Shown in pieces: positions 1 through 64,000 of a stretch of 64,000 nucleotides of DNA. The notes under the pieces were generated by a model. It saw nothing but the letters and a program-made list of their open reading frames with translations, had not been told where the DNA came from and searched no databases. The DNA is from Paracoccus sp. IB05. Its GTDB lineage: Bacteria > Pseudomonadota > Alphaproteobacteria > Rhodobacterales > Rhodobacteraceae. A program made the position numbers and the translations under genes. The first letter of the stretch is position 1. Each line of letters opens with the position of its first letter. Location of the stretch: NCBI RefSeq assembly GCF_016405985.1, contig NZ_JAEFCF010000026.1, positions 1 to 64,000 on the forward strand, read 5' to 3'.

Positions 1-105
1 AGACCCAATCGATTCGCCATAAAGACGCGCATAGCCCGCAGCATCAACATGCGCGCCCGCCGAAAACTCCAATGATGGCGCGCGGCTCGTAACCGGACCT
101 GACAT
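1..105 (-). CDS. acs: acetyl-CoA synthetase-like protein, N-terminal 35 codons (cut by window edge)
   Basis: An ATG at 105 on the minus strand sits behind a strong ribosome binding site (AAGGGAGGAA) and opens 35 in-frame codons that run off the window. The peptide reads MSGPVTSRAPSLEF, then AGAHVDAAGYARLYGESIGS. This fits the N-terminal region of AMP-forming acetyl-CoA synthetases, where an x-EFxAxAxV segment precedes YxxLYxxSI. These enzymes activate acetate to acetyl-CoA in the cytosol through an acetyl-AMP intermediate. Only the N-terminus is visible, so propionyl-CoA synthetase or another acyl-CoA synthetase of the same family cannot be excluded. Confidence 0.62.
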   Translation of the reverse strand, partial: MSGPVTSRAPSLEFSAGAHVDAAGYARLYGESIGS

Positions 106-275
106 GACACATTCCTCCCTTGCTTCGGGCGGTCTGTGCCCCTGGCCGGGATTTCCCCCAAGGCCCGGTTTCCGCCCCGATCTGCTGGCCGGGGCCGGAT
201 CCAGGACCGCCCCCCCTGAACGCGATAGGGGGCCTCGGGAGCGGAAAGGTCAAGAAGGGGCGACAGCCTTCCTGT

Positions 276-935
276 TCAACCGAAGGTGAAATCGCGCAGA
301 TAAGAGGGCGGATCAGCGGCAAGCCCGGGCGCCAGGTCAGGGGCCGGGCGCGGCGCCCCCATCACCATCTGCATCGGCAGAACGCCGGCCCAGACCGGCC
401 AGCCGGCATCTTCCGGCGGGTCGGTCGGATCGCCGGCGCTGATCTTGGCCGAGGCCTCCGAGATCGGCAGTGACAAGACCGCCGTCGCCTTCAGCTCCTG
501 CACCGTCATCGGGCGCAAAGTGTCCCAGCGGCCGGGGAATAGCCGCTCCATCATCGCCTTCAGCGCGGCCTCTTTCTCGCCCGGGTCGTGCAGCAGGACC
601 GCCTCGCCAAAGACCATCACCGAACGATATTGCGTTGAATGTTCCAGCCCTGAGCGCGCCAGTACCATTCCATCCACCGCCGTCACCGTGACACAGACCT
701 TCGCGCCAGACGCCGCCTTGATCATCCGGCTGGCCGAAGATCCATGCCAGTAAATCCGGTCGCCGATCCGCCATTGCAGCGTCGCGGTCACCACCGGCTG
801 CCCGTCGATCAGATGGCCGATATGGGCCAGCGGAATGCGGTCCAGCACATCACGGATCACCTCCGGGTCATAGCTGGCCATCCCATGCTGACGGCGGGCA
901 CGGGTCAGGGTCGAAGGCGGCTTATGGTCGGACAT
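276..935 (-). CDS. pyridoxamine 5'-phosphate oxidase-like FMN-binding protein
   Basis: The product is 219 residues when started at the ATG at 935, which has a GGAG ribosome binding site; an upstream in-frame ATG at 1013 lacks one. The order of features (VIRDVLDRIPLAHIGHL, then PVVTATLQWRIGDRIYWHG, then ASRMIKAA and KVCVTVTAVDGMVLARS) is that of the split-barrel PNPOx-like family often annotated as flavin-nucleotide-binding or nitroimidazole-resistance protein. Such proteins bind FMN in a homodimer, and their substrates are mostly unknown. It follows rpmB on the same strand but lies beyond the rpmB terminator, so it is probably transcribed separately. The family call is firm; the reaction is not. 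Confidence 0.78.
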   Translation of the reverse strand: MSDHKPPSTLTRARRQHGMASYDPEVIRDVLDRIPLAHIGHLIDGQPVVTATLQWRIGDRIYWHGSSASRMIKAASGAKVCVTVTAVDGMVLARSGLEHSTQYRSVMVFGEAVLLHDPGEKEAALKAMMERLFPGRWDTLRPMTVQELKATAVLSLPISEASAKISAGDPTDPPEDAGWPVWAGVLPMQMVMGAPRPAPDLAPGLAADPPSYLRDFTFG

Positions 936-1032
936 GCTGGCTCCAGGCGGTGGCTCTGCACGCAGTCTTCGGCTGTCATGCTGCCGCCGTCCACCCCGTT
1001 TCAGCCAGCGCATCGCCCGGATCCGACAACAG

Positions 1033-1066
1033 AAAACCCCGCCCGGGCGTTACCCGGACGGGGTTT
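1033..1066 (-). terminator. intrinsic terminator of rpmB
   Basis: On the minus strand a GC-rich hairpin (AAACCCCGTCCGGG pairing with CCCGGGCGGGGTTT) is followed by a T-rich tail. It lies about 45 bp beyond the rpmB stop and before the flavoprotein start, as expected for rho-independent termination of the ribosomal protein gene. Confidence 0.8.
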
Positions 1067-1110
1067 AAATCTCACCAGGGGCCCCACTGCTGCGTGAAGC
1101 CCGGCACGCC

Positions 1111-1398
1111 TCAGGCGGCGGCTTGTGCTTTCTCGATATCGCGCTTGATCTTCAGCGCATCCGAGGAGAGCTCTGCATCCTTGGCGCGCGCGAGGAACGC
1201 GTCCAGACCGCCGCGGTGATCCACGGTCCGCAGTGCGGCTGCCGAGATGCGCAGGGTATAGGTTTTGCCGAGCACGTCGGATGCCAGCGAAACCTCATTC
1301 AGGTTCGGCAGGAAACGACGACGGTTCTTGTTATTCGCATGGCTGACCGTGTTGCCGGTCATCGGGCCTTTGCCCGTCAGTTCGCAAACGCGCGACAT
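1111..1398 (-). CDS. rpmB: 50S ribosomal protein L28
   Basis: The 95-residue product begins [16 protein letters not shown] and continues with [16 protein letters not shown], which is the diagnostic N-terminal half of L28; the C-terminal half carries the GGLDAFL segment. The length is normal for alphaproteobacterial L28. It is a structural protein of the large ribosomal subunit. The gene has its own terminator downstream and a short leader upstream that contains two small repeated hairpins (1421-1452). The ATG at 1398 is the conserved start of the family. Confidence 0.97.
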
Positions 1399-1420
1399 TG
1401 CGGTATCCTTCAGGTCTGGT

Positions 1421-1452
1421 CAGCTTTCGCTGTATTGGGTCAGCTTGCGCTG
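1421..1452 (-). promoter_or_regulatory. two tandem tetraloop hairpins in the rpmB leader
   Basis: Twenty base pairs apart, the minus strand carries CAGCGCAAGCTG (1452-1441) and CAGCGAAAGCTG (1432-1421). Each is CAGC, a GNRA tetraloop (GCAA or GAAA), then GCTG. The flanking bases are also repeated, giving a roughly 20-bp direct repeat just upstream of the rpmB start. The hairpins are seen directly; a regulatory role is inference. Confidence 0.5.
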
Positions 1453-1584
1453 TGTTCAAAGGACAAACCCAAGGGAATCCCCCCGCTGTCCGAATTCGAT
1501 CCTGGGGCAAATACGGGGAATCCGCTCCGGCGTCAAGCGATTCACCGCGGGAAGCCGCCGGGAAACGCAGCTGTCAGGCAGCTT

Positions 1585-2565
1585 TCATACCGGGCGCCCA
1601 AGCGCTGCCATCATCTGCCGCGCGGCGGCCTCGGGCGTGGCTTCTCCGGCCGCGACCTGAGCCCCGAGCCGGGCGAGGATACCCTTTGCCGGTTCCCGCT
1701 CCAGCACCGCCAAAAGCCCGTGGCGCACTTCCTCCCCGAACCAATGCGCCGCCTGTTCCGACCGCCTGCGCGCCCAATGGCCCTGGTCCTTGCGCCAGGT
1801 GGCAAGCCGGGTCATCTCGTCCCAGGCCTTGTCGAGCCCTGCGCCGCTATAGGCGGAAACCGGCATCGCTTTGGGGAAGCCTTCGGGGTCCTGCGCGCGC
1901 TTGCGCAACAGCCGCAGCGCGCCGGCATAATCGGCCACGGTACGGGTCGCGGTCGCCAGCAGGTCGCCATCCGCCTTATTGACCAGAATCATATCGGCCA
2001 TTTCCATGATGCCGCGCTTGACCCCTTGCAGCTCATCGCCGCCTGCCGGTGCCATGAGAAGCAAAAACACATCACAGATCTCGGCCACCATGGTCTCGGA
2101 CTGGCCGACGCCCACCGTCTCGATCAGCACGAGATCAAAGCCGGCCGCCTCGCACAAAGCCACCGCCTCACGGGTGCGCCGCGCCACACCGCCCATATGG
2201 GCCTGGCTGGGCGAAGGGCGGATATAGGCATTCGGGTGGCGGGAAAGCTGCTCCATCCGGGTCTTGTCGCCCAGAATCGAGCCCCCCGACCGCGCCGAAG
2301 ACGGATCCACCGCGAGAACCGCGATCTTTTTGCCGGTCTCGGCGAGCTTCATGCCGAAAGCCTCGATAAAGGTGGATTTCCCCACCCCCGGCGTGCCCGA
2401 AAGCCCCAGCCGCAGCGCCTGACGCCCCGAGGCGCGCAGCGCGGAGATCAGCTCCACCGCCTGTTCCCGATGGTCAGGCCGCGCGCTTTCGATCAGGGTG
2501 ATCCCCCGCGCCAGCGCCCGCCGGTCACAGGCCAGGATCGCCCCGGCCATTGCGCCAATATCCAT
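1585..2565 (-). CDS. meaB: methylmalonyl-CoA mutase-associated GTPase MeaB
   Basis: The protein is 326 residues from the ATG at 2565, which has an AGAGGTG ribosome binding site; an in-frame ATG ten codons upstream is poorly placed. It carries the P-loop GTPGVGKST at about residues 57-65, the DPSSARSGGSILGDKTRM block, the ETVGVGQSE switch and the NKADGD base-recognition motif, all typical of the MeaB/ArgK family of G3E GTPases. MeaB loads and protects the adenosylcobalamin cofactor of methylmalonyl-CoA mutase, and hence serves propionyl-CoA use. No mutase gene is in view. It lies directly behind the XRE-cupin gene and may share its transcript. Confidence 0.93.
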   Translation of the reverse strand: MDIGAMAGAILACDRRALARGITLIESARPDHREQAVELISALRASGRQALRLGLSGTPGVGKSTFIEAFGMKLAETGKKIAVLAVDPSSARSGGSILGDKTRMEQLSRHPNAYIRPSPSQAHMGGVARRTREAVALCEAAGFDLVLIETVGVGQSETMVAEICDVFLLLMAPAGGDELQGVKRGIMEMADMILVNKADGDLLATATRTVADYAGALRLLRKRAQDPEGFPKAMPVSAYSGAGLDKAWDEMTRLATWRKDQGHWARRRSEQAAHWFGEEVRHGLLAVLEREPAKGILARLGAQVAAGEATPEAAARQMMAALGRPV

Positions 2566-2604
2566 AGATTTCACCTCTGCGCTCCGCTCCCGCATCTGTC
2601 AGCC

Positions 2605-3270
2605 TCAGTTCGCCTGCGGATAGGAGATCACCGAAAGATAGCGTGCCGGCAGCGTGTTCAGCTTTTCCGGCCCATGTGGTGCATCGGCGTCAAAGAACAG
2701 GCTGTCGCCGGGCTGCATCAGGAAGGTCTGCTCGCCATGGCGGTAGACCACCTCGCCTTCCAGCATATAGAGAAGCTCGATCCCGTCATGCTGGAAGGTC
2801 GGGAAGATATCGGATTGCTCGTTGAGCGTGATCAGATAGGGTTCGACGATCACACCGCTGGCATTCTCGCCGATATGGCCAAGAAGGCTGTATTGATGGC
2901 CCGCCCGCGTGCCGGCGCGCTCAGTAATCACCGCCTCGCCCGATTTCACATGCATGACCTGACGGTTTTCCTCATAGCGGCGAAAGAACGAGGTCAGCGG
3001 CACGGAAAGCGCATGGGCCAGCACCTGCAGCGTGGTAAGCGAGGGCGAGGTGATGCCATTTTCGATCTTCGAGACCATGCCGATCGAGAGCCCCGTCTGC
3101 TTTGAGAGATCAGCGACCGTCATCCCCTTCTGGCGGCGAAAGCTGCGCACGGCGCGGCCAATGGCCACCTCGAGCACTTTCTCGCGCGGCTCGGAAACCC
3201 GGTGCGGATCCTGGGAGAGGGAGCGAAGTGGCTTGGCGGGCTCTGCTTTCTTCGGTCGGCTGCTCATCAA
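2605..3270 (-). CDS. XRE-family transcriptional regulator with C-terminal cupin
   Basis: The 221-residue protein has a helix-turn-helix of the XRE type at about residues 37-90 (IGRAVRSFRRQKGMTVADL, then SKQTGLSIGMVSKIENG) and a C-terminal cupin domain (ELLYMLEGEVVYRHG, then LMQPGDSLFFDADAPHG). This layout is shared by PuuR-like repressors that sense amines, amino acids or carboxylates through the cupin. It is divergent from the GATase/AraC regulator and sits upstream of meaB. Two adjacent ATGs are possible starts. The ligand cannot be read from the sequence. Confidence 0.88.
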   Translation of the reverse strand: MMSSRPKKAEPAKPLRSLSQDPHRVSEPREKVLEVAIGRAVRSFRRQKGMTVADLSKQTGLSIGMVSKIENGITSPSLTTLQVLAHALSVPLTSFFRRYEENRQVMHVKSGEAVITERAGTRAGHQYSLLGHIGENASGVIVEPYLITLNEQSDIFPTFQHDGIELLYMLEGEVVYRHGEQTFLMQPGDSLFFDADAPHGPEKLNTLPARYLSVISYPQAN

Positions 3271-3377
3271 ATCCCTCTGTTTCCCACAGTTTGCCGTCAG
3301 GCCTTGTCGGCCCGGACCTGCCGGTCCACTGACGGAGCTTGTATCATGGCCGTAAAATATGACTATGCTAGCGATAA

Positions 3378-3403
3378 ATGTTTCCTGAGAGAATAAGAAA
3401 CAT
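3378..3403. promoter_or_regulatory. inverted repeat spanning the regulator start codon
   Basis: ATGTTTC at 3378-3384 is exactly mirrored by GAAACAT at 3397-3403, with 12 bp between. The right arm includes the first bases of the proposed start codon. This could be an autoregulatory operator or an RNA hairpin occluding translation. The match is seen; the role is inference. Confidence 0.35.
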
Positions 3404-4409
3404 GAACCAGGATGAAAGCGGCCTGCATCTGGGCTTTCTGATCTTTCCGGGCTTTCCGATGGCCTGCCTGACCTCGGCCATCGAGCCCCTGCGCGCGGCC
3501 AATGAGATCACCGGCAAACGCGCTTTTCGCTGGAGTGTGGTCGGCGAGACCGCAAGCCGCGTGGTCTCGTCTGCCGAGGTCGGTTTCGATCCCGATCTGG
3601 CGCTGGCCGATCTCGCGGATTGCGACCAGCTTTATATCCTGTCGGGCCCGGCGGGGAAGTTCAGCAATGCCCGCGGCTCAAATGCGGTGCTGCGCCGGCT
3701 CGCGCGCCATGGCACCGGGATCGGCGCCTTCTCGGGCGGCATCTTCCCGCTGGCCCGCTCCGGCCTGCTCGACGGACATAAAACCTCGGTCCACTGGTGT
3801 TATGAGGCCGCGTTCAAAACCGAATTCCCCGGCGTGATCGCGTCGGAAAAGGTGATCACCATCGACCGCGGCCGCCTGACCGCCGCCGGGGCCACCGCTG
3901 TGTTTGATCTGATGCTGCGGCTGATCGAGGAACAGCTCGGCCCCGAGGCGATGACGGAAGTGGCCTGCTGGTTCCAGCACCCTTTCATGCGCGGCGAGGA
4001 GGTCGAACAAAAGACCCCGACGCTCCGCTCGGACCGCACCGAGGATATGCTGCCCCCTCCCGTGGCCCGCGCGATCCGGCTTTTCGCCGAACATATCGAA
4101 GACCCGATCCAGATCGCCGAGGTCGCCGAGGCGGTGGACCTCTCCTCACGCCAGCTCGACCGCTCGTTCAAACGGTCAACCGGCCAGAGCCCGCTGAAAT
4201 ATTACCGGCTGCTCCGGCTGAAAAAAGCGCGGCAAATGGCGCTTTATTCCAACGACACGATCACGGAAATTGCGCTGGCGGTGGGCTATGCCAGCACCAC
4301 CCCCCTCGTGCGCCATTATGCCCAGGCCTTCGGGGTGACCCCGCAAGAGGACCGCAAACAGGCCAATCAGTTCCGGGTGAAGGAAAACGCGCCGCTCCCG
4401 GCGGTCTGA
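3402..4409 (+). CDS. GlxA-family regulator (GATase-like domain plus AraC HTH)
   Basis: The 335-residue protein has an N-terminal DJ-1/PfpI-like class I glutamine amidotransferase fold (LGFLIFPGFPMACLTSAIEP, then DQLYILSGPAG) and a C-terminal AraC double helix-turn-helix (DLSSRQLDRSFKRSTGQSPL, then ITEIALAVGYASTTPLVRHY). The usual nucleophile Cys is replaced in GAFSGG, as in the regulator branch, so it is not expected to be an enzyme. Relatives such as GbdR and CdhR control glycine betaine, carnitine and sarcosine use. It is convergent with soxBDAG, which makes control of the sox operon likely. The start at 3402 has a weak GAGAGA site; an in-frame ATG at 3378 has none. Confidence 0.85.
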   Translation: MNQDESGLHLGFLIFPGFPMACLTSAIEPLRAANEITGKRAFRWSVVGETASRVVSSAEVGFDPDLALADLADCDQLYILSGPAGKFSNARGSNAVLRRLARHGTGIGAFSGGIFPLARSGLLDGHKTSVHWCYEAAFKTEFPGVIASEKVITIDRGRLTAAGATAVFDLMLRLIEEQLGPEAMTEVACWFQHPFMRGEEVEQKTPTLRSDRTEDMLPPPVARAIRLFAEHIEDPIQIAEVAEAVDLSSRQLDRSFKRSTGQSPLKYYRLLRLKKARQMALYSNDTITEIALAVGYASTTPLVRHYAQAFGVTPQEDRKQANQFRVKENAPLPAV

Positions 4410-4461
4410 CCCCGCACGATGCGGGCCGCCCGCTTCTGTCCGGATGCGGAAGCCTCCGGCG

Positions 4462-4484
4462 GGGATATTTAAGAGACAGAAAAT
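4462..4484 (+). repeat. intergenic element, GGGATATTT / GACAGAAAAT class, copy 1
   Basis: GGGATATTT, a four-base spacer, then GACAGAAAAT, placed after the regulator gene and a short GC-rich hairpin (around 4411-4426). It forms an almost exact inverted pair with copy 2 at 4505-4526. Confidence 0.7.
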
Positions 4485-4504
4485 AATACAGAAGAAATCT
4501 TGCT

Positions 4505-4526
4505 ATTTTCTGTCTCTAAATATCCC
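4505..4526 (-). repeat. intergenic element, GGGATATTT / GACAGAAAAT class, copy 2
   Basis: Read on the minus strand this is GGGATATTT, three bases, GACAGAAAAT. It follows the hairpin at 4533-4551 beyond the soxG stop and faces copy 1 between two convergent genes. Confidence 0.7.
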
Positions 4527-4532
4527 GGGGGC

Positions 4533-4551
4533 GAGGGGGCAGAGCCCCCTC
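4533..4551 (-). terminator. hairpin downstream of soxG
   Basis: GAGGGGGC, three-base loop, GCCCCCTC. On the minus strand it follows the soxG stop and precedes the copy-2 intergenic element. No strong T run is present, so this is a terminator-like or RNA-stabilising hairpin. Confidence 0.5.
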
Positions 4552-4583
4552 TCCGCAGTTCCAACCTCGTGCGGCGCCGCGGA

Positions 4584-5171
4584 TCAGAGCGCCGATTTCG
4601 CTGCAGTCATCAGCGCATGATGCAGCGAGGCCGCCGAGGAACGCCCGCCATAGACGGTGTAGCTCTTCCCCGCTGCACGACAGACCAGGATACAGCCCAG
4701 ATGTTCGATAACTGTACGGCTGGCGCCACCTGAGGGCAGTTTCCCCAGATCGAGGTTCGAGAGAAGTTCGAAAACGGAAAGGGCACCCTCGCCTTCCAGA
4801 TCGAATCCACCCCAGCCATCGGTCTGTTCGGTGATCGATGCGCTATCGCCGAAGCCGCGTTTCAGGATCGGCGCGATGTCTTCATGCGTGGCGAAAGGCG
4901 CCTCGATGAACCATTGCTCCGGCCCGGTCCAGATCGCGGTATAGGCGCCGCCCGTTGCACTGCGCGCCGGAGCGGGCAGATCGAAGCCAAAGAATGCCCT
5001 GGCCGCCGCATGGAACTCTGCCGGTTTCCCCTGCCGCGCGGACAGCGAGGCCAGGGCGGTGTCGGTCCGCTCAGTGATGGTCAGGCCGGGGAAGCTGTCC
5101 TTGCGGGGCAGGTCGCCCCCCAGCTGGGTGATCGGTTTGAGCGGGCTCATTTTCAGAACGGGATCAGCCAC
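4584..5171 (-). CDS. soxG: sarcosine oxidase gamma subunit
   Basis: The last gene of the sox operon encodes the roughly 195-residue gamma subunit of heterotetrameric sarcosine oxidase, related to the GcvT fold (PEQWFIEAP, SVFELLSNLDLGKLP, GASRTVIEHLGCILV). The best start is a GTG at 5171 that overlaps the soxA stop (GTGGCTGA) and sits about 8 bases behind AAGGAGA. An ATG at 5198 inside soxA and one at 5150 are alternatives. With alpha, beta and delta it oxidises sarcosine to glycine and passes the methyl carbon to tetrahydrofolate. Confidence 0.88.
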   Translation of the reverse strand: MADPVLKMSPLKPITQLGGDLPRKDSFPGLTITERTDTALASLSARQGKPAEFHAAARAFFGFDLPAPARSATGGAYTAIWTGPEQWFIEAPFATHEDIAPILKRGFGDSASITEQTDGWGGFDLEGEGALSVFELLSNLDLGKLPSGGASRTVIEHLGCILVCRAAGKSYTVYGGRSSAASLHHALMTAAKSAL

Positions 5172-8115
5172 GGAGACGTTCTCCTTCCGGGTCGACAAAA
5201 TGGGCGGAGACGACTTTGACCAGCGTCTCCTCTCCCGCCAGCGGGTTCACGGCGCGCAGCGTCTCGCCTTTGCGGGCGGCACCGTCTTTCAGATAGCCAA
5301 GGCCGATCGAATGGCCGAGCGAGGGTGAAAACGCGACCGAGGTCATATAGCCCTGGTCATTCTTCGCATCGGCCGGCGCGCCCTGGTTGATGAAATGCAT
5401 CCCGCCAAGCAGGGGTTTCGTCGCATCAACCGGCTGGAAGCCCACGAGATTATAGGCGCCCTCGCGGTTCATCCCCTCTCGTTCCGACAGGGTCGAGCCG
5501 ATCGAGTCCTTCTTCTTGTTGACCATGCCGGCCATACCGAGGTTCAGCGCCGAAGTGGTGCCGTTCAGCTCATTCCCCGCCGCATGGCCTTTCTCGATCC
5601 GCATGACGCCGAGCGCTTCGGTGCCATAGACAAGGGCATTGAACTCGCGCCCGGCCTCCATCATGGCGCGGACAAGGCCGTCGCCATAACGGGTCGGCAC
5701 TGCGATTTCATAGGCCAGCTCTCCCGAGAAGGAGATCCGGAACAGCCGCGCCCTGAGGCCGCCACAAACCGTGATCTCGCCGCAGCCCATATAGGGGAAG
5801 GCCTCGTTCGAGATGTCGAATTCCGGATCGACGATCTTTTGCAGGAGCTTGCGGGCATTGGGTCCGGCGACCGAAAACTGCGCCCAGGCCTCGGTGGTCG
5901 AGATGATCTGCACATCAAGATCGGGCCAGAGACATTGCCGGGCGAATTCCATATGGCGGTAGACGCCGACCGCATTCGCCGTGGTGGTGGTGGTGACGAA
6001 GTGATCCTCGGCCAGACGGGCCGTGGTACCGTCATCCATTGCGATACCGTCTTCGCGCAGCATCAGGCCATAGCGGACCTTGCCGATACCGAGTTTGGCA
6101 AAGGGGTTGCAATAGATGCGGTTGAGGAACTCTGCCGCATCCGGCCCCTGAACGTCGATCTTGCCCAGCGTGGTCACGTCGCAGATGCCGACCGAGCCAC
6201 GGGTCGCCAGCACTTCGCGGTCGACCGATTGCCGCCAGGTGGTCTCGCCCGCTTTCGGGAACCACTGGGCGCGCAGCCACATGCCGACCTCAACAAAGAC
6301 CGCGCCCTGTTCCGCTGCCCATTTATGCGAGGGCGTCAGGCGTTTCGGGCGGAAATCCGCGCCGGCAGACCGGCCCGCAAAGGCCGCAATCGGCACCGGC
6401 GTATAGGGCGGGCGGTAGATGGTGGTACCGGTTTCCGGGATCGACTTGCCGGTCATCTCGGCCATCACGGCAAGGCCCGAGATATTCGAGGTCTTGCCCT
6501 GATCCGTCGCCATGCCCATCGTGGTGTAGCGCTTCAGATGCTCGACCGAGCGGAAGCCTTCCTGATGCGCCAGCTTGACGTCCTTAACGGTGACATCGTT
6601 CTGCTGGTCGAGCCAGGCGCGGCCCTTATGCGGCACATACCACAGCGGCGTAACGCGCACCGGCGCATCCTCGGCCTGGGGCAGATCGGCGGATTTCACC
6701 GTCAGACCAAGGCCTTCCAGCGCCTCGGCAGCAGCCTCTGCACCAGAGGCCAGCGCGCCGGCGGTCGAAAGCCGGCCATTCGCCGCGCCTGCAACAACCA
6801 TACCCACCGGAAGCGTGCCGGGAACAAAGGCGGCAAGGTCTGCATTCCAGACCGGGAGGCCGCGCTGATGGCAGGTCAGATGGACATTCGGGTTCCAGCC
6901 GCCCGAGACGCCAAGCGCCTCGGCTGTGATCTGGCGGGTCTCGCCCGAGGCAAGTTTCACGCTGATCGAGGACAGGCCAAGGCGGCCATGCGCATCGGTC
7001 ACCACGGCGCCGCGCAGATGCTCGGCCCCCTGGAAGGCAGGGCCATCGGCGCGGCTGTCGATCACCGCACTGATCTTGACGCCCTTTGCGAGCAGGTCGG
7101 ATGCCGTGCGCAGCCCGTCATCATTATTGGTGAAGACCGCGACCGTCTGGCCCGGCGTCGCCGCCCAGCGATTGGCATAGGCGCGCATCGCACCGGCCAG
7201 CATCACGCCGGGACGGTCGTTGTTTTTGAACGCAATCGGGCGCTCGGTCGCGCCGGCCGCCAGCACGGCGCGCTGCGAATAGATCCGCCACAGGATCTGG
7301 CGCGGCTTGCCTGACGCCGGGGTCGCGATGTGGTCCGACACCCGCTCCAGCGCACCATAAATGCCGTGATCAAAAGAGCCGATCACAACCGTCCGCGTCA
7401 GGATGCGAACATTCGGCAGGCTCGAAAGCTCGGCAATTGCAGATTTCGCCCAGTCCGCGCCCGAGGCATCGCCAAGCGTAAAGGTCTCAGAGTTCAGCCG
7501 CCCGCCCGGGGTGAAATCCTCATCCGCAAGGATCACCCGCGCACCGGACCGTGCCGCCGTCAGCGCCGCCGCCAGACCCGAGGGCCCGGCCCCGATCACC
7601 AGCAGATCGCAATGCAGGAAGCCCTTGTCATAGGCATCCGGGTCGTCCTGCATCGAGAGGCTGCCAAGTCCCGCCGCGCGGCGGATCATCGGCTCGTACA
7701 GTTTTTCCCAAAACGCCTTCGGCCACATGAAGGTCTTGTAATAGAACCCCGCCGCGAAGAAGGACGACAGCCGGTCATTGATCGCGAGAAAGTCGAATTT
7801 CAGCGAACCGACATGGTTCTGGCTTTTCGCGCTCAGGCCTTCGAACAGTTCCGCAATGGTCGCGCGGGTGTTCGGCTCCTGGCGCGCGCCCTGGCGCAGT
7901 TCGACAATCGCGTTCGGCTCTTCGGAACCCGACGAGATCGGGCCGCGCGGGCGGTGATATTTGAACGACCGGCCCATCAGCCGCACGCCATTCGCGAGCA
8001 GAGCCGAGGCGAGCGTATCGCCCTCATAGCCTTGATAGGTCGCCCCATCGAAGGTGAAGTTCAGCGGTTTTGAGCGGTTCAGCTGACCACCGGACAGACG
8101 GTTCTTCTGGCTCAT
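5164..8115 (-). CDS. soxA: sarcosine oxidase alpha subunit
   Basis: The 983-residue protein has the expected order: an N-terminal ferredoxin-like segment (NFTFDGATYQGYEGDTLASA), a dinucleotide-binding core with GAGPSG at residues 175-180, and a C-terminal aminomethyltransferase (GcvT-like) region ending near LVKVVSAHFVDPEGERLRG. In characterised heterotetramers the alpha subunit binds NAD and folate and channels the iminium intermediate from the beta-subunit flavin to tetrahydrofolate. The start overlaps the soxD stop by four bases (ATGA), so the genes are translationally coupled. Length is normal for the family. Confidence 0.96.
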   Translation of the reverse strand: MSQKNRLSGGQLNRSKPLNFTFDGATYQGYEGDTLASALLANGVRLMGRSFKYHRPRGPISSGSEEPNAIVELRQGARQEPNTRATIAELFEGLSAKSQNHVGSLKFDFLAINDRLSSFFAAGFYYKTFMWPKAFWEKLYEPMIRRAAGLGSLSMQDDPDAYDKGFLHCDLLVIGAGPSGLAAALTAARSGARVILADEDFTPGGRLNSETFTLGDASGADWAKSAIAELSSLPNVRILTRTVVIGSFDHGIYGALERVSDHIATPASGKPRQILWRIYSQRAVLAAGATERPIAFKNNDRPGVMLAGAMRAYANRWAATPGQTVAVFTNNDDGLRTASDLLAKGVKISAVIDSRADGPAFQGAEHLRGAVVTDAHGRLGLSSISVKLASGETRQITAEALGVSGGWNPNVHLTCHQRGLPVWNADLAAFVPGTLPVGMVVAGAANGRLSTAGALASGAEAAAEALEGLGLTVKSADLPQAEDAPVRVTPLWYVPHKGRAWLDQQNDVTVKDVKLAHQEGFRSVEHLKRYTTMGMATDQGKTSNISGLAVMAEMTGKSIPETGTTIYRPPYTPVPIAAFAGRSAGADFRPKRLTPSHKWAAEQGAVFVEVGMWLRAQWFPKAGETTWRQSVDREVLATRGSVGICDVTTLGKIDVQGPDAAEFLNRIYCNPFAKLGIGKVRYGLMLREDGIAMDDGTTARLAEDHFVTTTTTANAVGVYRHMEFARQCLWPDLDVQIISTTEAWAQFSVAGPNARKLLQKIVDPEFDISNEAFPYMGCGEITVCGGLRARLFRISFSGELAYEIAVPTRYGDGLVRAMMEAGREFNALVYGTEALGVMRIEKGHAAGNELNGTTSALNLGMAGMVNKKKDSIGSTLSEREGMNREGAYNLVGFQPVDATKPLLGGMHFINQGAPADAKNDQGYMTSVAFSPSLGHSIGLGYLKDGAARKGETLRAVNPLAGEETLVKVVSAHFVDPEGERLRG

Positions 8116-8399
8116 TTCGACCTTCCCCGGGCGCGGGCCACATCGCGGGCCAGCTCGACTTTGGTGATTTCATGGGTCAGCGTGTTGCGGGTCACCACAA
8201 GCCAGGACCGGTCGCCCTGTTCGTGGAACCACAGCTCCTGGTGAAGCCCCGCAGGGTTCGTGCGCTGGTAGAGATAGTCGTGGAACGTATCGACGGCGCC
8301 CTCGGCGGCCCAGTCTGGCCGGTCGATCAGGTTCGCATCGCCAAGATAGACGAATTCCTGCGAATCTCGCGGCCCCAGCAGGGGGTGATTGATAATCAT
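8112..8399 (-). CDS. soxD: sarcosine oxidase delta subunit, cysteine-free type
   Basis: This 95-residue product lies between soxB and soxA, the normal place for the delta subunit, and keeps the GPRD, EFVYLGDA and ELWFHEQGDRSWLVVTRNT blocks. Characterised delta subunits bind one zinc through three cysteines and a histidine, with two of the cysteines in an N-terminal CPxCGxR-like motif. Here that motif reads NHPLLGPRD and the protein contains no cysteine, so the classical zinc site cannot form. It probably plays a structural role. Confidence 0.88.
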   Translation of the reverse strand: MIINHPLLGPRDSQEFVYLGDANLIDRPDWAAEGAVDTFHDYLYQRTNPAGLHQELWFHEQGDRSWLVVTRNTLTHEITKVELARDVARARGRSK

Positions 8400-8410
8400 C
8401 GCTCAGGTCC

Positions 8411-9667
8411 TCAATGCAGGTTCGGTTGGGCGCCCATGCCCTTTTCGTCGATCATCAGCCCCTTGCGGAACCGGTCGAACCGATAGGCGGTCGCCACGGA
8501 ATGCGGTTGGTCATTGGCGAGCAGATGCGCAAAGCACCAGCCGCTTGCGGGCGTTGCCTTGAACCCGCCATAGCACCAGCCGCCATTGAAATAGAGCCCG
8601 TCGATATCGGTCTTGTCGATGATGGGCGAGCCATCCATCGACATATCCATGATACCGCCCCAGATCCGCAGAAGGCGCGCGCGCCCGATCATCGGCATGA
8701 TCGACATGCCGCCCTCGCAGACGTCTTCCACGACCGGAAGATTGCCACGCTGGGCATAGGTATTATAGCCGTCGATATCGCCGCCAAATACCAGACCGCC
8801 CTTGTCGGACTGGCTGACATAGAAATGGCCCGCGCCATAGGTGATCACGCCCGGCAGCACCGGCTTCAGCCCTTCCGAGACGAAGGCCTGCAGCACATGG
8901 CTTTCGATCGGCAGGCGGTGGATGCCGGCCTGCGCCATGACTTTGCCCGACGACCCGGCGACCGCGCAGCCGATCTTGTTTGCGCCGATGAACCCGCGCG
9001 TGGTCTCGACCCCCAGCACCTTGCCGTTCTCGATCTTAAACCCGGTGACTTCGCAATTCTGGATAATGTCGACGCCGCGCTGATCGGCGCCGCGCGCATA
9101 GCCCCAGGCGACCGCATCATGGCGCACGGTGCCACCACGCGGTTGCAACAGGCCGCCTTTGATCGGGAAACGCGCATTGTCGAAGTTCAGGAAGGGCGCC
9201 AGTTTGCGCACGCCTTCCTGGTCCAGCAGCTCGGCATCGACCCCGTTCAGCCGCATCCCGTTGCCGCGACGGCGGAAGGCATCGCGCTGTGCATCGGTAT
9301 GGCAGAGGTTCAGCACGCCGCGCTGGCTGACCATGGCGTTATAGTTGAAATCCTGCTCGAGATTTTCCCACAGCTTCATGGAAAACTCATAGAACGGCTC
9401 ATTGCCATCAAGCAGATAGTTCGACCGGATGATCGTCGTGTTGCGGCCCACATTGCCGCCGCCGATCCAGCCCTTTTCCAGCACGGCGACATTCGCCTTG
9501 CCGAAGATCTTCGCCAGGTAATAGGCGGTCGCAAGACCGTGGCCACCGCCACCTATGATAATGATATCATAGTGTTTCTTCGGCTCCGGGTCGCGCCATG
9601 CGGGCGTCCAGCCTTTATGGCCCGTCAGGGCCTCTTTGATCACTTTGAAGCCTGAATACCGCATCAT
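8411..9667 (-). CDS. soxB: sarcosine oxidase beta subunit
   Basis: The 418-residue flavoprotein has the DAAO-type FAD motif YDIIIIGGGGHGLATAYYLA at about residues 33-52, followed by GGGNVGRNTTIIRSNYL, a signature of the beta subunit of heterotetrameric sarcosine oxidase. His183 in TVRHDAVAWGY matches the position where FMN is covalently attached in characterised enzymes. It carries the site of sarcosine oxidation. Two consecutive ATGs (9667 and 9664) can start the protein. It is the first gene of soxBDAG, and its promoter region is shared with the divergent lacI-type gene. Confidence 0.96.
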   Translation of the reverse strand: MMRYSGFKVIKEALTGHKGWTPAWRDPEPKKHYDIIIIGGGGHGLATAYYLAKIFGKANVAVLEKGWIGGGNVGRNTTIIRSNYLLDGNEPFYEFSMKLWENLEQDFNYNAMVSQRGVLNLCHTDAQRDAFRRRGNGMRLNGVDAELLDQEGVRKLAPFLNFDNARFPIKGGLLQPRGGTVRHDAVAWGYARGADQRGVDIIQNCEVTGFKIENGKVLGVETTRGFIGANKIGCAVAGSSGKVMAQAGIHRLPIESHVLQAFVSEGLKPVLPGVITYGAGHFYVSQSDKGGLVFGGDIDGYNTYAQRGNLPVVEDVCEGGMSIMPMIGRARLLRIWGGIMDMSMDGSPIIDKTDIDGLYFNGGWCYGGFKATPASGWCFAHLLANDQPHSVATAYRFDRFRKGLMIDEKGMGAQPNLH

Positions 9668-9810
9668 ATCCCCGCGCCGAAACTTCAGCTCAGTGTCAGG
9701 ATTTTTACCGGCCCCACCCCTCTTGTTTCAGACAGCGACCCTTTCATTTCGGACATGTCACAAAATTCTGTCAGCGGGGTAACGGATCCCGGGACCAGGT
9801 CATAATGACA

Positions 9811-9842
9811 GACGTATATCAGAAAATGATTGACGTATGTCA
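9811..9842. promoter_or_regulatory. repeated operator-like sites upstream of the LacI-type gene
   Basis: GACGTATATCA (9811-9821) and GACGTATGTCA (9832-9842) are direct repeats 21 bp apart, about two helical turns. The second is part of TGACGTATGTCA, with TGAC/GTCA arms. The position just before the regulator fits a binding site for that regulator or another dimeric repressor. Binding is inferred. Confidence 0.5.
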
Positions 9843-9878
9843 TTTCCTCATCTCTTCTGCGGGCGGGAGGAGAATCAA

Positions 9879-10967
9879 ATGCGCAAGCCGACGCTGCAGG
9901 ATGTGGCGCGGGCTGCGGGCGTGAGCTACGCGACTGCGGACCGGGTTCTCAATGAGCGCGGCAATGTCGCCGAGAAATCCACGCGCCGGGTCCTGCACGC
10001 CATCGAAACGCTCGGGTATGAGCGCGATCTCCATGCCGCGAATCTGTCGCGCGGGCGCATCTATCATTTCCGTTTCCTGCTGCCGGGCGGCGATCACAGC
10101 TTCTTTCGCGCCCTGCGCCAGGCGGTTGACGCCGAGGCCTCTGCCCGCCGCACCGACCGCGTCCGTTTCACCCTGACCGAGGTGCCAACGCTTGATTCCG
10201 ACGCGCTGGCACGCGCTCTGGAACAGCTGCCGCGCGATTGCGATGCCGTGGCGGTGGTGGCAACCGAGACGCCGAGAATAGCCGAGGCCATCGGCGCGCT
10301 GTGCGAAGCGCGCATTCCGGTGGTGACGCTGGTGGGCGACGCCGCGCCTGATCTGCGCGCGGCCTATGTCGGCATCGACAATCAGATGGCCGGGCGCACC
10401 GCCGGGCGCCTGATCCGGATGGCCCATATTGCGCGACCAGTCTCTTCGCCCGGGCTGATCCTGCCGGTGATCGGTGCGCTCAGCGCACGCGACCACCGTG
10501 ACCGGCTGGAAGGCGCGCGCCTTGTGCTTGAAGGCGGGCCGCAGCTTATGGCCCCTGTCGTGGTGGATGACCGCCCCGACCTGATGCGGCTGCGCGTGAC
10601 GGAGGCGCTGGAACAGGAACCCGGCATCACCGGCATTTATTCCATCGGCGCCGGCAATCGCGGGCTGATCGAGATCCTCGCGCAAAGGCCCGATGAACGC
10701 CCCTTCACCATCATGCATGATCTGACGCCCACCACGCGCGGCGGACTTGAAGCTGGCCTTGTCGATGCGGTGATCGACCAGAAACCGGCCCAGGAGGTCG
10801 CGCTGTCGGTCGATGTGATGAAGGCGCTCTCGGACGGGCGCGAGCTTCCCGACCCGACGCGCGACATCACGCCGACCATCTTTCTGAAAGACAACCTGCC
10901 TGCGGCATTGCCCGCGCCCCCGGCTGACCTTCAGCCTGCCCTTATGTCCACAGGAGACCCCCGTTGA
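9879..10967 (+). CDS. LacI-family transcriptional regulator of the sugar operon
   Basis: The 362-residue protein opens with a LacI helix-turn-helix ([20 protein letters not shown], then [19 protein letters not shown]) followed by a periplasmic-binding-protein-like sugar sensor domain. The ATG at 9879 has a perfect GGGAGGAG site, so the 14-codon upstream extension is rejected. Its stop overlaps the xylA start (TTGA), so regulator and operon are co-transcribed and translationally coupled. The inducer is presumably a pentose or a pentose derivative. Family call is firm; the ligand is inferred. Confidence 0.9.
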
Positions 10968-12280
10968 GCGGTTATTTCGACTCCATCGCCCCGGTGAAAT
11001 TTGCCCCCGAAACTGCCCATGAGGCCGGGGCTCTCGCCTATCATCACTACAACCCCGATGAAATCGTGCTGGGCAAGCGGATGGAGGATCACCTTCGCTT
11101 CGCCGTCGCCTACTGGCATTCCTTTGCCTGGGAAGGCGGCGACCCCTTTGGCGGCCGCACCTTTGACCGCCCCTGGTTCCCCGCCGATACGATGGCGCTG
11201 GCAAAGCAGAGGGCAGATGAGGCGTTCGACCTCTTCCGCATCCTCGGCGTGCCATATTACTGTTTCCACGACCATGATGTCCGCCCCGAAGGCGCAACCT
11301 TGCGCGAAAGCCGCGCCCGGCTTGAAGAAATCGCCGATTATTTCCAGGCGAAGATGGAGGCAGGCGGGCCCAAACTCCTCTGGGGCACCGCCAACCTCTT
11401 TACCAATCGCCGCTATATGTCGGGCGCGGCCTCGAACCCCGACCCGGATGTCTTCGCCTATTCCGCGTCCATCGTGCGCGGCGTGATGGAGGTGACGCAT
11501 CGCCTCGGCGGTGAAAACTACGTCCTCTGGGGCGGTCGCGAGGGCTATGAAACGCTTCTGAACACCGATCTCGGCCAGGAGCTTGACCATATGGGTCGCT
11601 TCCTGAACCTGGTGGTCGAGCATAAGCACAAGATCGGCTTCAAAGGCACCATCCTGCTGGAGCCGAAACCGAAGGAGCCGACCAAGCATCAATACGACTA
11701 TGACGTCGCCACCTGCTACGGCTTCCTCAAGCGCTATGGGCTTGAAAATGAGGTGAAACTCAATATCGAACAGGGTCACGCGATCCTTGCGGGTCACAGT
11801 TTCGAACATGAGCTGGCGATGGCGCGGACGCTGGGGCTGCTCGGCTCCATCGACATGAACCGCAATGATTACCAGTCGGGCTGGGATACCGATCAGTTCC
11901 CGAACAATGTGCCTGAAATCGCGCTGGCCTATTATGAGGTGCTGAAAGACGGCGGCTTCACCACGGGTGGCACCAATTTCGACGCGAAAATCCGCCGCCA
12001 GTCGCTGGATGCGGAAGACCTCGTTGCCGCCCATGTCGGCGCGATGGATGTCTGCGCGCGGGGCCTCAAGGCGGCGGCGAAGATGCTGGAAGAGGGCCGG
12101 CTCGAGGCCGCCCGTGCGGCAAGGTACAAAGGCTGGCAGAGCGCGGATGCCCAGGCGATGCTGGGCAAGTCCGCGACCCTCGCTTCGATTGCCGATGCGG
12201 CAGAGGCCGCCGGGCTCGACCCGCAGCCGGTTTCGGGGCGGCAGGAAATTCTGGAAAATCTGGTTAATCGCTACGTCTGA
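10964..12280 (+). CDS. xylA: xylose isomerase
   Basis: The 438-residue enzyme converts D-xylose to D-xylulose in the cytosol. Diagnostic segments are [25 protein letters not shown] with the catalytic His/Asp near residues 102-105, [17 protein letters not shown] carrying metal ligands, and [19 protein letters not shown]. The length is that of class II xylose isomerases. It begins with TTG at 10964, preceded by CAGGAG and overlapping the regulator's stop codon; an inefficient start may keep the level modest. It heads a co-oriented run through to xylB. Confidence 0.95.
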
Positions 12281-12305
12281 GCGCCAGCCCTGGGGAGGAA
12301 AGACC

Positions 12306-13358
12306 ATGAAGACGATCAAAGGGCCGGGACTGTTTCTCGCGCAATTCGCAAGCGATGCGGCGCCGTTCAACTCCTGGGACAGCATCACGAAATGGGCCGC
12401 CGATATCGGCTATAAAGGTGTCCAGGTGCCCAGCTGGGACGGGCGGCTGATCGATCTCGACCGCGCCGCCTCCAGCAAGGATTACTGCGACGAGTTCAAG
12501 GGCGTGGCCGAGGCGAATGGCGTCGTTGTGACCGAGCTTTCGACCCATCTCCAGGGCCAGCTGGTCGCGGTGCATCCGGCCTATGACGAGGGCTTTGACG
12601 GCTTTGCCGCGCCGCATGTGCGCGGCAATCCGAAGGCACGCCAGGAATGGGCCGTGATCCAGGTGAAAAACGCGCTGACCGCCAGCAAACATATGGGGCT
12701 GACGGCCCAGGCGTCGTTTTCCGGCGCGCTGGCCTGGCCCTATGTCTACCCCTGGCCACAGCGCCCGGCTGGCCTTGTGGAAACGGCGTTCGACGAGCTG
12801 GCGCGACGCTGGAAGCCGATCCTCGACCATGCAGACGACTGCGGTGTCGATATCTGCTATGAGATCCACCCCGGCGAAGACCTGCATGACGGCATCACCT
12901 ATGAGATGTTTCTGGAACGCACCGGCAACCATCCCCGGGCCTGCATGCTTTACGATCCCTCGCATTACGTGCTGCAATGCCTGGATTATCTGGACAATAT
13001 CGACATTTACCGCGACCGTATCCGGATGTTCCATGTCAAGGATGCCGAGTTCAACCCGACCGGCCGCCAGGGGGTCTATGGCGGCTTTCAGTCATGGGTG
13101 AACCGGGCCGGGCGGTTCCGCAGCCTTGGCGATGGCCAGGTCGATTTCGGCGCGGTGTTCTCCAAAATGGCGGCGAATGATTTCGACGGCTGGGCGGTCG
13201 TGGAATGGGAATGCGCGATCAAGCATCCGGAAGACGGCGCGCGCGAAGGGGCCGAGTTCGTGAAACACCACATCATCCGCGTGACCGACAAAGCGTTTGA
13301 CGATTTCGCGGATGGTGGCACTGATGAAGCCGCGAACCGCCGTATGCTCGGGCTTTGA
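12306..13358 (+). CDS. sugar isomerase/epimerase-like TIM-barrel protein
   Basis: The 350-residue protein belongs to the xylose isomerase-like/AP endonuclease family 2 TIM barrels. Candidate metal-site residues lie in ICYEIHPGEDLHD, MLYDPSHYVLQ, MFHVKDAEF and VVEWECAIKHP. The ATG at 12306 has a strong GGGAGGAA site. Family members include epimerases, isomerases such as IolE-like dehydratases, and lyases acting on 3-keto-glycosides. It is placed directly before a Gfo/Idh/MocA oxidoreductase in a pentose operon. The specific reaction cannot be named; see the finding on this pair. Confidence 0.82.
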   Translation: MKTIKGPGLFLAQFASDAAPFNSWDSITKWAADIGYKGVQVPSWDGRLIDLDRAASSKDYCDEFKGVAEANGVVVTELSTHLQGQLVAVHPAYDEGFDGFAAPHVRGNPKARQEWAVIQVKNALTASKHMGLTAQASFSGALAWPYVYPWPQRPAGLVETAFDELARRWKPILDHADDCGVDICYEIHPGEDLHDGITYEMFLERTGNHPRACMLYDPSHYVLQCLDYLDNIDIYRDRIRMFHVKDAEFNPTGRQGVYGGFQSWVNRAGRFRSLGDGQVDFGAVFSKMAANDFDGWAVVEWECAIKHPEDGAREGAEFVKHHIIRVTDKAFDDFADGGTDEAANRRMLGL

Positions 13359-13374
13359 GGGGGGATCTGACACC

Positions 13375-14508
13375 ATGACAAAGATCAGACTGGGGATGGT
13401 CGGCGGCGGCAAGGATGCCTTTATCGGCGGCGTCCACCGGATCGCGGCGCGCATCGATGGCGAATATGACCTGGTCGCCGGCGCGCTGTCTTCGACGCCG
13501 GAACGGGCGCTGGAAAGCGGGCTGGCGCTCGGGCTGGCGGCGGATCGGTCCTATGGCAGTTATGAAGAGATGGCCGAACGCGAGGCCGCGCGTGAGGATG
13601 GCATCCGCGCCGTGTCCATCGTGACGCCGAACCATATGCATGCCGGCCCCGCGATGGCCTTTCTGAACCGCGGCATCCATGTGATTTGCGACAAGCCGCT
13701 GACCGCCACGATGGACCAGGCGCGCGACCTCGAGGCTGCGGTCAAAGCATCAAAAGCGCTCTTCATCCTGACCCATAATTACACCGGCTATCCGATGATC
13801 CGCCAGGCGCGGGACATGGTGGCCTCGGGCGAGCTGGGGAAGATTCGCGTCGTTCAGGTCGAATATGCCCAGGACTGGCTGACCGAAGCCGCAGATGACA
13901 GCAACAAACAGGCAGACTGGCGCACCGACCCCGCGCGCTCGGGCGCAGGCGGCGCGATTGGCGATATCGGCACCCATGCCCATAACCTCGCCTGTTTCGT
14001 GACCGGGCTGGCGGTGGAAAGCCTTGCCGCCGATCTGCAAAGCTTTGTCCCCGGGCGCCGGGTCGATGACAATGCCAATATCCTTCTCAGGATGCAGGGC
14101 GGTGCGCGCGGCGTGCTCTGGTGCAGCCAGGTGGCGCCGGGCTGCGAAAACGGGCTGCGGCTGCGCGTCTTTGGCGAAAAAGGCGGGCTGGAATGGAGCC
14201 AGGAGGATCCGAATTACCTCTGGCACACCCCCTTTGGCGCGGCCAAACGCCTCGTGACCCGGCGCGGCGCCGGGGCGAATGCGGCGGCGAATGCCGTCAG
14301 CCGCACCCCGGGCGGCCATCCCGAGGGCTATCTCGAAGGGTTCGCCAATCTCTATACCGAGGCCGCCCGCGCCATTCGCGCGGCAGACAGCGGCCAGATC
14401 CCGGATACCGGCCTTCTGCCGGGGATTGCGGCCGGGATGGACGGGATGCGCTTTATCGACGCCGCGATCCGCTCGTCCCGGGCCGATGCCGCATGGGTGG
14501 CGCTGTGA
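13375..14508 (+). CDS. Gfo/Idh/MocA family NAD(P)-dependent oxidoreductase
   Basis: The 377-residue protein has an N-terminal Rossmann fold (RLGMVGGGKDAFIGGVHRIA), the VTPNHMHAGPAM and CDKPLT segments typical of the family, and the C-terminal substrate motif GAIGDIGTHAHNLA. These enzymes oxidise or reduce a secondary alcohol on a sugar or cyclitol ring. The start at 13375 lies 16 bp after the TIM-barrel gene, and its stop overlaps the GTG start of the ABC ATPase. The substrate is unknown; the context suggests a pentose, a glycoside or a related polyol. Confidence 0.88.
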   Translation: MTKIRLGMVGGGKDAFIGGVHRIAARIDGEYDLVAGALSSTPERALESGLALGLAADRSYGSYEEMAEREAAREDGIRAVSIVTPNHMHAGPAMAFLNRGIHVICDKPLTATMDQARDLEAAVKASKALFILTHNYTGYPMIRQARDMVASGELGKIRVVQVEYAQDWLTEAADDSNKQADWRTDPARSGAGGAIGDIGTHAHNLACFVTGLAVESLAADLQSFVPGRRVDDNANILLRMQGGARGVLWCSQVAPGCENGLRLRVFGEKGGLEWSQEDPNYLWHTPFGAAKRLVTRRGAGANAAANAVSRTPGGHPEGYLEGFANLYTEAARAIRAADSGQIPDTGLLPGIAAGMDGMRFIDAAIRSSRADAAWVAL

Positions 14509-16016
14509 CCACACCCGTTCTCGCCCTGAACGGCGTCAGCCGCAGTTTCGGCCCGATCGAGGTGCTGCATGGCATCTCGATCGCGCTGGCCCCGGGCCGC
14601 GTCCATGCGCTGATCGGCGAGAATGGCGCGGGGAAATCCACGACGATGAAGATCCTCGCGGGCTATCAGCCGCCGTCCTCAGGCGAGGTTCTGCTGGACG
14701 GTCGCGCGGTTGCCTTCGCCACCATGGGTGAGGCCGAGGCTGCGGGGATCTCGATGATCCACCAGGAATTCAACCTGGCCGAGCAGCTGACCGTCGAGGA
14801 AAACATCTTCCTTGGCCGCGAGCTGAAACGCGGCCTCTTCCTCAACAAAGCCGCGATGCGGGCCGAGGCCAGGACGCTTCTGGACCGGCTGCAATGCCGG
14901 GTCGCGACGGATCGCCCGATCTCGAGCCTGTCGAATTCCGACAAGCAGATGGTCGAAATCGCGAAAGCCCTGTCGCGCGAGACCCGCGTCCTGATTATGG
15001 ACGAGCCGACCGCGGTGCTGACCAAGGCCGAAACCAGGATTCTGATAGACCAGGTCCGGGCGCTCAGGGCCGCCGGCACGGCCATTCTCTTCACCTCGCA
15101 CAAGCTCGACGAGGTGAAAGAGATTGCAGACGACCTGACCATCATGCGCGATGGCGCGGTGGTCTATTCCGGCCCCGCCGATGCGATGGACGAACATGGC
15201 ATGGCCGAAGCAATGGTCGGGCGCGAGATGTCGCAGCTTTACCCCGCCAAAGACGGCACCCCCGGCGAGATCGTGCTGGAAGTCTCTGGCCTGACAGTGC
15301 CGGGCTTCGCCGAAGATATCAGCTTCAGCCTGCGCGCGGGCGAGATCCTCGGCATTGCCGGGCTGATCGGTTCGGGGCGGACCGAGACATTCGAGGGCCT
15401 AGCTGGGCTGCGCCCTGCCACCGGTTCGGTCAAAGTCAAAGGCCGCGCGGTCACCATCCGCCACAACTGGGAGGCGCTGGAGCTTGGCCTGTGCTACCTG
15501 ACCGAAGACCGCAAGATGCGCGGACTGCTGTTGCAAAAGGGGATGCGTGAGAACCTCACCCTCCAGGCCCTGCACCGGTTCTCGCATGGGCTGCTGGATC
15601 AGCGCGCCGAAGAGGCGGCGCTTGACCAGGCGATCCGCGATTTCGACATTCGTGGCGCGCGCGGGATCAATGTCGGCCATCTGTCCGGCGGCAATCAGCA
15701 AAAGCTGCTCTTCGCGAAAACCATGCTCTCGGACCCGCAGATCATCGTGATCGACGAGCCGACCCGCGGCATCGACATCGGCACCAAACAACAGATGTAC
15801 GACTTCATCCGCCGCCTTGCCCGCGAGGGCCGCGCCATCGTGGTGATCTCCTCGGAAATGCAGGAGGTCATCGGCCTTGCCGACCGCGTTCTGGTGATGC
15901 GGCAGGGCCGGATCCAGGGCGAGGTGACCGGCGATACCATCACTGAGGACGCCATCGTGCGCCTCGCCATGGGGGTCGGCCAGGCCGCCCCTCTCGCAAA
16001 GGAGTTACAGGAATGA
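14505..16016 (+). CDS. sugar ABC transporter ATP-binding protein, two fused ABC domains
   Basis: The 503-residue protein is a RbsA/XylG-type ATPase with two nucleotide-binding domains. The first has the P-loop GENGAGKST and the Walker B region LIMDEPTAVL; the second has a degenerate P-loop (GLIGSGRTE), the signature LSGGNQQK and IVIDEPTRGID. The GTG start at 14505 overlaps the oxidoreductase stop (GTGA) and is the only start in this frame near the junction. Its stop overlaps the permease start (ATGA). It energises sugar import with the two following products. Confidence 0.93.
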   Translation: MTTPVLALNGVSRSFGPIEVLHGISIALAPGRVHALIGENGAGKSTTMKILAGYQPPSSGEVLLDGRAVAFATMGEAEAAGISMIHQEFNLAEQLTVEENIFLGRELKRGLFLNKAAMRAEARTLLDRLQCRVATDRPISSLSNSDKQMVEIAKALSRETRVLIMDEPTAVLTKAETRILIDQVRALRAAGTAILFTSHKLDEVKEIADDLTIMRDGAVVYSGPADAMDEHGMAEAMVGREMSQLYPAKDGTPGEIVLEVSGLTVPGFAEDISFSLRAGEILGIAGLIGSGRTETFEGLAGLRPATGSVKVKGRAVTIRHNWEALELGLCYLTEDRKMRGLLLQKGMRENLTLQALHRFSHGLLDQRAEEAALDQAIRDFDIRGARGINVGHLSGGNQQKLLFAKTMLSDPQIIVIDEPTRGIDIGTKQQMYDFIRRLAREGRAIVVISSEMQEVIGLADRVLVMRQGRIQGEVTGDTITEDAIVRLAMGVGQAAPLAKELQE

Positions 16017-16999
16017 GTGTTGCGGCAGCTCCGGCGCGCCGGGTGCAGATGAGCGTGATCGGCCCGATCCTCGCGCTGGTGATCCTCGTGATCATGGGCG
16101 CGATGATGAACCCGAATTTCCTCGGCCTCGACAATATCACCAATGTTCTGGCGCGGTCGGCCTTTATCGGCATCATCGCGGTGGGGATGACCTTCGTGAT
16201 CACGGCAGGCGGGCTTGACCTCTCGGTCGGCTCGATGGCGGCGTTTATCGCCGGGCTGATGATCCTTGTGATGAACAAAATGCTGCCCTCGATGGGCGTG
16301 GGCGTGCCGATTGTCCTTGTGGGGATGCTGGTCGCACTTGGCGCCGGGATCATCGCGGGGCTGATCAATGGTCTTCTGATCACCCGGCTGGGGATCGAGG
16401 CCTTCATCGTCACGCTCGGCTCGATGGGGATCTATCGCAGCCTCGTCACCTGGCTTGCAGATGGCGGCACGCTGAGCCTCGATTTCGGCCTGCGCACCTT
16501 CTACCAGCCGGTCTATTACGGCGGCATTTTCGGCGTCACCTGGCCGATCATCGTCTTTGCTGTGGTGGTGATCCTCGGCGAATTGCTGATGCGCTCCACC
16601 GCCTTTGGCCGCCATTGCGCCGCCATCGGGTCAAATGACCAGGTGGCGAAATATTCATCCGTGCGCGTCGGCCGCGTGCGGCTTCTGACCTATGTGATGC
16701 TTGGCGCCCTCGTCGGGCTGGCCGTCATCATGTATGTGCCGCGCCTTGGCTCGGCCTCGTCCGCCACCGGCCTCCTGTGGGAGCTGGAGGCGATTGCCGC
16801 CGTCATCATCGGTGGCACGGCCCTCAAGGGCGGTTTCGGCCGCGTCTGGGGCACGGTTGTGGGGGTGCTGATCCTCGTGCTGATCGGCAATCTGCTGAAC
16901 CTGACGGATTACGTCTCGCCCTATCTGAACGGAGCAATCCAGGGCGCGATCATCGTTCTCGCTGTCGTTTTGCAGCGCGGAAGCAAAGCGGGCCAGTGA
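16013..16999 (+). CDS. sugar ABC transporter permease, RbsC/XylH type
   Basis: The 328-residue protein is strongly hydrophobic, with many predicted membrane segments. It has the GMTFVITAGGLDLSVGSMAA block and the cytoplasmic EAIAAVIIGGTALKGGFGRV block characteristic of CUT2-family permeases. A homodimer forms the membrane channel with the preceding ATPase. The four-base ATGA overlap with the ATPase gene indicates translational coupling. Confidence 0.94.
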   Translation: MSVAAAPARRVQMSVIGPILALVILVIMGAMMNPNFLGLDNITNVLARSAFIGIIAVGMTFVITAGGLDLSVGSMAAFIAGLMILVMNKMLPSMGVGVPIVLVGMLVALGAGIIAGLINGLLITRLGIEAFIVTLGSMGIYRSLVTWLADGGTLSLDFGLRTFYQPVYYGGIFGVTWPIIVFAVVVILGELLMRSTAFGRHCAAIGSNDQVAKYSSVRVGRVRLLTYVMLGALVGLAVIMYVPRLGSASSATGLLWELEAIAAVIIGGTALKGGFGRVWGTVVGVLILVLIGNLLNLTDYVSPYLNGAIQGAIIVLAVVLQRGSKAGQ

Positions 17000-17034
17000 C
17001 CCCTGGCCCAAAATTACTCAAGGGAGGAGAAACT

Positions 17035-17976
17035 ATGAAACATTTCGTATCGGCATTGGCGCTTGCGGTGGCGCTTGGCGGGCCGGCCCTGGCCCAGGAC
17101 ACCAAAGTGATCGGCGTGTCGATCCCGGCGGCGACCCATGGCTGGGCGGGCGGCATGAACTATTTCGCCAAAACCACGGTAGAGCGGCTGGAAGCCACCT
17201 ATCCCGAGCTGGATTTCGTGCTGGCGACCGCCTCGGACCCGGCCAAGCAGGTCAATGATATCGAAGACATGCTGGCCACCCGCAAGATCAGCGCGCTCGT
17301 CGTGCTGCCTTTTGAATCCGAGCCGCTGACCGGTCCGGTGCAGAATGTCAAAGCCTCGGGCGCCTGGGTGACCGTGGTCGACCGTGGTCTGGCGGTTGAC
17401 GGCATCGAAGACCTCTATGTCGCAGGCGACAATCCCGGCTTTGGCCGCGTCGCGGGCGAATTCATGAAATCCCACATGCCCGATGGCGGCAAGGTTGTCG
17501 TGCTGCGCGGCATCCCGACCACCATCGACAATGAGCGCCTCGAAGGCTTCCAGGGCGCCATTGAGGGCTCGGGGATCGAAGTTCTTGCCGCCGAACATGG
17601 CGACTGGAACCGCGACAAGAGCTTTACCGTGATGCAGGATTTCCTGTCGAAATATCCGGAAATCGACGCGGTCTGGGCCTCGGATGACGATATGGCGCTT
17701 GGCGCCCTGGCCGCGATCGAAGCCGCCGGCCGCAAAGACATCAAATTCGTGCTCGGCGGCGCCGGTATGAAAGAGATGATCAAGCGCACCATGGACGGCG
17801 ATGCGATGATCCCGGCCAATGTGACCTACCCGCCGTCGATGATCGCCACCGCAATCGAAATCACCGCGGTCGGCCTCGTCTCGCCGGCGCCGGTCTCGGG
17901 CGATTTCATCATCGGCTCGGTTCTGGTCACGCCGGACAATGCGGCCACCTTCTACTACCCCGACAGCCCGTTCTGA
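17035..17976 (+). CDS. periplasmic sugar-binding protein of the ABC transporter
   Basis: The 313-residue protein begins with a signal peptide (MKHFVSALALAVALGGPALA, likely cleaved after ALA) and continues as a cluster B sugar-binding protein (VIGVSIPAATHGWAGGM, VVDRGLAVDG, DDDMALGALAAIEAAG). It captures the sugar in the periplasm and delivers it to the permease. GGGAGGAG precedes the ATG at 17035. A stable hairpin follows its stop, a common way to raise the level of the binding-protein message. The substrate is inferred to be D-xylose or a related sugar from the flanking xylA and xylB. Confidence 0.92.
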   Translation: MKHFVSALALAVALGGPALAQDTKVIGVSIPAATHGWAGGMNYFAKTTVERLEATYPELDFVLATASDPAKQVNDIEDMLATRKISALVVLPFESEPLTGPVQNVKASGAWVTVVDRGLAVDGIEDLYVAGDNPGFGRVAGEFMKSHMPDGGKVVVLRGIPTTIDNERLEGFQGAIEGSGIEVLAAEHGDWNRDKSFTVMQDFLSKYPEIDAVWASDDDMALGALAAIEAAGRKDIKFVLGGAGMKEMIKRTMDGDAMIPANVTYPPSMIATAIEITAVGLVSPAPVSGDFIIGSVLVTPDNAATFYYPDSPF

Positions 17977-17986
17977 GGCATTACGA

Positions 17987-18012
17987 CCCCGGCCGGTTCG
18001 CGCCGGCCGGGG
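17987..18012 (+). other. stable intercistronic hairpin
   Basis: CCCCGGCCGG pairs perfectly with CCGGCCGGGG across a six-base loop between the binding-protein gene and xylB. No T run follows, so it more likely protects the upstream message or partly attenuates xylB than fully terminates. Confidence 0.65.
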
Positions 18013-18030
18013 CAATTCCATGAGGTGAAT

Positions 18031-19476
18031 ATGTATCTCGGTCTCGATCTCGGCACCTCTGGCATCCGCGCGTTGCTGATGGATGAAGAACAGCGGATCA
18101 TCGGTTCGGCCAGCGCCGCGACGCCGGTGTCACGCCCCCATCCCGGCTGGTCCGAACAGGATCCCGAAGACTGGACCACAGCCTGCAAAGAGGCCGTGGC
18201 GGCCCTGCGCGCCGCCCATCCCGCTGAATTCGCCGCTATTCGCGGCATCGGCCTGTCGGGCCATATGCATGGCGCCACGCTGTTTGACCGCAGCGACCGC
18301 GCGCTGCGCCCCTCGATCCTGTGGAATGACACCCGCGCCAGCCTTGAGGCCGCCGCAATGGATGCCGATCCGCGCTTTCGCCAGGTGACCGGCAATATCG
18401 TCTTCCCGGGCTTTACCGCCCCGAAACTGGCCTGGGTGGCAAAGCACGAACCCGCCCTCTTCGACCAGACCGCCATGGTCCTTTTGCCGAAAGACGCGCT
18501 GCGGCTCTGGCTGACGGGCGAGCATATTTCCGAGATGTCGGATGCCGCCGGAACCAGCTGGCTGGATTGCGCGGCGCGCGACTGGTCGGATGACCTGCTG
18601 ACGGCTTCCGGCCTTTCCCGCGCACAGATGCCGCGTCTGGTCGAGGGCTCGGCGCCTGGTGGCCACCTGCGTGCCGAACTTCTGACAGACTGGGGCCTCA
18701 CCGGCCCGGTGATCGTCGCCGGTGGTGCGGGGGACAACGCCGCCTCGGCCATCGGCATGGGCACCATTCGCGAAGGCCAGGCCTTTGTCTCGCTCGGCAC
18801 TTCAGGTGTGATCTTTGCCGCCAATGACGCCTTCCGCCCGCTGCCTGAAAGCGCAGTTCACGCCTTTTGCCATGCGCTGCCGGACCGCTGGCATCAGATG
18901 GGCGTGATCCTGTCCGCCACCGATGCGCTGAACTGGTATGCCGGCATCACCGGCACCGCCGCCGCCGATCTCTCGCGCGAACTCGGCGACGATCTGGTCG
19001 CGCCGGGTTCGGCCAGCTTCCTTCCCTATCTCTCGGGCGAGCGCACGCCGCATAATGATGCGAAGATCCGGGGCGCCTTTACCGGCCTCGGCCACGAATC
19101 CGACCGCAAGGCCCTGACCCGCGCAGTGATGGAAGGCGTCGCTTTCGCGCTGAAAGACAATCTGAATGCACTGCGCCAGGCCGGAGCCCGGATCGGGCGC
19201 GTCACCGCAGTCGGCGGCGGCTCAAACTCGGGCTATTGGCTAAAGGTCATCGCGACCACGCTTGGCATCCCGGTCGATCTGCCGGTCGGCGGCGATTTCG
19301 GCGCAGCCTTTGGCGCGGCGCGGCTGGGGCTGATGGCCGCCAGCGGCGCAAGCCCGGAAAGCATCTGCACCGCCCCCGCCACCAAAGCCAGCATCGCGCC
19401 GGATGCGGGCCTCATCGCGGCCTTCGACGAGGCCTATGCGCGCTATCGCAGCCTCTACCCCGCGCTGGCGGGGTAA
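18031..19476 (+). CDS. xylB: xylulokinase
   Basis: The 481-residue FGGY-family kinase phosphorylates D-xylulose to xylulose 5-phosphate for the pentose phosphate pathway. It has the N-terminal phosphate loop YLGLDLGTSGIRALL, the xylulokinase-type GLSGHMHGATLFD segment, and the C-terminal ATP site GGGSNSGYWLKVIA. The ATG at 18031 follows GAGGTG; an in-frame GTG two codons earlier is part of that site. It ends the sugar operon and converges within 10 bp on the DUF3775 gene. Confidence 0.95.
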   Translation: MYLGLDLGTSGIRALLMDEEQRIIGSASAATPVSRPHPGWSEQDPEDWTTACKEAVAALRAAHPAEFAAIRGIGLSGHMHGATLFDRSDRALRPSILWNDTRASLEAAAMDADPRFRQVTGNIVFPGFTAPKLAWVAKHEPALFDQTAMVLLPKDALRLWLTGEHISEMSDAAGTSWLDCAARDWSDDLLTASGLSRAQMPRLVEGSAPGGHLRAELLTDWGLTGPVIVAGGAGDNAASAIGMGTIREGQAFVSLGTSGVIFAANDAFRPLPESAVHAFCHALPDRWHQMGVILSATDALNWYAGITGTAAADLSRELGDDLVAPGSASFLPYLSGERTPHNDAKIRGAFTGLGHESDRKALTRAVMEGVAFALKDNLNALRQAGARIGRVTAVGGGSNSGYWLKVIATTLGIPVDLPVGGDFGAAFGAARLGLMAASGASPESICTAPATKASIAPDAGLIAAFDEAYARYRSLYPALAG

Positions 19477-19485
19477 GAGCTGGCC

Positions 19486-19803
19486 TCACAGCAGATCCTC
19501 TTCCTCGCCCGTGACATCGACGCCAAGCGCCTCCAGCCCCGCTTCGAGATTTTCCGGAAGATGCGGCATCCCCATCAGGTAATCTGCGGTGGGGGTGGTC
19601 GCTTCGGTATAGGCCGTGCGCAGCGCCTCGGCATAATCCTCGGTCTCGAACGCGCCGCGCCCGACCCAGGCAATGGCGGTCAGATGCGCCTTTTCCTCGT
19701 CATTCAGCCCGTCGATAAAGGCATATAGCTGCGCCTGGCCTGCCGGCCCCTCGCGCGACAGGAAAATCACCTGCACCACTTTGCTGGGAGAGATTTCGAT
19801 CAT
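19486..19803 (-). CDS. DUF3775 family protein
   Basis: The 105-residue acidic protein has the layout of the DUF3775 family: an N-terminal MIEISPSKVVQVIFLSRE, a middle ALTAIAW-like segment written here as AHLTAIAWVGRGAF, and a C-terminal YLMGMPHLPENLEAGLEALG. Members are small, cytosolic and common in alphaproteobacteria, with no known function. No catalytic motif or membrane segment is visible. It is convergent with xylB and unlikely to belong to the sugar pathway. Confidence 0.78.
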   Translation of the reverse strand: MIEISPSKVVQVIFLSREGPAGQAQLYAFIDGLNDEEKAHLTAIAWVGRGAFETEDYAEALRTAYTEATTPTADYLMGMPHLPENLEAGLEALGVDVTGEEEDLL

Positions 19804-19839
19804 GGGACACCTCCTGCCGCCATGATCCCGCTTTCGCCT

Positions 19840-20178
19840 TCAGGGTGCAAGCGCCGGATGCATCAGCGCAAAAGCGATACCGTAAGCCAGTGACCCCGCA
19901 AGCGTCGCCACCACGACCGAACGCTTCGGCAGGAAGGCCAGCACCGTGACCACGGTTCCCACCGCCAGGGGCACGAGATCCGTCTGCTGCGGCCAGAGAC
20001 GCGGCAGGACCGAGGCCACGAACAGCGTCGCAATCGCCGCCGGCCCGGTCGAGGCCAGAAACCCCGCCATCAGCCCGCCCGGCTTCGCCTCGCCCCGCAT
20101 CAACAGGACCGGCAGCGCCCGGAAAGCCCAGTTCGCCAGCCCCGCAAGCACCGCCATCAGCACCAGATCCGGGTTCAT
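19840..20178 (-). CDS. AzlD-family amino acid transport protein
   Basis: The 112-residue protein is almost entirely hydrophobic, with about four membrane segments, and ends an AzlCD pair: its start overlaps the azlC stop by four bases. FRALPVLLMRG and STGPAAIATLFVAS are typical AzlD segments. AzlC and AzlD together form a branched-chain amino acid (or analogue) exporter in characterised bacteria. Confidence 0.85.
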   Translation of the reverse strand: MNPDLVLMAVLAGLANWAFRALPVLLMRGEAKPGGLMAGFLASTGPAAIATLFVASVLPRLWPQQTDLVPLAVGTVVTVLAFLPKRSVVVATLAGSLAYGIAFALMHPALAP

Positions 20179-20879
20179 CCGCGCCCCCTGACCAGCCCGC
20201 CGGCCATTCCCGCCAGCGCGCCGCAGATCATGCCTGCAAGGATCCCGGCCGTCGCCGACCAGACCACGGTGCCAAGGCAGGTCGCGATCACCGCAACCAC
20301 AATCGCCGGCATCGCAAGCCGCGACAGGATCGAGAGCAAAAGTGCCAGAAACAACGCCGAAAGCATGAAATCAAGGCCCGCGCTCACCGCCGGCCAGCCA
20401 TCCAGCGCGCCCCCGCCGGCGAAGGCGCCAACCGCCGTTCCCAGCACCCAGGACGCATAGGCCGCCAGCCCCAGCCCGAACATATAGGCCTCGGAAAATC
20501 GCTGCCCCCGCGCCAGCGCCCCCAGCGCCTGACCAAAAACCTCATCGGTCAGCCCCCAGGCCCAGACCCAGGCAAAGCGGCGCGAACCCTCCGCTCCCGC
20601 CTCCTTCATCAGCGCCGGTCCGTAAAGCACATGGCGCACATTCATCGCGATCAGGGTAAAGGCCGCCACCAGCACCGGCGCGCCACTGGCAAACAGCGTC
20701 AGCGCCAGGAATTGCGAGGCCCCGGCATAGACCACCAGCGAGAGCATCACCGCCTCGGCCTGGCTCAGCCCGCCTCGGGTGGCCGCAACGCCAAAAGAAA
20801 ATGCAATCGGGAAATATCCCATCACAATGGGCAGGGCCGCCAGCAGGCCGCTTTGAAAAGAGGCAGGTTTTTCACTCAT
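20175..20879 (-). CDS. AzlC-family branched-chain amino acid permease
   Basis: The 234-residue membrane protein carries the AzlC hallmarks: PIVMGYFPIAFSFGVAA, then SLVVYAGASQFLAL, then TLIAMNVRHVLYGPAL. It is the larger partner of the exporter whose small subunit follows in the same operon. The substrate class (branched-chain amino acids) comes from the family; nothing local narrows it further. Confidence 0.9.
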   Translation of the reverse strand: MSEKPASFQSGLLAALPIVMGYFPIAFSFGVAATRGGLSQAEAVMLSLVVYAGASQFLALTLFASGAPVLVAAFTLIAMNVRHVLYGPALMKEAGAEGSRRFAWVWAWGLTDEVFGQALGALARGQRFSEAYMFGLGLAAYASWVLGTAVGAFAGGGALDGWPAVSAGLDFMLSALFLALLLSILSRLAMPAIVVAVIATCLGTVVWSATAGILAGMICGALAGMAGGLVRGRG

Positions 20880-20931
20880 GATACCGCAGCGCTATCCCGG
20901 CACCTGGCCATTGTCAAAACCCCGCCCGCTT

Positions 20932-20953
20932 ATTTTCTGTCTCTAAATATCCC
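20932..20953 (-). repeat. intergenic element, GGGATATTT / GACAGAAAAT class, copy 3
   Basis: On the minus strand the gcvP stop is followed by a strong hairpin (20962-20984, CCGGGGGGC pairing with GCCCCCCGG) and then by GGGATATTT, three bases, GACAGAAAAT, before azlC. Orientation and order match copies 2, 4 and 6. Confidence 0.7.
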
Positions 20954-20961
20954 GCAGGGGT

Positions 20962-20984
20962 CCGGGGGGCGCGAAGCCCCCCGG
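20962..20984 (-). terminator. hairpin downstream of gcvP
   Basis: CCGGGGGGC and GCCCCCCGG pair across a five-base loop within 15 bp of the gcvP stop. It probably ends or stabilises the gcv transcript. The T-rich part is supplied only by the GATATTT of the adjoining element. Confidence 0.55.
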
Positions 20985-20996
20985 CTTCATCACGCC

Positions 20997-23843
20997 TTAC
21001 TCCGCGGCATCGAGATAGCTCTCCAGCGGCGGGCAGGTGCAGACGAGGTTCCGGTCACCGTAAACATTGTCGATCCGGCCAACCGGCGGCCAGTATTTAT
21101 CGACCCGGAACGCCGCCGGCGGAAAACAACCCTGTTCGCGGGTATATTTCCGGTCCCACTCCGCCACCAGGTCCTGCACCGTATGCGGTGCAAAGCGCAG
21201 CGGGCTTTCCTCTGCCGAAATCTCCCCCGCCTCGACGGCCCGGATCTCCTCGCGGATCGCCAGCAGCGCGGTGATGAAACGGTCGATCTCGGCCTTGGTC
21301 TCGGATTCCGTCGGCTCCACCATCAGCGTGCCGGAAACCGGCCAGGACATGGTCGGCGCATGGAAGCCGTTGTCGATCAGCCGCTTGGCGATGTCATCCA
21401 CCGTCACGCCATGATCGGCAAAGGGGCGTGTGTCGAGGATACATTCATGGGCCACCCGGCCACGATTGCCCATATAGAGCACATCATAAGCCCCTTTCAG
21501 CCGCGCCGCGATATAGTTGGCGTTCAGGATCGCCACCCGCGTCGCCTGGGTCAGCCCCGAGCCACCCATCATCAGGCAATAAGCCCAGGAGATCAGCAAA
21601 ATGCTCGCCGAGCCATAAGGCGCCGCCGAGACCGGGCCGGCATCGGTTTCCGGACGCCCCTCGGGATCCCCCGGCAGATGCGGCGCGAGATGCGCACGCA
21701 CGCCGATCGGCCCCATGCCCGGCCCCCCGCCGCCATGCGGAATGGCAAAGGTCTTGTGCAGGTTCAGGTGGCTGACATCGCCACCGATCTCGCCCGGCTT
21801 CACCAGCCCCACCATCGCATTCATATTGGCGCCGTCGATATAGACCTGGCCGCCATGATCATGGGTGATCTTGCAGACCTCGCGCACGGTCTCCTCGAAC
21901 ACGCCATGGGTCGAGGGATAGGTGATCATGCAGGCCGCGAGCCGGTCGCCGGCCTTCGCCGCCTTGTCACGGAAATCATCCAGATCGACATCGCCGTTCG
22001 GCGAGGACCTGACCACCACAACCTCCATCCCCGCCATCTGCGCCGAAGCCGGGTTGGTGCCATGCGCCGAGATCGGGATCAGGCAGATCCGGCGGTCATG
22101 ATCGCCACGCGCCTTGTGATAAGCGAGAATGGTCAATAGCCCGGCATATTCCCCCTGGGCGCCGGAATTGGGCTGCATGGAAAACGCATCATAGCCGGTA
22201 ATCTCGCACAGCTTCGCGGTCAGATCCGCAATCGCCTCGCCATAACCCGCCGCCTGATCGCGCGGCACGAACGGGTGCAGGCTGCCAAATTCCGGCCAGG
22301 TGATCGGCATCATCTCGGCGGCCGCATTAAGCTTCATCGTGCAGGACCCGAGCGGGATCATCGCCCTGTCGAGCGCCAGATCACGATCCGAGAGCCGGCG
22401 CATATAGCGCATCATCTCGCTCTCGGCCCGGTTCATCTGAAACACCGGATGGGTAAGATAGGCGCTTTGCCGCAGCATCGTCTCGGGGAAGCCGAGGCCT
22501 CCGCGATGCGGCGGTACGCCCTCGATCCCGAAGGCCCGCAACACCCGGCTCAGCACCTCTTCCGAGGTGGTCTCATCGAGGCTGATCCCGATCCGGTCAT
22601 TGCCGATCCTGCGGAAATTCAGTCCCTCGGCCCGCGCTGCGGCAAGAATGCCGGCCTGGCCCACACCGACCTCGACCGTGATCGTGTCGAAAAAGGCCTT
22701 CGGCGAGACCCTGGCCCCCGCCGCCATCAGCGCGCGTGCCAGCCGCTGGGTCAGGAAATGCACCCGCTCGGCAATCGCCCTGAGCCCGTTCGGCCCGTGA
22801 AACACCGCATACATCGAGGCCATGACCGCCAGAAGCGCCTGCGCCGTACAGACATTCGACGTCGCCTTCTCGCGCCGGATATGCTGCTCGCGCGTCTGCA
22901 AAGACAGCCGGTAAGCCCGCGTCCCGTGGCTGTCGATCGAGACACCCACAATCCGCCCCGGCATATTGCGCTTCAGATCATCGCGGCAGGCCATGAAAGC
23001 CGCATGCGGGCCGCCATATCCCATCGGCACGCCGAAGCGCTGCGACGAGCCGATGGCAATATCCGCCCCCATCGCACCCGGCTCTTTCAGCATGCACAAG
23101 GCCAGCAGATCGGTCGCGACAATGGCCAGCGCCTTATGCGCATGCAGATGCGCGATTTTCGCCGTGAAATCCGTCACATGCCCATAAGACCCCGGATACT
23201 GGAAGATCGCGCCAAACACGCTTGAAGGCTCCAGCAGCCCGACATCGCCCTCAATGATCTCGATCCCCAAAGGCTCGGCCCGGGTGCGGATCACCGCAAT
23301 CGTCTGCGGGTGGCAGAAACGGTCGACAAAGAACGCTTTGGCTTTGGACTTCGCCGAACGCTCCGCCATCGCCATGGCTTCCGCCGCCGCCGTCGCCTCA
23401 TCCAGAAGCGAGGCATTGGCAACATCGAGGCCCGTCAGATCACAGACCATGGTCTGGTAATTCAGCAGCGCTTCAAGCCGCCCCTGCGCGATCTCGGGCT
23501 GGTAAGGCGTATAGGCGGTATACCAGGCCGGGTTCTCAAGGATATTGCGCTGAATGGCCGGCGGCGTCACCGTGCCGTAATAGCCCTGCCCGATCAGCGA
23601 GGTCATCACGCGGTTCTTCCCCGCCACCTCCTTCATCTTCGCCAGCAGCTCATGTTCGGCCAAAGGTGCCCAGGACAGCGGCTTTTCCTGGCGGATCGAG
23701 GCCGGCACTGTCTCGGCAATCAGCGCGTCCAGCGAGGCCGCGCCCACCGCCTTCAGCATCTCCTCCATCTCGGCCGGAGAGGGCCCGATATGGCGACGAT
23801 TGGCGAAATCATAGGGGTTATAATCGGTCGGAGTGAAACTCAT
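20997..23843 (-). CDS. gcvP: glycine dehydrogenase (decarboxylating), P protein
   Basis: The 948-residue single-chain P protein decarboxylates glycine with pyridoxal phosphate and passes the aminomethyl group to lipoyl-GcvH. The C-terminal half shows the cofactor region [20 protein letters not shown] with the Schiff-base lysine; the N-terminal half has [15 protein letters not shown]. The start at 23843 has a GGAGGTG site; a ten-codon upstream extension is rejected. It is third in gcvT-gcvH-gcvP and separated from gcvH by a six-hairpin repeat array that may tune its expression. Confidence 0.97.
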
Positions 23844-23885
23844 CGCGCACCTCCGGACAGTCGGGCGACGCACCGCGCTTCTCCC

Positions 23886-23907
23886 ATTTTCTGTCCATAA
23901 ATATCCC
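23886..23907 (-). repeat. intergenic element, GGGATATTT / GACAGAAAAT class, copy 4
   Basis: On the minus strand this lies between the six-hairpin array and the gcvP start, in the same order (hairpin, GGGATATTT, GACAGAAAAT, next gene) as other copies. The spacer reads ATG here. Confidence 0.7.
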
Positions 23908-23913
23908 AGGGGG

Positions 23914-24100
23914 CCCGGGGGACTGGTCCCCCGGCTCTCAGTTCGGTCTGGGGGACTGGTCCCCCGGCTCTCAGTTCGGTCCGGGGGACTGGTCCCCCGG
24001 CTCTCAGTTCGGCCCGGGGGACTGGTCCCCCGGCTCTCGGTTCGGTCCGGGGGACTGGTCCCCCGGCTCTCGGTTCAGTTCGGGGGGACTGGTCCCCCGC
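23914..24100 (-). repeat. tandem array of six perfect hairpins between gcvH and gcvP
   Basis: The 16-bp core GGGGGACTGGTCCCCC occurs six times, at 23917, 23950, 23983, 24016, 24049 and 24083, so the period is 33 bp (34 for the last). Each core is a near-perfect palindrome able to form a strong hairpin on either strand, and the linkers (GGCTCTCAGTTCGGTC and close variants) are nearly identical. It lies on the gcv transcript between gcvH and gcvP. It looks like an expansion of the single hairpin that accompanies the other intergenic elements here. Confidence 0.92.
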
Positions 24101-24123
24101 TGCTCAGAAAAACCGCATCAGCC

Positions 24124-24483
24124 TCAGCCGATGAAATCCTTATACTCATCCTCATCCATGAACTGATCGACCACCGAGAGATCATCGACCTTCAGCTTGA
24201 AGAACCAGGCGCCGCCCAGCGGATCCTCATTCACCAGCCCCGGATTGTCCGAAAGAGCCTCATTCACCTCGACGATCTCGCCCTCGACCGGCGCGAGGAT
24301 ATCCGAGGCCGCCTTGACGCTCTCGATCACCGAGATCTCATCTCCGGCCGCCACCTGTATTCCCGCTTCGGGCAGTTCCACGAACACCACATCGCCAAGC
24401 GCTTCGGCAGCATGTTCAGTGATCCCGACCACGATCAGGTCACCCTCGACGCGCAGCCATTCATGTTCCTTGGTGAATTTCAT
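24124..24483 (-). CDS. gcvH: glycine cleavage system H protein
   Basis: The 119-residue lipoyl carrier shows [20 protein letters not shown] at its start and [16 protein letters not shown] with the lipoylated Lys58. It shuttles the aminomethyl group from GcvP to GcvT. Start ATG is at 24483, 19 bp after the gcvT stop. Long upstream extensions of the frame lie inside gcvT and are ignored. Length matches the family. Confidence 0.97.
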
Positions 24484-24502
24484 CTTTTCGATCCCCTGGG
24501 AC

Positions 24503-25624
24503 TTAACGTTTGTAATGGGTTGGGTGGAAAGGCGTGGCCGCAACCACAACCGGAAGCTTCCTGCCGCGCAGCTCGGCCTCGATGCCGGTGCCGGGGGCCG
24601 CAAAGGCGCTTGCAACATAGCCCATGGCAACCGGCGCCTGGACCGAGGGGGCAAAACCGCCCGAGGTGATCGCGCCAATCGGCGTGCCATCCGTTGCAAA
24701 CAGGGCCACACCTTCGCGCATCGGTGCACGCCCCTCCGGGCGCAGCCCCACGCGTTTGCGCGAGGGGCCATCCGCCAGCTCGGCAAGGATCCGCGTCTCG
24801 CCCGGGAAACCGCCCGCCCGCGCACCGCCGGCGCGACGTGCCTTCTGGATCGCCCAGCCAAGACCCGCCTCGACCGGACTGGTGGTCTCGTCAATATCAT
24901 GGCCGTAAAGGCAAAGCCCGGCCTCAAGCCGCAGACTGTCGCGGGCGCCAAGGCCAATCGGCGCCACTCCGTCCAGCGCTAGCAGCGCCCGCGCGAAATC
25001 AGGAACCGCAGCCTCCGGCACCGAAATCTCGAACCCGTCCTCGCCGGTATAGCCCGACCGCGAGATCCAGAGTTCTCCGAACACTGTCGGGACCGAAGCG
25101 ACATCCATGAACTGCATCGCCGTCACATCCGGCACCAGGACCGCCAGGACCGATTCGGCCTCCGGCCCCTGCAGCGCCAGCAGCGCCCGCCCGGTCTGGA
25201 TGTCGATCTCGGCCTCATCGGCGAGATGCCGGGTCAGATGTGCGAAATCATGTGTCTTGCGCGCCGCATTCACCACCAGAAGGTAGTCGGTCCCGCGATT
25301 GGCAAACATCAGATCATCAAGAATGCCGCCGGTCTCGCTGGTGAAAATGCCATAGCGCTGGCGGCCCGGTGCTACGCCCAGCACATCGACCGGCATCAGC
25401 CGCTCCAGCGCCAGCCCGAGACTCTCCATCGACCCTTTCGGGCGCAGCACGACCTGGCCCATATGGCTCACATCGAAGAGCCCGGCTGCCGCTCTCACAT
25501 GCAGATGTTCCGCCATCACCCCGGCCGGATATTGCACCGGCATCTCATAGCCCGCGAAGGGCACCATTTTCCCGCCAAGCTCCAGATGGAGCCCGTGCAA
25601 CGGAAGGCGCAAAAGGTCGGTCAA
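24503..25624 (-). CDS. gcvT: glycine cleavage system T protein (aminomethyltransferase)
   Basis: The 373-residue folate enzyme releases ammonia and makes 5,10-methylenetetrahydrofolate. Family segments are [45 protein letters not shown] and [20 protein letters not shown]. No ATG lies near the conserved N-terminus; the likely start is TTG at 25624, four to five bases behind GGGAGAGG. The longer ATG-started frame reads through the riboswitch leader and is not protein-coding. It is the first gene of the gcv operon. Confidence 0.93.
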
Positions 25625-25659
25625 ACCGCCTCTCCCCTGTCTGTCGGCCGAAAATATCC

Positions 25660-25696
25660 GGCACCGTTCACGGCAGTTCCCCTGCCGCCCGGTGCC
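25660..25696 (-). promoter_or_regulatory. hairpin between the glycine riboswitch and gcvT
   Basis: On the minus strand GGCACCG pairs with CGGTGCC, enclosing a second stem (CGGCAG with CTGCCG), followed by GGATATTTTC. It lies between the aptamers and the gcvT start and is a candidate expression platform (terminator or sequestering stem). Pairing is seen; switching is inferred. Confidence 0.55.
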
Positions 25697-25709
25697 CCCT
25701 CTGTCCTTG

Positions 25710-25880
25710 CCCGCAATCGGGGCGCCTGAGATCGTTATCCCTTCGGCGGGCGCCTCACGCGCCACTCTCCAGAGTCTTCAAATGCAGTAACGGTCCCTTG
25801 CGCCTGAGAGTTTACCGGGGCGGTTGCTCCTTCGGCACCGGACCCGCCCTGTCAGGGGCTGCCCGGATTCTCCCGATCCT
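25710..25880 (-). ncRNA. tandem glycine riboswitch upstream of gcvT
   Basis: The minus-strand leader shows two glycine aptamer cores in series. The first has CGGGAGAAT, GCCGAAGGAGCAACC and AACTCTCAGGCGCAAGGGAC. The second has CTCTGGAGAGT, GCCGAAGGGATAACG and ATCTCAGGCGCC. These are the conserved strands of the class, where glycine binding activates gcv expression. The location, about 90 bp upstream of gcvT, is the standard one. The region between the MATE gene and gcvT (25625-25998) otherwise contains only the hairpin at 25660-25696 and presumably the promoter. Confidence 0.93.
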
Positions 25881-25998
25881 GCCCGTTCTGACTAACCCGA
25901 GGCTCCCCCATCAGGCAAGTGAAAATCCGTATACGACGGTATTCCCCCGCAAGACGACATGCGTGATACGGCAAGGCTCGGCAAACCGGCGCCTCAGA

Positions 25999-27402
25999 TC
26001 AGGCCCGCCGCTCGCCCGGCGCTGCGGCTTCCGCCTCGGGCTGGCTGACCGCGACCGGTGCCGGTGCACCGCGCCCCGTCGGCAGGTTCGGATGCGCGAT
26101 CGCGAGGCGCGCAAAAATCACCGCCAGAAGACCAAAGGCGACCCCGCCCACCGCCTGCCCGATCAGCACCCCCTGGGCGCCCCAGATCTGTCCGAACCAG
26201 ATCGCGAAAGGAATCGTGCCCAGGGTATGGCGCCCCCAATTCACCACGGTCGACCAGAACGGCCGGCCAAGATTGTTGCAGACGGCGTTTCCGGCAAAGA
26301 TCAGCCCGTTGAAAAACCACATCAAAGCCAGTGGCCCGCAGAACAGGTAGACGATCTCGCGCGTGAGGCCCTGCGCGTTGAAGAGATCGGCAATCGGCGC
26401 GCGCAGCAGGAACAAAAGCCCCGAGACCACGAGGATCACCAGCCCGGTAAAGATCACCGCATCGCGAAAGGCCTGTCTGACACGGTCCATCCGCCCCGCG
26501 CCGATATTCTGCCCGATGATCGGCCCGATGGCGCCCGCCAGTGCAAAAATCACCCCGAAGGCAACCGGCGTCAGCCGCCCGGCAATCGCCATCCCCGCCA
26601 CCGCCGCCTCGCCAAAGCCCGAGGCCGTGCGGGTCACAAAGGCCTGCCCCACCGGCGTCGCCACCTGGGTCAGGATCGCGGGAATACCAATCGCCCAGAC
26701 CGGCGCCATATCATGCCATACCTGCCGCAGCGAAGGCCGGTCAAAGCCGCCATAGCGCGTCACAATCGGCCGCACCGCCATGAAAAGGATCACCGCGCGG
26801 CTGACCAGCCCGGCCAGCGCCGCACCGGTCAGATCAAGGCCGAAGCCGAAGATCAGCACCGGATCAAGGCCCGCCGTCACCACCGCGCCCCAGACCGTCG
26901 CCATCATCGCGGCCCGCGCATCGCCATGGGCGCGCAATACCGCAGATCCGATCATCCCCAGCATCAGCATCGGCTGCCCAAGGGTCACGATCTGCAGATA
27001 ATGCACGGCCAGATCATGGGTCTCGCCCTCAGCGCCCAAAAGTCGCACCATCGGCGACAGCAAAAGCCAGACCAGCCCCGCAAACGGCACCCCGAACAGC
27101 AACCCGAGCAGCATCCCGGTCGTCGCCTTCTCACGCGCAAGCCGCAGATCCCGCTGCCCGATGGCCCGGCTCACCAAAGCCGAAACCGCAATCGACAACC
27201 CGATCCCGAAGGAGGTGGTAAAGAACAACACCGCCCCGGCATAGCCGACAGCCGCCGCCAGCTCAGACCTCCCGAGCCAGGAAATATAGGCCATATTGAT
27301 CAGATCGACGACAAAAACCGCCATCAGCCCGATGGAGGAAGTCAAGGACATCACCACGATATGGCGGAAGAGATTGCCCTGAACGAATTTCGCCTCAGCC
27401 AT
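25999..27402 (-). CDS. MATE-family efflux transporter
   Basis: The 467-residue protein has about twelve hydrophobic segments in two similar halves and the conserved pattern of multidrug and toxic compound extrusion carriers (VVDLINMAYISWLGRSELAA near the N-terminus, GPIIGQNIGAGRMDRVRQAF in the second half). It would export organic cations or drugs using a sodium or proton gradient. The last 40 residues are a hydrophilic, Ala/Pro-rich tail. It is transcribed away from the gcv riboswitch region only after an intergenic gap, so it is not part of the gcv operon. Confidence 0.9.
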   Translation of the reverse strand: MAEAKFVQGNLFRHIVVMSLTSSIGLMAVFVVDLINMAYISWLGRSELAAAVGYAGAVLFFTTSFGIGLSIAVSALVSRAIGQRDLRLAREKATTGMLLGLLFGVPFAGLVWLLLSPMVRLLGAEGETHDLAVHYLQIVTLGQPMLMLGMIGSAVLRAHGDARAAMMATVWGAVVTAGLDPVLIFGFGLDLTGAALAGLVSRAVILFMAVRPIVTRYGGFDRPSLRQVWHDMAPVWAIGIPAILTQVATPVGQAFVTRTASGFGEAAVAGMAIAGRLTPVAFGVIFALAGAIGPIIGQNIGAGRMDRVRQAFRDAVIFTGLVILVVSGLLFLLRAPIADLFNAQGLTREIVYLFCGPLALMWFFNGLIFAGNAVCNNLGRPFWSTVVNWGRHTLGTIPFAIWFGQIWGAQGVLIGQAVGGVAFGLLAVIFARLAIAHPNLPTGRGAPAPVAVSQPEAEAAAPGERRA

Positions 27403-27431
27403 CCCTCACCCCCGTAGCAAAAGGCCGCGCC

Positions 27432-27455
27432 TCTTCCTCTTGATTAAAATACTCC
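27432..27455 (-). repeat. intergenic element, GGGAGTATTT / TCAAGAGGAAG class
   Basis: On the minus strand GGGAGTATTT, a short spacer, then TCAAGAGGAAG follow the gltX stop and two hairpins and precede the MATE gene. This is a second element type, laid out like the GGGATATTT class. Confidence 0.6.
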
Positions 27456-27484
27456 CGGGGGGAGGCGCAGGCAAAGCCTGCGAC

Positions 27485-27505
27485 CGGGGGGCAGGCAGCC
27501 CCCCG
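27485..27505 (-). terminator. hairpin downstream of gltX
   Basis: CGGGGGGC and GCCCCCCG pair across five bases about 10 bp beyond the gltX stop, and a second stem (CGCAGG with CCTGCG, 27466-27482) follows. There is no clear T run. Confidence 0.5.
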
Positions 27506-27515
27506 TTACCCGGCC

Positions 27516-28847
27516 TCAAAGCGCAGGCAGCTTTTGCAAAAGCGGCAGGACATCCGACATATCCGGCCCATGTGCCTGGCCTGTCAGCGCCTTGCGCAGC
27601 GGCATGAACAGATCTTTGCCCTTGCGCCCGGTGGCAGTTTTGACCGCGCCGGTCCATTGACCCCAGGTCTCTTTCGTCCAGGGCCGTGGCGGCAAAAGTG
27701 CGAGCGCCTCGCGCACGAAATCGCGGTCGGCCTCGTCAATAACCGGCTCTGCCCCTTCCGAGAACAGCTTCCACCAGCCCTCGAGATCCGCCGGCACAGT
27801 GATATTGTCTTTGGCCACACTCCAGAACTGCCCGGCCTGGTCTTCCGGCACGCCAAGCGCCAGAATGCGCTCGCGCACCTGATCGAAAGGCCAGGCCTGG
27901 ACGTAATGCCGGGTCAGCGGGAAAAGATCGGCCGGGTCGAATTTCGTCGGCGCCGCGCCGAAGCTTTCGATGTCGAAACCCTCGGCCAGCTCGTCGATCG
28001 AGGCAACCGGCTCCACCGGTTTCGAGGATCCCAGCCGCGCCATCAGCGACAAAAGCGCCATGGGCTCGACGCCCTGCGCGCGCAGATCGCGCAGCGAAAG
28101 CGCGCCGAGGCGCTTGGACAGCTCTTCGCCTTTCGGCCCCGAGAGCAGCGAGTGGTGGGCGAATTCGGGCGGCGTGCCGCCCATCGCTTCCATGATCTGA
28201 ATCTGGGTCGCGGTATTGGTCACATGGTCGGCGCCGCGCACGATATGGGTCACGCCCATTTCGACATCATCGACCGAGGAGGCGAAGGTATAAAGCACCT
28301 GGCCATCGGCGCGGATCAGCACCGGATCCGAGACCGAGGCCGCGTCGATCGAGATATCGCCGATGATCCCGTCATGCCATTCGATGCGGTTCTGGTTCAG
28401 CAGGAAACGCCAGTAGCCGGTCTTGCCTTCGGCACGGAACGCGGCCTTTTGCTCTTCCGTCAGCCCAAGTGAGGCGCGGTCATAGACCGGCGGGCGCCCC
28501 ATATTCAGCTGTTTCTTGCGCTTGAGATCGAGTTCGGTCGGGCTTTCAAATGCCTCGTAGAAACGACCACTGGCGCGCAGCTTTTCGGCGGCCTCGTGAT
28601 AGCGGTCATAGCGGGCGGATTGCCGCTCGATCCGGTCCCAATGCAGGCCGAGCCAGTCGAGATCCTGTTTCAGCCCGTCAATATATTCCTGCTTTGAGCG
28701 TTCCTGGTCGGTATCGTCGAGGCGCAGGATGAAGGTCCCGCCAGCCTTGCGGGCGATCAGGTAATTCATCAGCGCGGTGCGCAGATTTCCGACATGGATA
28801 TAGCCGGTGGGCGACGGGGCAAAGCGGGTGACGACAGGTTTCGACAT
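27516..28847 (-). CDS. gltX: glutamyl-tRNA synthetase (short form)
   Basis: The 443-residue enzyme opens with TRFAPSPTGYIHVGNLRTAL, the HIGH-type signature here reading HVGN, and has ELSKRLGALSL at the KMSKR position. It charges tRNA with glutamate. It is shorter than the usual 460-470-residue form, as is common for the second GluRS of Rhodobacterales, where one copy may prefer tRNA-Gln. Start ATG at 28847 gives the conserved N-terminus; the 78-codon upstream extension crosses the intergenic element and is rejected. Confidence 0.93.
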   Translation of the reverse strand: MSKPVVTRFAPSPTGYIHVGNLRTALMNYLIARKAGGTFILRLDDTDQERSKQEYIDGLKQDLDWLGLHWDRIERQSARYDRYHEAAEKLRASGRFYEAFESPTELDLKRKKQLNMGRPPVYDRASLGLTEEQKAAFRAEGKTGYWRFLLNQNRIEWHDGIIGDISIDAASVSDPVLIRADGQVLYTFASSVDDVEMGVTHIVRGADHVTNTATQIQIMEAMGGTPPEFAHHSLLSGPKGEELSKRLGALSLRDLRAQGVEPMALLSLMARLGSSKPVEPVASIDELAEGFDIESFGAAPTKFDPADLFPLTRHYVQAWPFDQVRERILALGVPEDQAGQFWSVAKDNITVPADLEGWWKLFSEGAEPVIDEADRDFVREALALLPPRPWTKETWGQWTGAVKTATGRKGKDLFMPLRKALTGQAHGPDMSDVLPLLQKLPAL

Positions 28848-28941
28848 GGGCGGATCCTCGGGCAGGCGCGACCGGGCCTGCGACGCCCTTCCTCTGTCAC
28901 AGGCGCCCGGTTTTGTCCAGTTTTGACCGGGTGACGGAAGG

Positions 28942-28959
28942 GAGGGGGCCAGCCCCCTC
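28942..28959. other. intergenic hairpin between gltX and the MBL-fold gene
   Basis: GAGGGGGC, two bases, GCCCCCTC. It accompanies the copy-5 element at 28981. Confidence 0.5.
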
Positions 28960-28980
28960 GCCCGTTCCGGGCTCACCCCC

Positions 28981-29002
28981 GGGATATTTAGGGACAGAAA
29001 AT
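28981..29002 (+). repeat. intergenic element, GGGATATTT / GACAGAAAAT class, copy 5
   Basis: GGGATATTT, three bases, GACAGAAAAT just beyond the stop of the minus-strand MBL gene. This copy is the only one oriented against the transcription of its flanking genes. Confidence 0.7.
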
Positions 29003-29007
29003 GTGGC

Positions 29008-29949
29008 TCAGGGCTCGAAAGCGAGTTGATAGCTGTGGGGGACGAAGCGGAAGCCTGTGCCTTTCGGTTCGGCATAGCCAAGGCCCGGGAAGGGCATATG
29101 ATAGCCGATGAAGGGCAGATGGTCGGCCGCGATCATGCCGAAGATGCGCTTGCGGGTGGCGGCGGCCTCGGTCTTGTCGAGATCGAACCGGACCTCCCAG
29201 TCGGGGTTTTCCAGGGACCAGACATAGTGATTTGCGGTGTCGGCGGTGAGAACCAGCAGCTTGCCCTCGCTCTCGATCATCCAGGCCATATGGCCGGGGG
29301 TATGGCCATAGGCCGCAAGCGCGGTGATGCCGGGGGCGGCCTCGCCGCCATCGGTGACGAACCTCGTCAGATCGCGCAGCGGGCGGACCTTTTTCTCGAA
29401 GCCTTCATTCTCCTGGCCGGCCCAGTAGTCATATTCGATCTGCGAGGTGATGTAGCGCGCGCGCGGGAAGACCGGCGTGGCGCCATCCGATGTGGTCAGC
29501 CCGCCGATATGATCGGCATGCATATGGGTCAGCACCACCGCATCCACCTGTTGCGGCGAGACGCCCGCCTGGCCGAGCGCCGCCAGCACGCCTTCGGCCG
29601 CGAGCCCGGTGTCAAAGAGGATCAGCTCCTTGCCGGTATTGACCAGCACCGGCGTGAAGAAGTTCACGGCGCGGTCGACAGGAATAAACGCCGCCTGCGA
29701 GGAGGCGGCGAAATCCGCGTCGCTGACATTCAGCCCGAAAGTGCCTTTCGGATTGGAATTCTCACCCGTACCGGCAAGGAGCGTCGTCACCTCGAATGCG
29801 CCATGGCGGAAGCGGCGGAAGAGGCCGCCTCCGGCGCCCTGCAATTCGGCCTGGGCGCTGGCTTTTTGCGGCAGGCCCACGGTTGCGGCGGCGGCAAAAG
29901 GCAGGGCGGCGGTGGCAAAAAGCGCGTGGCGGCGGGTCAGTCCTGACAT
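29008..29949 (-). CDS. Tat-exported metallo-beta-lactamase-fold hydrolase
   Basis: The 313-residue protein has a twin-arginine signal (LTRRHALFATAALPFAAAA, Arg6-Arg7) with likely cleavage near ASAQA. The mature domain has the metal site THMHADHIGG (His142, His144, Asp146, His147), GHTPGHMAW and LTADTANHYV, so it should bind two metals in the periplasm. The substrate is unknown; relatives include lactonases and arylsulfatase-like hydrolases. Confidence 0.88.
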   Translation of the reverse strand: MSGLTRRHALFATAALPFAAAATVGLPQKASAQAELQGAGGGLFRRFRHGAFEVTTLLAGTGENSNPKGTFGLNVSDADFAASSQAAFIPVDRAVNFFTPVLVNTGKELILFDTGLAAEGVLAALGQAGVSPQQVDAVVLTHMHADHIGGLTTSDGATPVFPRARYITSQIEYDYWAGQENEGFEKKVRPLRDLTRFVTDGGEAAPGITALAAYGHTPGHMAWMIESEGKLLVLTADTANHYVWSLENPDWEVRFDLDKTEAAATRKRIFGMIAADHLPFIGYHMPFPGLGYAEPKGTGFRFVPHSYQLAFEP

Positions 29950-30100
29950 TCGGAATTCCTCTGGGCGGATCGGCGGATGGCGCCTCCGGCCGATGCGCAG
30001 GCATCAGAGAAACGCGTCGGTCGGGCGGCCCGCAGAAGATAGCCGCCCCATGTGACAGAGGCACATCACAGTCCCGTCAGGCGGGTGGGGGTCGGCGGGT

Positions 30101-30511
30101 TCATTCCCACCAGCGGTCGACCTCGGAAATTTCCGCATCGGACCAGCCGAAATGATGCGCCAGTTCATGGATCACCACATGGCTGACCAGTTCCTGGAGC
30201 GAGACATTGCCGCGCTCGGCCCATTCATCAAGGATCGGGCGGCGGAACAGCCAGACCATATCCGGATGCAGTGCCTGATCCGAAACCGATTTCTCGGTCA
30301 GGGGAATGCCTTCATAGAGCCCGGTCAGCTCGAACGGATCATTGAGATCCATCGCCTCGAGCATCTCTTCAGGCGCGAAATCCTCGACCCGGAGCACGAC
30401 ATGGGTCGCGGGCACCCGCCAGGGTTCCGGCAGGGTCGCGACCGCCTCGCGGGCGAGGCTTTCGATCAGGTCAAGCGAAGGGGCGATGGCATCGGGCGCG
30501 GGATTTGTCAT
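30101..30511 (-). CDS. small zincin-like metallopeptidase
   Basis: The 136-residue protein is a minimal zincin of the DUF1025/metallopeptidase family common in alphaproteobacteria. Its only obvious active-site motif is HELAHHFGWSD at residues 115-125 (HExxH plus a downstream acidic residue). It lacks a signal peptide and is probably cytosolic. The substrate is unknown. It is divergent from polA, with about 110 bp between the starts. Confidence 0.85.
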   Translation of the reverse strand: MTNPAPDAIAPSLDLIESLAREAVATLPEPWRVPATHVVLRVEDFAPEEMLEAMDLNDPFELTGLYEGIPLTEKSVSDQALHPDMVWLFRRPILDEWAERGNVSLQELVSHVVIHELAHHFGWSDAEISEVDRWWE

Positions 30512-30623
30512 ATGCCCAGACTAGCCCCGCTGCCCGCGCGGGAAAAGGCCAAAGCCTCCGCCCGGCTGGACCGCGCCGCCCGTCTCTGCCATACCTGCCG
30601 CCTGACAGAACGGGGAGCATGAC

Positions 30624-33440
30624 ATGACGTTCGGTAAAGGCCATCACCTGCATCTGATCGACGGCTCGGCCTATATTTTCCGGGCCTATCATGCGCTGCC
30701 GCCTCTGACGAAATCCGATGGCACGCCGGTGGGCGCGGTGCAGGGGTTCTCGAATATCCTCTGGGGCGAAATCACGAAAGAGCGCGCGTCGGGCGCCGCC
30801 ACCCATATCGCCGTGGTGTTCGACCATTCGTCAAAGACCTTCCGCAACGATATCTATCCCGACTATAAAGCGAACCGTCCGCCGCCGCCCGAGGATCTGC
30901 GCCCCCAGTTCCCGCTGACACGCGAGGCGACGCGCGCCTTCAATGTCGCCTGTATCGAACAACCAGGCTATGAGGCCGATGACATCATCGCAACGCTGGC
31001 GCGGCTGGCCGTTGAGGCCGGGGGGTCGGCGACGATCATCTCCTCCGACAAGGATCTGATGCAGCTGGTGCGCCCCGGCGTCGATATTCTGGAGCCGATG
31101 AAGAACCGCCAGATCGGCCCGGATGAGGTATTCGAGAAATTCGGCGTCGGGCCGGAGCGGGTGATCGATGTGCAGGCTTTGGCCGGGGATGCGGTCGACA
31201 ATGTGCCGGGCGCGCCGGGCATTGGGCTGAAGACTGCGGCCCTGCTGATCAATGAATACGGCTCGCTCGAAGAGCTGCTGGAGCGCGCGGGTGAGATCAA
31301 ACAGCCCAAGCGGCGCGAGACATTGATCGACAACCGCGCCCAGATCCTGACCTCGAAACGGCTTGTCTCGCTTGATGCGGAAGTGCCGCTTGAGGTGACG
31401 CTGGATCAGCTGGAAGTGCTGAAGCCCGATGCCGAAAAGCTGCTGGGCTTTCTGACCCATATGGAGTTTCGCGGCCTCTCGCGCCGGGTGGCCGAAAAGC
31501 TGAAGGTCGAGGTGCCGGTGATTGAGGCGGCTAAACCCGCCACCGCCGCCGTGACCGAGGTGGAGGCGCCCGCCATCAGCGAGGCGGGTTACGTCACCAT
31601 CATCGATCATGCCACGCTGGATGCCTGGATCGCGCGTATCCGCGAGATCGGCCATGTCGCGGTCGATACCGAGACCACCTCGCTTGATGAGATGCAGGCG
31701 GATCTGGTGGGGATCTCGCTTTCCGTCGATACCGGCATTGCCGCCTATATCCCGCTGGCGCATGTGAAGGGCGGCGATGATCTCTTCGGTGCGGCCGAGC
31801 GGGTTGCGGGCCAGCTGGATCCGGCTGAGGTGCTGGCAAAGCTGAAACCGGTGCTGGAGGATCCGTCGATCCTGAAAATCGGCCAGAATATCAAATATGA
31901 CTGGAAGATTTTCGCGCGCCAGCATCCGTCAATCCGGATCGCGCCCTTCGACGATACGATGCTGATGAGCTATGCTATGTTCGCCGGGCTCAACAATCAC
32001 GGCATGGATGAGCTTTCCGAGAAATACCTTGGTCACCACACCAAACCGATCAAGGATCTGATCGGTACCGGCAAATCTCAGGTGACCTTCGACAAGGTCG
32101 AGATCGCGGCAGCTTCGGCCTATGCGGCGGAAGATGCCGATGTGACCCTGCGCTTCTGGCAGCAGTTCAGGCCGCGCCTGCACCGCGAAAAGGTCACCAC
32201 CGTCTATGAAACGCTGGAACGCCCGCTGGTCACGGTGCTGGCGGAAATGGAGATGGCGGGGGTCAAAGTCGACCGCGACACGCTGTCACGCATGTCGAAT
32301 GCTTTCGCGCAAAAGCTTGCGCAATATGAAGACGAGATCGTTGAAATCGCGGGGGAAAAGTTCAACCCCGGTTCCCCGAAACAGCTGGGCGAAGTGCTGT
32401 TTGACCGGCTTGGCGTGCCGGGCGGCGAGAAAGGCAAGACCGGCGCCTATGGCACTGGTGCCGATATTCTCGAAGACATCACCACGCTGGAAGACAGCCA
32501 TCCGCAGGGCGCGAAGCTTGCGGCAAAGATCCTTGACTGGCGTCAGATTGCCAAACTGAAATCAACCTATACCGATGCGCTGCAACAGGCGATCAACCCC
32601 GAGACCGGGCGGGTCCATACGTCCTATTCCATCGCGGGCGCCAATACCGGGCGCCTCGCCTCGACCGATCCGAACCTGCAAAACATTCCCGTCCGCACCG
32701 AAGAAGGCCGCCGCATCCGCGAGGCCTTTGTGGCACCGGAAGGCCGGGTGCTGGTCTCGCTCGACTATTCCCAGATCGAACTGCGGATCCTCGCCCATAG
32801 CGCCGATATCCCGGCGCTGAAACAGGCGTTCAAAGACGGGCTGGACATCCACGCGATGACGGCCTCCGAGATGTTCGGCGTGCCGGTCGAAGGCATGGAT
32901 CCGATGATCCGCCGCCAGGCGAAAGCGATCAATTTCGGGGTGATCTACGGGATTTCAGGCTTTGGTCTGGCGCGCAACCTCCGCATTCCCCGCGCCGAGG
33001 CCCAGGGCTTCATCGACCGCTATTTCGAACGCTTCCCCGGCATCCGCGCCTATATGGACGAGACCATCGATTTCGCGAAAAAGCATGAATTCGTGCAGAC
33101 CCTGTTCGGGCGCCGCATCAACACACCGCAGATCAATGCGAAAGGCCCCGGCGCCGGTTTCGCCAAACGCGCCGCGATCAACGCGCCGATCCAGGGCACC
33201 GCTGCCGATGTGATCCGCCGCGCCATGATCCGGATGCCCGCCGCAATTGCAGGCATCGATGCGCGGATGCTCCTCCAGGTGCATGACGAGCTTTTGTTCG
33301 AGGTGGCGGAAGCTGAGGCAGACCGTCTGATTGCGGTTGCGAAAGAGGTGATGGAAACCGCCTCTGACCCGGCGGTAAAGCTGGATGTCCGCCTTGTCGT
33401 CGAGGCCGGAACCGGGCGCAACTGGGCCGAGGCGCATTGA
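30624..33440 (+). CDS. polA: DNA polymerase I
   Basis: The 938-residue enzyme has three domains in order: a 5'-3' exonuclease (LHLIDGSAYIFRAYHALPPL, then ISSDKDLMQLV), a 3'-5' proofreading domain that keeps the acidic motif VAVDTETTSLDEM, and a family A polymerase domain (LVSLDYSQIELRILAHSA, AKAINFGVIYGISGFG, VHDELLFEV). It fills gaps in repair and removes Okazaki primers. All catalytic motifs are present. The start at 30624 gives the conserved HLIDGSAY position. It is a single gene with its own hairpin downstream. Confidence 0.98.
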   Translation: MTFGKGHHLHLIDGSAYIFRAYHALPPLTKSDGTPVGAVQGFSNILWGEITKERASGAATHIAVVFDHSSKTFRNDIYPDYKANRPPPPEDLRPQFPLTREATRAFNVACIEQPGYEADDIIATLARLAVEAGGSATIISSDKDLMQLVRPGVDILEPMKNRQIGPDEVFEKFGVGPERVIDVQALAGDAVDNVPGAPGIGLKTAALLINEYGSLEELLERAGEIKQPKRRETLIDNRAQILTSKRLVSLDAEVPLEVTLDQLEVLKPDAEKLLGFLTHMEFRGLSRRVAEKLKVEVPVIEAAKPATAAVTEVEAPAISEAGYVTIIDHATLDAWIARIREIGHVAVDTETTSLDEMQADLVGISLSVDTGIAAYIPLAHVKGGDDLFGAAERVAGQLDPAEVLAKLKPVLEDPSILKIGQNIKYDWKIFARQHPSIRIAPFDDTMLMSYAMFAGLNNHGMDELSEKYLGHHTKPIKDLIGTGKSQVTFDKVEIAAASAYAAEDADVTLRFWQQFRPRLHREKVTTVYETLERPLVTVLAEMEMAGVKVDRDTLSRMSNAFAQKLAQYEDEIVEIAGEKFNPGSPKQLGEVLFDRLGVPGGEKGKTGAYGTGADILEDITTLEDSHPQGAKLAAKILDWRQIAKLKSTYTDALQQAINPETGRVHTSYSIAGANTGRLASTDPNLQNIPVRTEEGRRIREAFVAPEGRVLVSLDYSQIELRILAHSADIPALKQAFKDGLDIHAMTASEMFGVPVEGMDPMIRRQAKAINFGVIYGISGFGLARNLRIPRAEAQGFIDRYFERFPGIRAYMDETIDFAKKHEFVQTLFGRRINTPQINAKGPGAGFAKRAAINAPIQGTAADVIRRAMIRMPAAIAGIDARMLLQVHDELLFEVAEAEADRLIAVAKEVMETASDPAVKLDVRLVVEAGTGRNWAEAH

Positions 33441-33447
33441 GCCCCCC

Positions 33448-33489
33448 GATCCCCGCGTTGCACGGCGCAAAGCGCACTGCGCGGGGATC
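33448..33489 (+). terminator. hairpin downstream of polA
   Basis: GATCCCCGCG and CGCGGGGATC are exact complements 22 bp apart, starting 8 bp after the polA stop. The rest of the 33441-33663 gap holds no gene I can support. Confidence 0.55.
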
Positions 33490-33663
33490 AGGTCTGCGAC
33501 ATACCTCTGTTGCAGCGCGATCTCCCTGGGAAAACGCTGCACGAAATGGCCTGCGGCCAAAGGTATAAAAGTCAATCAGCGCAGACAGACCTCTCCGTCG
33601 CGGAGTCGGAAGGAAAACTGCATCGCTGGTTTGCGAAATGAAGGCCGGGGTTAGCGGGCTTTT

Positions 33664-33849
33664 TCAGTGATCATCATGCGCATGGGCACGGTCGATCTCG
33701 AACCGGCGGTCGCAATAGCCGCATTCGACAAAGCCGCTCTCCTGCGGGATCGCAAGCCAGACGCGCGGATGCCCCAGAGCGCCCTCGCCGCCGTCGCAGG
33801 CCACTTTCCAGGTGGTGACAATCTTGGTGTCCGGGGCTGGCAGGGTCAT
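33664..33849 (-). CDS. CHCC zinc-finger protein (NDUFS6-like)
   Basis: The 61-residue product has the zf-CHCC pattern: [15 protein letters not shown], then [12 protein letters not shown], giving Cys, His and a CxxC pair as zinc ligands. Relatives are homologous to the NDUFS6/13-kDa subunit of mitochondrial complex I, and the bacterial proteins are thought to act in complex I assembly or activity. AAGGA precedes the ATG at 33849; another ATG three codons upstream is possible. A His/Asp-rich tail ends the protein. Confidence 0.85.
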
Positions 33850-33982
33850 AGCGGGCATCCTTGGGGGCTTAACGTCTTTGCGCCTATATTACCCCTATGG
33901 CCCCGCCGGGTGCAAGAAGCCCCGGCGCGGCAGCCAGCGCCCGGCGTCTTAAGTCTGAATATTTATCCCAGAGTGCAGGGGA

Positions 33983-35014
33983 TCAGTCCTGGAAGAAATC
34001 ACTCTGCCCCTGAGGCGGGCGCGGTGCCACGAGCCCGAGATGGCGCCAGGCTTTGGCGGCAAGCATCCGCCCGCGCGGGGTGCGCTGAATCAGACCCTGT
34101 TGCAACAGATAGGGCTCGATCACCTCTTCCAGCGCGTCGCGCGGCTCTGACAGCGCGGCGGCAATGGTCTCCACGCCGACCGGGCCGCCGCCGTAATTCT
34201 CGGCAAGCAGCGAGAGGTAGCGGCGGTCGGCCCCATCGAGCCCGATCGTGTCAACGCCAAGCCGGGTCAAAGCACGGTCGGCGAGCTCGCGGCTGATGCG
34301 GCCGCCGGCCTCGACCAGCGCGAAATCGACCACCCGGCGCAAAAGACGGCCGGCGATACGGGGGGTGCCCCGCGCGCGCCGCGCGATCTCGCGGCAGCCC
34401 GGCTCATCGGCCTCGATGCCAAGCAGGCCCGCGCCGCGCGAGACAATGCGAAACAGCTCCTCCTCGGTGTAGAATTGCAGCCGGGTCGGAATGCCGAACC
34501 GGTCGCGCAGGGGTGTGGTCAGGAGGCCAAGGCGCGTGGTGGCGCCGACCAGAGTGAAGGGTTGCAGGTCAATCCGGACGGTGCGCGCCGCCGGCCCCTC
34601 ACCGATCACCAGATCCAGCGCGAAATCCTCCATCGCCGGGTAAAGCACCTCTTCGACGATCGGGGACAGCCGGTGGATCTCGTCGATGAACAGCACATCG
34701 CGCGGCTCGAGATTTGTGAGGATGGCGGCAAGATCACCGGGACGCGCCAGAACGGGCCCCGAGGTCATGCGAAAGCCCACGCCAAGCTCGCGCGCCATGA
34801 TCTGCGCCAGGGTGGTTTTGCCAAGGCCGGGCGGGCCATGGAACAAAGTGTGATCCATCGCCTCGCCGCGCATTTTCGCGCTTTCGATGAAGACGCGCAG
34901 ATTGGCGCGGGCCTCGGCCTGGCCGGTAAAATCCTCCAATGCCTGAGGGCGCAGCGCGCGGTCACTGTCTTCGGGCAGGCGGTCAGGGCGAAGCGAGGGG
35001 TCGGGCTGGGTCAT
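33983..35014 (-). CDS. ruvB: Holliday junction branch migration ATPase RuvB
   Basis: The 343-residue AAA+ motor has [15 protein letters not shown], Walker A (GPPGLGKTT), Walker B (FIDEIHRL), the [18 protein letters not shown] sensor region and a C-terminal winged helix ([20 protein letters not shown]). With RuvA it drives branch migration of Holliday junctions. It is downstream of ruvC-ruvA-htpX and separated from htpX by an intergenic element pair. The start at 35014 is preferred; 12 extra codons upstream are non-conserved. Confidence 0.97.
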
Positions 35015-35109
35015 GGCCGGAACAATCCCCGAACGGCGCGCGCTTTGCAAGCCGCCGGAAGAGGCAAATCCAGGCAGGGTGCCGCACCTTGTGGCGCGAT
35101 GCCTCCGGC

Positions 35110-35159
35110 GGGAGTATTTAAGTCAAGAGGAAGCTCATTTCCCCTTGATCCAAATACTC
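35110..35159. repeat. inverted pair of GGGAGTATTT / TCAAGAGGAAG-class elements
   Basis: GGGAGTATTT AAG TCAAGAGGAAG (35110-35133) faces a mirrored variant (TTTCCCCTTGATCC then AAATACTC, 35138-35159). The two arms could pair into a long imperfect hairpin between the htpX stop and the ruvB start. Confidence 0.55.
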
Positions 35160-35185
35160 ATCTGACGCCGGGCAGGCGCGCGTGC

Positions 35186-36112
35186 TCAGCCCCATGGGTC
35201 CTGGCGGATGTTCCGCCCGGATTTTGGCACTGAACTGCGGCCAGTTGAACTTCCTGCGATATTGCCCTTCTGACGGGTCGGGCGCAGCTCCATCAGGGCC
35301 GCGATCCGGTTTTCTGTCGCGGGATGCGTGGAAAAGAGGTTATCGGCGCCGCGCCCGTTCAGCGGGTTGATGATGAACATATGGGCCAGCGCCGGATCCT
35401 TCTCGGCCTGGACATTCATCCGCCCCCGCGCCAGCCCGTCGATCCTGCGCAGCGCGGAGGCGAGCCAGTCCGGGCGGCCGCAGATCTCGGCGCCAAGCCG
35501 GTCCGCCTCATATTCCCGGCTCCGCGAGATGGCCATTTGCACGATCCCTGCCGCCATCGGCGCAAGGATCATCAGTGCGATGGTTCCGATCATGCCACCA
35601 GGGCGGTCGCGGTCGGAATTACCGAAGAACATACCGAAATTCGCCAGCATCGCGATGGCGCCGGCGAAAGTCGCGGTCACTGTCATCGTCAGCGTGTCGC
35701 GGTTTTTGATATGTGCCAGCTCATGCGCCATCACCGCCGCGATCTCTTCGCGTGAGAGGCTGTTCAACAGGCCCGTCGTTGCCGCCACTGCGGCATTCTC
35801 CGGGTTGCGCCCGGTGGCAAAGGCATTGGGTTGCGCGGTCTCCATTATATAAACCTTCGGGCGCGGCATCCCGGCGGCATCCGCCAGCTGGTTCACAATA
35901 CCGACCAGATCCGGGGCTGAACGCTCATCCACGGCCCGGGCGCCGGTCATCCGCAAGACCGATTTGTCGGAATTCCAATATGTATAGAGGTTCATCGCCG
36001 CCGCGATCAAAAGCGCGACAACGGCGCCGGTCGCGCCTCCGAGCAACGCGCCCAGCCCCATAAACAGCGCGGTCAGCACCGCCATCAGGACGAAAGTGCG
36101 GATATTTCCCAT
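35186..36112 (-). CDS. htpX: HtpX-type membrane zinc metalloprotease
   Basis: The 308-residue M48B protease has two N-terminal membrane segments (about residues 5-20 and 25-42), the active site HELAH at 130-134, a second pair of hydrophobic segments near 140-190 and the third zinc ligand region [13 protein letters not shown]. It degrades misfolded membrane proteins. AAGGAGA precedes the ATG at 36112; eight codons upstream are rejected. It sits between ruvA and ruvB, which are normally adjacent. Confidence 0.95.
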
Positions 36113-36172
36113 CGGTTTGCGGTCTCCTTCTCTCAAAGATATGGAGAACCGCCGGTCCGCATCAAGCCCCGC

Positions 36173-36850
36173 TTAACGCGGCGCGAGATGTTTCAGCGCC
36201 AGCCGGATCAGCGCCGCCGTATCTGCTTCGGGGTTTTCACCCGAGACCCGCGCCACCGCTTCGGCTGCATCCGAGGTGCCATAGCCGAGATTGGCCAGCG
36301 CCGAGAGCGCATCGGCGGTATAACCGGCGCGGATCGCCCCCTCGGACGGGGGTTTCGGCTTTGCGGCTTTGCGCGGCACAGGCGCGGCCTCGGGTTCTTC
36401 CAGCACCGGTGCATCGCCATGAGCGAGGCCCGCGCCGCGTGCCATCAAAGACGGCGCTTTCGATTTCAGCTCGAGGATCACGCGCTGCGCCAGTTTCGGC
36501 CCAACGCCCGGCGCCGCCTGGACCGCCCGCGCATCCCCCAGCGTGATCGCCCGCGCGGCGCCCTCGGCCCCGAGCGCACCAAGGATCGCCATCGAGGCCT
36601 TGGCCCCCACCCCCTGCACCGTCATCAACAGCTTGTGCCATTCCTTTTCCATCATGGTCGGAAAGCCGAAGAGCTGCAAAAGATCCTCGCGCACGAGAAG
36701 ATCGGTATAAAGCGCCACCATCTCGCCCTCGGGCGGCAGGCCCGCCAGCGTGCGGTCGGAGACATGGACAATATAGCCCACGCCCCGGCAATCGATCAGC
36801 ACCGTGTCGATCCCCTTCCAGTCCAGCCGCCCCGAAATCTTTCCGATCAT
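36173..36850 (-). CDS. ruvA: Holliday junction DNA-binding protein RuvA
   Basis: The 225-residue protein starts [20 protein letters not shown] and has helix-hairpin-helix motifs ([20 protein letters not shown] and [18 protein letters not shown]), then a Pro/Ala-rich linker and a C-terminal three-helix domain ([20 protein letters not shown]) that contacts RuvB. It binds four-way junctions as a tetramer. It follows ruvC by 13 bp, consistent with an operon. Confidence 0.96.
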
Positions 36851-36863
36851 CCCCCAAATCCTT

Positions 36864-37376
36864 TCAACCGGCGGCCCTCTTCACGGCGGCCTGCAACCGG
36901 CCCGCGCTTTGCGTGTGATGCGCGTGGCAGATCGCGATCGCAAGCGCATCCGCCGCATCCGGCCCCGCCACCTTCGCGCCCGGCAAATGCAGCCGCACCA
37001 TATGATCCACCTGTTGTTTAGCGGCATGGCCGACCCCGACCACCGTTTTTTTCACTGCATTTGGCGCATATTCCCCGACTTCCAGCCCGAATTGCGCCGG
37101 AACCAGCAATGCGATCCCCCGCGCCTGGCCGAGCTTCAGCGTCGCGACCGCGTCTTTATTGACGAAGGTATGTTCGACCGCCGCCGTTTCCGGCTGCCAG
37201 TCCTGAAACACCCGGGTCAGCTGGAAATGCAGCGAGGCGAGGCGGCGCGCGAGATCTCCGGTCGTCGCATCCGAATGGCAGATGCCATTCGCGACATGGG
37301 TCAGGCGCGATCCCGCGACATCAATCACCCCCCAGCCAAGGTTCCTGAGCCCCGGATCAATGCCGATTACGCGCAT
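36864..37376 (-). CDS. ruvC: crossover junction endodeoxyribonuclease RuvC
   Basis: The 170-residue resolvase has the RNase H-like core [17 protein letters not shown] with the first catalytic Asp, [20 protein letters not shown] with a catalytic Glu, and [16 protein letters not shown] with the last acidic residues. It cuts Holliday junctions symmetrically. The start at 37376 matches the family; a 39-codon extension upstream is rejected. It is the first gene of the ruv cluster. Confidence 0.97.
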
Positions 37377-37699
37377 GACTGCCCTCTTTTTGCTTTTCAA
37401 CCGTACTAGCACGAAAAGAGAACATCCGCCAATCGCGTTCTTTCTGCCTGGAATTCCCGCGCAGAGATCCGGTTTCGGGGCTGAAAGCGACACCCGGCGC
37501 CATGCCGCCGACAGGATGCTGCACGTGCAGCATAAGGCCGGGGTGAATCATGGCAAATTTGTGGCCTGAGGCATGCAAGAACTGCATTGCAGGCTTGCTG
37601 GCGCATGGCTTGCTTTGCACCTGCAGCACGTTTATCTGGCTACACGAGGCGCAAGACGCCCGCAAAACAGTCAGTTTAAAAAGATAAGGAAACAGTCCC
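37377..37699. other. intergenic region between ruvC and the DUF1127 gene
   Basis: About 320 bp separate divergent starts. It holds an 18-bp perfect palindrome (37516-37533) and several TGCA-rich half-matches between 37570 and 37635, but no supported gene. Confidence 0.6.
37516..37533. promoter_or_regulatory. perfect 18-bp palindrome
   Basis: ATGCTGCACGTGCAGCAT is fully self-complementary with no spacer. A related half (CTGCAGCACG) recurs near 37623-37632. A dimeric regulator site for either divergent gene is likely but unproven. Confidence 0.5.
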
Positions 37700-37903
37700 A
37701 TGGCCGCCATCGAAACGAGCCGCCCTGCGCCGTTCGGCGCCATCACGACGTATCGCGCCGTTAACGGCTTTGGTGGCATTTTTGCTGCCTTCAAAGCCTG
37801 GAACGACGCACGCGTCACCCGGAAGGCCCTGTCGAAGCTCTCGGATCGCGAGCTTGACGATATCGGCCTGTGCCGCGGTGACATCGAGATGCTGGGTCGC
37901 TGA
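37700..37903 (+). CDS. DUF1127 family small protein
   Basis: The 67-residue basic protein ends with the DUF1127/YjiS-like motif (ALSKLSDRELDDIGLCRGDI). Such proteins are abundant and stress-induced in alphaproteobacteria; the Rhodobacter sphaeroides member CcaF1 binds RNA and its transcript carries regulatory small RNAs. AAGGAAA precedes the ATG. A strong terminator follows at 37951. Family assignment is firm; an RNA role is inferred from the relative. Confidence 0.85.
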   Translation: MAAIETSRPAPFGAITTYRAVNGFGGIFAAFKAWNDARVTRKALSKLSDRELDDIGLCRGDIEMLGR

Positions 37904-37950
37904 GGTCACTCCTCAGTCTCCCTGACCGAACGGGTCACAGGACAAGTAAG

Positions 37951-37995
37951 GGACCGTCTCGCGACAGAAGTCGCAGGCGGTCCTTCTGCTTTTCA
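37951..37995 (+). terminator. intrinsic terminator of the DUF1127 gene
   Basis: GGACCG and CGGTCC enclose a second stem (TCGCGAC with GTCGCAG) and a short AGAA loop, followed by TTCTGCTTTT. This is a clear rho-independent terminator about 50 bp after the stop. The remaining bases up to 38207 hold no gene I can support. Confidence 0.85.
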
Positions 37996-38207
37996 GGGTA
38001 ATGATTATATCAGGGTGTTGGTTTTCTGTCGCCACGCCAGTCTGATGCCAGCCCCTTGCGCCCGTCCCGGATGCGCCTGCCTGCACCCCGAATGGGAAAA
38101 CCGCCACGCGGCATCGGCCGGGGCGGTCTCGCGCAAAACAGTATACGGAAGATCAGACGACAGCGACCAGCCGGTGCGGAACCTGGGCGCGCAGCCTTGA
38201 GGCCTGG

Positions 38208-38567
38208 TTACTGGCGCTGTGCCGGGAAGACTTCGCCCAGGAAAGAGGCCACCAGCTTTGTCACCGGATCGGCGGACATGATTTTCGCTGCGATCGGGTC
38301 GAAATCGCTGCCGGTCGCCAGACCTGCCACGCGCTGCTCATAAACCTCGTCGCCAACGTAAAAATAGATGGCGCCCTTCATGATCCAACCGATCATGAGC
38401 AGGACCAGAACAACACGGATCGTCTTGCCAAATGTACGCTCACGCCGCCAGCTCGAGGACCGGCCCATAGTGCCCTGGGCCTCGAAACCATAGCCCTTGC
38501 GATGGGCCTTTTCGATCCGGCGCAGACGCCCGGAGAAAGTTTTGTAATTCGGGTCAGCCAAAGTCAT
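38208..38567 (-). CDS. conserved hypothetical protein with one membrane segment
   Basis: The 119-residue protein has a basic N-terminus (RLRRIEKAHRKGYGFEA, SSSWRRERTFGK), one hydrophobic segment at about residues 50-68 (IRVVLVLLMIGWIMKGAIYF) and a short outer domain (EVYEQRVAGLATGSDFDPIA). The charge pattern suggests the N-terminus is cytoplasmic. I do not recognise a functional family. It is downstream of prmA on the same strand but separated by an AT-rich gap. Confidence 0.65.
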   Translation of the reverse strand: MTLADPNYKTFSGRLRRIEKAHRKGYGFEAQGTMGRSSSWRRERTFGKTIRVVLVLLMIGWIMKGAIYFYVGDEVYEQRVAGLATGSDFDPIAAKIMSADPVTKLVASFLGEVFPAQRQ

Positions 38568-38687
38568 GACCAGCTACTCCCATGGCCCCCGCCATAAGGA
38601 ATTCATGCGGTTTAAATATGGCGGAATTGGGGAAATTGCCCCGAACACCTTCAAATCATTGCAATTTTTATTTGCATTTTCAGGTGT

Positions 38688-39560
38688 TTACACACGCTCC
38701 ATGATCAATGCCGACCATTCACCCAGATCGTTTCTGTCTTGCAAACGAAACTGCGAAGCCACGTAACTTTCAACGATGCTTTCCGCCTGAACGACCAGCA
38801 GGCCGGAAAGAATCACCTTCGATCCCGGCTTTGTCATTTTCGACATGATCGGTGCCAGTTCGACCAGCGGCCCTTTCAGGATATTGGCAAAGACCAGATC
38901 CCAGGGCGCCTCGTCGCGCAGCCTGCGGTGATCGAACCCGGCGGCCTCGACGCAGTCGATGCGGCCCTCCAGATCATTGATCGCCACATTGGCTTTGGCG
39001 ACATCCACCGCCACCGGGTCGATATCCGAGGCAATCACCAGCGCATCGGGCAGCATTTTCGCCGCCGCCATCGCCAGCACCGCCGTGCCCGCGCCGATAT
39101 CGGCGACTTTGGCGGGGCGGTAGCCCTCTTCGTAAAGCTTGTCGAATGCCAGAAGGCAGCCCAGCGTGGTGCCGTGATGGCCGGTGCCAAAGGCCATGGT
39201 CGCCTCGATCTGCAAGGCAACGCGGCCCTCGGGCACTTTATCGGCATCGTGGCTGCCAAACACGAAGAAGCGCCCGGCATCGACCGGATGCAGCTCGCGC
39301 TGCACTTTCGCGACCCAGTCGACCTCGGGAAGCTCAGAAATCAGGAAGCTTTTCGCGCCATAGGCGGCGGCGAGGATATCCAGCACGATGTCATCGGGCA
39401 CCTCGGTATAATAGGCGCCAACCTCCCAGAGGCCGGACCCGTCCTCGACCTCGAAAACGCCGACGCCATAGGGCTCGGGCTCCTGGTCCTCGATCGCCTC
39501 GCCAAGCGCGCGGGCGGCCTCTTCGCCGGTAAGCGTCGTCAGAGCGGACCAGGTTGGCAT
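38688..39560 (-). CDS. prmA: ribosomal protein L11 methyltransferase
   Basis: The 290-residue methyltransferase has the SAM-binding motif VADIGAGTAVLAMAAAKM, ASDIDPVAVDVAKANVAIND and the active segment DLVFANILKGPLVELAP, where NPP-like NILxGPL is typical of PrmA. TMAFGTGHHGTT is the diagnostic PrmA loop. It trimethylates L11. It is divergent from cdd and stands alone. Confidence 0.95.
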   Translation of the reverse strand: MPTWSALTTLTGEEAARALGEAIEDQEPEPYGVGVFEVEDGSGLWEVGAYYTEVPDDIVLDILAAAYGAKSFLISELPEVDWVAKVQRELHPVDAGRFFVFGSHDADKVPEGRVALQIEATMAFGTGHHGTTLGCLLAFDKLYEEGYRPAKVADIGAGTAVLAMAAAKMLPDALVIASDIDPVAVDVAKANVAINDLEGRIDCVEAAGFDHRRLRDEAPWDLVFANILKGPLVELAPIMSKMTKPGSKVILSGLLVVQAESIVESYVASQFRLQDRNDLGEWSALIMERV

Positions 39561-39723
39561 GGTGTTTTCTCCGGATCTGGGGTTGATCTGGTCCTAGACC
39601 CCGCCCCCGTCAGGGTCAACCTGCCATGGTCAGGCTGTGCCGCCCTCAACACCCGTCCGATCAGCCCGCTTGCGGCGCAGGCGCCTTCGCGCCAGAGTTG
39701 GCCGGCATATCCCGGAGTAACCG

Positions 39724-40143
39724 ATGCCGAATGAGAGCCTGCGCGCGCCCGCAACCCGCATCCGCGATCATGCCTATGCGCCCTATTCGGGCTTTAAGGT
39801 CGGGGTGGCGCTGCGCACGACCAGCGGCGCGGTCTTTACCGGCGTCAATGTCGAGAACATCGCCTATCCCGAAGGCACCTGCGCCGAGGCCGGCGCCATC
39901 GCCGCCATGTGTGCCGCCGGAGAACGCCGGATCGCCGGCCTCCTGGTCATCGCCGACAGCCCCGAACCGGTGCCCTGTTGCGGTGGCTGCCGTCAGAAAA
40001 TCGCGGAATTCGCTGCCCCAGATGTGGTGGTGACACTCGCCACCACCGAGGGCAAGACCCTGAACATGACCGTGGCCGAGCTGTTGCCCGGCGCTTTCGG
40101 CGCGGCACATATGGCCCGCGCCGAAAGCGGCGGGGCCGCCTGA
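39724..40143 (+). CDS. cdd: cytidine deaminase
   Basis: The 139-residue enzyme is the small homotetrameric type, with zinc ligands in EGTCAEAGAI and PVPCCGGCRQKIAEF, and APYSGFKVGVALRT near the start. It converts cytidine or deoxycytidine to uridine or deoxyuridine. It opens the nucleoside salvage run, with deoA following after one base. Confidence 0.94.
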   Translation: MPNESLRAPATRIRDHAYAPYSGFKVGVALRTTSGAVFTGVNVENIAYPEGTCAEAGAIAAMCAAGERRIAGLLVIADSPEPVPCCGGCRQKIAEFAAPDVVVTLATTEGKTLNMTVAELLPGAFGAAHMARAESGGAA

Positions 40144-40144
40144 T

Positions 40145-41500
40145 ATGGAGCCCGCCCGCGTCATTGCGACCCTCCGCGACGGCAATACCCCCGATGAGGA
40201 AGACCTGCGCGGCTTCGCGCTCGGGCTTGCCAGCGGCGCGGTCTCGGACGCCCAGGCGGGGGCTTTCGCAATGGCGGTGCTTTTGCGCGGTCTGTCGGAT
40301 GAAGGGCGCGTCGCGCTGACGGAAGGCATGCGTGACAGCGGGCGCCGGCTGCGCTGGTCGCTGCCCGGCCCGGTGGTGGACAAGCATTCGACCGGCGGCA
40401 TCGGCGATTGCATTTCGCTTTTGCTGGCGCCGGCGCTGGCCGCCTGTGACGCCTGGGTTCCGATGGTCTCGGGGCGCGGACTGGGGTTTACCGGCGGCAC
40501 GCTTGATAAGCTCGAGGCGATCCCGGGGCTGCGCACCGCGCTTCCCGAGGCCGAGATGCAGCTTCAGGTCTCGCGGATCGGCTGCGCGATCGTGGCGGCG
40601 GGCGAGGCGCTGGCCCCGGCGGACCGGAGGCTTTACGCGATCCGCGATGTCACCGGCACGGTCGAAAGCATCGACCTGATCACCGCCTCGATCCTGTCGA
40701 AAAAGCTCGCGGCCGGGGTGGGGGCGCTGGTGCTTGACGTGAAATGCGGCTCGGGGGCCTTCATGAAGACCCTGGAAGATGCCGAAAGGCTGGCGCGGGC
40801 GCTGGTGAGCGTGGCGCAGGGCGCGGGCTGTCAGGCGCGGGCGCTGATCACCGATATGGATCAGCCGCTTGCGACCGCCGCCGGCAATGCGCTGGAGGTG
40901 ATCGAGGTGATGGAGACGCTGACCGGCACTTCGGTCAATTCCGACCTGCGGCTGTTGACCGGCGATCTGGGCGGCGAGGCGCTGGCGCTGGCGGGGCTGG
41001 CCTCTGATGCACAGGCCGGGGCCGCGAAGATCCTCGCAGCCCTGGATTCCGGCCGGGCGGCAGAGATCTTTGGCCGTATGGTCGCGGCCCAGGGCGGGCC
41101 TTCGGATTTCGTCGAACGCTGGCCTGACCGCCTGCCCTCGGCCCCGGTGGTGATGGAAGTGCTACCGCCCGCCGGCCTGACAGATGGCGGTATCATCACC
41201 GCGATTGACGGCGAAGCGCTTGGCCATGTGGTGGTGGCGCTTGGTGGCGGCAGAACGCGCGAAGGGGCGCGGATCAACCCCTCAGTCGGGCTTTCCGATC
41301 TGGCGGCGCCGGGCGAAGATGTGGCGGATGGCGCGCCGCTGGCCATGGTCCATGCCAGCAGCATCGAAAGCGCCGAGGCCGCCGTGGCCGCAGTGCAGCG
41401 CGCCTACCGGATCTCGGATCCGGCGGGCTTTGCGCAGGATCGCATGGCCGGCGGCTGCACGCCTGGCGACGGGCCGCTTGTGCTGAAAAGGATCGGCTGA
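40145..41500 (+). CDS. deoA: thymidine phosphorylase
   Basis: The 451-residue enzyme splits thymidine or deoxyuridine to base and deoxyribose 1-phosphate. It has the signature VDKHSTGGIGDCISLLLAP (KHSTGGVGDxxS pattern) and GRGLGFTGGTLDKLEAIPG. Stop and deoB start are adjacent (TGAATG), so translation is coupled. Confidence 0.96.
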   Translation: MEPARVIATLRDGNTPDEEDLRGFALGLASGAVSDAQAGAFAMAVLLRGLSDEGRVALTEGMRDSGRRLRWSLPGPVVDKHSTGGIGDCISLLLAPALAACDAWVPMVSGRGLGFTGGTLDKLEAIPGLRTALPEAEMQLQVSRIGCAIVAAGEALAPADRRLYAIRDVTGTVESIDLITASILSKKLAAGVGALVLDVKCGSGAFMKTLEDAERLARALVSVAQGAGCQARALITDMDQPLATAAGNALEVIEVMETLTGTSVNSDLRLLTGDLGGEALALAGLASDAQAGAAKILAALDSGRAAEIFGRMVAAQGGPSDFVERWPDRLPSAPVVMEVLPPAGLTDGGIITAIDGEALGHVVVALGGGRTREGARINPSVGLSDLAAPGEDVADGAPLAMVHASSIESAEAAVAAVQRAYRISDPAGFAQDRMAGGCTPGDGPLVLKRIG

Positions 41501-42697
41501 ATGGCGCGCGCCTTTCTGATCGTGCTGGATTCCGTGGGCTGCGGCGGTGCCCCTGATGCGGCAGCTTTTGGCGATGAAGGCGCGAATACGCTCCTCCATA
41601 TCGCCCGCGCCTGTGCGGCAGGGACAGCGGATCAGGGCCGCAAGGGCCCGCTTTTCCTGCCCAATCTTGACCGGCTGGGCCTTGGCGCGGCAATTCGGCT
41701 GGCCTCGGGCGCGGCGGCGCCAGGGCTCGGGGCCACGCCCGAGGGCCTTTGGGGCGCGGCTGAGGAAGTCTCGAACGGCAAGGACACGCCTTCGGGCCAT
41801 TGGGAGCTCGCGGGCGTGCCGGTGCCCTGGGACTGGACGCTTTTCCCCGATGAGACCGCGGCCTTTCCGCCGGATCTGGTGGCCGAGGTCTGCCGCCTGG
41901 CCGGAACCGAGGGGATCCTGGGGAACTGCCATGCCTCGGGCCTGCCAGTGATCCGGCGCTTTTGCGAGGAGCACAAACGCAGCGGCTGGCCGATCTGCTA
42001 TACCTCGGCCGACAGCGTGTTCCAGATCGCGGCGCATGAGGACTGGTTCGGGCTGGACCGGCTGCTGGCCCTCTGTGCAGCGCTTGCGCCCTCTCTGCAT
42101 GCGCGCCGGGTTGGCCGGGTGATCGCGCGGCCCTTTACCGGAGATTGCGACGCGTTTCACCGCACCGCCAACCGGCGTGATTTTGCGCATCTGCCCCCGG
42201 CCCCGACGCTGCCGGAACATGTGATGGCTGCGGGCGGCAAGGTGCATGGGATCGGCAAGATCGGCGATATTTTCTCGATGCGGGGGATCGGGACGCTCTG
42301 GAAGGGCCAGTCCGATGCCGATCTCTTTGACCATCTGGTCCGGCTGGGAGCCGAGGCCGAAGACGGCGCTCTGGTATTCGCGAATCTCGTTGAATTCGAT
42401 ACGCTTTACGGCCATCCCCGAGATGTGGCGGGCTATGCGCGGGCCCTGGAAAGCTTTGACGCCGCCCTGCCCCGGTTTCTCGACCGGCTTGGACCCGGGG
42501 ATCTGGCGATCTTTACCGCCGATCATGGCAATGACCCGACCTGGCGCGGCACGGAACATACCCGCGAACGGGTGCCGGTGCTGGGCTATGGCGCGGGGCG
42601 GTGCGGGATCGGGCTCCGGGCCTTTGCGGATGTGGGGGCAAGTGTGGCGGCGCATCTGGGGGTGGCATTGCCCGGGCCGGGGCGGTCGTTTTTGTGA
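41501..42697 (+). CDS. deoB: phosphopentomutase
   Basis: The 398-residue enzyme of the alkaline phosphatase superfamily moves the phosphate of (deoxy)ribose 1-phosphate to C5. Metal sites appear in VLDSVGCGGAPDA, GIGKIGDIFSMRGIG and IFTADHGNDPTWRGTEHTRE. It continues the cdd-deoA pathway. A hairpin and a conserved intergenic element lie between its stop and add. Confidence 0.96.
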   Translation: MARAFLIVLDSVGCGGAPDAAAFGDEGANTLLHIARACAAGTADQGRKGPLFLPNLDRLGLGAAIRLASGAAAPGLGATPEGLWGAAEEVSNGKDTPSGHWELAGVPVPWDWTLFPDETAAFPPDLVAEVCRLAGTEGILGNCHASGLPVIRRFCEEHKRSGWPICYTSADSVFQIAAHEDWFGLDRLLALCAALAPSLHARRVGRVIARPFTGDCDAFHRTANRRDFAHLPPAPTLPEHVMAAGGKVHGIGKIGDIFSMRGIGTLWKGQSDADLFDHLVRLGAEAEDGALVFANLVEFDTLYGHPRDVAGYARALESFDAALPRFLDRLGPGDLAIFTADHGNDPTWRGTEHTRERVPVLGYGAGRCGIGLRAFADVGASVAAHLGVALPGPGRSFL

Positions 42698-42708
42698 AAG
42701 GCGTCGGA

Positions 42709-42726
42709 CCGGGGGCCAGCCCCCGG
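42709..42726 (+). other. hairpin between deoB and add
   Basis: CCGGGGGC, two bases, GCCCCCGG, eleven bases after the deoB stop. It may attenuate transcription into add or protect the upstream message. Confidence 0.5.
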
Positions 42727-42732
42727 GCCCCC

Positions 42733-42754
42733 GGGATATTTGAGGACAGAAAAT
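42733..42754 (+). repeat. intergenic element, GGGATATTT / GACAGAAAAT class, copy 6
   Basis: GGGATATTT, three bases, GACAGAAAAT. The final AT overlaps the ATG of add, so the element supplies the add translation initiation region, with GAGGA at its centre as the ribosome binding site. Confidence 0.7.
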
Positions 42755-43739
42755 GAGTGATTTCAGTGCCCTGCCAAAGGTGGAGTTGCATCTGCATCTG
42801 GAAGGGGCGGCGCCTGCCTCATTCATCCGGGGGCTGGCGGCGGAGAAGCGTGAGGATATTTCCGGAATTTTTGCCGCGGATGGCAGCTATGCCTGGCGTG
42901 ATTTCCCGCATTTCCTGACAGTCTGTGAGGCGGCTGCATCGGTTTTGCGCCGGCCCGAGGATTACCACCGGCTGATGCTTGCCGTGGCGGAGCAGAGCGC
43001 GGCTTCGGGGGTGATCTATAGTGAGATTTTCATCTCGCCCGATCTTTGTGGCGGTGGCGATGCGGCGGCATTCGCTGATTACATCGCGGCAATCCGCGAG
43101 GCAGCCGCCGCCGCCGAAGCGGGGTTCGGCGTCACCTTCCGCACCATAGCCACCGCGATCCGCCATTTCGGGCCAGAGCGTGCGAAACGCGCGGCGCTGG
43201 CGGCGGCAGAGGAGGCGGGGGAGTTTCTCACCGGCTTTGGCATGGGGGGCGATGAGACCGTGCTCGACCCCGGTGATTTCGCCTGGGGCTTTGACTGCGC
43301 CCGTGAGGCCGGGCTGTGCCTGAGCGTCCATGCCGGCGAATGGCGCGGCCCGGAGGCGATCCGCGACGCGCTCCGCACGCTGAAACCTGCGCGGATCGGG
43401 CATGGCGTGCGCGCCATCGAAGATCTCGCGCTGGTGGAGGAACTGGCGGAACAGGGCATTGTATTGGAGGTCTGCCCGCTTTCGAATATCGCGTTCGGGC
43501 TTTACCCGGATATGCGCCACCATCCCGTCAGCGAGCTGGACCGGCGCGGCGTCAGGGTGACGATCTCGACCGATGCCCCGCCGTTCTTTCACAGCAGCAT
43601 GGCGCGCGAATATGAAGAATTGCACCGCGCCTTCGACTGGGATGAGGGGCAGTTCCGCAAACTGGGCCTTCAGGCGCTTGACGCCGCTTTCTGTGATGCG
43701 GATACGAAGAAGAGATTAGCCAAAAAGCTGGAGGCCTGA
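42753..43739 (+). CDS. add: adenosine deaminase
   Basis: The 328-residue TIM-barrel enzyme deaminates adenosine to inosine. Zinc ligands are in PKVELHLHLEGA, SVHAGEW, RIGHGVR and STDAPPFF. Its start codon lies inside the intergenic repeat, which also contributes GAGGAC as the ribosome binding site. It is followed by upp after three bases and extends the salvage run to purines. Confidence 0.93.
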   Translation: MSDFSALPKVELHLHLEGAAPASFIRGLAAEKREDISGIFAADGSYAWRDFPHFLTVCEAAASVLRRPEDYHRLMLAVAEQSAASGVIYSEIFISPDLCGGGDAAAFADYIAAIREAAAAAEAGFGVTFRTIATAIRHFGPERAKRAALAAAEEAGEFLTGFGMGGDETVLDPGDFAWGFDCAREAGLCLSVHAGEWRGPEAIRDALRTLKPARIGHGVRAIEDLALVEELAEQGIVLEVCPLSNIAFGLYPDMRHHPVSELDRRGVRVTISTDAPPFFHSSMAREYEELHRAFDWDEGQFRKLGLQALDAAFCDADTKKRLAKKLEA

Positions 43740-43742
43740 ACC

Positions 43743-44390
43743 ATGTCGGATATTCTGACCCCGAACCACCTGACGGTCGTCACCCATCCGCTGGTTCAGC
43801 ACAAGCTTACGATCATGCGCGACAAGGACACTTCGACCGCGAGTTTCCGCAAATTGCTGCGCGAGATCAGCCTCTTGCTGGCCTATGAGGTGACGCGTGG
43901 CCTGCCGATGACGACCCGCCGCATCGAGACGCCGATCGAGCCGATGGATGCCCCGGCGATCGAAGGCAAGAAGCTTGCCCTGATCTCGATTCTGCGCGCA
44001 GGGAACGGGCTGCTTGACGGCATCCTTGAGCTGATTCCCGCCGCCCGCGTCGGCTTTATCGGCATGTATCGCGACCCCGAAACGCTGCAGCCGGTGCAAT
44101 ATTACTGCAAATTGCCGGAACATATGGAAGAGCGCATCTCGATCGTGGTCGATCCGATGCTGGCGACCGGCAATTCCTCGGCGGCGGCGGTGGATCTGCT
44201 GAAACAGTCGGGGGCGAAGAATATCCGCTTCCTGTGCCTGCTGGCCTCGCCCGAGGGAATCGCCAAGATGAAAGAGGCGCATCCCGATGTGCCCATCGTC
44301 ACGGCAGCGGTCGACCGGCAACTTGACGATCACGGCTATATCGTGCCCGGGCTTGGCGATGCCGGGGACCGGATGTTCGGCACGAAATGA
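43743..44390 (+). CDS. upp: uracil phosphoribosyltransferase
   Basis: The 215-residue enzyme joins uracil to PRPP to give UMP. Family segments include [33 protein letters not shown] and [19 protein letters not shown], the PRPP loop. It recycles the uracil released by DeoA and ends the cdd-deoA-deoB-add-upp run. Confidence 0.96.
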
Positions 44391-44554
44391 CCCTGCCGGG
44401 GTAAACAAGGTCGCGGACAGGGGGCCGGGGGCGCAGAAAGGGGCAGAGCTCCGTCGCAATCGGTCGCCGCTCTGACGGGCCATGGCTTTACTCACCCGCA
44501 GAAACCCTTAAAAATCGGCTCAGCTGTCTCTTCCGCTGCCCTGGGAGTACCCCG

Positions 44555-45829
44555 ATGTCTGCCAAGATCCTGCCCGTCGCCGTTCTGGCGGCGGTTTGTT
44601 TCGCTGCACCTGCATTTGCCGATCTGCGCGGCCCGGCGGAACTGCCGCCGGCCGGGTATAAAGGTCAACAATATGTCGACAGCCGCGGCTGCGTCTTTCT
44701 GCGGGCAGGCTATGGCGGGCGCGAGACCTGGGTGCCGCGCGTCGCGCGCGACCGTAAACAGCTTTGCGGCTATGCGCCCTCGGGGCGGCCGACAGAGACC
44801 GCTGAAGCGGCACCGGCAGCAGGTGCACCCGCAGCAGTTCCGGCTGCGAAATCGACCGGGACGTCATTCTCACCCTCCGCCCCCAAACCAGGCGCTCCGC
44901 TGCCGCTGCCCGCGCCGATGCAGAGCGCCTTTGAGTCCGCCGGGAAAAAACCGGCCGCTGCGGCTTCTGCTCCCGCCCCGAAAACGGCTGCGACCAGCTT
45001 TGCCGCTGCCAAAGCTCCCGCCGCCGCACCGCGCATCGTCACCGGGACCGGGCCTGAAGGCTACCGGCTCGCCTGCCCCGGCTCGGTCCCGGTCGCGCAG
45101 AAATTCCGCGTCGAGGGCGGCGGCACCAGGACGCTTTGCACCAAAGGCGATGGTTCGCTTGAGGGCGCAAGCTTTCCCCGCCTTGTTACCGGCGGCACTG
45201 ACAGCTGGGCAGGCACCGCCACGGCGGTGGCGACAGGGCAGACCATCACCGTCGCCCCCCGCAAGGCCGCAACGGCAAGCGCCATTCCGACGCCCCCGCC
45301 GGGCTATAAACGCGCCTGGGAGGATGACCGGCTGAACCCTCGGCGCGGCCAGCAGACCGCGCAAGGCATCGCGGATCAGGAGACGGTCTGGACCAGAACA
45401 ACCCCCGCGGAACTGCATGACGGCATGGGTCGCGAGACCATGGTGAAGGTGCGCCGCAGCGATGGCAGCACGCGGATGGAGCCCGCGATCGTGACCACCG
45501 CAGCCGATGGCGCGCAAAGCATGGTCTTGCTGGCTGCCCCATCCATCTCGAACTCATCGAAATCCACGGTGACGGTGGCAAAACCGGCGGCAGCCCCTGC
45601 GGCCCATGGTCGGGTCTTTGTTCAGGTTGGGACATTCGGCGTCGCCGCCAATGCCGAAGGCACGGCGGGCCGGCTTAAAAGCCTGGGCCTGCCCGTAGCG
45701 CGCTCGACGATCCGGGGCGGGGCGCTCCAGGTGGTCTATGCCGGCCCCTTCGCCAGCGCAGGCGAAGCCCGCGCCGCGCTGTCACAGGTGCGGGGCGCGG
45801 GTTTTGGCGATGCGGTGATCGTGCAGTAA
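44555..45829 (+). CDS. secreted SPOR-domain protein
   Basis: The 424-residue protein has a signal peptide (MSAKILPVAVLAAVCFAAPA), two short cysteine-containing segments (RGCVFLRAGYGGRETWVPRV and YRLACPGSVPVAQKFRV), long Ala/Pro-rich linkers and a C-terminal SPOR domain at about 349-424 (GRVFVQVGTFGVAANAEGTA, ALQVVYAGPF). SPOR domains bind denuded glycan strands of peptidoglycan at division sites. Conserved in Rhodobacterales; exact role unknown. Confidence 0.85.
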   Translation: MSAKILPVAVLAAVCFAAPAFADLRGPAELPPAGYKGQQYVDSRGCVFLRAGYGGRETWVPRVARDRKQLCGYAPSGRPTETAEAAPAAGAPAAVPAAKSTGTSFSPSAPKPGAPLPLPAPMQSAFESAGKKPAAAASAPAPKTAATSFAAAKAPAAAPRIVTGTGPEGYRLACPGSVPVAQKFRVEGGGTRTLCTKGDGSLEGASFPRLVTGGTDSWAGTATAVATGQTITVAPRKAATASAIPTPPPGYKRAWEDDRLNPRRGQQTAQGIADQETVWTRTTPAELHDGMGRETMVKVRRSDGSTRMEPAIVTTAADGAQSMVLLAAPSISNSSKSTVTVAKPAAAPAAHGRVFVQVGTFGVAANAEGTAGRLKSLGLPVARSTIRGGALQVVYAGPFASAGEARAALSQVRGAGFGDAVIVQ

Positions 45830-45889
45830 GGCCGGATCGGACCTGCGGGCCCGCCCCGGCGGTGCCTGCGGGCCGCCCCCTCTGCGGCC

Positions 45890-46960
45890 TCAGCCGCTGC
45901 AGACCGATTGCAGCGCGATCCAGTCGTCATCGGGCATCAGCGGGCTCGAGATCCGGCCCTGGAACGGGTCGGCGGCGACCAGTTCCGCTGCCTTTTCCGC
46001 CGGGATCACGCCATTGGCCGCCAGCCAGTTGGCGTAGGGCGTCAGCGGCACCTGGGCGGTCTCGAAAGCGGACTGGAGGCGCGACAGTGCCGGCAGCTCA
46101 TGCTCGTCGCGGATAAACGCCTCGCCGAAACCTTCCAGTGCGGTAACCGGCAGCTCGCCCGAAACCAGCAGGTCAAAACTGGCTTTCAGCCCGGCATGAT
46201 CCAGAATGCCGCGCATCGGATCAGCGATCCCGGCCTTGATCCCCTCGGCCAGCGCCGCCCCGGCAAGGGCATCGGGTGCGTCTTCGTCAATCAGCGAGCC
46301 CGGGAGCAGGATTACGCCACCTGGCAGATGTGCCGGGCGCGCCAGGCCCTCGGGCAGGACATAGAGGATCGGTGTATTCTCTGCTCCGAAGACGCGATCC
46401 GACAGTTCGGCCAGCGCGGGCAGCCCCAGCTCTCCCGCACAGGGCGCCCCGGTCAGGCGGATCACATCATCGAGGGCCCGCATACCGATCTCGACCTGTT
46501 TCGATGGCGGCACTACGGCGACCGTATGCGAGACGAGGATGCGCGGCAGAACCAGCGTCACGAGACCGAGAAGCCCAAGCGCCGCCCCGCCGATCAGCGC
46601 GAAACGCAGCCGCCCGGGATGCGGCGAATCCGCCCGAACGGCCGAATTCACCATTTTCAGCGCGGCGAGCATGGTCTCATCGTCGATCTCGACCGATTCC
46701 GGACTGTCTTCCCCGGGCGAGAACAACGCCGGCTGCTGGCCCGGATTTATCCGCCTGACCGCCGGCAGCGACCAGTGGCTGAGCGGCGTTCCCGAGCGCG
46801 GATCGCTGAGCACCAGCGTCGCCTCCCCCATCAGCACCACCACCTCGCGGCGCTGGCCATCTTCGGTATCGCGCCACAGGCCGAGCGATTCCAGTCGCTG
46901 GAATTTGCTCAGCGCGGTGCCTGACCCCTGTGCCAAAGAACTGCCCGTTCGTCTTTTCAT
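45890..46960 (-). CDS. membrane-anchored protein, possibly an inactive M48-like domain
   Basis: The 356-residue protein has an N-terminal region with DRSGTPLSHWSLPAVRRINP-like segments (written here as LVLSDPRSGTPLSHWSLPAV), one membrane span at about residues 118-140 and a C-terminal domain with LPGGVILLPGSLIDEDAPDA followed by LAGAALAEGIKA. This resembles the LPGG-to-HExxH stretch of M48 peptidases, but the HExxH position reads AEGIKA, so the metal site is absent. The relationship is an inference from pattern. Confidence 0.6.
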   Translation of the reverse strand: MKRRTGSSLAQGSGTALSKFQRLESLGLWRDTEDGQRREVVVLMGEATLVLSDPRSGTPLSHWSLPAVRRINPGQQPALFSPGEDSPESVEIDDETMLAALKMVNSAVRADSPHPGRLRFALIGGAALGLLGLVTLVLPRILVSHTVAVVPPSKQVEIGMRALDDVIRLTGAPCAGELGLPALAELSDRVFGAENTPILYVLPEGLARPAHLPGGVILLPGSLIDEDAPDALAGAALAEGIKAGIADPMRGILDHAGLKASFDLLVSGELPVTALEGFGEAFIRDEHELPALSRLQSAFETAQVPLTPYANWLAANGVIPAEKAAELVAADPFQGRISSPLMPDDDWIALQSVCSG

Positions 46961-47111
46961 CTCCTGACCTTAGCCGCCCCGCGCCTGCGCCACAACGCCC
47001 CGCATCGGGATGGGCAGGTATCGGATGCCCGGGATGCACAGAGCAGGCAGCGAATGTCGCATTCAGACGCGCAGAGGTTGCGCAACCGGGCTTCACAGGA
47101 AAGGGAATGGG

Positions 47112-48053
47112 ATGAGGAAGCCGATGACTGTCTCTGTGATGGCACCCGACCGCACGCTGATGGCGGTGGGGCTGACCCTGATCTATGCCGCGATGGTCGG
47201 CTTCAGCGATAATTATGTGCAGGCGGTGGCCGGGAACACCGGGCTCTGGCAGTTCCATGCGACGCGCAGCTGTCTTGCGCTTCTGATGATGGGGCTGGTG
47301 GCGCCCTTTCTGGGCCTGCGGCTCAGACCGCGTAATGTGAAAGCAGTGGCGGCACGGGCTTTGCTGCAGGGCATTGCGATCATGATTTATTTCGGCGCTC
47401 TGGCCTTCATGCCGGTCGCGGTGGCGGCAGCGGGGCTTTTCACCGCGCCGATCTTCGTATTGCTGATTTCGCGTCTGGTTTATGGCGAGCGGATCGGCCC
47501 GGTGCGGCTGGTGGCGGTGGCTCTGGGGTTTCTGGGCGTCGTGCTGGTGCTTGGTCCCCGCGCGCTGGCCGGGGCGGGGCTCATTGGCCTCGTGCCAGCC
47601 CTGGCAGGCGCGGTTTATGCCATGGCCAATATCGCCACACGGCGCTGGTGCGCCGACGAAAGTGCCAGCACCCTGCTCGCCGGGTTCTTCGTGAGCCTTG
47701 GCCTCCTTGGGCTGGCGGGGCTGGTGGGGCTGGCGATCTGGCCGCAAGCTGTGCCCGAAGGCAGCGATGGCTTTCTGCTGCGCGGCGCGGTCTGGCCGGA
47801 TGGCGAATACCTGTCTTGGATGCTGCTCCATGCCAGTTTTTCCGCGATCGGGGTCGGGCTTTGCACCAGAGCCTATCTTCTGGCAGATGCAGGGCGGGTC
47901 AGTGTGGTGGAATATATGGTCCTGCCGACATCCGCGATCTGGGGCTGGGCGATCTGGGGCGAGCGCCTCGGCGCCCTCGCCTGGATCGGCATCCTGCTGA
48001 TCATCCTCGCCGGCACGATCATCGCCCTGCGCGCGCGGGATCAGGAGCGGTGA
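47112..48053 (+). CDS. EamA/DMT-family transporter
   Basis: The 313-residue protein has about ten membrane segments in two repeats of the EamA type (FHATRSCLALLMMGLVAPFL, FYMPVAVAAAG-like LAFMPVAVAAAGLFTAPIFV, VEYMVLPTSAIWGWAIWGER). It probably exports a metabolite. AGGAAAGGGAA precedes the ATG at 47112; 34 upstream codons are rejected. It is convergent with tdk and shares a terminator. Confidence 0.85.
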   Translation: MRKPMTVSVMAPDRTLMAVGLTLIYAAMVGFSDNYVQAVAGNTGLWQFHATRSCLALLMMGLVAPFLGLRLRPRNVKAVAARALLQGIAIMIYFGALAFMPVAVAAAGLFTAPIFVLLISRLVYGERIGPVRLVAVALGFLGVVLVLGPRALAGAGLIGLVPALAGAVYAMANIATRRWCADESASTLLAGFFVSLGLLGLAGLVGLAIWPQAVPEGSDGFLLRGAVWPDGEYLSWMLLHASFSAIGVGLCTRAYLLADAGRVSVVEYMVLPTSAIWGWAIWGERLGALAWIGILLIILAGTIIALRARDQER

Positions 48054-48077
48054 TCGAATTCCTTCAGAGGAATTCGG

Positions 48078-48106
48078 CGAAAAATTCTTTCTCAAGAATT
48101 TTTTCG
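48078..48106. terminator. bidirectional terminator between the EamA gene and tdk
   Basis: CGAAAAATTCTT and AAGAATTTTTTCG pair across a four-base loop, with A and T runs on both flanks. A smaller stem (GAATTC, 48057-48062 with 48070-48075) precedes it. It serves both convergent genes. Confidence 0.8.
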
Positions 48107-48107
48107 C

Positions 48108-48689
48108 TCAGCGGTCGTTGACCGCCTCGCGCCAATGGCGGCGGCAGAGGCTCTGATAGGTCTCATTGCCGCCAATCACCACCTGGTCGCCATCGGTCAG
48201 CACCTGGCCAGCCGGCCCCTTGCGCACCACCATCGTCGCCTTGCGGCCGCAATGGCAGATCGTGCGCACCTCGCGCATTTCATCGGCCCAGGCCAGCAAT
48301 GCCGCCGAGCCGGGGAAAAGATCGCCCCGGAAATCGACCCGGAGCCCGTAGCACATCACCGGCACGCCCAGATCATCCACCGCCTGGGCGAGCCGCCAGA
48401 CCTGGGCCCGCGACAGGAATTGCGCCTCGTCGATAAAAACGCAATCGACCGGGCCGCGCGCCTGCCGCGCCGCGATCATCGCGAAAAGATCGTCTTCGGC
48501 TCCGAAAACATCCGCATCCATCCCGATGCCGATGCGGCTTGCGATGCGGCCCGCGCCGGCCCGGCCATCCATCTGCGCGGTGATCAGATAGGGCGACATG
48601 CCGCCTTCCTGGTAGTTATAGGCAGCCTGCAACAGCAGGGTCGATTTGCCCGCATTCATCGTCGAATAGTGAAAATAGAGCTTGGCCAT
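48108..48689 (-). CDS. tdk: thymidine kinase
   Basis: The 193-residue type II kinase has MAKLYFHYSTMNAGKSTLLL with the P-loop, FIDEAQFLS with the catalytic Glu, and a zinc-binding pair of segments (TICHCGRKA and SLCRRHW). It phosphorylates thymidine and complements the deo salvage genes. The start at 48689 has GCAGGAGC; a 47-codon extension is rejected. Confidence 0.95.
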   Translation of the reverse strand: MAKLYFHYSTMNAGKSTLLLQAAYNYQEGGMSPYLITAQMDGRAGAGRIASRIGIGMDADVFGAEDDLFAMIAARQARGPVDCVFIDEAQFLSRAQVWRLAQAVDDLGVPVMCYGLRVDFRGDLFPGSAALLAWADEMREVRTICHCGRKATMVVRKGPAGQVLTDGDQVVIGGNETYQSLCRRHWREAVNDR

Positions 48690-49338
48690 GCTCCTGCCCT
48701 GCCCCTTTGGTCCGGGCTCTGTCAAGCCCGCAGGCGGATCCGGGCCAGGACAGCGCCGGACCTGAAGGATCGCTCTTATGCTGCGCCCGCTTTGCGGCCT
48801 GGTGGAGCTGTAGCCCCGAATGTGCCGCATCCCGCCTTCCCTCCCAGACGCTTCTGCCCTCCCAGACGCTTCTGCCGCCCGGAGCCCCTGTCTCGCGGAG
48901 CACCACCGCCTCCCCGCCGCGAGGCCTCTGGCGCCCCGCCCCAGGGCACCGCCCGTTCTGATCTTGCCATCAGACGCCCCCGGATATGATCCGGGCCTGC
49001 GCGAAGCTGGAGGGCCATTCAGCCACCAATTACCCGCAGACGAGGGCCTGCTTCACGCGTTACATCCTGTCCGGCCTGCGGGCTGCCACCCGCATCTGCC
49101 TGAAGTCGGAAACCTCAGACAGCCCCCACCCGCACCGGCAGTACACCGAAGCTCTGCGGCGTTCCGGACACGCGCTAAGACCCCGGCTCCCCGGTCCCTC
49201 CTTTATCGGTGACAAAGGCTTGCCGTGAGATTAACAGGAAAAGATTGAATTATTTAGCGCTGCTGCACCCGGATCGCCCCGCCAGACTGCCCCGCCAGAC
49301 TGCCTCGCGCCGCATCCCGGATCTGAATGAGGTTGGCC
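48690..49338. other. intergenic region with two short tandem duplications
   Basis: This 650-bp gap holds an 18-bp tandem duplication (CTCCCAGACGCTTCTGCC, 48841-48876) and a 13-bp one (CCCCGCCAGACTG, 49277-49302). Six-frame reading gives only non-conserved Pro/Arg-rich frames. No gene is supported. Confidence 0.6.
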
Positions 49339-49791
49339 ATGTCTGTGGCGAGATATCTGAAAAAACACACCGAAACCCTGGTCAAGGATGTCGGCATCGA
49401 GGCCGCCTGCGCGCTGACCGGAAAATCCAAAGCCACGCTGGGGCGCTACTATTCCGACAGCGACGAGCATGAGGACCGTTTCATGCCGGTCGACGTGGTG
49501 GCCCAGCTCGAGGCCGCCGCGCGTTTCCCGCATGTCACCTCGGCCCTGGCCGACCTGCGCGGCATTACGCTCGCCTATGACAATGACCGGAAAGAACCGG
49601 AAACCTCGGGCATCAACCAGGATGTTGTGGCCCTCGCGCAGCGCTTTGCGATGCTGATGAGCGAATATAACCTGGCGATTGCCGACGGGAAAATCAGCAT
49701 CAACGAATCGAAACGTCTCCTGCGGGAGACCATCGCGATCCAGCATGTGCTGTTGCAGATGAAGCTGAACCTTGAGGATGAGGCGATCTGA
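49339..49791 (+). CDS. hypothetical protein with HTH-like N-terminus
   Basis: The 150-residue protein has a helix-turn-helix-like stretch at about residues 14-37 (VKDVGIEAACALTGKSKATL) and a predominantly helical, acidic C-terminus (SKRLLRETIAIQHVLLQMKL). GAGG precedes the ATG at 49339. It resembles small phage-type or CII-like regulators in size and layout, but I cannot assign a family. It is convergent with the helicase gene. Confidence 0.6.
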   Translation: MSVARYLKKHTETLVKDVGIEAACALTGKSKATLGRYYSDSDEHEDRFMPVDVVAQLEAAARFPHVTSALADLRGITLAYDNDRKEPETSGINQDVVALAQRFAMLMSEYNLAIADGKISINESKRLLRETIAIQHVLLQMKLNLEDEAI

Positions 49792-49810
49792 GCCGCCTCA
49801 TCTGATCGCC

Positions 49811-51172
49811 TCAGCCGCGCGGTTTCGGGCGCCGCGACGGAGCCGCTGCGCCCCCCTGGGGCCGTGCTGCAGCAGGCTTCGCCCCACCCGGACGGCCGCC
49901 CTGTGGTTTGCCCGCGCCCGGGCGCGATGCTTTCGGCGGCAGCGGCTTTGATCCGGCCTTCTGCCCACCACGATTCTGGCCACGCGCCTGATTTTGCCCG
50001 CGATTCTGCCCGGGTTTGGGAGCAGCCGCGATTGCGTCCGCCGCCCAGGGCGCGCCGCCCATCACTGGCAGCGTTTTTTTCAGCAGCTTTTCGATATCGG
50101 CCAGCTCGCCCATCTCGGCGGGCGAACAGAAGCTGATCGAAGAGCCGCTGGCCCCGGCCCGCGCCGTCCGCCCGATCCGGTGAACATAGTTGTCGGCGAC
50201 ATTCGGCAGATCGTAGTTATAGACGTGCCGCACGGTCGGAATGTCGATGCCGCGCGCGGCGACATCGGTTGCAACCAGCACATCGACCGCGCCGGATTTG
50301 AACTCGGTCAGGATGCGGTCACGCTGGTTCTGGCTGCGGTTCCCGTGAATCGCCCCCACTTTAAAGCCCCAGCCGCCCAGCACTTTGGCCAGCTTATCGG
50401 CACCGTGCTTGGTGCGCGAAAAGACCAGCGCCTGCTCGCCCGGGTGCTTTTTGAGATATTCCTCAAGCAGCTTTGCCTTGTCGCCATTGGGGATAAAATG
50501 CACGCCCTGGGTGACTTTCTCAGCCGGCTTGCCCGGCGGTGCGACCTGCACCTTGACCGGATCCCGCAGATAGGTCTCGGCGATCTCATTGATATCCTTC
50601 GGCATCGTCGCCGAGAACATCATCGTCTGGCGCCGCACCGGAATATGTTTCGCGATCTGACGCAGCGAATGGATAAAGCCCATATCAAGCATATGGTCGG
50701 CCTCGTCGAGGACGAGATAGCCGCATTTCTCAAGGCTGACATCGCCGCGCCCGAGCAGGTCGATCAGGCGGCCAGGCGTCGCCACCAGCACATCGGCGCC
50801 GCGCACCAGCGCCTGGGCCTGTTTGTTGATCGAAGCACCCCCGACCACAATCACCACCTTCACCGCAGTTCCCTGGGTGAACATGGTGATATTGTCTTTG
50901 ATCTGCGTCGCCAGCTCGCGCGTCGGCACAAGGATCAGGGCGCGGATGTTCTTCGGCCCCGGCGGGTGGCCAAGGTCAAGGATGCGGTGCAAAAGCGGCA
51001 GGCCGAAAGCGGCGGTCTTGCCGGTGCCGGTCTGCGCGAGGCCCATCAGATCCTTTCCCGCCATGATATGCGGGATGGCCTGGGCCTGAATGGGGGTCGG
51101 CGCCTTCAGCTGGGTCTTTTCCAGCGCGGCGAGAATTTTCGGCGAAAGGCCGAGATCTGCGAAAGTCGTCAT
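49811..51172 (-). CDS. rhlE: DEAD-box ATP-dependent RNA helicase
   Basis: The 453-residue helicase has the Q motif (FADLGLSPKILAALEKTQLK, then APTPIQ), motif I AQTGTGKTAAF, II VLDEADHMLDMGF, III SATMP and VI HRIGRTARAG. A C-terminal tail rich in Gly, Gln, Arg and Pro (about 80 residues) is the RNA-binding extension of RhlE-type enzymes. It probably helps rRNA or mRNA remodelling, often in the cold. The 300-bp leader carries two hairpins, suggesting post-transcriptional control. The start at 51172 is preferred; 23 upstream codons are not conserved. Confidence 0.9.
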   Translation of the reverse strand: MTTFADLGLSPKILAALEKTQLKAPTPIQAQAIPHIMAGKDLMGLAQTGTGKTAAFGLPLLHRILDLGHPPGPKNIRALILVPTRELATQIKDNITMFTQGTAVKVVIVVGGASINKQAQALVRGADVLVATPGRLIDLLGRGDVSLEKCGYLVLDEADHMLDMGFIHSLRQIAKHIPVRRQTMMFSATMPKDINEIAETYLRDPVKVQVAPPGKPAEKVTQGVHFIPNGDKAKLLEEYLKKHPGEQALVFSRTKHGADKLAKVLGGWGFKVGAIHGNRSQNQRDRILTEFKSGAVDVLVATDVAARGIDIPTVRHVYNYDLPNVADNYVHRIGRTARAGASGSSISFCSPAEMGELADIEKLLKKTLPVMGGAPWAADAIAAAPKPGQNRGQNQARGQNRGGQKAGSKPLPPKASRPGAGKPQGGRPGGAKPAAARPQGGAAAPSRRPKPRG

Positions 51173-51472
51173 GTTCGTTCCATACGTCAAGGAAGACAGC
51201 GGCCCTCGCCCCCGGAGAATTCCGGATGCCGTGCGCGCCATCGGCGCCCCTGCGTGATGGTGGGAACCTGTCGTCCGGGCCTTTCAGTGCTCACGCGGCA
51301 CGGGCTGTCGGACCGGGCAGAAATGGGCTTACCACGCCCGAAAGTCAAGACAGAACGACCCGCAGCTGACTGCGGGCCGTCCCGACCAGGATCGTGGGCA
51401 TGGAAATGATCCTGGTCATACACCCGCCAGGCCCTGAGCCCGCCCGACGGGTGATCGGGATGAGACTTGCGC
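51173..51472 (-). other. long leader region of the helicase gene
   Basis: About 300 bp between the helicase start and the PRC-barrel gene. It contains a stem CCCGCAG/CTGCGGG (51359-51376) and a perfect 10-bp inverted repeat (51384-51417). No coding sequence is supported. Confidence 0.6.
51384..51417. promoter_or_regulatory. 10-bp inverted repeat in the helicase leader
   Basis: GACCAGGATC (51384-51393) and GATCCTGGTC (51408-51417) are exact complements 14 bp apart. There is no T run on either side, so an operator or RNA stem is more likely than a terminator. Confidence 0.45.
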
Positions 51473-52069
51473 TTACTGCGCAGGCTCCCAGGCAGGCAGC
51501 GCTTTCAGCGCCTCGGCGCCAAGCGTGGTCGCCGCGATCACCGTGCCGCTCTCATTGCGGTAAAGGGTGACCTGGTCATGGCCCAGATTGACGCGATGCG
51601 TGCCGATCCCAAGGAAGCCGCCGACATCGGCGACGACGCCCTGAACCGGTCCTTCGGTGCTGAGCACAAGGTCGGCGACCGACCCCATATTCGAGCCATC
51701 CGCCGCATAGAGCGTGGCGCCCATAAGCTGATCGGCGGTCACAGCGGTCCAGTCGCTGACCACACTATAGCCTTCGGGCACGGTGAAAGTGTCAGTGGCA
51801 GGCATTTCGGCGGGGGCCACCGGGGTCTCGGTCGCATCGGGCAAAGGCGGCACATCTGCGGTTGCCGGGTCAGGCGCTGCCGGCGTGGCCTCGGGTTGCC
51901 CTTCAATCATCGGATCTGCAGGGGCGCCGGTCTCATCGACAGTGCCGGCTTCCGGCATCGTCTGCGCCGGATCAGATGTGGCCTCCTGCGCCAGGGCGGC
52001 GGTGCCAAGCATCAGCGAAGCGGCAAGCGCGATAACCGGCGGGGCGGCGAAGGGGGGGATCCGTTTCAT
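51473..52069 (-). CDS. exported PRC-barrel protein
   Basis: The 198-residue protein has a signal peptide (about residues 1-27, MKRIPPFAAPPVIALAASLM), an acidic Pro/Ala-rich linker to about residue 95 and a C-terminal PRC-barrel (LMGATLYAADGSNMGSVADL, then GVVADVGGFLGIGTHRVNL). PRC-barrels act as small assembly or ligand-sensing modules. It is probably periplasmic; function unknown. Confidence 0.82.
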   Translation of the reverse strand: MKRIPPFAAPPVIALAASLMLGTAALAQEATSDPAQTMPEAGTVDETGAPADPMIEGQPEATPAAPDPATADVPPLPDATETPVAPAEMPATDTFTVPEGYSVVSDWTAVTADQLMGATLYAADGSNMGSVADLVLSTEGPVQGVVADVGGFLGIGTHRVNLGHDQVTLYRNESGTVIAATTLGAEALKALPAWEPAQ

Positions 52070-52235
52070 GGTTCACTCCTTTGGTTCGTTAGCCTCACGT
52101 CCAGTGGACGCAGGGATAACGGGCCGAATGCGGAATGGGTCCATGCGCCCCGAAAGCATGGCGAAGCCTCGCCGGAATCGTCATGAAAACATGGGGGGAA
52201 ACCGCCAGTTCACGCGATTGTTGGGAATTCTGACG

Positions 52236-52262
52236 AAAAAGCCGCCCCGAAGGGCGGCTTTT
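52236..52262 (-). terminator. intrinsic terminator of carB
   Basis: AAAAGCCGCCC and GGGCGGCTTTT-type arms (with a CGGG-like loop) pair, with T runs on the minus strand, 26 bp beyond the carB stop. It could act in both directions. Confidence 0.85.
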
Positions 52263-52288
52263 GCCGGATGAGTGCTGCTCGGGGCGGA

Positions 52289-55618
<3,330 letters not shown>

Positions 55619-55867
55619 GTCGGGAACCTCAGGTTTTTGGGCTGGCTGTCGCTAAATTTTCCGGGGTTATAGAGGGGCGCGGCATGGGCGCAAGGGCAAA
55701 CCGACACCCGCGCCAGAGCACGCCGGGCCGCGTCTCCCATCGCGCGCCCATCGCGTCCCCCATCGCGCTCCCTGTCACGCCACCGATCTCCGCCAGTGGT
55801 CGCAAAGGCTCCCACCCGTTATTCCGGCTGGCGCAGTCCTCCGCCAGCCCCTATTCCTGTGCCCATT

Positions 55868-57025
55868 ATGCAAAGCAGCAGACGCCAGATTTTTTTCGAA
55901 CACGGCCCCGGGGAGCGCCCGGCGCTGTTTGATGACGCGTTGTCGGTGAAAACCGCACGCAACCCTGAAGAAGTCGAGGCGGTTTTGCGCGACGCCGAAG
56001 AGGCGCGCCGGGCCGGGGCCTGGATTGCGGGTTATATCTCGTATGAGGCGGGATATGCGTTCGAGGACCGGCTTCTGGCGCTGATGCCCGGGGATCGCCG
56101 CCTGCCGCTGGTGCATCTCGCGACCTTTACCGGCCCCCGTGACCCCGCAGCTGTTCTGGCGAGGATGGAGGAAGAGGCCGGGGCGACCCGGATCGCCGCC
56201 CCCGAGCCGGTGATCTCGCGCGAAGACTACAACCGCGCGATTGCCCGGGTGCTGGATCTGATCGCGGCTGGCGATATCTACCAGGCCAATCTGACCTTCC
56301 CGATGGTCTCGCGCCTGCTTTCGGGCTCGCCCGAGGGGCTTTACGGCCGGTTGCGGCGCTCTGGCCCGGTCGGGCATGGCGCCTTTGTCGATCTGGCGGG
56401 CGAGCCGGCGCTGGTCTCGCGCAGCCCCGAACTGTTCTTCCGCCTTGAGGCCGATGGCCGGATCACCACCCGCCCGATGAAAGGCACCCGCCCCCGCGAC
56501 GCCGACCTCGCACGCGACGCGGATCTTGCGCAGGAGCTGCGCTCCAGCCCCAAGGACCGGGCCGAGAATCTGATGATCGTCGACCTGCTGCGCAATGACA
56601 TCAGCCGGATCTCGCAGATCGGCAGCGTGAAAGTGCCCGAGCTTTACACCGTCGAACATTACGCGACCGTGCATCAGATGGTGTCCGAGGTGCAGGGCCA
56701 GCTTGCGCAGCCTGCCAGCCTGCCCGATCTGATCCGCGCCTTGTTCCCCTGTGGTTCGGTCACCGGCGCGCCGAAGATCCGCGCGATGGAGGTCATCCGC
56801 GAGGTCGAGCCCTTCGCGCGCGATGCCTATTGTGGCGCGATCGGCTGGATGGCCCCCGATGGCAGCGCCGATTTCTCGGTCGCGATCCGCACGCTGACGG
56901 TGGATGGCGGTGAAATCAGGATGAATGTCGGAGGCGGCGTGGTCTATGGCTCGACCGAGGCCGGCGAATGGGAGGAGGCGCTATGGAAAGCGCGCTTCGT
57001 CAATGCGGCGGTGAGCCGGGACTGA
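55868..57025 (+). CDS. pabB: aminodeoxychorismate synthase component I
   Basis: The 385-residue protein belongs to the chorismate-binding family, with GDIYQANLTFPM, TTRPMKGTRPRDADL, PKDRAENLMIVDLLRNDISR and LFPCGSVTGAPKIRAMEVIR. PabB aminates chorismate on the way to 4-aminobenzoate and folate. It is shorter than the E. coli form. The start is uncertain; ATG at 55868 is used, with another in-frame ATG at 55796. It overlaps pabC by 43 bases. Confidence 0.88.
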   Translation: MQSSRRQIFFEHGPGERPALFDDALSVKTARNPEEVEAVLRDAEEARRAGAWIAGYISYEAGYAFEDRLLALMPGDRRLPLVHLATFTGPRDPAAVLARMEEEAGATRIAAPEPVISREDYNRAIARVLDLIAAGDIYQANLTFPMVSRLLSGSPEGLYGRLRRSGPVGHGAFVDLAGEPALVSRSPELFFRLEADGRITTRPMKGTRPRDADLARDADLAQELRSSPKDRAENLMIVDLLRNDISRISQIGSVKVPELYTVEHYATVHQMVSEVQGQLAQPASLPDLIRALFPCGSVTGAPKIRAMEVIREVEPFARDAYCGAIGWMAPDGSADFSVAIRTLTVDGGEIRMNVGGGVVYGSTEAGEWEEALWKARFVNAAVSRD

Positions 57026-57600
57026 CGCTGATCGAGACGGTGCTCTGGACCGGGGCCACCGCGCCGCGCTGGCCGCTGCATCTGGCGCGGCTGCAGCGCA
57101 GCGCGCTGGCACTTGGCTGGGTGCTGCCGGAACCTGCGGCGCCTGCGGGGCCCGCCTCTCCCGCCCGTCTGCGGCTGACCCTTAATGCAGCGGGGCGGCT
57201 GCTCTGGGAAACCCATCCCCTCCCCGCTGCGAAACCGCATTGGAGCGTCAGCCTCGCCGGACAGCGGCTGGCTTCGGATGACCCCTGGCTTTCGGTAAAA
57301 TCCTCGCGTCGCGCGATCCATGACGCGGCCCGGGCGGCATTGCCCGCCGGGATCGACGAGGCGCTCTTTCTGAACGAGCGCGGCGAGATCAGCGAGGGGA
57401 CGATCACCACGGTGTTTTTCGACCGTGGCGCCGGACTGCGCACACCGCCGCTGAGCTCTGGCCTGCTGCCGGGCGTCTTGCGCAGCGAGCTGGCCTGCCC
57501 CGAGGAGATCCTGTGGCCCGAAGATCTGGGCACCGTGCGGCTCTGGGTCGGCAATGCGCTGCGTGGGCTGATTCCGGCCGAGTACCGCGCCAGGGCGTGA
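56983..57600 (+). CDS. pabC: class IV aminotransferase, probable aminodeoxychorismate lyase
   Basis: The 205-residue PLP enzyme has LTLIETVLWTGATAPRWPLH, the catalytic-lysine region LSVKSSRRAIHD, and EALFLNERGEISEGTITTVF, the class IV signature. AGGAGG lies directly upstream of the ATG at 56983, inside the end of pabB, so the two are coupled. It would release pyruvate to give 4-aminobenzoate. Its short length is unusual but all main motifs are present. Confidence 0.85.
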   Translation: MESALRQCGGEPGLTLIETVLWTGATAPRWPLHLARLQRSALALGWVLPEPAAPAGPASPARLRLTLNAAGRLLWETHPLPAAKPHWSVSLAGQRLASDDPWLSVKSSRRAIHDAARAALPAGIDEALFLNERGEISEGTITTVFFDRGAGLRTPPLSSGLLPGVLRSELACPEEILWPEDLGTVRLWVGNALRGLIPAEYRARA

Positions 57601-57670
57601 CCGGCCCGCGCGCCCGGCCCGCGCGCCCGGCTGTCGCGGCCCGCGTGTCGCAGCCCGCGTGTCGCAGCCA
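57600..57670. repeat. GC-rich micro-tandem repeats after pabC
   Basis: A unit CCGGCCCGCGCGC is repeated twice, followed by repeated CCCGCGTGTCGCAG units. This is directly seen and looks like slippage-derived repeats with no coding content. Confidence 0.6.
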
Positions 57671-57769
57671 GGCTGCCCCCCGTTAATGGGCCGCGCATTC
57701 CTGCGCCCTGGCCGCTGCCGGATCCTCTGCCCATCCGGCTCAATGCGGTCTATTGTTTACAGAACCGGA

Positions 57770-58222
57770 GCGCATATCAACTCTTGATTGATTGAATCAC
57801 GGCATGGTTGATTTATATCCCGAAAAGATTCAACCAGGCGATGATTATTACTTTATTTCGCAAACAATTGCAGCCATCTTCATTGCAGAACCCGCCCTTA
57901 TCTTTACAATCATCAATTGAATTACCCCCGGGAAAATTTCCGATTTTTTATATTTTCCGAGTCAGGAAAAAATCACTCAATGACGCAAATCAACCAGAAG
58001 TATACGACCTTAAACAGTCTCAACCTGAGAAGATACCATATTATTAATTAATTGATTTAATTATATATTTTTAAATTAACCACACCCCCAAAGACAACAA
58101 ACGCCATTATTGCGCCAAAATCATTGCCTCATTTTCCTCAAAATGGATCCAATCAGGTCAACATTAAAACAAATGTTGAATTCAGAAATGATACATCGTG
58201 CAAACAAAGGATCTCACCCAAA
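57770..58222. other. AT-rich island upstream of the Roadblock gene
   Basis: About 450 bp of strikingly AT-rich DNA (for example TTAATTAATTGATTTAATTA near 58043) in an otherwise GC-rich window. A 79-codon frame at 57808-58047 has no ribosome binding site and no recognisable motif. The stretch ends at the start of the Roadblock gene. It is either a promoter/leader with unusual composition, a remnant of acquired DNA, or a nucleoid-protein target. Confidence 0.7.
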
Positions 58223-58579
58223 ATGTCGACCAACATCTCTGAACTGAAAAAAATCGCCGGCTTTATCGGCGCCTGCCTTGTTGACAGCGAAACCGGCCTG
58301 ATGCTGGCAAGCGAGTCGAGCGGGATCAAATTCGACCTCGAAGCCGCTGGCGCTGCAAACACCGAAGTGGTGCGCGCAAAGAACGCTGCGATGGCCGCTC
58401 TGGGTCTTGATGATCATATCGAAGACATCCTGATCACGCTCGGCACCCAGCTGCACCTGATCCGTCCGCTGGCCTCGAACCCGGCCGTCTTCGTTTATGT
58501 TGCGCTGGATCGCAGCAATGCGAACCTGGGTCTCGCCCGCATCTCCGTGAAAAACGTCGAAGGCAAGCTGAAGGTCTGA
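58223..58579 (+). CDS. Roadblock/LC7-domain protein
   Basis: The 118-residue protein is a single Roadblock/LC7 domain: MSTNISELKKIAGFIGACLV, then DSETGLMLASES, a central helix (NTEVVRAKNAAMAALGLDD), and the strand-rich second half (ILITLGTQLHLIRPL, VFVYVALDRSNANLGLARI). Such proteins (MglB-like) form dimers that bind and regulate small GTPases. The start at 58223 has a weak AAAGGA site 13 bases upstream; the 33-codon extension runs into the AT-rich island. Two dynamin-like GTPases follow downstream. Confidence 0.8.
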   Translation: MSTNISELKKIAGFIGACLVDSETGLMLASESSGIKFDLEAAGAANTEVVRAKNAAMAALGLDDHIEDILITLGTQLHLIRPLASNPAVFVYVALDRSNANLGLARISVKNVEGKLKV

Positions 58580-58959
58580 CACGGCCCTGGTCTTCGGGCA
58601 TCTTCGGTCTTCGGGCGTCTTCCGGGGCGCCAGAAGGCCGGGCCGTTCCGGGGCGGCAAATGCCGGCAATCCCTGACGGGGACCGGACAGAGGGCGCTCC
58701 GGGGGTGTTCAAAGCCCAGACTTGGCCCCCAGACGGCCATAACCCAGCCACCATTAAGGATAACTGTCCGGCTGTGACGTAAAGCAATCGGACAGGGGTA
58801 ACGAGTAGTGCGGTCAGAACGGCCCGAAAGGGCCAGTATCCCCCCTTTGTCCCGGCGCGCGGCCGGGGCAGCGGAATGTCAGCGGCGGCGAGGCATTTGC
58901 CCGGTGCTGGCCGTTTTTCCAGTCAGCGTGGCCGGAATCCCGGCCGGAAGGAGGCCGTC
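58580..58959. other. gap between the Roadblock gene and the first GTPase
   Basis: This 380-bp region contains direct TCTTCGGGC-type repeats (58592-58625) and an inverted repeat CTGTCCG/CGGACAG (58764-58795). No gene is supported. A separate promoter for the GTPase pair is plausible here. Confidence 0.55.
58764..58795. promoter_or_regulatory. inverted repeat upstream of the dynamin-like gene
   Basis: CTGTCCG (58764-58770) and CGGACAG (58789-58795) are exact complements 18 bp apart. A further CGGACAG is at about 58684. This resembles an operator about 165 bp before the GTPase start; binding is inferred. Confidence 0.45.
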
Positions 58960-61095
58960 GTGAAAATCGCTCCGCAACTGCGGCAGGAGCTCGCCTTTTT
59001 GCGCGACGGGCTCGACAGGGTCGACCACCTGGTCGATCCGAAAACCAGGCCGAATTTTGCCCCCTTGCGCAACCGGCTGGAGGACTGGACCGCCCGCATC
59101 GCGGTGATCGGTCAGGTCAAGGCCGGGAAATCCACCTTCCTCAACGCCTTTTTGCATCAGCATGATTTCCTGCCCTCGGATATCAATCCCTGGACATCGG
59201 TGGTCACCAATATCCGCGTCAATATCGCCTCGGACCCGGCCTCGGGCGCGCGTTTCGAGTTCTTCGACGAAGCCGACTGGCAGGAGATCACCGACAGCGG
59301 CTCTGCCATCCGCCAGCTGACCGAAGACCTGTTGCCGGGCTTTGACAGCGACGTGCTGCGCCGCCAGAGCGAAGAGATGCGCGAACGCGCGCAGCGCCGG
59401 CTCGGGCGCCATTACCATGCGCTGCTTGGCAGCAGACATGACCATGACCACCTTTCGGCCGGTCTGCTGAAGCGCTATGTCTGCGCCGGCCCCGGCAGCG
59501 ATGACGGGCTCGACCGCGAAGCGCTTGGCCGCTATGCCGCGCTGACCAAAAGCGCCAGTATTTACATGCGCTTGCCGGAATTCGAAGTGCCGGCCATCAT
59601 CACCGACACCCCCGGGGTGAATGACCCGTTCCTTGTGCGTGACGAGCTGACCTGCCGCAGCCTCGACAAATCCGATGTCTTCATCATGGTGCTTTCGGCG
59701 CATCAGCCGCTGACCGATGTCGACGTCGCGCTGATCCGGATCCTGGCGCGCCAGGACGACAAGGATGTGATGATCTTCATCAATCGCATCGACGAGCTCG
59801 ACGATTACAGCATCCAGGTGCCGCGCGTCATCGCCGATGTCGAATGCCGGCTGCGCGCCGCGATCCCGGAAATCGACTTTCGTATCGTTGCGGGGTCTGC
59901 CTGGCTTGCCGATCTGGCGCTGCGCGAAGACGAAGGGGCCGATCAGCTCCGCGAGGCCGCCGACAGTGACGAGCTTGCGCAGTATATCCGCGAAACCTGT
60001 GGCCGCCTGCCGCGCGACCGCAAAGACCGGCTGATGCTCGCCTCGGGGCTGAACCGGCTGAAAGACACGCTCTCGGCCACGCTTGACAGCGGTGTGGGCA
60101 GCCAGCAGCTCAACCAGTTGCGCGGTGATATCCGGGCCGAGCTGAATGCGGCCCAGTTCATCGACAACCGCGAACGCGACGCTTTGCGGGTGCAGATGGA
60201 AAGCCTGCGCAGCGATATCGCCAGAACTGCGGCCCGTGATGTGAGTTCCGAAATCTCAGGCATCCGCGATCTGCGCAACCGGCTCGAGGGCCTCGTCGAC
60301 GCCGCAGATGCGCAGATCGAACAGGTGGTGTCGAAATCCTGGACCGGGCTTGAGGCGCGGCTCATGGATGCGATCGGCGATTTTGTCGACCGCCAGAAGA
60401 GCGCCTTCGAGGACCGGCTTTTCGGCGATGCTCAGCCAGGCGATGCCAGTACAACGCTCGATTTCGACCTGCTGCCGCTTCAGTCGGCGCTCGAGGCCGA
60501 AACGCGCCAATGCTATATCGGCTCGCGCAGCGGCACGGATGCGGCGCTGCAAAGCTGTATCCAGGCCTGCCGCCAGGCGATTGGTTCGAAATTCCAGGAC
60601 AGGACATCCGCGGATCCGACCGCCGAGATAACGCTTGAGGGTCTGCCCTGCTACAGTTTCACCTCGACCCTGACCTTCGCGAAACGCAACCTGCGCGTCG
60701 GCATGATCGTTGACCGCAGCTGGGCCTTCTGGCGCAAACCTTCGCTGAATGTCGACAAATCGCTGGGCGCTTTGCGTATGCTGACCACCGAAGAGCTGCG
60801 GCCTTCGGTCGAGAAAATTCTCGCGGCCTATAATGAGGCGCAGCTGGAGCGCGCCAGTGCAGGCATGTCGCGGATCCGTGTGATGCTCAGGATGTTCGAC
60901 GCGATCCTGTCGGAAAACGCGATCCGGCTGCAACAGGACAAGACAGATATGGAACGCATTGCACTGAACCCCGAAGCCCGGAAGGCCGTCTTGCAGCGCC
61001 TGCAAACAAAAATGGAGGCGCTGGAGCACCGCCTGACCGCGCTTGCCGCGCTGGAAACCGGGCTGAAGCGTCCGGAACTTGGGGCTGCCGCATGA
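58960..61095 (+). CDS. dynamin-like GTPase
   Basis: The 711-residue protein has a dynamin-type GTPase domain: P-loop GQVKAGKS (residues 51-58), switch threonines in NPWTSVVTNIRV, DTPG at 216-219 and NRID at 275-278. The rest is mostly helical with long coiled-coil-like stretches (RADLNAAQFIDNRERDAL-like segment 410-450, and the last 80 residues), as in bacterial dynamins that bind membranes. Its GTG start at 58960 has a perfect GGAAGGAGG site. The stop overlaps the next gene's ATG by four bases (ATGA), implying a two-protein complex. Confidence 0.83.
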   Translation: MKIAPQLRQELAFLRDGLDRVDHLVDPKTRPNFAPLRNRLEDWTARIAVIGQVKAGKSTFLNAFLHQHDFLPSDINPWTSVVTNIRVNIASDPASGARFEFFDEADWQEITDSGSAIRQLTEDLLPGFDSDVLRRQSEEMRERAQRRLGRHYHALLGSRHDHDHLSAGLLKRYVCAGPGSDDGLDREALGRYAALTKSASIYMRLPEFEVPAIITDTPGVNDPFLVRDELTCRSLDKSDVFIMVLSAHQPLTDVDVALIRILARQDDKDVMIFINRIDELDDYSIQVPRVIADVECRLRAAIPEIDFRIVAGSAWLADLALREDEGADQLREAADSDELAQYIRETCGRLPRDRKDRLMLASGLNRLKDTLSATLDSGVGSQQLNQLRGDIRAELNAAQFIDNRERDALRVQMESLRSDIARTAARDVSSEISGIRDLRNRLEGLVDAADAQIEQVVSKSWTGLEARLMDAIGDFVDRQKSAFEDRLFGDAQPGDASTTLDFDLLPLQSALEAETRQCYIGSRSGTDAALQSCIQACRQAIGSKFQDRTSADPTAEITLEGLPCYSFTSTLTFAKRNLRVGMIVDRSWAFWRKPSLNVDKSLGALRMLTTEELRPSVEKILAAYNEAQLERASAGMSRIRVMLRMFDAILSENAIRLQQDKTDMERIALNPEARKAVLQRLQTKMEALEHRLTALAALETGLKRPELGAAA

Positions 61096-62471
61096 AAATG
61101 ACAGATCTGACCGCCCTTTTGCAGGAAAAACGCGCGACCGCCGGCACTGGCTCGCCCTTGCGCGTGGTGATCTGCGGTGAAGTCAGCGCCGGAAAATCCA
61201 CCGTGATGAATGCGCTGATACGCGACCAGTTGCTGCCGGACAATATCGGGCAGAGCGCGCGTCCGGTGCTGGTCGCCGGCTGGCGTGAGATCCCCGGGAT
61301 CGAGGCCTCCAGGCGGGATGGACGCGAGATGCGCGCCGCCCTCCCCGGCACAACTGAGCTGTTTCATGAGGCCGAATTTGTCCGTCTCTGGCTCGATCAG
61401 CCGCATCTGTCTGGGATCGAGCTGATCGAATTGCCGATGACCAAAGCCGAAGAGCTGACCGGGGATCAGATCGACCTCGTGCAATCGGCCGATGTGATGA
61501 TCTGGGTCACCATCGGCTCGCAGGCCTGGCGGCTGACGGAAAAGGCGATCGTCGAAGCCCTGGGCGAGACCCGGCCCGACCGTTCCATCCTGATCGTGTC
61601 GCGTGGCGACAAGCTGCGCTCGGATAAGGATCGCGGCCGGCTGATGGAGCGGATGGAGCGCGAGACCGCTGCCCTTTTCGGGCATCGCTTCTTCCTCTTT
61701 GGCGACCGTCGCAAAATCGCGGCATCTGCCGGGTCCGAAGCGGAATGGCAGGAAACCGGCGGCGCGCCCCTTGCGGCGCTGCTGCGTGGCTTCGCCGACC
61801 AGCCGGGCCGCACCGTCTATGACCGGGAGCCACGCGAGAGACCGGTGGAAACCCGGGCCGCCCCCGGTTTTGAGGCCAGGTTCGCGGCGGAAGCCGAAGA
61901 AGACCCGCCACTCGTCACGGAAGTGGCGAAAGTGGAAGAAACGATCCTTTCCGACGCTGGGTCTGATACAGAGGTCTCGGCCCCTGAAAACCCGGCTCCC
62001 GACATGGTTGCCGAAAGCACGTCCGAGGCCGTCGCAGAGGTGGAACACATCCCCGTCGCGGCAGCCGGGGCTGACGTCGGGGTCGAGGCCCATGTTGAGG
62101 TTCCGCCAGACCCCGAACCGGTTGCACCCGTTGCCAAAAAAGCCTCGCCGGCCCAGCCCGGGCTCTTGCAGGCGGGCCTGCTGCATGAAGATGGCGCGGG
62201 CCATACCCTGCTTGCAGGCGATGCGGAAACCCTGGCACAGCTTGCTGATTTCTGCCGCGTGATGCTGACGCAGCTGCAAGATGAGCGGCTGACGGCAGAG
62301 GGGGGTCCGGTCAGCTTTTTCAGCCTCTCGACCGCAAAACGGCGGCTGCTGATCCAGGTGCAGAACGGCGCCGGCGCGGTCTTTATGCTCGCCGATGCGA
62401 CGGTGATGAACCAGGGCATGGCGCAGATGGCGATCAGCCAGCTTGGAGGCGACAGGCGGGTGACCGGCTGA
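61092..62471 (+). CDS. second GTPase with Roadblock-like C-terminus
   Basis: The 459-residue protein has a GTPase domain with P-loop GEVSAGKS (29-36) and SRGDKL as the base-binding motif, but the DxxG position reads ELPM, so hydrolysis may be impaired. An acidic Pro/Glu/Ala-rich linker (about 255-350) leads to a C-terminal domain (358-452) with LLQAGLLHEDGAGHTLLAGD, then RRLLIQVQNGAGAVFMLADA, which matches the strand-helix-strand layout of Roadblock/LC7 domains. It is translationally coupled to the larger GTPase. Confidence 0.72.
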   Translation: MKMTDLTALLQEKRATAGTGSPLRVVICGEVSAGKSTVMNALIRDQLLPDNIGQSARPVLVAGWREIPGIEASRRDGREMRAALPGTTELFHEAEFVRLWLDQPHLSGIELIELPMTKAEELTGDQIDLVQSADVMIWVTIGSQAWRLTEKAIVEALGETRPDRSILIVSRGDKLRSDKDRGRLMERMERETAALFGHRFFLFGDRRKIAASAGSEAEWQETGGAPLAALLRGFADQPGRTVYDREPRERPVETRAAPGFEARFAAEAEEDPPLVTEVAKVEETILSDAGSDTEVSAPENPAPDMVAESTSEAVAEVEHIPVAAAGADVGVEAHVEVPPDPEPVAPVAKKASPAQPGLLQAGLLHEDGAGHTLLAGDAETLAQLADFCRVMLTQLQDERLTAEGGPVSFFSLSTAKRRLLIQVQNGAGAVFMLADATVMNQGMAQMAISQLGGDRRVTG

Positions 62472-62494
62472 GCCGCGCCACCGGTCGGGAAGCC

Positions 62495-64000
62495 TCAGCG
62501 CGAACCGGCAATCCGATGCAGGATGTCAAGAAAGGCCGGGCCGAAACGCTCGGCCTTTTGCGGCCCCATGCCCTGAACCCGCTCCAGCTCGGTCAGGCTT
62601 GACGGGCGGCGTTCGGCAATCTGGCGCAGGGTGGTTGCATTGCAGGAAAGATGTTTGCCGATCCCGTCCTCGCCCCGCGCGAGCCGCAGCTGCGCCTCGG
62701 CCAGAAGGTCATAGACCGCGCCCGCCGCCTGCCCCGCCAGCGCCATCCGCGCCGGATGCGGCGCCTGCATCCCCGACGCGATCACCTGCAGGAAAGCCAG
62801 CCCGTAGCTTTCCAGCTTTTTCGCGCCAACCCCGGAAATCTGCGCCATCTGATCCAGGGTTTCGGGCCGTTTCTCGGCCATCTCGATCAGGGTGCGGTCG
62901 GCGAAAATCACATAGGCCGGCACGCCCGCCGCCTCGGCCAGCGCCCGGCGTTTGGCTTTCAGCGCCGAAAGGATCGGCGCATCTTCCTCGGCCACCAGCG
63001 CCTTGACCACCGATTTCGGGGCACGGATGTCGGGGCGGCGGAGCTGGATTTCGACATCGCCGCGCAGCACAGGGCGGGCGGCCTCGGTCATTCTCAGCGC
63101 GCCGTGGCGTTCAAAATCCGGCCTGAGCAGATCGCGCCCCATCATCTGCAGGAAAACTGACCCCCAGGCGGCTTTCGAAAGCTCGCGCCCGACCCCGAAG
63201 GTCGGCAGATCCTGATGGCTGCGGGCGCGCACCTTTTCGGTCGAGGTGCCGGTGAGAATGTCAATCAGATGGCCGGCGCCATAGCTTTCGCCGGTCCTGA
63301 GCACGGCGGAAAGCGCCTTGCGCACGGGTTCTGTGCCATCAAACACCGCCGGCGGCGTGGTGCAGAGATCGCAATTGCCGCAAGCCCCGCTTGCCTCACC
63401 GAAATAGGCCAGCAGCACCTGACGGCGGCAGGCCAGCGCCTCGGCCAGACCCAGAAGCGCGTTCAGCCGGCCATGATCGGCGGCCTTACGTTCGGGCGGC
63501 GCTGCCCCCTCGTCAATCTGGGTGCGGCGGTAGCGGATGTCATCGGCGCCATAAAGCGTCAGCGCCTCGGCGGGCGCGCCATCACGCCCGGCGCGCCCGA
63601 TCTCCTGGTAATAGGATTCGATGGATTTCGGCAGATCGGCATGGGCGACCCAGCGGATATCGGGCTTGTCGATCCCCATCCCGAAGGCCACCGTCGCCAC
63701 CACGATCAGCCCGTCATCGCGCTGGAACCGGGTCTCGACATGGCGGCGCTCGCCCGCCTCCATCCCGCCATGGTAATGCAGCGCGGAATGTCCCGCCTCG
63801 CGGAGCGCCTGGGACAGTGTCTCGGTCTTGGCACGGGTGCCGCAATAGACGATGCCGGACTGACCGCGCCGCGCCGCCGCATAGCGCAGGATCTGTTCGC
63901 GCGGGGTGTCTTTGGCGGCAAAGGACAGATGGATATTCGGACGGTCAAAGCCGCGCAGAAACGTCTCGGGCTGCGCGCCGTCAAACAGGCGCTGCACGAT
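62495..64000 (-). CDS. recQ: ATP-dependent DNA helicase RecQ, 5' part cut by window edge
   Basis: The visible 501 codons cover the C-terminal part of RecQ: helicase motifs IVYCGTRAKTETL, VATVAFGMGIDKPDIRWVAH and YYQEIGRAGRDG, the zinc site (CRRQ, CGNCDLC), the winged-helix RQC domain and two HRDC domains (ALAEAAGVPAYVIFADRTLI and RLARGEDGIGKHLSCNATTL). The N-terminal ATPase motifs lie outside the window. RecQ unwinds recombination intermediates. It converges on the GTPase pair and is probably unrelated to it. Confidence 0.95.
   Translation of the reverse strand: MVQRLFDGAQPETFLRGFDRPNIHLSFAAKDTPREQILRYAAARRGQSGIVYCGTRAKTETLSQALREAGHSALHYHGGMEAGERRHVETRFQRDDGLIVVATVAFGMGIDKPDIRWVAHADLPKSIESYYQEIGRAGRDGAPAEALTLYGADDIRYRRTQIDEGAAPPERKAADHGRLNALLGLAEALACRRQVLLAYFGEASGACGNCDLCTTPPAVFDGTEPVRKALSAVLRTGESYGAGHLIDILTGTSTEKVRARSHQDLPTFGVGRELSKAAWGSVFLQMMGRDLLRPDFERHGALRMTEAARPVLRGDVEIQLRRPDIRAPKSVVKALVAEEDAPILSALKAKRRALAEAAGVPAYVIFADRTLIEMAEKRPETLDQMAQISGVGAKKLESYGLAFLQVIASGMQAPHPARMALAGQAAGAVYDLLAEAQLRLARGEDGIGKHLSCNATTLRQIAERRPSSLTELERVQGMGPQKAERFGPAFLDILHRIAGSR

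Follow-up and report, generated by a model that had tools for sequence, protein, structure and literature searches.

A Roadblock protein encoded beside a pair of dynamin-family GTPases in Rhodobacteraceae

Introduction

The mycobacterial dynamins IniA and IniC are encoded by paired genes, for which we know of no Roadblock partner, and how bacterial dynamins get switched on or placed is to our knowledge largely open. In one report, most bacterial dynamins are described as operon pairs and heterotypic assembly is proposed to be fundamental (PMC6104087); the word Roadblock does not occur in its main text. Roadblock folds, found from prokaryotes to eukaryotes, dimerise and bind GTPases, and their dimers can serve as platforms (PMC10933270). 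The Roadblock protein MglB is termed both a GAP and a GEF in published abstracts. Prokaryotic Ras GTPases and MglB were surveyed in PMC4316618, which counts 328 MglB homologues uncoupled from MglA and does not use the word dynamin in its main text.

Here we analyse a locus that joins two regulatory worlds usually handled separately, that of MglB and Ragulator and that of the dynamins. The window, a stretch of 64 kb (64,000 nucleotides), contains on its plus strand a Roadblock gene followed by genes for a large and a small dynamin-family GTPase, as read from the open reading frames. The cluster points to a mode of bacterial dynamin control that none of the papers listed by our searches of an open-access library describes. 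To that extent the sequence-only reading, which did not recognise the cluster as described, is supported, and the combination itself is genuine, recurs across genera and in some cases takes the form of a fusion.

Results

Organisation of the locus

All three reading frames lie where the sequence-only reading had placed them, and the four-base overlap that it reported between the two GTPase genes was recovered as the sequence ATGA (Table 1). Since GGAAGGAGG lies just upstream of GTG 58960 and orthologues begin at the same VKIAP/MQIAP, this GTG is the likely start of the large GTPase. It is separated from the Roadblock stop codon by 380 nt, in which a pattern scan found no terminator-like site on the plus strand.

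Table 1. Features of the Roadblock-dynamin locus in window coordinates
Feature	Position	Strand	Remarks
AT-rich stretch 5′ of Roadblock, with inverted repeat	57750..58222	+	CAACAT-N8-ATGTTG
Roadblock (MglB-fold) stand-alone protein	58223..58579	+	ATG start, 118 aa
Large dynamin-family GTPase (large2)	58960..61095	+	711 aa from GTG; frame open from ATG 58876
Overlap of large and small GTPase genes	61092..61095	+	ATGA, four bases
Small GTPase (small2)	61092..62471	+	ATG to TGA, 459 aa
Small GTPase G domain, residues 1-240	61092..61811	+	dynamin-type; P-loop GEVSAGKS; DxPG place = ELPM
Small GTPase linker, residues about 240-351	61812..62144	+	nearly all pLDDT <50
Small GTPase C-terminal domain, residues 358-452	62163..62447	+	Roadblock order of secondary structure

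The AT-rich stretch has a GC content of 29-47% in steps of 100 bases, against 64% for the whole window. Its inverted repeat, CAACATTAAAACAAATGTTG, is present as an exact copy in L085 and slightly altered in L086 and L103, and the stretch may possibly act as a promoter or operator. Control of the Roadblock genes by CtrA, whose consensus is TTAA-N7-TTAA, was rejected: such sites precede two of the 15 Roadblock genes that are linked to GTPases, one of the six unlinked paralogues and one of the 96 control genes, and the window has none. On one side the locus is flanked by carB, pabB and a gene for a PRK07546 family protein, and on the other by recQ, directly after small2. Elsewhere in the window a glycine riboswitch aptamer was observed on the minus strand at 25781-25885.

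The Roadblock protein

Neither Pfam nor NCBIfam gave a match naming the Roadblock protein of the window (P0001). The Pfam family Robl_LC7 was matched by 5 of 24 aligned members of the P0001 family, with a best E of 2.2e-4, and the two best matches of the family profile among PDB sequences were Roadblock proteins at non-significant values (E 0.43 and 0.47). The AF2 model of P0001 (pLDDT 93.4) consists of a helix, two strands, a long helix, three strands and a helix, which is the Roadblock fold. With Foldseek it matched 140 PDB chains at E 0.001 or better; the best match was Myxococcus MglB (6izw_C, E 6.3e-8, TM 0.78), and LAMTOR/MP1-p14 chains were also among the matches. The protein had been called Roadblock from its sequence, and this identity is upheld by the match of the model to MglB although Pfam is silent.

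The two GTPases

Both GTPases had been read as dynamin-like, and both exceed the Pfam Dynamin_N cut-off of 27 bits, the large one with 60.8 bits and the small one with 32.3 bits. The motifs of the large GTPase are intact (P-loop GQVKAGKS, DTPG and NRID, for G1, G3 and G4). Its relatives among PDB sequences are a Cj-DLP chain, BDLP and Fzo1, and a 19-residue hydropathy window detected no transmembrane-like stretch in it.

The small GTPase was modelled by AF2 (mean pLDDT 71.6) as a dynamin G domain, a low-confidence linker that is probably disordered, and a mostly confident C-terminal alpha/beta domain (residues 358-452, block means 65-93); the model has no helical stalk after the G domain. Early Foldseek matches of this model were IniA (the best, 6j72, E 5.7e-12), mitofusins, BDLP and Cj-DLPs. 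By pattern search the G3 motif DxPG is absent from all 15 distinct small GTPases of the window type and present in all 15 sister-type small1 proteins, L103 and L104, which duplicate L087 and L088, being counted once each. In 13 aligned window-type proteins its place is taken by an invariant E-x-P. The same search found DxPG absent from other small GTPases too, for example those of L093, L095-L097 and L100-L102, and present in those of L094, L099 and L121.

The C-terminal domain has two strands, a helix, three strands and a helix, seven elements ordered as in the Roadblock model, with near-equal lengths and an offset of 339-344 residues. Scored with the Roadblock profile, the C-terminus of the window protein reached 20.3-20.7, or 22.9, against 19.5 for the best control among 39 windows, a narrow margin that makes the sequence evidence weak; no Roadblock entry was present among the 50 Foldseek matches listed for the full small-GTPase model. 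In L093 (G016) the small-GTPase frame contains a divergent Roadblock domain, and its C-terminus matches P0001 directly (E 2.5e-17, 36% identity). We consider it likely that the C-terminus of the window protein is a Roadblock-type domain.

The small1 C-terminus has no Roadblock similarity (profile score 9.1). At their C-termini, small1 proteins such as those of L083 and L105-L114 share a motif some 37 aa long, ARxLWxEL...VDxxDPxALLxxVDxLIxxLD, which is present in the 14 small1 proteins from which it was derived and also in a few other small GTPases. This motif was ruled out as a Roadblock dock, as it also occurs in L160 (G146), from a genome with no detected Roadblock.

A fuller module in related genomes

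At ten loci (L105-L114) five genes lie on one strand in the order Roadblock, large1, small1, large2, small2. The Roadblock copy of L108 is interrupted by a stop codon; in the nine operons with an intact Roadblock gene it lies about 19-140 nt from large1, by the ORF starts used. The window genome has large1, small1 and a second large2 on another contig (L083), and in the large-GTPase tree both large2 types of the window genus, Pseudogemmobacter, fall inside the large2 branch; the P. bohemicus and P. hezensis loci are carried by two same-genus genomes, G003 and G005. The window therefore holds the Roadblock-large2-small2 portion of a module that is fuller elsewhere. Besides this larger module, the analysis goes beyond the sequence-only reading in finding a small GTPase that lacks DxPG and seems to have a Roadblock-fold domain of its own.

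Downstream of small2 in seven of the ten full operons (L105, L107, L108, L110, L112, L113 and L114) there is a conserved short gene of 106-144 aa with the motif HDGxGCP. The one tested matched phrog_9174 (E 2e-5). The gene is not found in the window, where recQ is next.

Sister dynamin clusters with additional short genes that look like Roadblock genes were observed in L101, L102 and L116. They are accompanied by a Ser/Thr kinase and a PP2C phosphatase, confirmed by Pfam in L102 and seen by eye in L101 and L116. Pfam names none of the six short neighbour genes of L089, L098, L100-L102 and L116. Compared with the Roadblock profile they gave P 4e-4 as a group and 0.007-0.51 singly, in an HMM-HMM comparison that carries no control of its own, and these values are suggestive only of Roadblock-like proteins. 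In two related genomes of the window genus the second cluster looks damaged, as large2 is split into two frames in L092 and the third large GTPase of L091 is a piece of only 421 aa.

Linkage and co-occurrence

A lack of conserved linkage in relatives had been named beforehand as part of what would refute the sequence-only reading. We searched 199 evenly sampled genomes of the family, one per genus and including the window genome, with cut-offs of E 1e-5 for the Roadblock protein P0001 and E 1e-10 for the large GTPase P0002. The Roadblock protein was found in 13 genera, the large GTPase in 48 and both in 12, a co-occurrence with a Fisher p of 1.3e-7 (5e-7 when the window genome is omitted). The outcome favours the reading, as the linkage proved to be conserved and above chance: the Roadblock gene lies within 2 kb of the GTPase genes in 9 of the 13 sampled Roadblock genomes, or 9 of the 12 having both. 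Roadblock and large GTPase are on different contigs in G031, G176 and G209, and the remaining Roadblock genome, G226, gave neither a dynamin nor an MglA-like match. As 36 of the 48 large-GTPase genera have no detected close Roadblock, the Roadblock protein is not obligatory for the large GTPase, unless divergent Roadblock-like genes replace it.

A further set comprised 30 Roadblock loci, 19 of them alphaproteobacterial (L103-L121) and 11 from Tsukamurella, Nocardiopsis and Wohlfahrtiimonas. GTPase linkage was observed at 14 of the 19, closely at 12, with genes between in L116 and with two Roadblocks in L121. The other five (L115 and L117-L120) are unlinked Roadblock paralogues in genomes where a large GTPase is present. 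No GTPase linkage was seen within the fetched stretch at any of the 11 loci outside the alphaproteobacteria. The position of the Roadblock gene relative to the GTPases varies, being upstream, downstream, fused or on the other strand, and the linkage is kept.

Fusions and inheritance

In two genomes a small GTPase and a Roadblock domain share one stop-free frame, the Roadblock part matching P0001 with E 1.1e-46 and 70% identity in L094 (G027) and with E 2.2e-49 and 75% identity in L143 (G107). The fused GTPases score 34.4 bits (L094) and 45.9 bits (L143) against the Dynamin_N cut-off of 27. The Roadblock part of L094 starts with Met, so an internal start is possible.

The Roadblock tree was built from 116 columns; 12 of its 42 branches are strongly supported and its long rows are uncertain. 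One group (support 83/88) unites the Roadblock proteins of G006, G008, G005, G163, Rubellimicrobium and G187 with an unlinked copy from G176, and the large GTPases of the same six likewise form one group (support 99/95). Overall, Roadblock clades broadly match large-GTPase clades, and when the large-GTPase tree is rooted at its midpoint, genes linked to Roadblock are found on either side of the root. Distance matrices for 13 loci correlated at 0.52 between Roadblock and large2 and at 0.70 between Roadblock and small2; for the nine full operons the values for Roadblock against the other four genes were 0.37-0.66. These correlations are modest and weakly favour co-inheritance.

Search for an MglA-like partner

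A single query, the MglA-like protein encoded at L139 on an Agarilytica plasmid, was searched with a cut-off of E 1e-3, which distant GTPases could escape. It gave no match in the 13 sampled Roadblock genomes, or in 15 when G429 and G424 are counted. PF03029 at E 1e-3 had no match in the window genome, and in G016, G027 and G092 matches below the cut-off covered profile positions 2-37 only. An MglA partner elsewhere in the window genome was therefore rejected, none being found with PF03029 and the one query. The query did match in two outgroups, the Wohlfahrtiimonas and Nocardiopsis genomes, which have the Roadblock family but gave no match to the large GTPase. The Tsukamurella genome of L124 gave neither an MglA-like nor a PF03029 match, which argues against a simple partner rule. 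L139 itself has a Roadblock relative, a BLUF protein, an MglA-like GTPase and a Robl_LC7 gene in a row, possibly a light-linked MglA/MglB-type system.

Discussion

We think it probable that the two GTPases form a heterotypic dynamin pair to which the Roadblock protein belongs as a dedicated subunit, acting via the small GTPase. That the Roadblock protein serves the GTPases is strongly suggested, at the level of sequence, by the fusions, by the agreement between clades and by the failure to detect an MglA-like partner. The large GTPase would be the hydrolysing and probably mechanical member, and the small GTPase its stalkless companion, in which a flexible linker joins a G domain lacking DxPG to a Roadblock-like domain at the C-terminus. 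The MglB-like protein would most likely dimerise with itself or with this C-terminal domain, and the dimer could then present a surface that binds GTPases to the G domain of the small GTPase (or of the large one) and set the timing of binding, hydrolysis or assembly of the pair. In the fusions the Roadblock domain would be tied covalently to the small GTPase. That the proteins touch, which partner completes the dimer, which way regulation runs and that a membrane is the target are all inferred; activator (GAP), exchanger (GEF) and scaffold are indistinguishable here. Of the roles proposed in the sequence-only reading, membrane remodelling may be put forward from dynamin homology only, and polarity is unsupported. 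A Roadblock subunit that persists across genera, and in some of them is joined to one of the dynamins, would offer a concrete and testable control mechanism.

One specific form of this proposal, which we advance tentatively and regard as rather doubtful, is a Ragulator-like switch in which the small GTPase, stalkless and lacking DxPG, contributes its degenerate Roadblock domain to a heterodimer with the free Roadblock protein, and this heterodimer gates the large dynamin in its GTP hydrolysis or its assembly. If true, a dynamin-family machine would be regulated in trans by a Roadblock protein, an arrangement derived by exchange of an MglA-type partner for a dynamin.

The strongest alternative is that the Roadblock protein works like the LAMTOR subunits of Ragulator, as a scaffold or targeting platform that sites the dynamin pair and leaves nucleotide turnover unchanged. 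The platform function of Roadblock dimers in PMC10933270 and the LAMTOR/MP1-p14 chains among the Foldseek matches are consistent with it, and the lack of DxPG makes a classical activating role on the small GTPase doubtful. The best fold match, however, is MglB, which the abstracts term a GAP and a GEF, and the present results fit scaffold and regulator alike; we take this alternative seriously while leaning against it. That the cluster acts in anti-phage defence or stress in the manner of LeoA/LeoBC is unlikely. The patchy distribution (the large GTPase in 48 of 199 genera), flanking genes that by eye differ between genera, and PADLOC matches of the large GTPase to LeoA (45 bits, E 2e-12) and LeoBC (32.5 bits) would suit such a role, but these scores are low and may reflect general dynamin similarity, the best LeoA stretch spans 107-381 of 559, the window neighbours are housekeeping genes, and no defence gene was seen by eye in the flanks. 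It is very improbable that the partner of the Roadblock protein is an MglA-like GTPase from another locus and that its place beside the dynamins is incidental: plasmid relatives from other bacteria (38-57% identical) have no annotated dynamins around them in the 8 regions examined of 27 records, and in L139 the MglA-like GTPase is two genes and the Robl_LC7 gene three genes downstream, but against this stand the fusions, the conserved linkage and the lack of a match to the one query, which distant GTPases could escape, in the 13 sampled genomes.

A dynamin pair with its own Roadblock subunit, the reading we prefer, resembles several described systems in part. Cj-DLP1 and Cj-DLP2 of Campylobacter jejuni are, as in the window, encoded by two adjacent dynamin genes, and among PDB sequences the large GTPase best matches 5owv_A, a chain of this pair (732 aa, Cj-DLP1 by size; E 8.8e-9). 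Both Cj-DLPs have a neck and a trunk according to PMC6104087, whereas in the window the small partner lacks DxPG and is modelled as stalkless, and the pair comes with a Roadblock protein. With MglA-MglB of Myxococcus and Thermus the locus shares an MglB-fold Roadblock protein beside GTPase genes; the GTPase there is Ras-like, whereas the neighbouring GTPases here belong to the dynamin family, and searches of the window genome gave no MglA-like match. IniA of the mycobacterial IniA/IniC pair is the best Foldseek match of the small GTPase, which differs in being composed of a G domain, a linker and a C-terminal domain. The PADLOC match to LeoA/LeoBC is low and partial for the large GTPase and weaker for the small one, and the window adds a Roadblock protein. 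Finally, small GTPases are fused to Roadblock or longin domains in one chain in Asgard archaea, as described in PMC10933270, whereas the GTPase fused to a Roadblock domain here is of the dynamin family.
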